A stretch of 33,139 bases of DNA from Candidatus Saccharimonadota bacterium. GTDB taxonomy: Bacteria > Patescibacteriota > Saccharimonadia > Saccharimonadales > UBA4665. Location of the stretch: NCBI GenBank assembly GCA_025928155.1, contig JAICKC010000017.1:1-33139 (forward strand). Reading direction: 5' to 3'. The position numbers and the translations under genes were made by a program. The notes beneath the pieces were generated by a model. The model ran no database searches, had not been told where the DNA came from, and saw only the letters and a list, made by a program, of their open reading frames with translations. The stretch's first letter is position 1; each line of letters starts with the position of its first letter. Positions 1-33,139 of this stretch are shown here, one piece after another.

Positions 1-1874
1 GAACCAGGCGGAGGCGGAGGCATCATCTGCTGACCAGGACCAAACGGATTAGACGGCAGTGGCATGTCCAGCGTCGCGTCGGCCGGCGTGTTGCCAGGCG
101 TCGGCTCACTAAAGCCAGTGTTTACCGGCGGCGGCGCGGGACTAGCAGCATGTAGTGCATTGCCTAAGGGTAGCGCATTCAAGGCGGTAATAGGCGGTAG
201 CGGTGAGCCCCCAGTTGGTGTCTCCGTCCCGCTCAAGGCAGCCTGCACGGCATTGCGGGCGTCATCGACACTACTGTCGGTGGTGTCGACGGCCGCTTTG
301 AGCTGCTGGAGGTGCGGACTGTGCACAGCCTCTTCTATTTCCTCCAGGGTTTCACCAGGACGTAAACTGGCCGAAGCGGGCGAAACCGGCGGCAAAGGCG
401 GCGGCGTAAACGGCATTGGCGCGACTGGCGGGGGCGGGGGTAGTGGAACCAACTGCTGGGAGGCTACAGGCATAGAAGGCGGCATCAATGGCGGCAGAGA
501 CGGAGCCGCTAGCGACGTTTGCGGGATGAACGGATTGTCGTCAGCCCTGGGTGCAGGCGGAGGGGGTGGTAAGACCGATTCGTTGTGGCTGAGGAGCGGC
601 GTGCTAAGCATAGGTGGCAGGCTAAGTTCCTCAGTTGGCGGCTCGGAGTCGTCATCGTCAGGTTTCGTATTGGCCGTAATGCTAGGATCACCGAAGCTCG
701 GTTCCCCGTTCAGACGCTGGTGTCGCACTTCGGGCGTGCCGGGCTCGCCCACTCTGCCATCAGACTCTACGCCATGTACTTTGGAGATCTGTGGTAAAGG
801 CTCGTCGTGCTTGGGCAGCGGCGGCAGTAAACCTTCGTCCGGTTCAACGACTTGCGGCAGTGATGGTAGAGAGGGTAGCTGCTCTGGCAGCGCGCTCAGC
901 TTGCCGTCCTCGTCAACATGTATCTGCGGCTCCGAAGGTTCGGAGGATCTACCCTCCTCTTCGCCGAGATCCGGCTCAGGCGCTGGAGCACGTAGCTCTT
1001 CGGGACTGACTTCCTCTTTGGACTCATCGTGAACAATGTCGAGTTCACCCGGCTCTTTGCTCTCGGGTGGCTGCGATTGATCGTCCCCCTCGTCTTTCTC
1101 TCGGATGGGCTGAGGTTTTTCGGGGGCGGCCGGAGGTGTTTCGAGTTCCGTGGCAATCAGCTGCTGGTTAGCACCGGCAGCCATGAGTTCGGCACTCACC
1201 TGCATCGTTTCGGGCGAGGTCTTCTCGTTGCGGAAGCGGTCAGTGCTGGCGACGATACCGGTCAGCAATGCGGTAGCAATCTGGTTATCAAGCAGGCTCT
1301 TGTCAAGTCCGTCAATAAGGTCGAGCATCATTTCAGCGAGCGAGCTGGCGTCAGTCTTGACCCAGTTAATAGTGCCGAGTTCGCCCTGCCCCACCGTGCT
1401 CACGCTCGCCACCGTAGCATCGTGCAGGATGCGTCCGTGAGCGGTTATGGCAGCGTCCAGTTCTTGCTGGTTGGCTACGCCCAGCGCTATTACTACATCG
1501 ACATTAAAGTCACCCTGACTGAACTCCAGATCTTTTTCGCTCAGTGATGTCTTGTACGGCGTAATAAAGATACGCACCACCTGGTCTTCAACCTTGTAGC
1601 GCAGCTTGTCGGCCTTGGACTTATCGAGCGCGATAATGAAATCACGCAGGGAGTCGGTATTTTTTTCGAGTGTGTCTTCGGGCTTCAGGAACTCAATAGT
1701 GTTTGGCACCTGGCCGCTGAATACGGCGGTGCCGTGCTTGTCCATCTTGTTCAGAGCGATGGTCAGGCCAATAGCAGCCGCTAGCTGATCAACCGTGGGG
1801 TTACTATTTACCGTCACGAGCACGTTTTGCGCCTGCTTGATGCGGTCAATGAGTTGCTGTAGCTGCTGGTCCAT
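1..1874 (-). CDS. DHH-family phosphoesterase-like protein with proline-rich tail (partial, runs off left edge)
   Basis: The reading frame is open from the ATG at 1874 to the window edge, so the C-terminus is missing. The first ~210 residues resemble DHH/RecJ-like phosphoesterases: NVLVTVNSNPTVDQLAAAIG near residues 17-35 aligns with the NPDxDAxGSxxAL motif, and later ASSLAEMMLDLID aligns with the family's SSTAE segment. The key acidic and His residues of the NPDxD motif and of the DHH signature are not seen, because the equivalent stretch reads LHDATVASVSTVGQG. The following ~400 residues are a low-complexity tail rich in Pro, Glu and Ser with many PPLP and PPPP runs. By inference it is a catalytically degenerate nucleotide- or RNA-binding protein, not an active nuclease. 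A -10 box TAAAAT lies just upstream and no Shine-Dalgarno is visible. Confidence 0.75.
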   Translation of the reverse strand, partial: MDQQLQQLIDRIKQAQNVLVTVNSNPTVDQLAAAIGLTIALNKMDKHGTAVFSGQVPNTIEFLKPEDTLEKNTDSLRDFIIALDKSKADKLRYKVEDQVVRIFITPYKTSLSEKDLEFSQGDFNVDVVIALGVANQQELDAAITAHGRILHDATVASVSTVGQGELGTINWVKTDASSLAEMMLDLIDGLDKSLLDNQIATALLTGIVASTDRFRNEKTSPETMQVSAELMAAGANQQLIATELETPPAAPEKPQPIREKDEGDDQSQPPESKEPGELDIVHDESKEEVSPEELRAPAPEPDLGEEEGRSSEPSEPQIHVDEDGKLSALPEQLPSLPSLPQVVEPDEGLLPPLPKHDEPLPQISKVHGVESDGRVGEPGTPEVRHQRLNGEPSFGDPSITANTKPDDDDSEPPTEELSLPPMLSTPLLSHNESVLPPPPPAPRADDNPFIPQTSLAAPSLPPLMPPSMPVASQQLVPLPPPPPVAPMPFTPPPLPPVSPASASLRPGETLEEIEEAVHSPHLQQLKAAVDTTDSSVDDARNAVQAALSGTETPTGGSPLPPITALNALPLGNALHAASPAPPPVNTGFSEPTPGNTPADATLDMPLPSNPFGPGQQMMPPPPPG

Positions 1875-1884
1875 GTATTTTTAT

Positions 1885-1890
1885 ATTTTA
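1885..1890 (-). promoter_or_regulatory. -10 element for the DHH-like gene
   Basis: TAAAAT on the minus strand ends 10 bases before the ATG at 1874, predicting a start site about 4 bases upstream of the codon. No clear -35 hexamer is seen. Confidence 0.35.
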
Positions 1891-1987
1891 AGCCCGGAGT
1901 CTAAAAAGCTTATAGTTATCAGGCGCATAGTACCACATATCAATGAACATTGTCGAGCGGTCATTCGTTGCATTTTGGGTGGCCTTT

Positions 1988-2017
1988 TTGACAACACTGC
2001 CCTGCCCCTGTTACTAT
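1988..2017 (+). promoter_or_regulatory. sigma70 promoter of rpsT
   Basis: A perfect -35 TTGACA (1988-1993) is followed after 18 bases by TACTAT (2012-2017). The predicted start near 2024 leaves a ~35-base leader containing the AAGGAAG ribosome binding site of rpsT. The other gene starts nearby mostly lack a -35 box. Confidence 0.55.
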
Positions 2018-2058
2018 TACCTACGAGCAATATAAGCCTCTATAAGGAAGAAAACTAA

Positions 2059-2400
2059 ATGCCTATCATCAAATCAGCCAAAAAGCGTGTAAAGGTCGCC
2101 CACAAGGCCACTGTGCGCAATAGCAAAACCAAGCGCAGTCTCAAGACCGCGCTTAAGTCGTTCCTGAAAAAAAGCGACGCCAAGAGTCACAGCAAAGCTC
2201 AAAGCGAACTAGCGAAAGCCGCCAAGAAAGGTGTTATCCACAAGAATAAGGCTGCCCGCAAGCAAAGCCAACTTGCTAAGCACGCCAAGGCTGCCGGCGT
2301 AAAGCACACCGCCGCAAAGAAAACACCCGCAAAGACTGCAGCTAAAAGGCCTGTCACTAAGAAGGCTCCTGCTAAGAAACCTACTGCAAAGAAAAAGTAA
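2059..2400 (+). CDS. rpsT: 30S ribosomal protein S20 with extended lysine/alanine-rich tail
   Basis: S20 binds 16S rRNA early in 30S assembly. The N-terminus MPIIKSAKKRVKVAHKATVR and the Lys/Ala-rich helices that follow (KAAKKGVIHKNKAARKQSQLA, residues ~53-73) fit the S20 family. The protein is 113 residues, whereas S20 is usually about 85-90. The extra C-terminus is a run of AAKK, PAKT and KAPAKK units resembling histone H1 tails and is probably disordered. The start is supported by AAGGAAG at 2044-2050, eight bases upstream, and by a good promoter. It converges on the FHA-like gene with only 12 bases between the stops. Confidence 0.92.
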   Translation: MPIIKSAKKRVKVAHKATVRNSKTKRSLKTALKSFLKKSDAKSHSKAQSELAKAAKKGVIHKNKAARKQSQLAKHAKAAGVKHTAAKKTPAKTAAKRPVTKKAPAKKPTAKKK

Positions 2401-2410
2401 TACGGCCTTT

Positions 2411-2460
2411 CCCTACGCCGCCGTACTAAGCCCAGCGTGGCCGAGCGCGTGGGCGTAGGG
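2411..2460. repeat. inverted repeat between rpsT and the FHA-like gene
   Basis: CCCTACGCC at 2411-2419 pairs perfectly with GGCGTAGGG at 2452-2460 across 32 bases. It spans the C-terminal codons and stop of the minus-strand gene and lies just after the rpsT stop. No T-run follows, so it is only a possible RNA structure shared by the two converging 3' ends, not a classical terminator. Confidence 0.35.
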
Positions 2461-3192
2461 ATAAGTTGGCAACAGTTCGCCGACCACTACGGACATGTCG
2501 TTCCCATTGTGGGCATAACTTTCGGACTGGCCAGATATGAGTAGCTGTCCCTCCGGACTTACTTGTATAAGTGCCTGTTTGCGGGAAACCGATTGGTATA
2601 TCTCGCGGAGGTGTGGGTCGTCGTTTACAAGCAAACCGTAGTCGCGACCAACACTCGGCAGCCACCCTTTAGGATCACGACCAACCATCTGCTCACTTCC
2701 CGGCTTAAGCGCAAGCACTCCTCCGTTTATTGCTGAGGAGTTGTCGGTATCATATGTATCCGCCTTCATTTCTTCTATCTGACGGCTCCCCATCAGAAGA
2801 TACTCGTAGCCGCCCTTACTGTGTCGGCCCTTTGCCTCAGTCCTAAAGCAATAGATTTGCGTTGCCCCAAGACGACTATCCAGTTCCGCTCCTGTGTGCC
2901 CATATGAGTTGCCGCGGCGTCTTTTCCAGTCGCCTGCCTCGATGTCATTTACGGGGCCCGCACCTATAATAAACGCGTACTTAACAGGTAGCTGCACGAC
3001 TGCCATAAGGTCGCCAATGGATCGACCCACCTGAGCTGCTACCTCCTCGCTGCTCAGTAGCGGTGCGTGGTAGTTAGCATTAATCACTTCATGTGGATGC
3101 AGCGTCTGTGGCTTGAATTCGTCTTTGATATGCAGCGCTGAGAATGGAGTATGTGTCCGTTCAAGGATAAACTGGGGTAACGTATCTTTCAT
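2413..3192 (-). CDS. FHA-like domain protein
   Basis: A 259-residue soluble protein that I recognise only in part. Residues ~158-222 look like a forkhead-associated domain, a phosphothreonine-binding beta sandwich: GGVLALKPG, then a GRD motif at 171-173, then SVSRKQALIQV at 201-211 followed by GQLLIS, matching the family's GR...SRxHA pattern. The His of SRxH is replaced by Gln. The first 150 residues have no motif I recognise. The ATG at 3192 was chosen because longer readings run into the divergent cupredoxin gene and because a strong promoter (TTGACG-17-TATAAT) lies directly upstream. No Shine-Dalgarno is seen. No protein kinase is visible in the window to supply a phosphorylated partner. 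Confidence 0.65.
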   Translation of the reverse strand: MKDTLPQFILERTHTPFSALHIKDEFKPQTLHPHEVINANYHAPLLSSEEVAAQVGRSIGDLMAVVQLPVKYAFIIGAGPVNDIEAGDWKRRRGNSYGHTGAELDSRLGATQIYCFRTEAKGRHSKGGYEYLLMGSRQIEEMKADTYDTDNSSAINGGVLALKPGSEQMVGRDPKGWLPSVGRDYGLLVNDDPHLREIYQSVSRKQALIQVSPEGQLLISGQSESYAHNGNDMSVVVGELLPTYPYAHALGHAGLSTAA

Positions 3193-3225
3193 ATATTTGG
3201 TGATTTGTTTTGGGTAGCTATAAGC

Positions 3226-3254
3226 ATTATAACAAAAAATAGCGTGCTCGTCAA
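3226..3254 (-). promoter_or_regulatory. sigma70 promoter of the FHA-like gene
   Basis: On the minus strand TTGACG (3254-3249) is separated by 17 bases from a perfect TATAAT (3231-3226). The predicted start near 3219 leaves a leader of about 27 bases. It is among the best sigma70-type matches in the window. Confidence 0.6.
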
Positions 3255-3351
3255 ATATACACTGCCGTATATACTTATAGCGTGAGGAGGCAAGCGGTTT
3301 GGCCTGCCCATCTTGGTGGAAAGGTGTAAAATGATAGGAAAAGGAGGGTGT

Positions 3352-3759
3352 ATGAACAAGAAAATGATTGTGGTAGTTGTGGTGGTAGTGCTGGCCGGCG
3401 GCGGCGTGGTGCTGGCGCTGCGCCACAATGACAACTCTGGCTCGATGAACGACATGCATATGAGCGGGTCGAGTAGCTCAAGCTCTAGCAGCACGTCGGA
3501 GGCGACCAATAGTGTAACAGTACAGAATTTTGCATTTAGCCCAGCTGACATTACCGTGAAAAAAGGAACGGCGGTGACGTGGACAAACAAAGACGGCGCG
3601 ACACACACCGTCAGCGAGAGTGACGGCAAGACGGGGCCGAACAGTGGCAGTCTGGATAGCGGCAAAAGCTACAGCTTTACATTTAACACCGTCGGTATGT
3701 TTAAGTATCGCTGTGACATCCACCCGGAGATGACTGGCACGGTAACGGTAACAAACTAG
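3352..3759 (+). CDS. membrane-anchored cupredoxin (plastocyanin/amicyanin-like copper protein)
   Basis: A 135-residue protein with an N-terminal membrane segment (MNKKMIVVVVVVVLAGGGVV), a short Met/His stretch (MNDMHMSG), a run of eight serines acting as a linker, and a C-terminal cupredoxin domain. The type 1 copper ligands are visible: His in DGATHTV, then Cys, His and Met in YRCDIHPEM. The domain should therefore bind copper outside the membrane and shuttle electrons or buffer copper. No electron-transfer partner or oxidase is seen nearby. The start was set by AGGAGGG at 3342-3348, not by the longer upstream reading. The stop overlaps the stop of holA on the other strand. Confidence 0.88.
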   Translation: MNKKMIVVVVVVVLAGGGVVLALRHNDNSGSMNDMHMSGSSSSSSSSTSEATNSVTVQNFAFSPADITVKKGTAVTWTNKDGATHTVSESDGKTGPNSGSLDSGKSYSFTFNTVGMFKYRCDIHPEMTGTVTVTN

Positions 3760-4718
3760 TCGCTGGCTAGCTGCAACAAATAGTAGCGGACGACTTCGTC
3801 GGCGCTCAGGCTTTCACTTTTCAGGCGGACGTCGAATGTCCGCAGCTCAGAGATAAGCTGTTTGAGCCGCTGCATGGTGATGCGCCGGGCGAGGCCTTGG
3901 CTTTTACGGACAGTGAACGGGCTAAGTTTCGCCTCCTTAGCAACGGTGTCGGCGCTGCGGTTGCCGGCTGCTTTGGCGATAGCTAAGACGTGAAGCTGCC
4001 AGGCCAGCATGGCCACGATTTGCTGGGGCTCGACACGCAGGTCGCGTTGTTCGTTGTAGAGCTGCATGGCACGAACGGCATTGCCGGCGAAGGCGGCGTC
4101 GAGAAGCTCAAAAATGCTACTTTGAGGCGTGCGCTCGGTGAGCAGTTCTATACTGGCACGGCTTACTTTTGAATCGTAGGCTAGCAGTTTGTCGAGCTCG
4201 TGCTGGAGCGTGAGCTGGCTCAAGCCGACGCGATCGATAAGCAGACGGGCGTCAGCGGTACTTAGGGAGCCGCCCCGCCTTACCGCGGAGTCTGCTAGGT
4301 AGCGCACCAGGCCATTTGCGTCCAGCACGGCAAATTCACGAAAATCGGTCAGTTTTTTGAGTTGTTTGTAGTAGCTGAGGCGCCTGTCGAGTTTGGGCTC
4401 TACCAGCACGACATCGTTAGTTTCGGCCACGTCCGCTATAAAAGTATCAAACTTTTCGGTAAACTCTTTGTTGGCACCAGGCGTACGCAGCACGACCAGT
4501 TTGCGGCTAGCCAGAAATGGCAGGCTCTGCACGCTTCCAAGCATACGCGCGTAGTCGGCTTCTTCACCGTCCAGCCGCTCCAAGCCCATGTCAGTATACT
4601 CCGCCACAAAGCCGTCCACTAGCTGCCGCAGCGCCTCCTGGCGTAGTACGTCATTCTCCCCGGTGAGCGTCGTAATCACGGTACTATGGTAACCCGTGAC
4701 GTTAAGAATAGTAAGCAT
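3756..4718 (-). CDS. holA: DNA polymerase III delta subunit
   Basis: Delta opens the beta sliding clamp as part of the clamp loader. The 320-residue protein has the HolA layout: an N-terminal ITTLTGENDVLRQEA segment (~15-29) that replaces a functional P-loop, the strand-loop pattern FLASRKLVVLRTPG, a central LTLQHELDKLLAY helix, and the C-terminal collar domain (IFELLDAAFAGNAVRAMQLY through MLAWQLHVLAIAKAA). The annotated ATG at 4718 lies 6 bases after the stop of the metallopeptidase gene, suggesting one operon with translational coupling. A GTG at 4679, giving ITTLTGEN right after the start, fits family N-termini equally well. The 3' end overlaps the cupredoxin stop codon by 3 bases. Confidence 0.88.
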   Translation of the reverse strand: MLTILNVTGYHSTVITTLTGENDVLRQEALRQLVDGFVAEYTDMGLERLDGEEADYARMLGSVQSLPFLASRKLVVLRTPGANKEFTEKFDTFIADVAETNDVVLVEPKLDRRLSYYKQLKKLTDFREFAVLDANGLVRYLADSAVRRGGSLSTADARLLIDRVGLSQLTLQHELDKLLAYDSKVSRASIELLTERTPQSSIFELLDAAFAGNAVRAMQLYNEQRDLRVEPQQIVAMLAWQLHVLAIAKAAGNRSADTVAKEAKLSPFTVRKSQGLARRITMQRLKQLISELRTFDVRLKSESLSADEVVRYYLLQLASD

Positions 4719-4724
4719 TTAGCT

Positions 4725-5468
4725 CTACTTAATAAGACGACGCCGGGCGACTTCCTGGATTGTGGCAGTTGCCTGAATGATGCCATCGGTGGTTTGAGGA
4801 AACGTCTCCACCTCACGGGCTAGGCCCGGCTGCAAAGAGTCTACGGCCCGCTTCATAAGCCTAAAATGCTCCGTACCGCCGTAGGAACTGGCCCGCAAGA
4901 TGTCGGCCGACTTGGCGCCACTATTATGCAGGCCCAGCGCAACACCCATGCTCGCGACAAGCGCTTGCGAAGTGTTTCCCGGCTTATCCGTGTTAGATCC
5001 AGGGTTGTAGTATCGGAAAGCTCCGGGTACCCAAAGCGCAGTACCCGCTCTATGCAACACAAGGTCCGCAGCCGGCATCCACCGGCCCTGAGCCTCCAAC
5101 CACTGCAGGTATTTTGCTTCACCGATACCTGCGGCCGCCTCGTTATAAAATGAATGCTGGCTGAGATTGGCCGTACCGCTGTGCGCTAATTCATGCACGA
5201 TCTGGCTGCCCACTCGCGCCATAGCGCCGTTAGGGTTGCTAGTATCTCCTTTGGCCGTCACAACTATCTGCCCCGTACCGGGGTTGAATCTGCCCACCGT
5301 GACCATCCCGAGCCTCCGCTTTACCGTATCAGCATGGGCCTCATCAACAACGGCTACCTTCTCTACACCTGCAACTTTCAGCCCAAGCTGGCTGGTGGCA
5401 AATGAGTGCGCTTCATCTACGATAGGGTCGAAGTAGGGATTGTGTTCTGGCAGAAAGGAGCGCGACAT
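4725..5468 (-). CDS. zincin-type metallopeptidase, HExxH family, cytoplasmic
   Basis: A 247-residue protein without a signal peptide. HELAH at residues 92-96, in the context QIVHELAHSGTA, is the zinc-binding HExxH motif of zincin peptidases. Glu110 and Glu117, in FYNEAAAGIGEAKYL, are candidates for a third ligand as in gluzincins. Around this lie a beta strand (GQIVVTAKG) and a long helical region. I do not recognise the exact family or substrate. It is the first gene of a two-gene unit with holA, but no functional link is evident. A promoter with TTGACA lies upstream and the leader is short, with only a weak GAAAG as a possible ribosome binding site. Confidence 0.72.
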   Translation of the reverse strand: MSRSFLPEHNPYFDPIVDEAHSFATSQLGLKVAGVEKVAVVDEAHADTVKRRLGMVTVGRFNPGTGQIVVTAKGDTSNPNGAMARVGSQIVHELAHSGTANLSQHSFYNEAAAGIGEAKYLQWLEAQGRWMPAADLVLHRAGTALWVPGAFRYYNPGSNTDKPGNTSQALVASMGVALGLHNSGAKSADILRASSYGGTEHFRLMKRAVDSLQPGLAREVETFPQTTDGIIQATATIQEVARRRLIK

Positions 5469-5489
5469 TTGTTTTATCTTTCAATATAA

Positions 5490-5518
5490 ACGTTAGCAGT
5501 ATTTAGCGCTTTTGTCAA
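5490..5518 (-). promoter_or_regulatory. promoter of the metallopeptidase-holA unit
   Basis: On the minus strand a perfect TTGACA (5518-5513) is followed after 17 bases by TAACGT (5495-5490), which is preceded by TGC as in extended -10 promoters. The predicted start is near 5483, about 15 bases before the ATG at 5468. Confidence 0.5.
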
Positions 5519-5568
5519 TATTAGGAAGTAATTTTGTAAGCTAGTTCGTTTCACCAATTGCTTCGCAG

Positions 5569-5577
5569 TGCTACACT
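5569..5577 (+). promoter_or_regulatory. extended -10 promoter of the trehalose gene
   Basis: TGCTACACT is an extended -10 element. TTCACC lies 16 bases upstream as a weak -35. The predicted start near 5584 leaves only about 4 bases before the ATG at 5588, and no ribosome binding site is present. Confidence 0.45.
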
Positions 5578-5587
5578 GGACCCTGCC

Positions 5588-7759
5588 ATGGCAGAGCTTA
5601 TTATTGTATCCAACCGTTTGCCGGTCAGCGTGCGAAAAACCGACAAGGGTATGGAGGTATACCCCAGTTCCGGCGGCCTGGCGACAGGTCTTAGCGGCTA
5701 CACCAAGCGGCGGGGCACCAAATGGATCGGCTGGCCGGGACTGCCAAACGACGAGCTGACTGAGGCGGACCGCGAGCAGATAGCCGAGAAACTCAAACGG
5801 TACCGCTGTTACCCGGTATTTCTCAGCCAGAAACAGATTGATGCGTACTACAACGGCTACAGTAACAGCGTGCTATGGCCACTGTTTCACGACCTGTCGA
5901 CGCATAGTGGCGACAGCGAACGGAACTGGCAGGCGTATCAGGCAGTGAACCGGCTGTTTGCTGAAACCGTGCTGCGTCTGAGCCAGTCAGACAACACACT
6001 GTGGGTACACGACTACCAGTTGCTTCTGGTACCGCAAATGCTGCGCGCAGAACGGCCACGTGATCATATTGGCTTTTTCCTGCATATCCCCTTCCCGGCT
6101 CCAGAAATTTTTACGGCAAACCGGCACGCGGCGAACTTGCTAGGCGGCATGCTCGGGGCCGACCTGGTGGGTTTTCACACTAGCTTATATACCAAAAACT
6201 TCCTGAAAAGTTGCCAACAGCTCGGAATCGGCGACGTAAGTGCGGACCACATTGTGTTGCCCGGGCGTGCGGTACGGGCCGCAGAGTTTCCTATAAGTAT
6301 CGACTATTTCAAATTTGCACATGCCGCCCGGCAGCACCAGGTACGGGTTGAGCGCCGTAAATTGGAGCGGCAATACCGCGGGCAGAAACTCATCGTCACG
6401 GTTGACCGGCTTGACCCAGCTAAAGGTCTGGTGGAGCGACTGGAAGCATACGAACAACTGCTCGCTGGTAACCGACACTTACTTGAGGAGGTAACCATGC
6501 TGATGCTCGTTATCCCCTCACGCGAAGGAATTGCCGAATACCAGCGGCTCAAACAACGGGTCGAAGCGCTGGTTAGCCGCATCAATGATGCTTTCGGCAC
6601 GGAGCATTGGCAGCCCGTGGAGTATCTATACCAGACCGTGCCGTTTGAGCGTTTGAGTGCCATGTACCAGCGAGCTGACGTGGCGTTTATAGCACCCCTC
6701 CGCGATGGCATGAACTTGGTTGCCAAAGAGTACTTGGCCAGCCAGGGGCGGCGGGGCGGCGTGCTGGTGCTGAGCAAGACGGCCGGGGCGGCGGCGGAGC
6801 TCAAACAAGCCATACAGGTCGATCCGAATCAACCGAAGACGCTGGTAAGCGGCTTGCGTCGAGCCCTTGCTCTGCCTACCCCCGAGCTGCGGCAGCGCAC
6901 GAATATCATGCGCCGCCATTTGCGGCGATTCACCATACAACGTTGGGCCGACAGCTTTATGAATGAGTTGCATCAGCCGCAAACGCTCGCCGGGATCCGC
7001 ACACGCACTCTGGGCGGCGTCAAACGGCAAAAACTCATCGGCAGCTACCGCATTGCCAAACACCGGCTGCTTCTGCTGGACTATGACGGTGTACTACGTT
7101 CATTTGAGCGCCAGCCAGAAGCCGCTAAACCGTCGCGCGAGCTCACCCAGCTGCTGCGCCGGTTAGGCCGGGCGCACGGCAACGATATTGTAATTGTCAG
7201 CGGCCGTAGCAAAACCGACCTGGATACATGGTTTGGCAAGCTACCGATTGCCCTGGCGGCAGAGCACGGCGCGCTTTTTCGACGCAAAGGCGGCCACAAC
7301 TGGCACAAAACCAGTGGTAGCGACCTGGGCTGGCGCCGCCTGATCGCCGCTATATTCCAGCACTATACCGAGCAAACCCCGGGCGCACTCGTAGAACAAA
7401 AAGGGTGGGCCATAGCGTGGCACTATCGCACAGCCACGCCGTACCAAGCCCAGAAACATCTGGTGGCTATACGGCGTTTGCTCAAGCCACTCGCCAAAGA
7501 GTACGGACTGCGGATAATGGAAGGGAAAAAGGTGCTGGAGGTTCGCCCGGCCGATGTTCACAAAGGTCGCGTGGCGCAAGAGTGGCTGACACATGACTAT
7601 GACTTCGTGCTGGCCATGGGTGACGACGCGACCGATGAAGACATGTTCGCTGCCGTGCCGCCGGGTGGTTATACGGTAAAAGTCGGTCGTGGAGCTACGG
7701 TCGCACGGTTCCGATTGCCGAATGTGCCCGCCGCGTTGGATTTGCTTAGCGAGCTGTAG
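5588..7759 (+). CDS. otsAB: fused trehalose-6-phosphate synthase / trehalose-6-phosphate phosphatase
   Basis: A 723-residue bifunctional enzyme that would make trehalose from a nucleotide-sugar and glucose-6-phosphate. The N-terminal GT20 synthase domain (~1-470) shows SNRLPVSV (7-14), DRLDPAKG (273-280) and RDGMNLVAKEYLASQ (from 372), which are donor- and phosphate-binding motifs. The C-terminal HAD phosphatase domain (~490-723) shows DYDGV (498-502), VIVSGRS, EVRPADVHKG and GDDATDED (678-685). Both active sites look intact. The synthase motif DRLDPAKG differs from the usual DRLDYIKG. The ATG at 5588 begins exactly at the family's AELIIVSNRLPVSV start. Translation of this mRNA is probably nearly leaderless. 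The stop overlaps the mutM 3' end by 14 bases. Confidence 0.93.
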   Translation: MAELIIVSNRLPVSVRKTDKGMEVYPSSGGLATGLSGYTKRRGTKWIGWPGLPNDELTEADREQIAEKLKRYRCYPVFLSQKQIDAYYNGYSNSVLWPLFHDLSTHSGDSERNWQAYQAVNRLFAETVLRLSQSDNTLWVHDYQLLLVPQMLRAERPRDHIGFFLHIPFPAPEIFTANRHAANLLGGMLGADLVGFHTSLYTKNFLKSCQQLGIGDVSADHIVLPGRAVRAAEFPISIDYFKFAHAARQHQVRVERRKLERQYRGQKLIVTVDRLDPAKGLVERLEAYEQLLAGNRHLLEEVTMLMLVIPSREGIAEYQRLKQRVEALVSRINDAFGTEHWQPVEYLYQTVPFERLSAMYQRADVAFIAPLRDGMNLVAKEYLASQGRRGGVLVLSKTAGAAAELKQAIQVDPNQPKTLVSGLRRALALPTPELRQRTNIMRRHLRRFTIQRWADSFMNELHQPQTLAGIRTRTLGGVKRQKLIGSYRIAKHRLLLLDYDGVLRSFERQPEAAKPSRELTQLLRRLGRAHGNDIVIVSGRSKTDLDTWFGKLPIALAAEHGALFRRKGGHNWHKTSGSDLGWRRLIAAIFQHYTEQTPGALVEQKGWAIAWHYRTATPYQAQKHLVAIRRLLKPLAKEYGLRIMEGKKVLEVRPADVHKGRVAQEWLTHDYDFVLAMGDDATDEDMFAAVPPGGYTVKVGRGATVARFRLPNVPAALDLLSEL

Positions 7760-8636
7760 GCTTCGCTCGCAGTTTTTGTTCACGCGGGCAAATATGGGTA
7801 CCACGGCCAGCGACGCGAAGCTTGATAATAATCGCGTGGCAACGGGGACATTCCTGTCCCTCACGGCGAAAAACGCGCGCAAAGCTGAGGTAGCTGCCGC
7901 GTTTACCTTCGGCGTTCACATAGTTTTTGTCAGATGAACCGCCCTTTTGGATGGCCAGGTTCAATACGTACTGCAATTCTGTGAAAAGCGTGTGGAGCGC
8001 GGCATTTGATACGTCGCGCACCAGGGTTGCGGGGTGAATCTTTGCGCCCCATAGGCTTTCATCGGCGTAGATATTGCCGACGCCAGCAATGACGGTTTGG
8101 TCCAGTAGGACGGCTTTAATAGAGGCGTTCTGGCGATGGCGCAGGCGCTCGGTGAAATCTTTTGCCGTAAAGCTGGCGTCGAGCGGCTCGGGCCCAACCT
8201 TTTGCATGAAATCAATGTTTGGGACTTCGGCTGTGGGCAGCAGTCGTACCCAACCAAATTTACGCTGGTCGTTAAAAAACAGCTTACTGCCGTCTTGGAA
8301 GGTAAATTCTACACGCGTGGACTTGTCCGGCAGGTTGCCAATAAGTGAGTCATTTGGATGCCCCGCCCCAAACCGCGCGTCCGACGCCACAAATACCATT
8401 TGCCCGGTCATTTTCAGGTGAATCACCAGTGAATAATTGCTCGAAAGCTCGATAATCAGTACCTTGGCGCGGCGTTTTACGGCGGTGGTCGTCGAGCCAA
8501 GCAAAAATGCGGTAACATCCGCTTCTGTATTTGGGAATGACTTTTCACTGTCGTGCGTGACGGCCGCAAAAATCCGGCCCGGCAGCAACGCCGCCAGCCC
8601 GGTGCGCACGGTTTCAACTTCTGGCAACTCCGGCAT
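7746..8636 (-). CDS. mutM: formamidopyrimidine-DNA glycosylase
   Basis: Fpg/MutM removes oxidised purines such as 8-oxoguanine and nicks the strand. The N-terminus MPELPEVETVR carries the catalytic Pro2 and Glu3. The helix-two-turn-helix region reads AVLLDQTVIAGVGNIYADE, and the C-terminal zinc-finger loop holds the DNA-binding Arg278 in GRGTHIC. The length, 296 residues, is slightly above the usual ~270. The zinc finger is odd: Cys263, Cys266 and Cys283 are present but the fourth ligand is Glu286 (CPRE where CPxC is expected). The ATG at 8636 was chosen because Pro2 must follow Met1. Its -10 box overlaps that of the divergent small gene. Confidence 0.93.
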   Translation of the reverse strand: MPELPEVETVRTGLAALLPGRIFAAVTHDSEKSFPNTEADVTAFLLGSTTTAVKRRAKVLIIELSSNYSLVIHLKMTGQMVFVASDARFGAGHPNDSLIGNLPDKSTRVEFTFQDGSKLFFNDQRKFGWVRLLPTAEVPNIDFMQKVGPEPLDASFTAKDFTERLRHRQNASIKAVLLDQTVIAGVGNIYADESLWGAKIHPATLVRDVSNAALHTLFTELQYVLNLAIQKGGSSDKNYVNAEGKRGSYLSFARVFRREGQECPRCHAIIIKLRVAGRGTHICPREQKLRAKPTAR

Positions 8637-8644
8637 AACAACTC

Positions 8645-8651
8645 TATAATA
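8645..8651. promoter_or_regulatory. bidirectional promoter between mutM and the DciA-like gene
   Basis: TATAAT on the plus strand (8645-8650) and TATTAT on the minus strand (8651-8646) share the same seven base pairs. Each hexamer ends 9 bases before an ATG (8660 on plus, 8636 on minus), so each predicted start lies about 3 bases before its start codon. No ribosome binding site fits in the 23 bases separating the two ATGs. Confidence 0.5.
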
Positions 8652-8659
8652 CACGTGAT

Positions 8660-8899
8660 ATGGACGGATTAGGCGACATACTCTCTCGCAAAGATTTCGG
8701 CTTGCCGCCGGAGGTGTGCGCCATAAAGGACTACGTGCGGCGTTACTACGACACCGACGTGAGTGTGACTATGCAGCAGCACGCCATTGTGGTCGCCGCG
8801 CACTCAGCCGCGCTGATCGGCACACTGCGGCTCAACCTACCCAAACTACAGGCTGCTGCCAATACCGACAAGCGCATCATCTTACGAATCGGCAAGTAG
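8660..8899 (+). CDS. small DUF721/DciA-like protein
   Basis: A 79-residue soluble protein. The second half (HAIVVAAHSAALIGTLRLNL, then PKLQAA and RIILRIG) has the pattern of the DUF721 core found in DciA, which helps load the replicative helicase: a short strand, an alpha helix over the region of LxxxLPxLQ, and a final RIILRI strand. The match is from pattern only and the protein is shorter than typical DciA. The start follows directly on a TATAAT box with no ribosome binding site. The 3' end overlaps the HAD gene on the other strand by 18 bases. Confidence 0.6.
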   Translation: MDGLGDILSRKDFGLPPEVCAIKDYVRRYYDTDVSVTMQQHAIVVAAHSAALIGTLRLNLPKLQAAANTDKRIILRIGK

Positions 8900-9454
8900 A
8901 GTACCGAGCTCGGTGCGGAACTGGGAAAAGTCTTGATACCAGATTGTCTTCATGCCTATGGCCCGAGCACCGTCTAAAAAGCGCGGCTGGTCATCTACAA
9001 AAACACAATCGTCAGGGCTCACGCCCAAGAGTTCCACCACATGGCGATAGGCCATTTCGTCCGGCTTGGCATAGCCTATTTCGCTTGACACGGCGCGGAC
9101 ATCAAATAGCTTGAGCTGCTCGGGCGTGAAAATTTCGCCGAGGCGGTTTTTGCCAGCGTTCGAAAGCAAGGCGATTTTTATGGTAGGGTCAAGCGTTGCG
9201 ATATAGGCAAACAGTTGCTCGTCGGGGACGTTGGCGTATACGCGCTCGCGTACCGCTTCGGGAGCTAGACCCGTAAGTGATGCGATGTGCTTCCAAAAAG
9301 CCGTATCCGTGATGTGACCGGTCGTCAGCTGCTTGAGCAGGCCGTTGACCTTTTGGAGTTGTGAGGCGTCGGCCCCAAAATACTCATCACGAAACGGCAC
9401 CCAGGCTTCCGTAGCCAGCACGCCAAAACAATCAAAAATTATCGCTCGTATCAT
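8882..9454 (-). CDS. HAD-superfamily protein (second of tandem pair)
   Basis: A 190-residue HAD protein with IIFDCFGVL at the N-terminus, a helical cap, the motif II segment IALLSNAG, the Lys of motif III in IGYAKPD, and DDCVFVDDQPRFLDGA as motif IV. Asp8 is the nucleophile. The residue two positions later, the usual acid/base Asp, is Phe10. Phosphatases normally keep this Asp while dehalogenase-like members replace it, so the reaction is unclear. The ATGA overlap with the upstream paralog shows translational coupling. The best description is HAD family, IA subgroup, substrate unknown. Confidence 0.85.
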   Translation of the reverse strand: MIRAIIFDCFGVLATEAWVPFRDEYFGADASQLQKVNGLLKQLTTGHITDTAFWKHIASLTGLAPEAVRERVYANVPDEQLFAYIATLDPTIKIALLSNAGKNRLGEIFTPEQLKLFDVRAVSSEIGYAKPDEMAYRHVVELLGVSPDDCVFVDDQPRFLDGARAIGMKTIWYQDFSQFRTELGTLLADS

Positions 9455-10020
9455 AGCAATCCTGCGAGCTCCCTTTTGAGTTCAAGCACATTGGTGTACA
9501 GGAGCGCCTGCATGCCGGCTTCCCGGGCGCCCGCCACGTGGCGCTCCTGGTCGTCAATAAACACGCACTCGTCAACCTCCGCGCTCAGCTTATCGGCCAC
9601 AACTCTGTACATATACACATCCGGCTTGGTCATACCTACATGATGCGACATAGTTACGGTGTCGAAAAACTTCTGCTGTACAGGTGTAAAAATCCGGCCG
9701 ACTACCCTATCATTACTGGCGTTGCTCAAAATGCCCAATTTATACCTACTTTTGAGACTGTGCTGGATAAAAGCGAGAAGCTCGGCGTTTGCTACTGTAT
9801 GTTCCAGCTGGTAGCGCACCGTTTCTACGCTTTCACCGGTCGCTCTAGCGGCTGCGCTTACAAACTCGGCGTAATCGCTCAGACCTGCGTCGACCTGTCG
9901 CCCTAGTTCGTAGATCTGTTGCCAGGCCTCTTCGCGGCCCTCAAAATGCGCCGCTTTAAAGGCTTGCCAGCCGTTTATCGCCAATACGCCGTACAAGTCA
10001 AAGATAATAGCCCGAACCAT
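9451..10020 (-). CDS. HAD-superfamily protein (first of tandem pair)
   Basis: A 189-residue paralog of the downstream gene with the same motifs: IIFDLYGVL (nucleophile Asp8, Tyr10 in place of the second Asp), LGILSNAS, the Lys of GMTKPD, and DECVFIDDQERHVAGA. The two share residues throughout, indicating an old tandem duplication. The start codon lies exactly 7 bases after an extended -10 box, so the mRNA probably begins at the ATG. Its stop overlaps the next start as ATGA. Confidence 0.85.
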   Translation of the reverse strand: MVRAIIFDLYGVLAINGWQAFKAAHFEGREEAWQQIYELGRQVDAGLSDYAEFVSAAARATGESVETVRYQLEHTVANAELLAFIQHSLKSRYKLGILSNASNDRVVGRIFTPVQQKFFDTVTMSHHVGMTKPDVYMYRVVADKLSAEVDECVFIDDQERHVAGAREAGMQALLYTNVLELKRELAGLL

Positions 10021-10026
10021 CTCTCC

Positions 10027-10035
10027 ATTGTAGCA
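10027..10035 (-). promoter_or_regulatory. extended -10 promoter of the HAD pair
   Basis: TGCTACAAT on the minus strand ends at 10027, and the ATG starts at 10020, exactly where transcription is expected to begin. GGAGAG lies directly against the ATG and would be outside the mRNA. Confidence 0.5.
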
Positions 10036-10047
10036 GTGGAAGCGGCC

Positions 10048-10638
10048 CTAAGAGGAGAAAATGGGGATGTTTCGGGTCAGCCTATTGAAATCAGTGTCAG
10101 GAATTTGGCGCTGGAACTGCTGCAAAACCTGATTGAGCTGACCCTCGTATGTACCCTGGCTGCCGCAGCTGGTTGTCCAATAGGTAAACAGGTTGTTTTC
10201 GCCGTTGTAGAAGGTAAAGATGTAGCGATCGCCAGTCGGGCAGTAGCCACGGTAATCAGCACTTGAAGTCCGTCCCTTGCTGAAGTTCATAAGCTTGAGT
10301 GTCTGCAGGAACGTGGCGTACGCGGCGCTGTTGTTAGCGTAGCTTTGGGTAGTCATTACACTGCCTTCATAGCCCTGAATAACGTCCATTTCGTTACCGC
10401 TGGCGCTCACGGTAATCTTGACTTGGCGGTGATCCTGGTTGACGCGAGTTGGGGCATCTATCAGCAAGGTCACGCTGGAGTTAGGTGTACTGGCGTATTT
10501 GGTGATATCTATTTGGTTCGTAGGTGCGCTAGTGCCACCACCGGCAAATGCCTTGATGATCAAAACAATAACCAGCACTATTAGGCCTATACCAATAAGC
10601 CCAGCAAGAATTGGTCGAATTGCATCGCGTGAATCCAT
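10048..10638 (-). CDS. membrane-anchored extracellular protein, unknown function
   Basis: A 196-residue protein with one N-terminal transmembrane segment (ILAGLIGIGLIVLVIVLIIK, residues ~10-29) and an extracellular domain of about 160 residues. Two cysteines, in YRGYCPTG and TTSCGSQ, could form a disulfide outside the cell. The domain pattern (SSVTLLIDAPTRVNQDHRQVKITVS, then FNF-type strands) is beta-rich. I do not recognise a family. The architecture resembles the small anchored protein at 20208-20792. A TAAAAT box at 10659-10654 predicts a short leader of about 9 bases. Confidence 0.7.
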   Translation of the reverse strand: MDSRDAIRPILAGLIGIGLIVLVIVLIIKAFAGGGTSAPTNQIDITKYASTPNSSVTLLIDAPTRVNQDHRQVKITVSASGNEMDVIQGYEGSVMTTQSYANNSAAYATFLQTLKLMNFSKGRTSSADYRGYCPTGDRYIFTFYNGENNLFTYWTTSCGSQGTYEGQLNQVLQQFQRQIPDTDFNRLTRNIPIFSS

Positions 10639-10693
10639 AAATTAATCATGGGTATTTTACCACAATTAACTACTTATGGCAATATCTGCTCTG

Positions 10694-10993
10694 CTAGCCC
10701 CATTCTACGCCGTCAGAGGGAAGACCCATACGGCCTAGGTGCCTCAGGTCATCTTCGATGACGAGTCGGGGCATAGCTCGATCGGTTCGAGTTTCTGGGC
10801 CAGTGCCGGGCAAAGGCCACCTGCCATACACACCCGTGCCACCGAGCATACCCCTCACGTGCGTCGCTCTCGCACCCCGACTTTCTAGAATGAAAACAGA
10901 GCCGCCGCTATTCATTTGCCCTTCAACATTCCGCCAAAAATCGTCAGGACCGCTGCCATCGTCGCCCCTCAGTTCCGCTATGTTTTCGCCCAT
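10694..10993 (-). CDS. small hypothetical protein
   Basis: A 99-residue reading frame, MGENIAELRGDD to GLPSDGVEWG, with a high Gly and Arg content and no membrane segment or recognised motif. The support is a strong ribosome binding site, GGGAGGT at 10999-11005, and its position in an otherwise empty 0.5-kb gap. No convincing promoter was found. The frame could also be spurious. Confidence 0.5.
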   Translation of the reverse strand: MGENIAELRGDDGSGPDDFWRNVEGQMNSGGSVFILESRGARATHVRGMLGGTGVYGRWPLPGTGPETRTDRAMPRLVIEDDLRHLGRMGLPSDGVEWG

Positions 10994-11133
10994 AACACTA
11001 CCTCCCGAGATGTGCAAAATTAGGTAAACAAGGCTCCAGCATATCACACACCTGCTTGCAATAAAAACTGTACACTCCCCCGGTAAAATGTCTGTAAGCA
11101 ATTGGGGTTCTACCCGAACGCAGCAGTTCGCTC

Positions 11134-11142
11134 TGCTATCAT
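11134..11142 (+). promoter_or_regulatory. extended -10 promoter of the split dikinase
   Basis: TGCTATCAT ends at 11142 and the ATG starts at 11149, exactly at the expected transcription start. AAAAGG touches the ATG with no spacing and cannot serve as a ribosome binding site. Confidence 0.5.
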
Positions 11143-11148
11143 AAAAGG

Positions 11149-11949
11149 ATGGACGAGGTGATACCCTTAAGCGATGCGTACGCGGCCGATACGGTCGGCG
11201 GCAAAGCTGCCGCCTTGGGCTCATTGCTGCGAGCCGACTGCCGGATACCAGACGGGTTTGTAGTGGCCGCCAGAGAGCCGGCCCTAGAGAGTCTGGAGCC
11301 GGCTATCCTGGATGCGTTCGACAAACTTGGGGCGCGGCGGGTCGCCATACGCTCCAGCGCCACCGGGGAGGATAGCCGCAAGGCTGCTTGGGCTGGTCAG
11401 CTCGATACGTTTCTGAACGTATCCCGAGATACACTTCTGGAACATATCGTCCGCTGCGTAGCCTCAGCCGATTCCGCTCGTGCACAGGCCTATGCCGCCC
11501 AGAAGAACCTGGCCGCCGGTAAGGTAGCTGTCATCGTACAGACAATGATTGATAGCGACGTGAGCGGCGTATGCTTTTCGGTCCACCCTGTAGCGCGAGA
11601 TGACAATCAGGTGGTTATAGAGGCAGCCTACGGTCTTGGTGAAGCCGTGGTATCCGGCGAAATCACGCCGGATAGTTATGTGGTGTCGCGGCAGCCACGC
11701 AGCATTATCAGCTGTACGGTAGCCCATCAAGCTAAGTCACTTCGTTTTTCTGAAAGCAGCCACAAAACAACCTGGCAAGTCACGGTGGAGCCTTCGGCTC
11801 AGAAGCTGAGCGACCCTCAAATCTTAGAGTTGGCGGACACAGCTGTGGGACTTGAAGCGCATTTCGGCTATCCGGTCGATGTTGAATGGGCGTTCTACAA
11901 CGGTAAATTGTACATTTTACAAAGCCGGCCCATCACTACCCTGCAGTGA
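11149..11949 (+). CDS. dikinase ATP-grasp subunit (PEP synthase / PPDK N-terminal domain)
   Basis: A 266-residue protein equal to the isolated nucleotide-binding domain of PEP synthase and pyruvate phosphate dikinase. Typical motifs appear in order: VGGKAAALGSLL (16-27), the VAIRSSATGEDS loop (~65-76), AAWAGQLDTFLNV, VIVQTMIDSDVSGVCFSVHP, EAAYGLGEAVVSGEITPD, and DVEWAFYNGKLYILQSRPI at the end. It would split ATP and pass a phosphate to a catalytic His on a partner protein. The His domain lies in the next gene, so the enzyme is divided over two polypeptides. It stops naturally after the ATP domain and is not a frameshift, since the second gene has its own promoter box and ribosome binding site. 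Confidence 0.85.
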   Translation: MDEVIPLSDAYAADTVGGKAAALGSLLRADCRIPDGFVVAAREPALESLEPAILDAFDKLGARRVAIRSSATGEDSRKAAWAGQLDTFLNVSRDTLLEHIVRCVASADSARAQAYAAQKNLAAGKVAVIVQTMIDSDVSGVCFSVHPVARDDNQVVIEAAYGLGEAVVSGEITPDSYVVSRQPRSIISCTVAHQAKSLRFSESSHKTTWQVTVEPSAQKLSDPQILELADTAVGLEAHFGYPVDVEWAFYNGKLYILQSRPITTLQ

Positions 11950-11951
11950 GG

Positions 11952-11973
11952 TATACTTCGAACCATGGAGGTG
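11952..11973 (+). promoter_or_regulatory. internal -10 box and ribosome binding site of the second dikinase gene
   Basis: TATACT at 11952-11957 predicts a start near 11964. GGAGGTG at 11967-11973 lies 4 bases before the ATG at 11978. A six-codon frame starting at the ATG at 11965 ends inside the next gene at 11985 and could act as a leader peptide. Confidence 0.4.
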
Positions 11974-11977
11974 CAGC

Positions 11978-13084
11978 ATGAGTGACGACAAAGACTTTTC
12001 GGCTATCTGGAAAACGCAGAAATCACTAACTGAATGGCTCGAAGATATACGGCATGCCGACACCGAAGCTATACGCCAAGAGGATAACGACAAACGCGAA
12101 CGTTTGGCCGTGCTGCACGATATCATAGGATTACCCTTTGACCGGCCAGTGCAATTTACAGCGATCGAGCTAGCCATGCCAAGTCCAGGGTTTAAAAAGT
12201 ACCTGGTTGAGCATGGCGATAACTTGTGTGCGTTGCGGCTCATTCCTCAGAAAGAAAAACTGCCCAAACTCCGTATGCGTGGTAAGACGGTGGCCGACGC
12301 ATACGAATGGTTCAAAACACAGAACATTAAACCCGAAGAATACCGAGTTGACTTCCTTGGCCAGGAAAAGGTGTCGCGCTGGGCCACAGTATTTATTGTG
12401 AACAAACAGGGCATAGTGGGTGAGATTATCTATGGTAAGCACTTCCAGCTCACTCAGGGTTTCCACGAAACCGACACTCCCAAAGTATTCCGTTATGATT
12501 TCAAAACCTGGAGCATAGAACCCGCTAATGATGAAGCGCTCGTCCATGCCCAGATACTGGCTCAATACCTGCGCGTAGCCAATGCCAAACAGCGCGCTGA
12601 AATCACAGAACAACTGGGCGGCACGTTCGCTCATAACTACCTCGAGGGCTACTTTGAAACAGTAGACTCTGAGGATTTCGGCACATGGTTCCTCGATTAT
12701 AGCCCCACTCTTGGCAAAATGTATGCTGGTGCTAATATTCATAGCAACGCTTCAGCCGACACCGCGCTCGTCCATGGACAAACCGGCTCGCCGGGCAAAG
12801 CAGAAGGCGTGGTTATATTGGTCACACCCGAGCAGCTCAAAAATCCTAAGTTGGAGTTTCCTGACGGCTCAGTACTCGTTTGTCACGTTACTACCCCACA
12901 ATACGTACCGCTCATGCAGAAAGCTGCAGCCATCGTGACCGACCAGGGCGGCATCTTGTCCCACGCCGCTATTGTCGCCCGCGAGCTGAAGGTACCTTGC
13001 ATAGTTGGCACCGGCAATGCCACGCAGGTGCTCAAAAACGGCCAACGTGTCACAGTTGACGCCAATACCGGCACGGTCGTATAG
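11978..13084 (+). CDS. dikinase substrate/phosphohistidine subunit, substrate unknown
   Basis: A 368-residue protein. The last ~100 residues are the swivelling phosphohistidine domain of PEP-utilising enzymes: GSPGKAEGVVILV, VCHVTTPQYVPLM, and GGILSHAAIVARELKVPCIV with catalytic His329. The first ~265 residues have no PEP/pyruvate TIM barrel and no motif I recognise. The order ATP domain, unknown domain, His domain matches rifampin phosphotransferase, in which the middle domain binds the drug; here the first domain is a separate gene. By inference this is a two-subunit dikinase whose N-terminal region decides the target, which could be a small molecule. The start is fixed by GGAGGTG. A P-loop kinase gene follows after 18 bases. 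Confidence 0.8.
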   Translation: MSDDKDFSAIWKTQKSLTEWLEDIRHADTEAIRQEDNDKRERLAVLHDIIGLPFDRPVQFTAIELAMPSPGFKKYLVEHGDNLCALRLIPQKEKLPKLRMRGKTVADAYEWFKTQNIKPEEYRVDFLGQEKVSRWATVFIVNKQGIVGEIIYGKHFQLTQGFHETDTPKVFRYDFKTWSIEPANDEALVHAQILAQYLRVANAKQRAEITEQLGGTFAHNYLEGYFETVDSEDFGTWFLDYSPTLGKMYAGANIHSNASADTALVHGQTGSPGKAEGVVILVTPEQLKNPKLEFPDGSVLVCHVTTPQYVPLMQKAAAIVTDQGGILSHAAIVARELKVPCIVGTGNATQVLKNGQRVTVDANTGTVV

Positions 13085-13088
13085 GGGC

Positions 13089-13094
13089 TATAGT
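13089..13094 (+). promoter_or_regulatory. -10 box before the P-loop kinase gene
   Basis: TATAGT ends 8 bases before the ATG at 13103, predicting a leader of about 2 bases. It lies in the 18-base gap after the dikinase gene, so the kinase may be both co-transcribed and separately started. Confidence 0.35.
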
Positions 13095-13102
13095 AAGAAG
13101 CC

Positions 13103-13714
13103 ATGAAAGACGCACAAACTTCAGCCACTACGCACCCGAGAGCGCTGGCAGTATTCATGAGTGGACAACCGGGTTTGGGCAAATCAGTGCTGGCAGATAA
13201 GCTGGCACGCGAGTTTGGCCTCTACCATTTTGAACGCGATGCCATGAAGCACGGCATTGAATACACTGCCGGGGCACGAGGTGAACGATCAAAAACGATC
13301 GTACCAGTATATTTTGCAGCAATCGAACGCCTGGCAGGCCTGGGGATCAGCCTAGTGGCAGATGGCACATTGTACCGAGATAAAGCCGCGGAGCAGTTGA
13401 CGCCAATTACACAGGTCGCCGATATCTTAGTGATCCATTGTCAATCCCGTTCAGCCCGGGAGCGGTTGTTTGAGCGTGAGCGGCAAATCCATGGCCTAGA
13501 CCTCAAGTCAGACCAGACATACCTGGACCATATGGCGTGGGTAGATACGATGACCGCCGCGCCGCTTGATCTTCCCTATCCAACGCTGGTGGTTGATACC
13601 GATACGCCAGATTACACCCCTAGTCTGGTTGAGGTCTGTGACTGGATTAGTGGCCACCGTCAAACGAAGCTGAAGCGTCCGGATTACCGCCTCGATACGT
13701 CACGCGTAGAGTAG
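13103..13714 (+). CDS. P-loop kinase (AAA_33 / zeta-toxin-like fold)
   Basis: A 203-residue protein with Walker A GQPGLGKS at residues 21-28, a following FERDAMKHG stretch with the Asp expected in kinases of this fold, the segment GISLVADGTLYRDKAAEQLT as Walker B, and arginines in SRSARERLFERER as a likely lid. Such proteins phosphorylate small molecules or nucleotides; the substrate cannot be read from sequence. Its place right after the dikinase pair suggests a shared pathway. The 3' end overlaps the Nudix gene by 68 bases on the other strand, which is long for a convergent pair. Confidence 0.75.
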   Translation: MKDAQTSATTHPRALAVFMSGQPGLGKSVLADKLAREFGLYHFERDAMKHGIEYTAGARGERSKTIVPVYFAAIERLAGLGISLVADGTLYRDKAAEQLTPITQVADILVIHCQSRSARERLFERERQIHGLDLKSDQTYLDHMAWVDTMTAAPLDLPYPTLVVDTDTPDYTPSLVEVCDWISGHRQTKLKRPDYRLDTSRVE

Positions 13715-14147
13715 CGCACACGTCGACGGCGTCGCAGTCAGGCGGGATGATGTCGTACTCGGCGCGCTTCGCCGGATCAATCCAAAGGTAGGCGTCGTGC
13801 TCCTCGCTGAGGCGGACAGCCTCGGAAGTTGGCCTGGCCGCAACAAATACGCCAATAATTTGCTGCTGTATCCCTCGCACTACCGGATGCCACTCGCCTA
13901 CCAGCAGCGGTTTTCCCAGTTCAATACCTAGGCCCGTTTCTTCCAACACCTCGCGCTTCAGGCAGCCCTCAAACGTTTCGCCGGGCTCCAGTTTGCCGCC
14001 AGGTAGTTGGTAGCGCCCGCTTTTGGTATTGCCCGAATGTGTTGCCGCCGGCGCCTCCCGCAGGATGAGCACCTGGCCTTTGGCATTCACGATAACCGCC
14101 TTGGGCGCAATGTACGCTACTACTTCTGACTTCAGCCCATCGTGCAT
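13647..14147 (-). CDS. Nudix hydrolase
   Basis: A 166-residue protein with an intact Nudix box from Gly51 to Leu73 (GKLEPGE, then REVLEETGL), matching GX5EX7REUXEEXGU. Nudix enzymes cleave nucleoside diphosphates linked to another group, often in nucleotide-pool cleaning. The substrate is not evident. It starts 9 bases after the methyltransferase stop, so the two are likely one operon. No clear ribosome binding site is seen (only AGTAGGT). Confidence 0.88.
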   Translation of the reverse strand: MHDGLKSEVVAYIAPKAVIVNAKGQVLILREAPAATHSGNTKSGRYQLPGGKLEPGETFEGCLKREVLEETGLGIELGKPLLVGEWHPVVRGIQQQIIGVFVAARPTSEAVRLSEEHDAYLWIDPAKRAEYDIIPPDCDAVDVCATLRVTYRGGNPDASASFDGGH

Positions 14148-14156
14148 ACGGTGAAC

Positions 14157-14798
14157 CTACTCTGGTTTGATACCGACGAAACGGATGAGGTTATGGACAT
14201 CCTTGGCGGCGTCTTTATAGGTCTCGCCCTGGTCATCCAGTAGCTTAGTGTCGAAGTTGGCGGCAAACTCACCCGCCGTCCGTACTGAAAAATAGCGCTT
14301 GGCCATACTGCCGATACGAAAATAATCCGGTTCAAGCTGCTCACCGGTGCCGTACTCCGGGTCACTCGTGGAATTTGCAAAAAATGCCAATACGCCACCC
14401 GGCCTCAACACTCTACGGATTTCACCGAAAACGCGCCCGGTCACCTCAGCGTCAAAGTAATGCAGTGACAGATGCGCATACACTATATCAAACGACGCAT
14501 CGTTAAACGGCAGGTTTTCGCGCAAATCAACTTGTCGCAGTGTAATCTTAGAGGCTAAGCCCGGTGACAGTTTCTGCTCGCTTAAGTCCAGAGCCGACCG
14601 CTCAAGGTCAGTACTCACCACCTCATAGCCGCGTTCCGCAAAGAACCGGCTATCCTGGCCCTGGCCGGCTCCCAACTCAAGCACCTTACCAGACTTCGGA
14701 AAGTATGTGACCGCGGTTTCCGCAAAGATCGACGGTTTGTCGATCCAGTCACTTGCCGCGTACACGTTTTGATGTATGTCTATCCACTCCTTGCTCAT
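14157..14798 (-). CDS. class I SAM-dependent methyltransferase
   Basis: A 213-residue protein with motif I KVLELGAGQGQDS (~38-50), an acidic residue at the end of strand 2 (VVSTDLERS), the post-strand-4 segment FDIVYAHLSLHYF, and RRVLRPGGVLAFF. These are typical of small-molecule methyltransferases of the UbiE/Methyltransf_11 type. The target is unknown. The ATG at 14798 was preferred over an upstream TTG because GGAGGAG at 14806-14812 is 7 bases away. Confidence 0.85.
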   Translation of the reverse strand: MSKEWIDIHQNVYAASDWIDKPSIFAETAVTYFPKSGKVLELGAGQGQDSRFFAERGYEVVSTDLERSALDLSEQKLSPGLASKITLRQVDLRENLPFNDASFDIVYAHLSLHYFDAEVTGRVFGEIRRVLRPGGVLAFFANSTSDPEYGTGEQLEPDYFRIGSMAKRYFSVRTAGEFAANFDTKLLDDQGETYKDAAKDVHNLIRFVGIKPE

Positions 14799-14848
14799 CT
14801 GCAATCTCCTCCTAAGTATTCTTCATACCTTACCTGCAAGTTAGCTCT

Positions 14849-15352
14849 TCAGGCATCTTCAAGCAAATCTTCCCGCCTGATTTCGGTGCGGATATCGCGG
14901 ACGATGAAGCCATCTGCGTCACGCTCCGTACCGTTCACCCAGAACTGACGCGCGGTGGAGACCCACATACGCTGTGAGCTCTCGCCCAGGTAGTATTCGC
15001 GCGGCAGTAGGCCGCTGCCCTGTAGCACCCGCCGCCGGTTGTGTTCGGTAAGCGCTTCGTCCAGCTCAGCGCCCTCTGCGATATGCGCACTATCGGCACG
15101 GATAAACAGCCCGCCGCGTTCAAACGCGTCATACAAAACCACGAAAATCTGCCCTGTGCGCACTATGTTTTTGCTATGTTCCGACTGCGGGTGCGAGCCC
15201 CAATACAAACGTTTGAGGTCGGCGCTGCACATGAAAAAATACGGCGTGTTATGCGGTGATCCGTCTTCGTTCACGGTGGCCATCGCCGCGTACTTGACGG
15301 TGGCCAGCAGGTCTATGGCACGCTCTATCTGCTTGCCGAGATTCCGCCTCAC
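14849..15352 (-). CDS. pyridoxamine 5'-phosphate oxidase-like split-barrel flavoprotein
   Basis: A 167-residue protein with the split-barrel pattern of PNPOx-like FMN-binding proteins: AAMATVNEDGSPHNTPYFFM at ~22-41, LYWGSHPQSEHSKNIVRTGQ with the conserved S..KxxNI-type segment, and VVLYDA. Members include pyridoxamine oxidases, F420- or flavin-dependent reductases and heme-degrading proteins, so the activity is open. The start is a GTG at 15352, two bases after the polA stop, implying coupling to polA. Confidence 0.75.
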   Translation of the reverse strand: MRRNLGKQIERAIDLLATVKYAAMATVNEDGSPHNTPYFFMCSADLKRLYWGSHPQSEHSKNIVRTGQIFVVLYDAFERGGLFIRADSAHIAEGAELDEALTEHNRRRVLQGSGLLPREYYLGESSQRMWVSTARQFWVNGTERDADGFIVRDIRTEIRREDLLEDA

Positions 15353-15354
15353 GC

Positions 15355-18018
15355 CTACAACTCACCCCAGTTCTGGCCTGTGGTCGTGTCAACGATAAGC
15401 TTGACTGCCAGTTGAGGATAAATGGCTTCCATGCTCTTCTTGAGCATGGCGGCGATGTTGTCGGCGTCAGCTTCGTCGCACTCAACCAGGATGGAGTCGT
15501 GAATTTGCAGCAGCTGCCAGGCATTATGGAACTGCGCCAGCTCTTTGTCGACCGCTACCATAGCGAGCTTCATCAGGTCGGCCTCTGTACCCTGGACAGG
15601 CATGTTCATGGCGGCACGTTCGGCGGCACTGCGCACAGCGAAGTTAGTGGAGTGGATATCGGGCATGGGCCGGCGGCGACCGAACAGCGTTTCTACATAG
15701 CCGTCTTTGCGGGCGCGTTCCTTGAGACCTTCCAGATAGGCCATAAGCGGCCCGCGAACTGCGGTGTACTGCTTGATAAATTTGGCGGCCTGCTCAAAAG
15801 TCATACCCGTGGCAATGCTCAGCCCGTGCGGGCTCATACCATACAAAATGCCGAAGCTGACCGCCTTGGCGGCTGAGCGCATCTGCTTGGTAACATCCTC
15901 GGGATCGCGGCCGTAAATCTGCGCCGCCGTCATGGTATGGATATCGGCACCGCGGTTGAACATGTCGATGAGTTCCTCGTCGCCACTCATAGCCGCACTG
16001 AGGCGTAGCTCAAACTGGCTGTAATCGGCGCTTACAAACTTCCGGCCCTTGCCGGCCACGAACGCCGTGCGAATATGCTTGCCAAGCTCCGTACGCACCG
16101 GAATATTCTGCAAGTTCGGATCGTTACTACTGAGGCGCCCGGTCTGCGCGACCGTGAGTGCAAACGTGGTATGCACACGGCTGTGGCCGTCCACCTGTTT
16201 CGGCAGCGTATCCACGTAGGTATTTTTGAGCTTGGTAACTTCACGGTACTGCGTGATGAGGTTGATGATGGGGTGTGCCGCACGCAGTTTATCGAGTTCG
16301 CTAGCCGCGGTGCTGTAGCCGTTTTTGCCCTTTTTGATGAATTGTGTTGGTAATTGTAAGGTTGTAAAAAGCACATCTGTCAATTGAACAGGGCTGGCGA
16401 TATTGAACTCTTTGCTGGCATGGCCGTAAATCTCCTGCTCCAGGTCGGAAATGGCGTTGTCAATCTCGACCGAAAACTTCTTGAGATAGTCGGTGTCGAG
16501 TTGGATGCCACGCCATTCCATGCGCGCCAGCACCGGGTCAACCGGCCACTCTACATCCTGAACTAATTCCGGCAGCTTGGGGATGCTCGCCAGTTCTTTG
16601 CGCTGCTGTTCGTGCAACGCATGAATGGCGGCGATGATTTCCGGGGCGCGCGTAATTACTGCGTCGGTGTCGAGATCTTCAAAGCCTTCGCCCTCGTAAT
16701 GCAGATCCGCTTCAGCCAGCTCGGTGAGGGTTTGCTCGCGCCGCAGACTATTGACGACGAACGCACCGATGAGCACATCGTGCCCCACTTGCGGCAAATC
16801 AGTTACCCCGAGTTCCAGCAGGACTTTGAGCGTGGATTTCACATCGTAACCGACGAGTGGGCGTACGCCACGGAATTCTGCAGCAATGGCCGCCAGGTTG
16901 AGCTTTCGTAAATCCAACGTGTACGTATCGCGGCCGTTCAGACTCATAATCAGCACTTGCGGATCACGGCCATGTTTACCTGCCGAGCGGGAATGTATGT
17001 AAAAGAATTCGGAGTCGTCGAGCTTAAGTGCCGCAGCCTGTTCATCGCTATCAATAATAGTGTTTTTGCCCACTTGCAGGGTTTGCCCGCCGGCCGCCAC
17101 CTGATGATCCGCTAAGGCCACCTGTACTACCTCCGGCAGCTGGTGCGCCAGAGTGCGGAACTCCAGCTTCTGCAGCAGTTCAAGCAACTTTTCCGGCTGG
17201 ATATTGCTGTTCATGTCCACCGCGTCCAGGTCAAGTACGACGGGCGCATCTGTCCATATCGCCGCCAGCTTTTTACTGAGGTATGCCGAGTCTTTGCCGG
17301 CCACCAGCTTATCGTGCAGCGACTTCTTAGTCAGTTCGACATTTTCGTACACGCCGTCGAGTGTCTTGTATTCCTGCAATAACTGGACGGCGGTTTTTTC
17401 ACCAATGCCCGGCACGCCGGGAATGTTATCGGAACTATCGCCCTTCAAGGCTTTCAGGTCGAGAAATTGCGCGACTTTCAGACCATACTTGGCCTCAAAG
17501 CTTTTCGGCGAATACAGCTCAATGTTACTCAGGCCGTGCTTCAGGGCAAATACGTGCACGTGCTCATCTATCACCTGCAGTAGATCCAGATCGCTCGTCA
17601 CCAGCAGCGTTTCGATGCCCTCTGCAGTCGCCTCGCGTGCCATCGTACCCATAATGTCGTCAGCTTCGTAATCGTCCAGCTCATATAGCGGCCAGCCGAG
17701 CGCCTGCAGCAGCTCGTGCAGCACCGGAATCTGTTCGTAAAAATCGGGGGGCGGCGGTTTGCGACCAGCCTTGTATTCCGGGTACATTTCGAGTCGCCTG
17801 CGGATGTTGGTTTTAGGCTTGTCCCACGCCACCGCCACATAGTCGGGTTTGAGTTGCTTGATCACCTGCAGTGCCAGCACCGCAAATCCGTATACGCCGC
17901 CGGTAGGTGTGCCGTCTTTGGTGCTGAGATTGGGCATGGCGTAGTATCCGCGGTAGAACACGCTTTTGCCGTCGATAATCACTAGCCGTCGCTTCTTTTC
18001 GCCAACCTCTGTACTCAT
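15355..18018 (-). CDS. polA: DNA polymerase I
   Basis: An 887-residue PolA. Residues ~10-300 are the 5'-3' exonuclease (LVIIDGKSVFYRGYYAM, DYEADDIMGT, TSDLDLLQV, GDSSDNIPGVPGIGEKTA). The middle region has the 3'-5' exonuclease fold but not its metal-binding Asp/Glu set: the first motif region reads FFYIHSRSAGKHG, and the second reads VGYDVKSTLKVL. Proofreading is thus probably absent. The polymerase core shows motif A DYSQFELRLSA, motif B RSAAKAVSFGILYGM and motif C LLQIHDSILVECDE, all intact. It serves in gap filling and repair. A TATACT box ends 7 bases before the ATG at 18018, so the mRNA is probably leaderless. A flavin-type gene follows after two bases. Confidence 0.95.
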   Translation of the reverse strand: MSTEVGEKKRRLVIIDGKSVFYRGYYAMPNLSTKDGTPTGGVYGFAVLALQVIKQLKPDYVAVAWDKPKTNIRRRLEMYPEYKAGRKPPPPDFYEQIPVLHELLQALGWPLYELDDYEADDIMGTMAREATAEGIETLLVTSDLDLLQVIDEHVHVFALKHGLSNIELYSPKSFEAKYGLKVAQFLDLKALKGDSSDNIPGVPGIGEKTAVQLLQEYKTLDGVYENVELTKKSLHDKLVAGKDSAYLSKKLAAIWTDAPVVLDLDAVDMNSNIQPEKLLELLQKLEFRTLAHQLPEVVQVALADHQVAAGGQTLQVGKNTIIDSDEQAAALKLDDSEFFYIHSRSAGKHGRDPQVLIMSLNGRDTYTLDLRKLNLAAIAAEFRGVRPLVGYDVKSTLKVLLELGVTDLPQVGHDVLIGAFVVNSLRREQTLTELAEADLHYEGEGFEDLDTDAVITRAPEIIAAIHALHEQQRKELASIPKLPELVQDVEWPVDPVLARMEWRGIQLDTDYLKKFSVEIDNAISDLEQEIYGHASKEFNIASPVQLTDVLFTTLQLPTQFIKKGKNGYSTAASELDKLRAAHPIINLITQYREVTKLKNTYVDTLPKQVDGHSRVHTTFALTVAQTGRLSSNDPNLQNIPVRTELGKHIRTAFVAGKGRKFVSADYSQFELRLSAAMSGDEELIDMFNRGADIHTMTAAQIYGRDPEDVTKQMRSAAKAVSFGILYGMSPHGLSIATGMTFEQAAKFIKQYTAVRGPLMAYLEGLKERARKDGYVETLFGRRRPMPDIHSTNFAVRSAAERAAMNMPVQGTEADLMKLAMVAVDKELAQFHNAWQLLQIHDSILVECDEADADNIAAMLKKSMEAIYPQLAVKLIVDTTTGQNWGEL

Positions 18019-18025
18019 ATCAAAG

Positions 18026-18031
18026 AGTATA
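18026..18031 (-). promoter_or_regulatory. -10 box of polA
   Basis: TATACT on the minus strand ends at 18026, predicting a start at about 18019, one base before the ATG. No -35 match is seen. Confidence 0.45.
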
Positions 18032-18084
18032 TCCCATTAACGCCGATGGTTGCATACGGTATCATATGGTAAGCCATAAGCATC

Positions 18085-18993
18085 ATGCGTAGCCTGCATC
18101 AAACCCTTCACCTCCAGCACCGCCGACATACCGGACGGTTGTTGCACCATCATCACACCAGCTACCGAGCACTGGCCGTGGTGCTTGGACTAGCTGGATT
18201 GCTGATAGTGGGGCTAGGAGCGGTCAACCGTGCTGCCGCCGATTCATTCGGGGTGGCCGCCGTGGTAAATGTGCCTGTGCCGAGCATGGCGCCAATTATC
18301 GCGACACCGGGTGTGAGTGCTGTGGTAAATCAGTCGAGCGTACTTGTAACCGGCAGCTGTCCGCTAGTCGCTCCGCAAGTAGTTATAGATATAACGGTAG
18401 ACGGCGTGCTGACAGGTACGGGCGCCTGCGACCCGACCAATGACTTTGCAGTCCCCATTACGCTAGCTGGCGGCAAACACCAAATCGTAGCCGGCAGCAC
18501 GACTATTACCGGACAGAATGGCCCAAGCAGTCGTCCGCTCGCTATAACAAACACAGCACAAACAGGCGCGCCCGTTATCAGCGTAGCGGCCGACTCGCCC
18601 TCTACGTTCCTCGGTGACGACAAAACTGCCAGCTGGAGCGGCAGCGTCAGTTCCACCGGCACGAGTCCGCTATTCGTCCATATCGATTGGGGCGACGGTG
18701 CCCAACACAACGGCGCTATCAAGCCCGGTGCGCAGAGTTTTAGCCACACCTACTCCCAGTTGGCTTCACACAATATATTGCTGGCTGTCAGCGACGCGGC
18801 CGGCAACAGCACCGTCATGCAGTATGCCAATGCCGCATTTACCATCGCCGCACCGCGCCAGCCGGCTCAAGCTCCGCCGCTCTATGGCAGCCGTACTATG
18901 GCCGGCCTCTACGGGCTCTACATCACCGTGATGTGTGTCGCCACTATCATTTGGCTTGAGGCTCGACATTCAGCCAAACACGTTGCGCTGTAG
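18085..18993 (+). CDS. surface protein with His-rich N-terminus and PKD-like domain
   Basis: A 302-residue membrane protein. The cytoplasmic N-terminus is very His/Arg-rich and carries HTGRLLHHHHTSYR, followed by a transmembrane segment (~30-48), a beta-rich exterior, and a PKD-like domain near residues 190-250 (IDWGDG, then SHTYSQLASHNILLAVSDAAGN). It ends with a second transmembrane segment (GLYGLYITVMCVATIIWLEA) and a short tail. The paralog at 19057 shares the whole plan. PKD domains serve in adhesion or as spacers on cell surfaces, so a role in envelope structure or host-cell contact is inferred. A weak TATGGT box precedes the ATG; no ribosome binding site is seen. Confidence 0.75.
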   Translation: MRSLHQTLHLQHRRHTGRLLHHHHTSYRALAVVLGLAGLLIVGLGAVNRAAADSFGVAAVVNVPVPSMAPIIATPGVSAVVNQSSVLVTGSCPLVAPQVVIDITVDGVLTGTGACDPTNDFAVPITLAGGKHQIVAGSTTITGQNGPSSRPLAITNTAQTGAPVISVAADSPSTFLGDDKTASWSGSVSSTGTSPLFVHIDWGDGAQHNGAIKPGAQSFSHTYSQLASHNILLAVSDAAGNSTVMQYANAAFTIAAPRQPAQAPPLYGSRTMAGLYGLYITVMCVATIIWLEARHSAKHVAL

Positions 18994-19025
18994 CCAGACT
19001 CTTAGGCACCACCCCTGAATTAGGG

Positions 19026-19031
19026 TATACT
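19026..19031 (+). promoter_or_regulatory. -10 box of the second PKD-like gene
   Basis: TATACT predicts a start near 19038, leaving a leader of about 19 bases without a ribosome binding site before the ATG at 19057. Confidence 0.4.
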
Positions 19032-19056
19032 ATAAGCAGTTTAGCGATATAAAAAC

Positions 19057-20211
19057 ATGCGCACGATTCATAAAACCCTGCACTTGCAGCAACATCACCA
19101 CACCGGTCGGCTGCTGCACCACAAACACACCAGCTACCGCGGCCTAGCGGTCGTGCTAGTGGTAGCCGGCGCATTTATTGTAGGGCTTAACATGGTGGCA
19201 CACGCTACGGCCGATTCGATGATCAACGTATCGCTCACCGTGCCGGCACCAATACCTGCTGACCCACCCATCATTACCGACCCGATCGACGGAGACGTAA
19301 CTACCCAGGCGCACACAACCGTCAGCGGCACCTGCCCCGTTATCACACCCAATGTCATTGTCGCCATTTTTGACAACGGTACCATGGCAGGATCGGCCCC
19401 GTGCGACAGCGACCATACGTTTGACGTATCCATACCATTAGTGCCGGGGAGTAATGCGCTCGTAGCCCGCGTGTACACCATCACCTATGACGCGGGGCAG
19501 AGTAGCAACACTATAACTATCACCTACAACGCTCCATCAGGCTCTGATACCACTCCGCCGGGCGGCAACGGGGGCAGCAGTTCGGGCACTACCGGCGGAT
19601 CTGGGGGTGCCGGCGGCAGCTCTAGCAGTCCCGGCAGCTACTATAATGGCGCCGGCAGTAATTCCAGTGACACAAACTACGGCACAGGCGTGGGGGCAGG
19701 CTCCGGTAGCGCCCTGCTCAATATCACCATCGACAAACCGTTTGTGGTCTTTGGACCGCAAGCACCGGCCGTCTGGAGCGGCAGTATTACCGGCGGCGTA
19801 CTTACCTACCACGTACATATCGACTGGGGCGATGACGGCTCTAATGTCTATACTGTTACCCGGAGCGGTCACCTAGACTTCACCCACCGCTACTCCAGCA
19901 TGCAGCCACATACTATAACTTTCAACGTCAGTGACGCGAACGGCCAGAGCCTGACGCGACAGTACGCCGCCGTAACGCCCTATGTGTCGCCAACGGTCGG
20001 CGCGGGCACCACTACCACCCCACCTGCTTCAATCTTCGGCCAGCAGTTCGGAGGCTACCAGCTCGTGGGTCTCTACGGCGCGTACCTATTTGCTCTGGCA
20101 GCTTTTGGCTACCTGTGGGTACGAAATCACCACGAGTTTGCTTTCGCAAAAGTGCCGACTCGCGGACATAGGACGGCCGTTAGGACTAAAGCCGCGCGGA
20201 GGCGCAAATGA
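19057..20211 (+). CDS. surface protein with His-rich N-terminus, Gly/Ser linker and PKD-like domain
   Basis: A 384-residue paralog of the preceding gene. It has the same N-terminal signature (HTGRLLHHKHTSYR), transmembrane helix, a first beta domain with SGTCPVITPNVIVAIFDNG, then a Gly/Ser-rich linker of about 60 residues (GGNGGSSSGTTGGSGG and more) absent from the sister protein. A PKD-like domain (IDWGDDG, FTHRYSSMQPHTITFNVSD) follows, then a C-terminal transmembrane segment starting LVGLYGAYLF, and a basic tail ending KAARRRK. Paired cysteines in SGTCP and SAPCD match SGSCP and TGACD of the sister and may form a disulfide. Its TGA stop overlaps the next start as ATGA, indicating coupling. 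Confidence 0.78.
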   Translation: MRTIHKTLHLQQHHHTGRLLHHKHTSYRGLAVVLVVAGAFIVGLNMVAHATADSMINVSLTVPAPIPADPPIITDPIDGDVTTQAHTTVSGTCPVITPNVIVAIFDNGTMAGSAPCDSDHTFDVSIPLVPGSNALVARVYTITYDAGQSSNTITITYNAPSGSDTTPPGGNGGSSSGTTGGSGGAGGSSSSPGSYYNGAGSNSSDTNYGTGVGAGSGSALLNITIDKPFVVFGPQAPAVWSGSITGGVLTYHVHIDWGDDGSNVYTVTRSGHLDFTHRYSSMQPHTITFNVSDANGQSLTRQYAAVTPYVSPTVGAGTTTTPPASIFGQQFGGYQLVGLYGAYLFALAAFGYLWVRNHHEFAFAKVPTRGHRTAVRTKAARRRK

Positions 20212-20792
20212 GCAAGCGCGCTAAAGTCTGGCTCATCAGCGTGGCTATATTCATAGTAGTAGCCGTGCCTACCGCTATGACGCTGCGCAGCTGGATGAAT
20301 AGCGACTCTACCGGGACCGTAAGCGTCGGCCAACCCAAAGGTAACGCCGCCGTGGCAGCGCAGCCGATAGACGTTACCAATAACTTCTTTGCTGCCACAC
20401 TGCCGGCCGGCTTTAGTATAAGAAGCCAGCAAAACGGCTCACAAAATCCGACCGAAGAATACAGTGTAGATGCCGCTACCAGTGGCGGCATCCAAATGGA
20501 GCTAACTATAAGTTACGGCACCATGCTGGATGGTAGGCTCGATAGCGTCTCAGGCTACCAGCTGCGTGCCACGCAAACCAGCAACTATACACCGTATAGT
20601 GTGCCGGGCGCACCATCGGGCAGCGTCGCCTTCCGTGACCTTAACAACCCATATTCTTCGGCTGCCTACGTAGTATTTTGGCCGCGTAACGGCTCCTGCG
20701 CCACCATCGCCCTGACCGGCGGTGTAGGCGCTAACCTGAGTCAGCTCAATACCAGCTTTGCGCAGCTCGTGAGCTCCTGGAAATGGAAGTAG
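20208..20792 (+). CDS. small membrane-anchored extracellular protein, unknown
   Basis: A 194-residue protein with one N-terminal membrane segment (VWLISVAIFIVVAVPTAMTL, residues ~7-26) and an exterior domain containing PIDVTNNFFAATLPAGFSIR, a pattern seen in small anchored proteins where a short strand is followed by a folded alpha/beta domain. One cysteine is present, in NGSCATIAL. I do not recognise a family. GGAGG at 20198-20202 and the ATGA overlap place it in an operon with the PKD-like gene, suggesting a partner role at the membrane. Confidence 0.72.
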   Translation: MSKRAKVWLISVAIFIVVAVPTAMTLRSWMNSDSTGTVSVGQPKGNAAVAAQPIDVTNNFFAATLPAGFSIRSQQNGSQNPTEEYSVDAATSGGIQMELTISYGTMLDGRLDSVSGYQLRATQTSNYTPYSVPGAPSGSVAFRDLNNPYSSAAYVVFWPRNGSCATIALTGGVGANLSQLNTSFAQLVSSWKWK

Positions 20793-20823
20793 TTGTAAGG
20801 GTGGCGGCTTGTTGAATGTAGAG

Positions 20824-20832
20824 TTATCCACA
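20824..20832 (+). other. DnaA-box-like nonamer
   Basis: TTATCCACA matches the DnaA box consensus exactly and lies in the 123-base gap after the small anchored protein gene. It is single, so it is not an origin. It could be chance or a regulatory DnaA site. Confidence 0.25.
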
Positions 20833-20834
20833 AC

Positions 20835-20855
20835 CAAGCAACCACATATTGCTTG
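20835..20855 (+). terminator. possible weak terminator hairpin
   Basis: CAAGCAA (20835-20841) and TTGCTTG (20849-20855) form a 7-base-pair stem with a 7-base loop. No U-run follows, so termination is uncertain. Its right arm also contains the possible -35 of the next gene. Confidence 0.25.
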
Positions 20856-20877
20856 TGCTTAGAAAATTATGTACACT
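20849..20877 (+). promoter_or_regulatory. promoter of the WQL surface protein gene
   Basis: TTGCTT (20849-20854) and TACACT (20872-20877) are separated by 17 bases. The predicted start near 20884 gives a leader of about 32 bases containing TTAGGAAAAA, a weak ribosome binding site. Confidence 0.4.
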
Positions 20878-20915
20878 GACTCTCAGAAACTATAAATATT
20901 AGGAAAAATAACAGT

Positions 20916-21956
20916 ATGAATCTACCAAAAGGCAAAAAATTATTACGAATAGCTTCTGCAAGCGTGCTGGCGAGTAGCTCAATCCTGAGTCTTGGCTTTG
21001 CCAGCCTTGCCCACGCTAGTAACCTCAGTAACGTAGAGGTACGTTTTGACAACATGAAAGTCAGTGCCGGCACAACCGGTACCATATGCGCTAAACCCGC
21101 AACAGCAGGTACCGAAGCTTTCGTGGCCATAACATTTCCTACTGGGTTCACTGTAGGAGCTGCTGGAACTTGGGCAGTTAACACGACCAACCTCGCTTGG
21201 CCTACTGGCGCAATAGCTTGGCCCGGTATCACCACCACTCCAGCGCCGACTGTATCAAGTCAAACTGTAACCTTCACCGCTGGCGACTTAACGGTCGGTA
21301 CTCTTTACTGCTTCAACTGGACTGGTACTACTTCTGTCACTGAGCCAGTAACAAACGGTAACAGCGAACTTGGTAGCGTTACCACCCAACTAGCCGGTAA
21401 TACCCCCCTGGACTCATCTCCGTATGCGACTGCCACACTTACCGACAACACCGTAGTAGTAACCGCGACCGTGCCACCGCTCTTCCAGATGAGCATGAAC
21501 GTTAACAGTGATGCGCTGGGTACAATTAACACGCTGAACCCCGTATCGTCCTCAGGCACCAAGCCAGCGGTAACTATCAACACGAATGCCAAGAACGGCT
21601 GGCAGCTGTGGGGTAACGACAACAACACCGGCCTTAAATCCACACAGGCTAACTACACCATCGCCTCTCATACCGGCACACTGGCAACCGGCCAAGAGTT
21701 CTATAACACTGGCGTGTTCAGCAAGACTCAGGTTGGCGGCGCCGGAACCATCAGCATAGTCGCCGGTTGGGACGATACAACCCCTAACTTCACCGGCACC
21801 GGCCTTACCACTTCACTGCAGACAATCGCAACTTCAAACGGTACCACCGACACCGGCGTAGTCACGCTGATAAACAACGCGGTCATTAAAGCAACCACCC
21901 CTGCTGCAACCGACTATTCTGACACCCAGAACTACGTCGCGGCCGCCCTGTTCTAA
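20916..21956 (+). CDS. secreted surface protein with WxL-like C-terminal domain
   Basis: A 346-residue secreted protein with a signal peptide (basic start MNLPKGKKLLR, hydrophobic core, cleavage near AHA-SN at ~34). Residues ~35-185 form a Thr/Gly-rich beta domain with a Cys pair (TICAKP and LYCFNW). Residues ~190-346 hold a second domain with NGWQLWGNDNNTGL (Trp229, Gln230, Leu231) and a final YSDTQNYVAAALF. This second domain aligns by eye with the protein at 26181-26741 (YGLYMYANGSSDM, then VDIIYTAVALN). The WQL, its partner genes and the terminal strand recall WxL domains that bind peptidoglycan in Firmicutes; this is inference from pattern and context. No membrane anchor is present, so it may be held by the next gene products. 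Confidence 0.72.
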   Translation: MNLPKGKKLLRIASASVLASSSILSLGFASLAHASNLSNVEVRFDNMKVSAGTTGTICAKPATAGTEAFVAITFPTGFTVGAAGTWAVNTTNLAWPTGAIAWPGITTTPAPTVSSQTVTFTAGDLTVGTLYCFNWTGTTSVTEPVTNGNSELGSVTTQLAGNTPLDSSPYATATLTDNTVVVTATVPPLFQMSMNVNSDALGTINTLNPVSSSGTKPAVTINTNAKNGWQLWGNDNNTGLKSTQANYTIASHTGTLATGQEFYNTGVFSKTQVGGAGTISIVAGWDDTTPNFTGTGLTTSLQTIATSNGTTDTGVVTLINNAVIKATTPAATDYSDTQNYVAAALF

Positions 21957-21974
21957 AAGCGAATTGCATATAAT

Positions 21975-22008
21975 ACAAAACTACGACATTTTACGGTCGT
22001 AGTTTTGT
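21975..22008 (+). terminator. hairpin terminator after the WQL gene
   Basis: ACAAAACTACGAC (21975-21987) pairs with GTCGTAGTTTTGT (21996-22008) in a perfect 13-base-pair stem around an 8-base loop. The right arm carries TTTT. Its end overlaps the extended -10 box of the next gene, and a TATAAT (21969-21974) sits just before the left arm. Confidence 0.55.
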
Positions 22009-22014
22009 TATACT
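22006..22014 (+). promoter_or_regulatory. extended -10 promoter of the first tandem DUF916-like gene
   Basis: TGTTATACT ends 8 bases before the ATG at 22023, predicting a leader of about 2 bases. The TGT is the last part of the terminator stem. Confidence 0.45.
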
Positions 22015-22022
22015 GGGGTGTA

Positions 22023-23108
22023 ATGAAGCAGTGGAAGGTAACGACGGCTACGCTGATTGTGGTGGGGCTGATTCTGAGTAGCTTAAGTGCAATCGCTCAT
22101 GCGGCCAACAGCGCCCCGGTCGGCACATTCAATCTACAGGTCACCCCTTCGCCGCTTGTTGAAACCGTCAAGCCCGGTACTAAGACTACCCTGCAGCTCA
22201 AGATTCGCAATGTCGGCACCGGCACCGAGAACTTGAAGATCGTACCGCGCAGCTTCAGGTACGATAGCGCTACTGGCAAAGTACAACTGGACGACAAGAC
22301 CCCACCCCAGATTGCCAGCTGGCTTACCTTTGCAGCACCTACCTTTACCATTCAGCCCGGTCAGTGGTTTACTGAACAAATAGCCGTAAATATTCCTAAG
22401 ACAGCCGGCTTCAGCTACAGCTTCGCGCTGGAGATCAGCCGGCAAAAGATATTGCAGGCCCCCACAGCTGGTCATGCTATCAACGGATCCGTAGCAGTGT
22501 TCGCACTCCTTAACGTGGATCGGCCAGACGCCAAGAGCGAGCTAAAAGTAGTGAACTTTACCGCAGACAAGAAACTGTATGAATATCCGCCCGTAACTCT
22601 CGCTGTACGGTTCAACAACACCGGCAATACCATTTTGCAGCCTTCTGGCAATATCTTTGTGCAACGCGGAGTGACCGCTAAAACACCGATGGCCACACTG
22701 GCGGTCAACGCCAAAGACAGCTACATATTGCCCGGTACTCAGCGCAGCATGAGCGCCACCTGGAATAGCGGCTTTGCAACGTATCAGTCCACTACTAACT
22801 CCAATGGAAGTGTAACGAAGCACCTGGTGGTTGACTGGCAGAAGTTCGCCCAATTCCGTATCGGCAAATATACCGCGAGCCTCGTGGCCGTATACAACGA
22901 CAATGGTCGTGATGTACCTGTCCAGGGCACCGTAACCTTCTGGATCATACCGTGGCGCGCCATAATAGGCGCTCTACTCGTTATTGCCTTACTGGTCTGG
23001 TTCGTACGCTGGCGAGGCAAGAGACGCACTGAAAAGGCGGTTAAACGAGCTCTGGCGGCACAAGCGGCCGCCCAAAAGAAAACGGAAGCGGAGAAAAAGG
23101 GTGCATAA
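22023..23108 (+). CDS. membrane-anchored DUF916-like surface protein A
   Basis: A 361-residue protein with a signal peptide (cleavage near AHA-AN), two beta-sandwich regions and a C-terminal anchor (WRAIIGALLVIALLVWFVRW) followed by a long Lys/Ala-rich cytoplasmic tail. The first exterior domain has VTPSPLVETVKPGTKTTLQL, RNVGTGTENLKIVPR, a WLTF segment and TAGFSYSFALEIS, the same order of features as in WxL-interacting proteins (DUF916): charged loop, Asn-rich turn, tryptophan, and a Gly-Tyr strand. The next gene is a close paralog, including a 35-base identical stretch. ATG 22023 was chosen because it lies directly after the -10 box. Confidence 0.75.
   Translation: MKQWKVTTATLIVVGLILSSLSAIAHAANSAPVGTFNLQVTPSPLVETVKPGTKTTLQLKIRNVGTGTENLKIVPRSFRYDSATGKVQLDDKTPPQIASWLTFAAPTFTIQPGQWFTEQIAVNIPKTAGFSYSFALEISRQKILQAPTAGHAINGSVAVFALLNVDRPDAKSELKVVNFTADKKLYEYPPVTLAVRFNNTGNTILQPSGNIFVQRGVTAKTPMATLAVNAKDSYILPGTQRSMSATWNSGFATYQSTTNSNGSVTKHLVVDWQKFAQFRIGKYTASLVAVYNDNGRDVPVQGTVTFWIIPWRAIIGALLVIALLVWFVRWRGKRRTEKAVKRALAAQAAAQKKTEAEKKGA
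22194..22228 (+). repeat. 35-base exact repeat, copy 1
   Basis: A stretch beginning CAGCTCAAGATTCGC and ending GGCACCGGCACCGA is identical to 23278-23312 in the neighbouring paralog. It encodes QLKIRNVGTGT plus the first two bases of the next codon. It marks recent duplication or gene conversion. Confidence 0.85.
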
Positions 23109-24204
23109 GTGGCGCGCCTGGCTGGGGTTCAGTTCCCTGGGGGTACTGCTGTTACTGCCTGCAGCGGCGCATGCCATTAGCTTTGGCGGCGGTACTGACA
23201 CGTCTGGCACTTTCAATCTGCAAATCACCCCTTCGCCGCTCGTTACCACCATAAAGCCAGGCGTAAAAACCACGGTACAGCTCAAGATTCGCAATGTCGG
23301 CACCGGCACCGAAGATCTCAAAATAGAGCCTCGCGCCTTCAAAATCAGCAGCGACAGCACCAGTATAAAGCTTCAAGACACTCCCCCACCTGACATCGAT
23401 AACTGGGCCAGTTTTGCCAATTCCACCTTTACTATCAAGCCGGGTGAATGGTATACCGAGAACATCACCCTCAAGGCTCCGGCCGCCGCGGGGTTCAGCT
23501 ACAGCTTCGCTATCCAGATTAGCCGGCAGAAGGTAGTTGGCGCCCCCAGTTCTGGCCACGCAATCAATGGGTCGGTGGCAGTTTTTACGCTGATAAATGT
23601 AGACAGACCGGGCGCCAAGGCGCAGCTTGACGTGGACGAGTTCAAAACAGACAAAAAAGTTTACGAATATTTGCCAGCCAACCTTTCGATCCGCTTTCGT
23701 AACGCGGGCAATACCATCGCTCAACCGGCCGGCAATATTTTTATCCAGCGCAGCACTAAGAATAGTACACCTTTGAGCACCCTAGTCGTTAACCCCAAGG
23801 GCAGCTACATACTGCCTGGCACTACACGCACTATATCCGCCACCTGGAACGATGGTTTCCCGCACTACAATGTCACTACTGATAGCAATGGTAAAACCAC
23901 TAAGAAACTTAGTTGGAGCGGGGCAAACTTATCGCGCCTGCGCATTGGCCGCTACACCGCCAGCCTCGTGGCAGTTTATAACGAAAATGGACGTGACGTT
24001 CCAGTTGTTGGCACTGTGTCGTTTTGGGTTATACCCTGGAAAATCTTACTGGTATTGCTGTTGGTTGTCCTGTTGGTACTCTTCGCCCTCTTCATGATTG
24101 GCCGCTTCATCTACAAACTGGTGCGGCGACGTGGCCGGGGCCCTGTCAAAAAGCAGACTAAAAAACCGTCAGAAGGGTCTGCCGCCGACAGTAAAGACGA
24201 GTAG
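23101..24204 (+). CDS. membrane-anchored DUF916-like surface protein B
   Basis: A 367-residue paralog of the preceding gene, matching along nearly the whole length (signal peptide ending AHA, TPSPLVTTIKPGVKTTVQL, RNVGTGTEDLKIEPR, AGFSYSFAIQISRQK, then a final membrane segment KILLVLLLVVLLVLFALFMI and a basic tail). The start is GTG at 23101, where VHKWRAWLGFSSLGVLLLLP forms a proper signal peptide; an upstream ATG would add a long basic stretch inside the previous gene. The 8-base overlap with the previous stop and GGAG at 23091-23094 point to coupled translation. Two such proteins side by side suggest hetero-assembly or paralogs with divided roles. Confidence 0.75.
   Translation: MHKWRAWLGFSSLGVLLLLPAAAHAISFGGGTDTSGTFNLQITPSPLVTTIKPGVKTTVQLKIRNVGTGTEDLKIEPRAFKISSDSTSIKLQDTPPPDIDNWASFANSTFTIKPGEWYTENITLKAPAAAGFSYSFAIQISRQKVVGAPSSGHAINGSVAVFTLINVDRPGAKAQLDVDEFKTDKKVYEYLPANLSIRFRNAGNTIAQPAGNIFIQRSTKNSTPLSTLVVNPKGSYILPGTTRTISATWNDGFPHYNVTTDSNGKTTKKLSWSGANLSRLRIGRYTASLVAVYNENGRDVPVVGTVSFWVIPWKILLVLLLVVLLVLFALFMIGRFIYKLVRRRGRGPVKKQTKKPSEGSAADSKDE
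23278..23312 (+). repeat. 35-base exact repeat, copy 2
   Basis: Identical to 22194-22228 in the tandem paralog. Confidence 0.85.
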
Positions 24205-24253
24205 TAACGCTCAAAATTGCCAAATAGGATTTTAAAACAGTCTTTACGGCATG

Positions 24254-24262
24254 TGTTATAAT
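24254..24262 (+). promoter_or_regulatory. extended -10 promoter of the tail-like gene pair
   Basis: TGTTATAAT is a perfect extended -10 box. The predicted start near 24269 leaves a ~94-base leader before the ATG at 24363, long for this window. A 36-codon frame starts in that leader at 24299. Confidence 0.5.
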
Positions 24263-24362
24263 GTGCTTACGCTTACTTGTATGTGAGAAGCAAAACAAAT
24301 GTTTGAGATTTTAGGCGAAAATAAACCGCTAAAACTTAAACTAAAAGTGAAAGCAAACAAAC

Positions 24363-24572
24363 ATGCGTGGGAATCTGCGCGAGAAACTCAACACCGAGGT
24401 AACTCGTAAACAGTTTATTCAGTATATCGGCATCGCGCTGCTGATGTTGTTTGGTTTGCATAACTTCTTGCAACTACTCGGCAGCGACAAACACGGCGTG
24501 CATGGCTCCCTCTTACAGCCTCTGGGCAATGGCGCAACAGACAGCTTCGGCACGCGGAGGTTTGGGAAGTAA
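24363..24572 (+). CDS. small one-helix membrane protein
   Basis: A 69-residue protein with a basic start (MRGNLREKLNTEVTRKQ), one transmembrane segment (FIQYIGIALLMLFGLHNFLQ, residues ~18-37), and a short polar tail containing a His (HGVHGS). No family is recognised. The stop is 3 bases before the next ATG, so it belongs to an operon with the phage-tail-like gene and may anchor that protein. No clear ribosome binding site precedes it. Confidence 0.6.
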   Translation: MRGNLREKLNTEVTRKQFIQYIGIALLMLFGLHNFLQLLGSDKHGVHGSLLQPLGNGATDSFGTRRFGK

Positions 24573-24575
24573 GCC

Positions 24576-25298
24576 ATGGCAGTTCCACAGCGCCTCCCGA
24601 TAGTTGGCCAGGACGACGGTACCTGGGGCGACATTATTCGCCAGTTCCTCATGAAGGAACATTATAACGACGATACCGACAACCCCGATAACGGTGGACA
24701 CCAGAACGTCACTATCCGACCGGGCACCACCTCGGCCGCTCCGCTCACCTTCTCGAGCGGATCATTGCTAACTACCCCTGCTTCCGGCTCGGTTGAGTTC
24801 AACAGCAGCGACCTCTATTTCACTCCGAGCACGACACGCAAGAAGGTCGCCATTTACGATGACAGTTCTGGCGCCACCGGCGACACATACTACCGAGATA
24901 GTTCTGGTAACTTTGTGCGCCTCGGCATAGGATCCAGCGGCCAAACCCTGCAGGTAGCGAGTGGCCAGCCGGCCTGGGGCAACTCTATGAACTTCGGCTG
25001 CAGTACGCAGACCAGCAGCTACACCCTGACCCAAACTGATACCGTTATGCTCGCCGATGCTTCTAGCAGCAATATCACCATCACCCTGCCTGCCGCCAGC
25101 AGTTTCGGCGGCCATCGATTTTATATCAAGCGCATTGATGATGATACCCTATCCATTAACACCGTCACCATTGGCCGCACCAGCAGCGACACCATCGACG
25201 GCGCCACTAGCTATGCGCTCGGTAAGCAATACGACGTGGTCGAAGTGGTCAGCAACGGCAGTAATTGGTTTATACTGAGCAGCGTCACACATCCCTAA
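24576..25298 (+). CDS. phage-tail-fibre-like protein
   Basis: A 240-residue protein with no signal peptide. The N-terminus (PIVGQDDGTWGDIIRQFLMK, then EHYN) has the G-x-DDGTWG pattern common in phage tail and baseplate proteins. The C-terminal ~90 residues (YTLTQTDTVMLADASSSNI, then TITLPAASSFGGHRFYIKRI, SDTIDGATSYAL and NGSNWFIL) resemble a repeat domain of tail fibres. It has Ser/Thr-rich middle strands. A role in surface attachment is inferred. The missing signal peptide is puzzling for a protein in an envelope locus; export could be by another route. GGGAAG at 24564-24569 serves as ribosome binding site. Confidence 0.65.
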   Translation: MAVPQRLPIVGQDDGTWGDIIRQFLMKEHYNDDTDNPDNGGHQNVTIRPGTTSAAPLTFSSGSLLTTPASGSVEFNSSDLYFTPSTTRKKVAIYDDSSGATGDTYYRDSSGNFVRLGIGSSGQTLQVASGQPAWGNSMNFGCSTQTSSYTLTQTDTVMLADASSSNITITLPAASSFGGHRFYIKRIDDDTLSINTVTIGRTSSDTIDGATSYALGKQYDVVEVVSNGSNWFILSSVTHP

Positions 25299-25300
25299 TC

Positions 25301-25309
25301 TGTCATAAT
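25301..25309 (+). promoter_or_regulatory. extended -10 promoter of the third DUF916-like gene
   Basis: TGTCATAAT ends at 25309 and the ATG starts at 25316, exactly at the expected transcription start. It lies 2 bases after the stop of the tail-like gene. Confidence 0.5.
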
Positions 25310-25315
25310 GGAATC

Positions 25316-26188
25316 ATGCACCTGTTGAGACGAGTGGTTGTGTTTGTAACACTAGCATCGCTATTTATCCCGACCGCCCATGCTGTCACCCCTGAGAAGG
25401 GTTTACTCATAGCCCCAACCCAGCAATTTCTGTATGTGGACGCCGGCAAAAGCCTGCAGAGTTCGTTCACGGTTACTAATCTGACCGACCAGCCATTACC
25501 GCTCTCGTTCAGTATCAAGCAGTTTTCGGTAGCCGACTACAGCTACACCTACGAATTCACCCCACCACCCAATGATTGGCTCACCTTAGACACTACTGCC
25601 ACTATGCTGCCCGCCAAACAGGCCATGAAAGTCGCTTATACCATAACCGTGCCGTCTCGTGCCGCCCCAGGCGGCCGATACTACACCCTGCTGGCCAGCG
25701 CTACTACTTCGGACGGCGGCGTCAGTAGTACTATTCAGGCGGCCGACTTGCTCTACCTGACCGTCAACGGCCAGCTACTCACCAGCAGCGTACTAAAGAG
25801 CGGCAGCATCCAACGGTTCGCGTGGGGCAACGCCTTTACGTTTAAGCTGGCGCCGGAAAATATCGGCAACGTCTATACTAACGTACAAGTACACGGCCGT
25901 CTTGTAGGCCTCTTAACCAAGCCGGAACAAAAGGGTGACGCGCACATACTTATCCCCGACAAACCGCGTACACTAACCGGCGCTATACCCACGCCCCTGC
26001 TGCCGGGTGTATACCGTGCTGAGTACGGCTACACGACCAGTGGCGACTGGAACATCCTCGAACACGCCTGGGTAGTGTTTGTACCGCCCTGGTTCCTGTC
26101 CCTGCTACTGGTCATAGCAATTCTGCTGCCAAGGTTGCTATCCAAAAAAAAGAAAGTTGGCGAGCTCAAGTCACCCAAGCCTAGTTGA
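25316..26188 (+). CDS. DUF916-like (WxL-interacting-type) membrane-anchored surface protein C
   Basis: A 290-residue protein with a signal peptide (MHLLRRVVVFVTLASLFIP, cleavage near AHA-VT), an exterior of about 220 residues, and a C-terminal membrane helix (WFLSLLLVIAILLPRLL) with a basic tail. DAGKSLQSSFTVTNLTDQPL, WLTLDTTATMLPAKQAMKV and VPSRAAPGGRYYTLLA follow the plan of DUF916: a chain of strands, NxT/D turns, and a PxxAxxGxxY strand. It is a distant relative of proteins A and B above. Its start fits a -10 box seven bases upstream, without a ribosome binding site. The stop overlaps the convergent gene by 8 bases. Confidence 0.72.
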   Translation: MHLLRRVVVFVTLASLFIPTAHAVTPEKGLLIAPTQQFLYVDAGKSLQSSFTVTNLTDQPLPLSFSIKQFSVADYSYTYEFTPPPNDWLTLDTTATMLPAKQAMKVAYTITVPSRAAPGGRYYTLLASATTSDGGVSSTIQAADLLYLTVNGQLLTSSVLKSGSIQRFAWGNAFTFKLAPENIGNVYTNVQVHGRLVGLLTKPEQKGDAHILIPDKPRTLTGAIPTPLLPGVYRAEYGYTTSGDWNILEHAWVVFVPPWFLSLLLVIAILLPRLLSKKKKVGELKSPKPS

Positions 26189-26741
26189 GTGCTACAGCAG
26201 TGTAAATTATATCCACCTTGTAGTCGCCCGCTGGCTTAGTCGAATCAGCCAGGACGCCGAACGTCACCGTGGTACCTTCACCCGAGGTTTGCGGGCCGCT
26301 GCTTTGTTTTATAAGCGTCGGCAGTGTACTCAGACCCAAGAAATCTGTGCTGGATCCGTCGGTATTGTACCCCCACGTGTTGTCCGTCAGCGACGCAGCC
26401 GAGCCATTCGTGCTCGCGGGGATGGTAGCGCCGTCACCCACCATATCACTACTGCCGTTAGCATACATATACAGCCCATAGCCTTCTGGGTCGGTAGTTG
26501 TAACGGTAACAGTAGTGTTGCCCGTACCCGTCAGGTCGCTGCCGCTGAGTGACAGATTCAGGTTAATGTCGCCTCCTAGTGTAATCCCTAGGCCTGTTGT
26601 CGAGCCGAACGGTATGTCGGACCCAAAGCTACCCGATCCAAACGGCGCCGCCGCCGCAGTTCCCGAAAGTGACACCAAGGCAAGCAGCACAGCTATGATC
26701 AGCCCCGGCCTAAATAGCTTACCGCGCAGTCCCTTTGTCAT
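26181..26741 (-). CDS. small secreted protein with domain related to the WQL protein
   Basis: A 186-residue secreted protein. The signal peptide is MTKGLRGKLFRPGLIIAVLL with cleavage near AAA-AP. After a Gly/Ser-rich stretch comes a domain with EGYGLYMYANGSSDM, DNTWGYNTDG, and a closing DYKVDIIYTAVALN. This matches by eye the C-terminal domain of the 20916 protein (NGWQLWGNDNN, NYVAAALF). It therefore resembles a small WxL-type partner of the anchored DUF916-like proteins next to it, but has GL in place of the WxL tryptophan. No membrane anchor is present. The ATG at 26741 lies exactly at the expected transcription start of a TATACT box; a longer frame upstream would overlap the ATPase. Confidence 0.72.
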   Translation of the reverse strand: MTKGLRGKLFRPGLIIAVLLALVSLSGTAAAAPFGSGSFGSDIPFGSTTGLGITLGGDINLNLSLSGSDLTGTGNTTVTVTTTDPEGYGLYMYANGSSDMVGDGATIPASTNGSAASLTDNTWGYNTDGSSTDFLGLSTLPTLIKQSSGPQTSGEGTTVTFGVLADSTKPAGDYKVDIIYTAVALN

Positions 26742-26747
26742 GCTTAT

Positions 26748-26753
26748 AGTATA
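26748..26753 (-). promoter_or_regulatory. -10 box of the small secreted protein gene
   Basis: TATACT on the minus strand ends at 26748, and the ATG starts at 26741, where transcription is expected to begin. Divergent to the ATPase promoter 28 bases away. Confidence 0.45.
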
Positions 26754-26780
26754 CCGTAAGCAAATTAGACTGTTCCAAGG

Positions 26781-26786
26781 TATAAT
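26781..26786 (+). promoter_or_regulatory. -10 box of the P-type ATPase gene
   Basis: A perfect TATAAT ends 9 bases before the ATG at 26796, predicting a leader of about 3 bases. No -35 match is evident. Confidence 0.45.
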
Positions 26787-26795
26787 TTGAGATAA

Positions 26796-29606
26796 ATGGA
26801 TGGGCAAAAACTTCCAAACTATCGCCTGAGCGGCGAAGAGGTTCTGGCAGACCTGCGTAGCTCCCCTCAGGGTCTCACCCGAGCTGAGGCGGCCGACCGC
26901 TTGCGGCATATTGGCGTCAACCAGCTCGCCCAAAAGCACCGTACACCCATCGGCTGGCTATTCTTACGCCAATTTAAAAACCTGTTGGTAATCATCCTGC
27001 TAATTAGCGCCGGAATCGCGGCTTACCTACAGGATGACAAAACCGCCGCCATTATAACGTTTATCGCTCTCACCAACACTGTGGTCGGCTTCTTTCAGGA
27101 GTACAAGGCCGAGAGCTTGCTCGACAGCCTCAGCCGACTCGTAGTGCCGCAGGCGAAAGTACTACGCCGCGGCACGGTGCAGCAGATTGCCAGCGCCGAA
27201 CTGGTGCCGGGCGATGTGGTTTATCTGGAAGCCGGCGACAGCGTCCCGGCCGACGCCCGTGTGCTAGCCGAGGACGAACTCGCCACCAACGATTTCGCCC
27301 TCACCGGCGAAAGTGAGCCTACCCGCAAATTCGTGCACGCAATTGCAGCCGATATACCTGTAGGCTCCCGCCACAACATGATCTACATGGGTACTACGGT
27401 CGCGACTGGCAGCGGCAGTGCAGTCGTAGTCGGCACTGGCATGCACACCGAGCTCGGCCGCATCGCTTCCCTAAGCACCGCCACCCACACCGATGCTTCG
27501 CCACTCCAACGTGAGATGAACAATCTGGCCATACGCATCACCCAGGGCACCCTGCTGCTGGCGGCCATTCTCACGCTGTTCGAACTACGGGGAGACGTCG
27601 GCCTCAAAACCTCCCTACTCTTTGCTATATCAGTAGCCGCAGCCATGATACCGAACGGCCTGGTCGCCGAAGTTAACATCACCCTCGCCCAGACTGCCAG
27701 CCGCATGGCCCGTGCCAAAGCGCTGGTTAAAAAATTGTCGGCTGTCGAAACACTCGGCGCCACCGATATTATCGCTACCGACAAAACGGGCACGCTCACC
27801 AAAAACGAAATGACCGTTACGCACGCGCTCATCGGCCGTACCACCTACACTGTCAGCGGCACCGGCTACGAAATGAACGGGGCAGTGTGCGACGTAAAAG
27901 GCAAGCCGCTCGGTGGCCGCAAGCTCAAAGACCTCCATCTGTTTTTTGAAACTGGCGCCCTCGCCAACAACGCGCTTGTCAATCCACCGGATAGCGAGCA
28001 CGCCACCTGGTACGTCGTCGGTGATCCCACCGAAGGTGCGCTCGTTACACTGGCCCGCAAAGCCGGCCTGGAGCCCAATCAGCTAAATGAGCGCTTCCCG
28101 GAGTACAAAGAGTACGCCTTCGACAGCGCCCGTAAACGCATGACTTCTGTACGCGAAGTAAACAGCCGACTCTACGCCTTCGTCAAAGGCGCTCCCGAGA
28201 GCGTCCTCCAGCAATCCACCGAGCTGTGGGATCACGGCCATACCCGCCCGCTGAGCCAGGCCGACCGCAAGTTCTTCCTCAGTTACAACGAACAGCACGC
28301 CGAGAGCGCAGAACGCAACTTAGCATTTGCCTATCGCGTATTACCCAAAAGCTTCGACCCGGCCAAACACCATCTGGAAGACACCGAACAAAAGCTCATT
28401 TTCTTAGGAATTGTAAGCATGGTTGACCCCTTGCGCGAGCAAGTTCCCGACGCCATGCAGGCAGCCCAAGCCGCGCACGTAAGGGTCAGCGTTATCACCG
28501 GCGACTATCCCGCGACCGCCAAAGCCATTGCCGAAAAGGCCGGCCTTGGCGACGACAGCATTACAATAGTGCTGGGCGAAGATCTTCCCAATATGGCGGA
28601 CGCCCAGGTACTTGAATTGCTGTTGCGCGGCGGCGCCGTCTTCAGCCGCGTCAGCCCCGAAGACAAGCTGCGCATTGTGGAGCTGGCCCGCTCCGCCCAT
28701 CACGTCGTAGCCGTCACCGGCGACGGCATAAATGACGCGCCAGCGCTCAAACGCGCCGATATCGGGGTCGCCATGGGTCTTACCGGCACCGACGTCGCGA
28801 AAGACGCCGCCGAAATTGTTCTGCTCGACGACAGCTTCGCGACGCTTGTAGACGCAATAGAACAGGGAAGGCTAACGTTCCAAAACATCAAAAAGGCGGC
28901 GCGCTGCGCGCTGACCGACAACATGAGTGAGCTCATAACGGTGCTTATTAGCTTAGCCGCGGCTGCCATTTGGCATATCCCGGCCGCCATTACCGCCATC
29001 CAGATTCTGGCTATCGACATCGTGGCACAGCTTTTTCCTATCACCGCGCTTGGCTGGGATCCGGCCCAGCACCGTCTCATGCACGACCGTCCGCGCGATC
29101 CGCGCGACCACATCTTGAACCGCAAAACGGTACTAGAATTTATTGGCTTCGGCTTACTGGCCGCCTCGCTCGCATATGCCAACTACCTCTTTTATTTTCA
29201 GCGGCACCACATCAGCGCCGAGCACCTAGCAACCGGCCTCGGCCCGTACCTGCAAGCTAGCGTCCTCACCTATGTCACGCTGGTATTATGCCAATTTATG
29301 AATCTGCTGCTAGTACGTAGCCAGAACCAACTCTTCAGCCGCTACCTCTGGAGCAACAAGAAGCTGCTGGCCGCATTTGCAATATCCGTATTTTGTATAC
29401 TTAATATAGTTTATAACCCTGTCGTACAGCCTTACCTCGGCAGCGCCGCCTTGAACGGCTGGGATTGGCTCACCGCTCTGCTCGCCTGTGGCCTCTACAC
29501 CGCCGTTCGCCTGTTCCACTTGCACACCAAAGCCACTAGCCATGCCGAACTCGTCCGCAAACATGGTGCCGCCAAGGTTCGTGCCCACCTGCAAAACGCC
29601 TCATAA
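26796..29606 (+). CDS. P2-type cation-transporting ATPase, ion uncertain
   Basis: A 936-residue ion pump. It shows the A-domain TGES (170-173), the phosphorylation site DKTGTLT (329-335), the nucleotide-domain KGAPES, ITGDYPATA, and the hinge GDGINDAPALK (642-652), with four N-terminal and six C-terminal membrane helices. The overall fit is to Ca2+/Na+-type (P2) pumps. The ion pocket is unusual: helix 4 has PNGL (286-289) where P2 pumps have PEGL, and helix 6 has IDIVAQLFP where SERCA has VNLVTDGLP. Helix 5 keeps the NxxE of the family (NMSELI). The transported ion cannot be assigned. The gene starts nearly leaderless. Confidence 0.9.
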   Translation: MDGQKLPNYRLSGEEVLADLRSSPQGLTRAEAADRLRHIGVNQLAQKHRTPIGWLFLRQFKNLLVIILLISAGIAAYLQDDKTAAIITFIALTNTVVGFFQEYKAESLLDSLSRLVVPQAKVLRRGTVQQIASAELVPGDVVYLEAGDSVPADARVLAEDELATNDFALTGESEPTRKFVHAIAADIPVGSRHNMIYMGTTVATGSGSAVVVGTGMHTELGRIASLSTATHTDASPLQREMNNLAIRITQGTLLLAAILTLFELRGDVGLKTSLLFAISVAAAMIPNGLVAEVNITLAQTASRMARAKALVKKLSAVETLGATDIIATDKTGTLTKNEMTVTHALIGRTTYTVSGTGYEMNGAVCDVKGKPLGGRKLKDLHLFFETGALANNALVNPPDSEHATWYVVGDPTEGALVTLARKAGLEPNQLNERFPEYKEYAFDSARKRMTSVREVNSRLYAFVKGAPESVLQQSTELWDHGHTRPLSQADRKFFLSYNEQHAESAERNLAFAYRVLPKSFDPAKHHLEDTEQKLIFLGIVSMVDPLREQVPDAMQAAQAAHVRVSVITGDYPATAKAIAEKAGLGDDSITIVLGEDLPNMADAQVLELLLRGGAVFSRVSPEDKLRIVELARSAHHVVAVTGDGINDAPALKRADIGVAMGLTGTDVAKDAAEIVLLDDSFATLVDAIEQGRLTFQNIKKAARCALTDNMSELITVLISLAAAAIWHIPAAITAIQILAIDIVAQLFPITALGWDPAQHRLMHDRPRDPRDHILNRKTVLEFIGFGLLAASLAYANYLFYFQRHHISAEHLATGLGPYLQASVLTYVTLVLCQFMNLLLVRSQNQLFSRYLWSNKKLLAAFAISVFCILNIVYNPVVQPYLGSAALNGWDWLTALLACGLYTAVRLFHLHTKATSHAELVRKHGAAKVRAHLQNAS

Positions 29607-29620
29607 CGGAGGTGGTGAGT

Positions 29621-29649
29621 TTGCATGTATAAGTATTTTAGTGTAAAGT
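29621..29649 (+). promoter_or_regulatory. possible promoter of the orphan cassette
   Basis: TTGCAT (29621-29626) and TAAAGT (29644-29649) are 17 bases apart, giving a start near 29656 and a leader of about 60 bases that ends in an AAGGAG ribosome binding site. Confidence 0.4.
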
Positions 29650-29716
29650 ATCTATGCTTTGGCATCATGTAGGAGACCATCAGGGGTTCTTCTATCAGAG
29701 CGCAAGGAGTTCATTC

Positions 29717-30886
29717 ATGTCAGCAGCGGAAGTCGCCCAGCAGCGACACTTCGCAAGTAGAACGTACGCCAGCGTTGCATACGTAGCCGAGCAGGACCGC
29801 CGGTACAAGGCCATGTGGAGCATCTTTGGCTGGGAGTGGGTTAACCTCTTCTACGCCGCAGCCCGCGCAGTCAACACCATCCCCGGCGAGGAACACGGGA
29901 CACTCAACCCCGCGTTCCATGCCACCAGGAAGCAGATCGCGGACCTCATGGTCCAGCTCACCGACATGAGCTGGTTCAAAGGCCTTCAGCTCCGTCCGGG
30001 CACGTACAACAACCTCCTCATCATGGGGGCGAAGTACAAGGCCATGGTAGAGCGAGCCAAGATGCTCAAGGCGCGGCTCGACAAGTCCGAAAAGCCCAGC
30101 GACATCGTGCGGTTCCGCAAGATGTTCGCCCTGTCTGGCCAGCGACCGCGCAGCGACAAGCTCGATGGCTCTGTCGAGCAGATATACGCCGACCTCAGCA
30201 ACGAGACCAAGACCCACCCGTGGGTCCAGGCGCAGATGCTGCTCCAGCAGAACGACAACGCCCACGAGCCGTTCCACGGTGCATTCGCGACAGAGTTCGA
30301 GCTGATCATCCTCTCGATCATCGTCGCCTGGAACGGCGCTATCAAGATCGAGGCTGACGGGTACGAGCCCTGCTACGACGACAAGCCGCTGCCCGACGTC
30401 CCACCGCGCTCCGTCAAGTCGATCACGCTCGGCCTGCCGGGTGGTCTGGAAATCGTCACCGTTAACGCGCCCGCGGTCGAACGACCGTATGGGCCGCCGC
30501 GCCCGACCAGCATTAGCACTACGCAATACCTGATCGAGAACTACGGCCTCTCCGGAGGTACCGTGGTGGTCGTCACGGTGCGAGTGCACGGTCGTCGCAT
30601 GCTCGGTGACTCCGAAAGGACGATTCACAGCATCGACCCGACCATCAAGGTCATCGGCTACGCGGCGAGCATCGAGGGTGACCCCATCAACTACTTCCCG
30701 CACGCCATGGCCGAAGCGGTCAACCAACTCGTCAAGGCCGTCGAGGAGACGCTCAACGACATGCGGCCGACCGGTTCCAAGCCGCTCGACCTCAAGGCCG
30801 TCCGTGCCTTGCTTGACCGGCTTTACGCGAGCCCGACAAACACGACCTTGCTCGAGATCTTCCGCGAGGTCATGTCCGGCGAGTAA
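29717..30886 (+). CDS. orphan protein of atypical codon use, function unknown
   Basis: A 389-residue soluble protein I do not recognise. A possible amphipathic or membrane-near stretch is EFELIILSIIVAWNGAIKI near the middle. Otherwise it is mixed helix and strand, ending in LDRLYASPTNTTLLEIFREV. Base use differs from the neighbours: codons end overwhelmingly in C or G (CTC, GTC, GAG, AAG, ATC), and ATA, frequent elsewhere in this window, is nearly absent. The start is set by AAGGAG at 29704-29709. It has its own promoter and a strong terminator and is flanked by housekeeping genes, so it looks like an acquired single-gene unit. The opposite-strand frame of similar length is a shadow of the codon bias. 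Confidence 0.7.
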   Translation: MSAAEVAQQRHFASRTYASVAYVAEQDRRYKAMWSIFGWEWVNLFYAAARAVNTIPGEEHGTLNPAFHATRKQIADLMVQLTDMSWFKGLQLRPGTYNNLLIMGAKYKAMVERAKMLKARLDKSEKPSDIVRFRKMFALSGQRPRSDKLDGSVEQIYADLSNETKTHPWVQAQMLLQQNDNAHEPFHGAFATEFELIILSIIVAWNGAIKIEADGYEPCYDDKPLPDVPPRSVKSITLGLPGGLEIVTVNAPAVERPYGPPRPTSISTTQYLIENYGLSGGTVVVVTVRVHGRRMLGDSERTIHSIDPTIKVIGYAASIEGDPINYFPHAMAEAVNQLVKAVEETLNDMRPTGSKPLDLKAVRALLDRLYASPTNTTLLEIFREVMSGE

Positions 30887-30914
30887 GCCTGGCTCCAACT
30901 CAACCGCCACAGCG

Positions 30915-30956
30915 AAGCCGGGAGGTGTATCTATCCAAGAACATCTCCCGGCTTTT
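30915..30956 (+). terminator. strong intrinsic terminator after the orphan gene
   Basis: AAGCCGGGAGGTGT (30915-30928) pairs with ACATCTCCCGGCTT (30941-30954) over 14 positions with one G-U, around a 12-base loop, and the T-run continues to 30956. It is GC-rich, unlike the loosely defined ends elsewhere in the window. Confidence 0.8.
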
Positions 30957-30992
30957 CGCAATATTTATCCACCTTATACTTTTTATAAACTA

Positions 30993-31649
30993 TTAAAGCC
31001 CAAGGGCTCGAACAGCTTCCGCCTTGAAGGCGTCAATATCCCTGCCGTTGTTTTCGATACGAATGTCGGCCGCATCAATGACGGCCGCCATACCGAACTT
31101 AGTGGGATCGGTTTGGCCAACCGCCATATCTGCAGCCTCCTTCTCGGCAAACTGCTCAAACGTGATGTTGTCGTCTGCGCGACCTCGCCCTCTAAGGCGT
31201 TCGTAGCGCACCCGCGGATCAGCATCCACTACAATAAGCCTGCCGCCGAACTCCTTAAGCCGCCGCGCCTCACCGGTACCGCGTATGCTGCCAACCACTA
31301 ACCCTTTAGGTCTGAGATCTTCCGGCAGCACGCTCACCCACGTCCACCATTTGAATAGACCTAGCTCTACCATACCGCCAGGGTACGCCACGCGGAACGC
31401 GTTGCCGACCTTCCCGAGCGGCGCGTCATTGCCGCCACGGTCGATAGAATTAAACACCGCCTGAGAAATCTCCCGTATGCCGTTGCTGGTGTTAAAGCAG
31501 AGAAAACCATGCTCGATCAGCAGATCCATCAGCAAATCCTTGCCGCTGCCGTTCGTCCCAGCCACGCCGTAAACGGTCACGCCCTTGAAACTGTCTCGGT
31601 ACGCCTGGCTCTGCACCAGCTCCTGCTGCAATAGGTTTGAATCGTTCAT
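30993..31649 (-). CDS. P-loop nucleotide-kinase-like protein (dephospho-CoA kinase-like)
   Basis: A 218-residue protein with Walker A GVAGTNGSGKD (28-38), GFLCFNTSNGIRE after it, a GLVVGSIRGTGEARRLKEFG segment, and VVDADPRVRYERLRGRGR as a lid, then FEQFAEKEAADM. These fit a small-molecule or nucleotide kinase of the dephospho-CoA-kinase type. True CoaE is shorter in its loops, so the function is a guess at the superfamily level. A TAGAAT box 9 bases before the ATG gives a nearly leaderless mRNA. It converges on the orphan gene with the terminator between. Confidence 0.7.
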   Translation of the reverse strand: MNDSNLLQQELVQSQAYRDSFKGVTVYGVAGTNGSGKDLLMDLLIEHGFLCFNTSNGIREISQAVFNSIDRGGNDAPLGKVGNAFRVAYPGGMVELGLFKWWTWVSVLPEDLRPKGLVVGSIRGTGEARRLKEFGGRLIVVDADPRVRYERLRGRGRADDNITFEQFAEKEAADMAVGQTDPTKFGMAAVIDAADIRIENNGRDIDAFKAEAVRALGL

Positions 31650-31658
31650 AACAGATAC

Positions 31659-31664
31659 ATTCTA
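31659..31664 (-). promoter_or_regulatory. -10 box of the kinase-like gene
   Basis: TAGAAT on the minus strand ends at 31659, predicting a start about 3 bases before the ATG at 31649. Confidence 0.4.
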
Positions 31665-31684
31665 CCGGATTCCATCTGTAAACC

Positions 31685-31721
31685 GAAAAGCATCTTCGAT
31701 TTTACTTCGAAGATGCTTTTC
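31685..31721 (-). terminator. intrinsic terminator downstream of rpoD
   Basis: GAAAAGCATCTTCGA (31685-31699) and TCGAAGATGCTTTTC (31707-31721) form a perfect 15-base-pair stem with a 7-base loop. Each strand carries TTTT in the downstream arm, so it may work in both directions. It lies about 80 bases after the rpoD stop. Confidence 0.7.
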
Positions 31722-31772
31722 TAAGCTTCCCAGGAAAGAATAGCCGGAGTTGCCAAAAGACAACCCCGCGCG

Positions 31773-31800
31773 ATGAGAGAACCTATCTCGGTTCTCTCAT
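31773..31800 (-). other. hairpin at the rpoD stop codon
   Basis: ATGAGAGAACC (31773-31783) and GGTTCTCTCAT (31790-31800) form a perfect 11-base-pair stem with a 6-base loop, beginning one base after the rpoD stop. No U-run follows on the rpoD strand. It may protect the mRNA end or slow polymerase before the true terminator. Confidence 0.5.
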
Positions 31801-31801
31801 A

Positions 31802-32947
31802 CTATTTGATGTAATCGTGCAATTTCCGCGCGTCTTTGTGCTTGCGCAACTTGGCCAGCGCCTTGGCCTCTATCTGGCGGATGCGCTCGCGCGTCACGCT
31901 AAATTCCTGGCCGACTTCTTCAAGCGTGTGCTGTTTGCCATCTTCCAGGCCAAAACGGAGCTTCAGTATCTTCTGCTCGCGCTCGGTTAGCGCGCCCAGC
32001 ATGTCTTTGACTTGCTCTTTAAGCAGCTGGCTGGTCGCTGATTCCTCTGGAGTAATAGTATCTTCGTCTTCAATAAAGTCGGCCAGCACAGATTCTTCTT
32101 CGTCATCACGGATTGAAGCATCAAGCGAGGAAATGTCCTGCTTAATCTTCATGATGTGCTCTACCTTTGCCTCATCAATCTCCATCTCCTTGGCGATTTC
32201 GGCGTTTGTCGGCTCGCGGTTGAACTCCTGCGTCAGCCGTCGTTGCGTGCGCAGCAATTTGTTGATGGTCTCCACCATATGCACCGGAATACGGATGGTA
32301 CGTGCCTGGTCGGCAATGGCGCGGGTAATCGCTTGGCGAATCCACCACGTCGCGTAGGTACTGAATTTGAAACCCTTGTCCGGGTCAAACTTTTCGACCG
32401 CGCGCAGCAGGCCGGTGTTGCCCTCTTCGATGAGGTCAAGCAGATCCAATCCACGGCCCACGTAGCGCTTGGCAATCGAGACCACCAGACGCAGATTGGC
32501 TTCCGCCATCTGGTCTTTGGCTTCTTTGTCACCAGCCACCACACGTTGGGCGAGCGATAGCTCCTGCTCGGCGTTCAAGAGCGGAATTTTACCGATTTCG
32601 CGCAAATACAGGCGCACACTGTCATCTGCGATGTCGTCGAGATATGTCTGGTCCTCGCTCATCGTAACTTCTTCGTCGTCTTCAATGAGCCATTCGTCGC
32701 TCAGGTCGCTCGGCGCCGGTCCGTCGTCAGAGCCGGCAGCAATCGTCACACCGGCCTCGGCCAATTCCGCGTAGAGCGCGTCCAAAATCTCGACGTTTTC
32801 TGGCCGATCAGGTATACGCGCCGAAATATCGCGGGCCTCTATCGTCCCCGCCTTCTTGGCCTGCTCCAGCAGCTCGGCCTTGGCCTGCAGCAGTGCCTCT
32901 TTAGTTTTCTCGTCGTTTTTGTCGTTGGCTGGTTTCTTGGCTGCCAT
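31802..32947 (-). CDS. rpoD: RNA polymerase primary sigma factor
   Basis: A 381-residue sigma70. Region 1.2 is [20 protein letters not shown]. Region 2 reads [20 protein letters not shown], then [20 protein letters not shown] and [14 protein letters not shown] (2.4). Region 3.0 has [12 protein letters not shown], the helix that contacts extended -10 elements, which fits the many TGn boxes in this window. Region 4 has [18 protein letters not shown] and [20 protein letters not shown]. The N-terminal 100 residues are acidic and variable. It follows dnaG by 3 bases, as in classical macromolecular-synthesis operons. GGGAGG inside the dnaG end lies about 13 bases before the ATG. Confidence 0.97.
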
Positions 32948-32950
32948 CCT

Positions 32951-33139
32951 TTAGGCTTCCTCCCTTGTTAGGTTTGCGCGTAAGAGTTTATCGAGCTCGT
33001 TAGAACGTGCCAGCAACCGTTCGGCTTCGGCAGATTCGGCGGTTTGCAGACGTTCGGCGAGCTTTTGTTTTTCAGTTCGTACATATTGTGCTACCAGCTT
33101 GCTCTTCAGTCGTTTGGCTTCCAGATCCAACTCGAGAGC
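32951..33139 (-). CDS. dnaG: DNA primase, C-terminal end (partial)
   Basis: Only the last 62 residues are in the window. They are a single charged helical stretch (ALELDLEAKRLKSKLVAQYV to LARSNELDKLLRAN), typical of the helicase-interaction end of DnaG. The assignment rests mainly on position directly before rpoD, the usual neighbour, and on the helical character. The stop lies 3 bases before the rpoD start. Confidence 0.75.
   Translation of the reverse strand, partial: ALELDLEAKRLKSKLVAQYVRTEKQKLAERLQTAESAEAERLLARSNELDKLLRANLTREEA

Follow-up and report, generated by a model that had tools for sequence, protein, structure and literature searches.

A probable surface-fibre gene cluster of a Saccharibacteria-class bacterium, related to the Pam system and equipped with WxLIP-like membrane anchors

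In chaperone–usher pili, the pilus chaperones complete the pilins by lending them a strand. The orphan fibrils TLP-1a and TLP-1b from pond water are reportedly assembled by donor-strand exchange. In the WxL/WxLIP systems of Lactobacillales, WxLIP (DUF916–DUF3324) combines two Ig-like domains with a TM helix at its C-terminus, and the gene of its partner, a WxL protein, directly adjoins that of the anchor. NQIDKxxxYFDLK is the conserved motif of DUF916, and the completion of WxL by a WxLIP strand has been predicted with AlphaFold2 (PMC10599100). Strand-exchange fibres that form without the outer-membrane machinery of the chaperone–usher route have been described for TasA/TapA and for archaeal threads, and are compared with the present locus only for the way they work (PMC10151520, PMC9674648, PMC9715654); TasA/TapA is the precedent for strand exchange in a monoderm (PMC10151520). 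Finally, a 'Pam pilus' of CPR bacteria is catalogued in NCBIfam (June 2026) through the families NF058578 (PamR, curated cut-off 300 bits), NF058579 (PamT) and NF058581 (Pam_pilin_C, curated cut-off 55 bits). NF058577 and NF058580 were considered as further members and rejected as unrelated families, and no paper supporting the pilus name was found in the literature searched.

The locus described here spans positions 18085 to 26741 of the window, a stretch of 33,139 nucleotides that makes up contig C7 in a genome of 1.30 Mb with 98% completeness. The initial annotation had read it as a WxL/WxLIP-like system of three membrane-anchored DUF916-like proteins and two secreted proteins with a common domain, which could serve host attachment; each gene that it listed is open at its given coordinates. 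Related loci were found in named Saccharibacteria and in other CPR bacteria. The cluster begins with two tandem genes, the first of which (18085..18993, + strand) encodes a PamR-like membrane protein of 302 aa with an N-terminal hydrophobic segment, Ig/PKD domains (PKD_4 in Pfam, 1.5e-4) and a C-terminal TM segment. Its paralogue of 384 aa (19057..20211, +) aligns with it in BLASTP at 2e-35. The two match NF058578 at 3e-23 (82 bits) and 1.1e-31 (110 bits), respectively, against the cut-off of 300 bits, and as judged from sequence they are homologues of PamR, not equivalogs. The next gene (20208..20792, +) encodes a protein of 194 aa with an N-terminal TM segment; a Pfam search with it gave no match, and iterative HMM searching recovered 26 members of its family among the fetched loci, in the same neighbourhood, making it a conserved member of the operon.

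The three anchored proteins are encoded on the + strand at 22023..23108 (361 aa), 23101..24204 (367 aa, GTG start) and 25316..26188 (290 aa). In each sequence, a hydrophobic segment at the N-terminus precedes two beta domains, and a hydrophobic helix with a basic tail forms the C-terminus. This layout is visible in the AlphaFold2 model for 23101 (pLDDT 90.7), where the helix spans residues 313-345, and the C-terminal hydrophobic segment is readable from the sequence in the other two. The 22023 and 23101 proteins are 55% identical (family A6); pairwise BLAST found no match between them and the 25316 protein (family A4), and profile comparison joined the two groups into one family (hhalign 100%, E 3e-44).

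Pfam detected no DUF916 in the three window proteins, even at E<5. Relatives, however, do match DUF916 (PF06030): 24 of the 60 related genomes hold a protein that scores above the cut-off, and 19 of the 35 proteins aligned for the 25316 family are hit, with a best value of 1.7e-6. The orthologue of the 25316 protein in genome G106, which sits in the same operon (L061), reached 30.8 bits against a cut-off of 27.3. The profile of the 25316 family, whose alignment takes in paralogues from contigs C30, C27 and C12, found the solved Enterococcus faecium WxLIP (EfmWxLIP1) at E 1.1e-6. Against WxLIP reference proteins from lactic acid bacterial plasmids, the 22023/23101 family reached a probability of 97.4% in hhalign and the 25316 family 97.5%, the latter alignment extending into the second domain; mismatched pairs used as a control gave 0.1-0.7%. 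The best PDB match of the 23101 model was 9i25_C (Z 12.9 over 227 residues), entitled 'WxLIP from Enterococcus faecium locus A bound to long WxL', and the second was the pilus chaperone CsuC (Z 12.1). The second Ig-like domain of the anchors aligns to WxLIP both in structure (residues 37-312 of the 23101 model) and by profile (25316 family). DUF3324 (PF11797) had no match in the window proteins or in members of the 25316 family, and the NQIDKxxxYFDLK motif is absent from the three window anchors and from the A2/A4 consensus. A tblastn search of plasmids with a CPR anchor as query returned nothing; a contig search with a two-sequence profile likewise returned nothing, and a larger alignment succeeded. 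On the strength of the profile comparisons, the Pfam matches in relatives, the match to a solved WxLIP and the predicted fold, the anchored proteins form one family of distant homologues of WxLIP (DUF916–DUF3324), and their initial description as DUF916-like is borne out.

Between the second and third anchor genes lie a gene for a small protein of 69 aa with a single hydrophobic segment (24363..24572, +) and one for a fibre-like protein of 240 aa (24576..25298, +), which lacks a signal peptide, begins with PIVGQDDGTWGDIIRQFL and is kept at the same place in related loci. Its N-terminal motif, PIVGxDxGxWG, also occurs on a pectate-lyase-like protein of 621 aa on contig C27 (L010:2901-4766). In relatives, further fibre-like genes without signal peptides, together with a methyltransferase-like gene, come after genes of the 24576 type, for example at L042:11533-16733. 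The possibility that the 24576 protein stems from a virus was considered and rejected, since its viral match is single and remote.

The larger of the two pilin-like secreted proteins (346 aa, 20916..21956, +) comprises a signal peptide, an N-domain at about residues 39-177 and a C-domain at about 184-346; the smaller (186 aa) is encoded convergently at 26181..26741 on the minus strand. The two do have a C-terminal domain in common, as the initial annotation had stated: the likeness is weak in BLAST (E 0.02) and better by profile (87%, E 4e-6), and both domains align with the Pam pilin family (hhalign 94.8% for the larger and 95.8% for the smaller protein). With NF058581 itself, the smaller protein gave 0.13 and 12.3 bits (cut-off 55) and the larger no match. 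The AlphaFold2 model of the larger protein (pLDDT 93) has an N-domain resembling YcnI/BslA (Z 8.6-10.4) and a C-domain that resembles the archaic pilin CsuA/B (Z 7.8) and, over 136 residues, the TLP-1b fibril subunit (Z 8.0); Z values of about 8 fall in the range where unrelated or chance fold matches occur, so these last two likenesses are support and not proof. The pilin profiles had no meaningful match among PDB sequences, including none to TLP-1, and the link to TLP-1 is therefore one of fold only.

To what extent the two protein types belong together can be read from their neighbourhoods. Under a strict rule, a pilin gene of the 20916 type lies directly upstream of a 22023/23101-type anchor gene in at least 41 of 43 independent loci, counting the anchor genes with enough flank; the two misses are due to an overlap (L094) and an intervening tandem anchor (L106). 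Adjacency of this order argues that the pairing did not arise by chance. Close relatives of the 22023/23101 anchors (E<1e-45) are present in 44 of the 393 genomes of the class. The recurrent gene order, seen in 40 fetched loci and in many of 80 named loci, is PamR-like gene, 194-aa type, one or more pilins, one or more 22023/23101-type anchors, 25316-type anchor and long secreted protein. Dozens of Saccharibacteria have the order from the PamR-like gene through the small protein and the pilins to the anchors, and the pilin–anchor core extends to Moranbacteria, Levybacteria and other CPR bacteria. The 194-aa type gene shifts its position, lying ahead of the pilins in Saccharibacteria and behind the anchors in Moranbacteria and Levybacteria. 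The secreted proteins downstream of the 25316-type gene at L049, L060, L063, L071 and L077 measure 500-2750 aa and start with INRQxxFQGKLTNxDGTNV; they are possible fibre or tip adhesins, and the only Pfam domain among them is a weak H_lectin in a single protein.

Together, our results indicate, with moderate confidence, that the cluster, known here from its genes and predicted folds, encodes a surface pilus or fibre of a divergent Pam type in a CPR bacterium of the Saccharibacteria class. Since pilus-like subunits and WxLIP-related holders are paired in a conserved cluster, it probably builds surface fibres of the recently catalogued CPR pilus type, not a WxL coat. In the mechanism that we propose, the anchors encoded at 22023, 23101 and 25316, with their two Ig-like domains and TM helix, would hold the 20916 and 26741 pilin-like proteins at the membrane. 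After Sec export the C-terminal Ig-like domain of the pilin would be incomplete, and a beta strand of the anchor would complete or cap it; the anchor would then pass the pilin to the growing fibre, or remain as the fibre base. The tandem PamR-like PKD proteins may act at the base or in cell–cell contact. We infer polymerisation, strand donation and adhesion to host cells, the last in keeping with the host attachment initially suggested for the cluster. This arrangement resembles that of archaic chaperone–usher pili in the chaperone-like fold of two Ig domains (CsuC) and in the pilin-like C-domain (CsuA/B). It differs in that the holder is anchored in the membrane by a TM helix, and no sequence similarity between the two was detected.

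The main rival is a static, non-polymeric platform of the WxL/WxLIP kind, whose anchors would hold single secreted proteins that either present adhesive N-domains or bind the long fibre proteins encoded downstream. The homology of the anchors to WxLIP fits such a platform, as do the long secreted proteins that follow the anchors in many relatives and are comparable to the large WxL adhesins described elsewhere (PMC9772566). The partners, however, carry a Pam pilin domain and not a WxL domain, and the presence of multiple pilin paralogues per operon, together with the CsuA/B-like fold, suggests a polymer; a platform of this kind is thus possible, but we regard it as rather unlikely.

We hold it very unlikely that the cluster is a true WxL system whose WxL domains have diverged past recognition. 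In favour of this reading, a secreted protein with a C-terminal domain adjoins a DUF916 anchor here as in WxL clusters, a conserved C-terminal strand ends both domains, and the Pam pilin family has a weak match to the WxL alignment (hhalign 5.5%) on that last strand only. Against this, the window pilin families reached no more than 0.1-0.3% with the same alignment, and the WxL profile PF13731 found nothing in the genome at E<=10 and nothing in the 46 homologues of the 20916 protein (0/46). Two WxL motifs occur in none of these homologues (0/46), nor is there one in the last 25 aa. The single 'WQL' of the 20916 protein is incidental, as no more than 5 of the 46 have W-x-L in that alignment column. 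Among the 50 matches listed for the 20916 model the WxL chain of 9i25 does not appear, an absence that counts as no evidence. By these sequence tests, which did not find the defining features of WxL, the cluster does not belong to the WxL systems; on their sequences, the secreted partners are Pam-type pilin-domain proteins and not WxL proteins. The initial annotation was right about the DUF916/WxLIP anchors, which HMM searching recovered in relatives; its WxL reading of the partners is not supported. The result that it had named as a refutation, no likeness to WxL/DUF916 folds and no co-occurrence in relatives, did not come about, since the anchors share the fold of WxLIP and co-occurrence of the genes is very strong. 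The comparison with WxL/WxLIP clusters keeps its ground in anchor homology and in the direct adjacency of partner and anchor genes. It breaks down at the identity of the partner, at the missing DUF916 motif and at the number of anchors, several per cluster. More improbable still is a phage-derived tail-fibre island with the anchors and pilins as passengers: the signal-less 24576 protein has a weak phage-tail likeness (T4_gp9_10_N, 0.028) and is trailed in relatives by the further fibre-like and methyltransferase-like genes, but most relatives have the core operon without fibre-like genes, and a lone, remote viral match is all that this protein has.

The preferred reading, a divergent fibre cluster of Pam type, was also compared with the type Pam system. 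Both have WxLIP-like anchors beside the pilins, and the window has two PamR-like genes and two proteins with a Pam-type pilin domain. Unlike the type system, which has one anchor, the cluster has three; it lacks adjoining F1-like ATPase genes, and PamT (NF058579) is absent from the window, matches in its own genome being confined to contig C30. All window proteins score below the curated Pam cut-offs, and the cluster is thus not the type Pam system; it is a divergent relative of that system, being neither WxL nor type Pam. Pam pilins above the cut-off are encoded on contig C30 of the same genome, C27 and C12 encode others with weaker scores, and at each of these sites a WxLIP-like anchor adjoins. 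As far as we have checked, two results are new: that the anchors are related to WxLIP, and that this second type of operon is widely conserved.

On contig C30 (L009:678-6993), a divergent F1-like ATPase set with c-like, b, delta, alpha, gamma, beta and epsilon-like genes lies directly beside the canonical Pam genes. The regular atpA of the genome is located on C1 and scores 708 bits, compared with 371 for the F1-like gene of C30. Of 10 relatives examined, 8 have F1-like genes next to their Pam genes, and in seven of these alpha, gamma and beta are all present (linkage loci L215, L216, L218-L220, L222 and L224); one of the two Pam loci without them is interrupted by a contig end. Between the F1-like and Pam genes of C30 lies a gene for a protein of about 340 aa that resembles bactofilins and H-lectins (L009:7957-8979), which is kept in 9 of the 10 Pam loci examined and stands mostly on the opposite strand in relatives. 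A rotary ATPase linked to a pilus would, if true, be striking.

A wider scheme, which we put forward tentatively and consider unlikely as a whole, would have CPR bacteria assemble strand-exchange pili with a membrane-tethered WxLIP-like protein as both pilin chaperone and base. WxLIP, the CPR anchors and the chaperones of chaperone–usher pili would then form a single class by mechanism. In this scheme a divergent F1-like rotary ATPase of its own would be coupled to the type Pam system, and TLP-1 and other orphan fibrils might belong to the same group. How CPR epibionts build surface fibres other than type IV pili is little known. The present results tie an uncharacterised operon, which occurs across CPR lineages, to WxLIP and to the chaperones of chaperone–usher pili, both of them families of solved structure, and thereby yield a directly testable model; they also suggest that the WxLIP proteins of lactic acid bacteria may share the mechanism of pilus chaperones.
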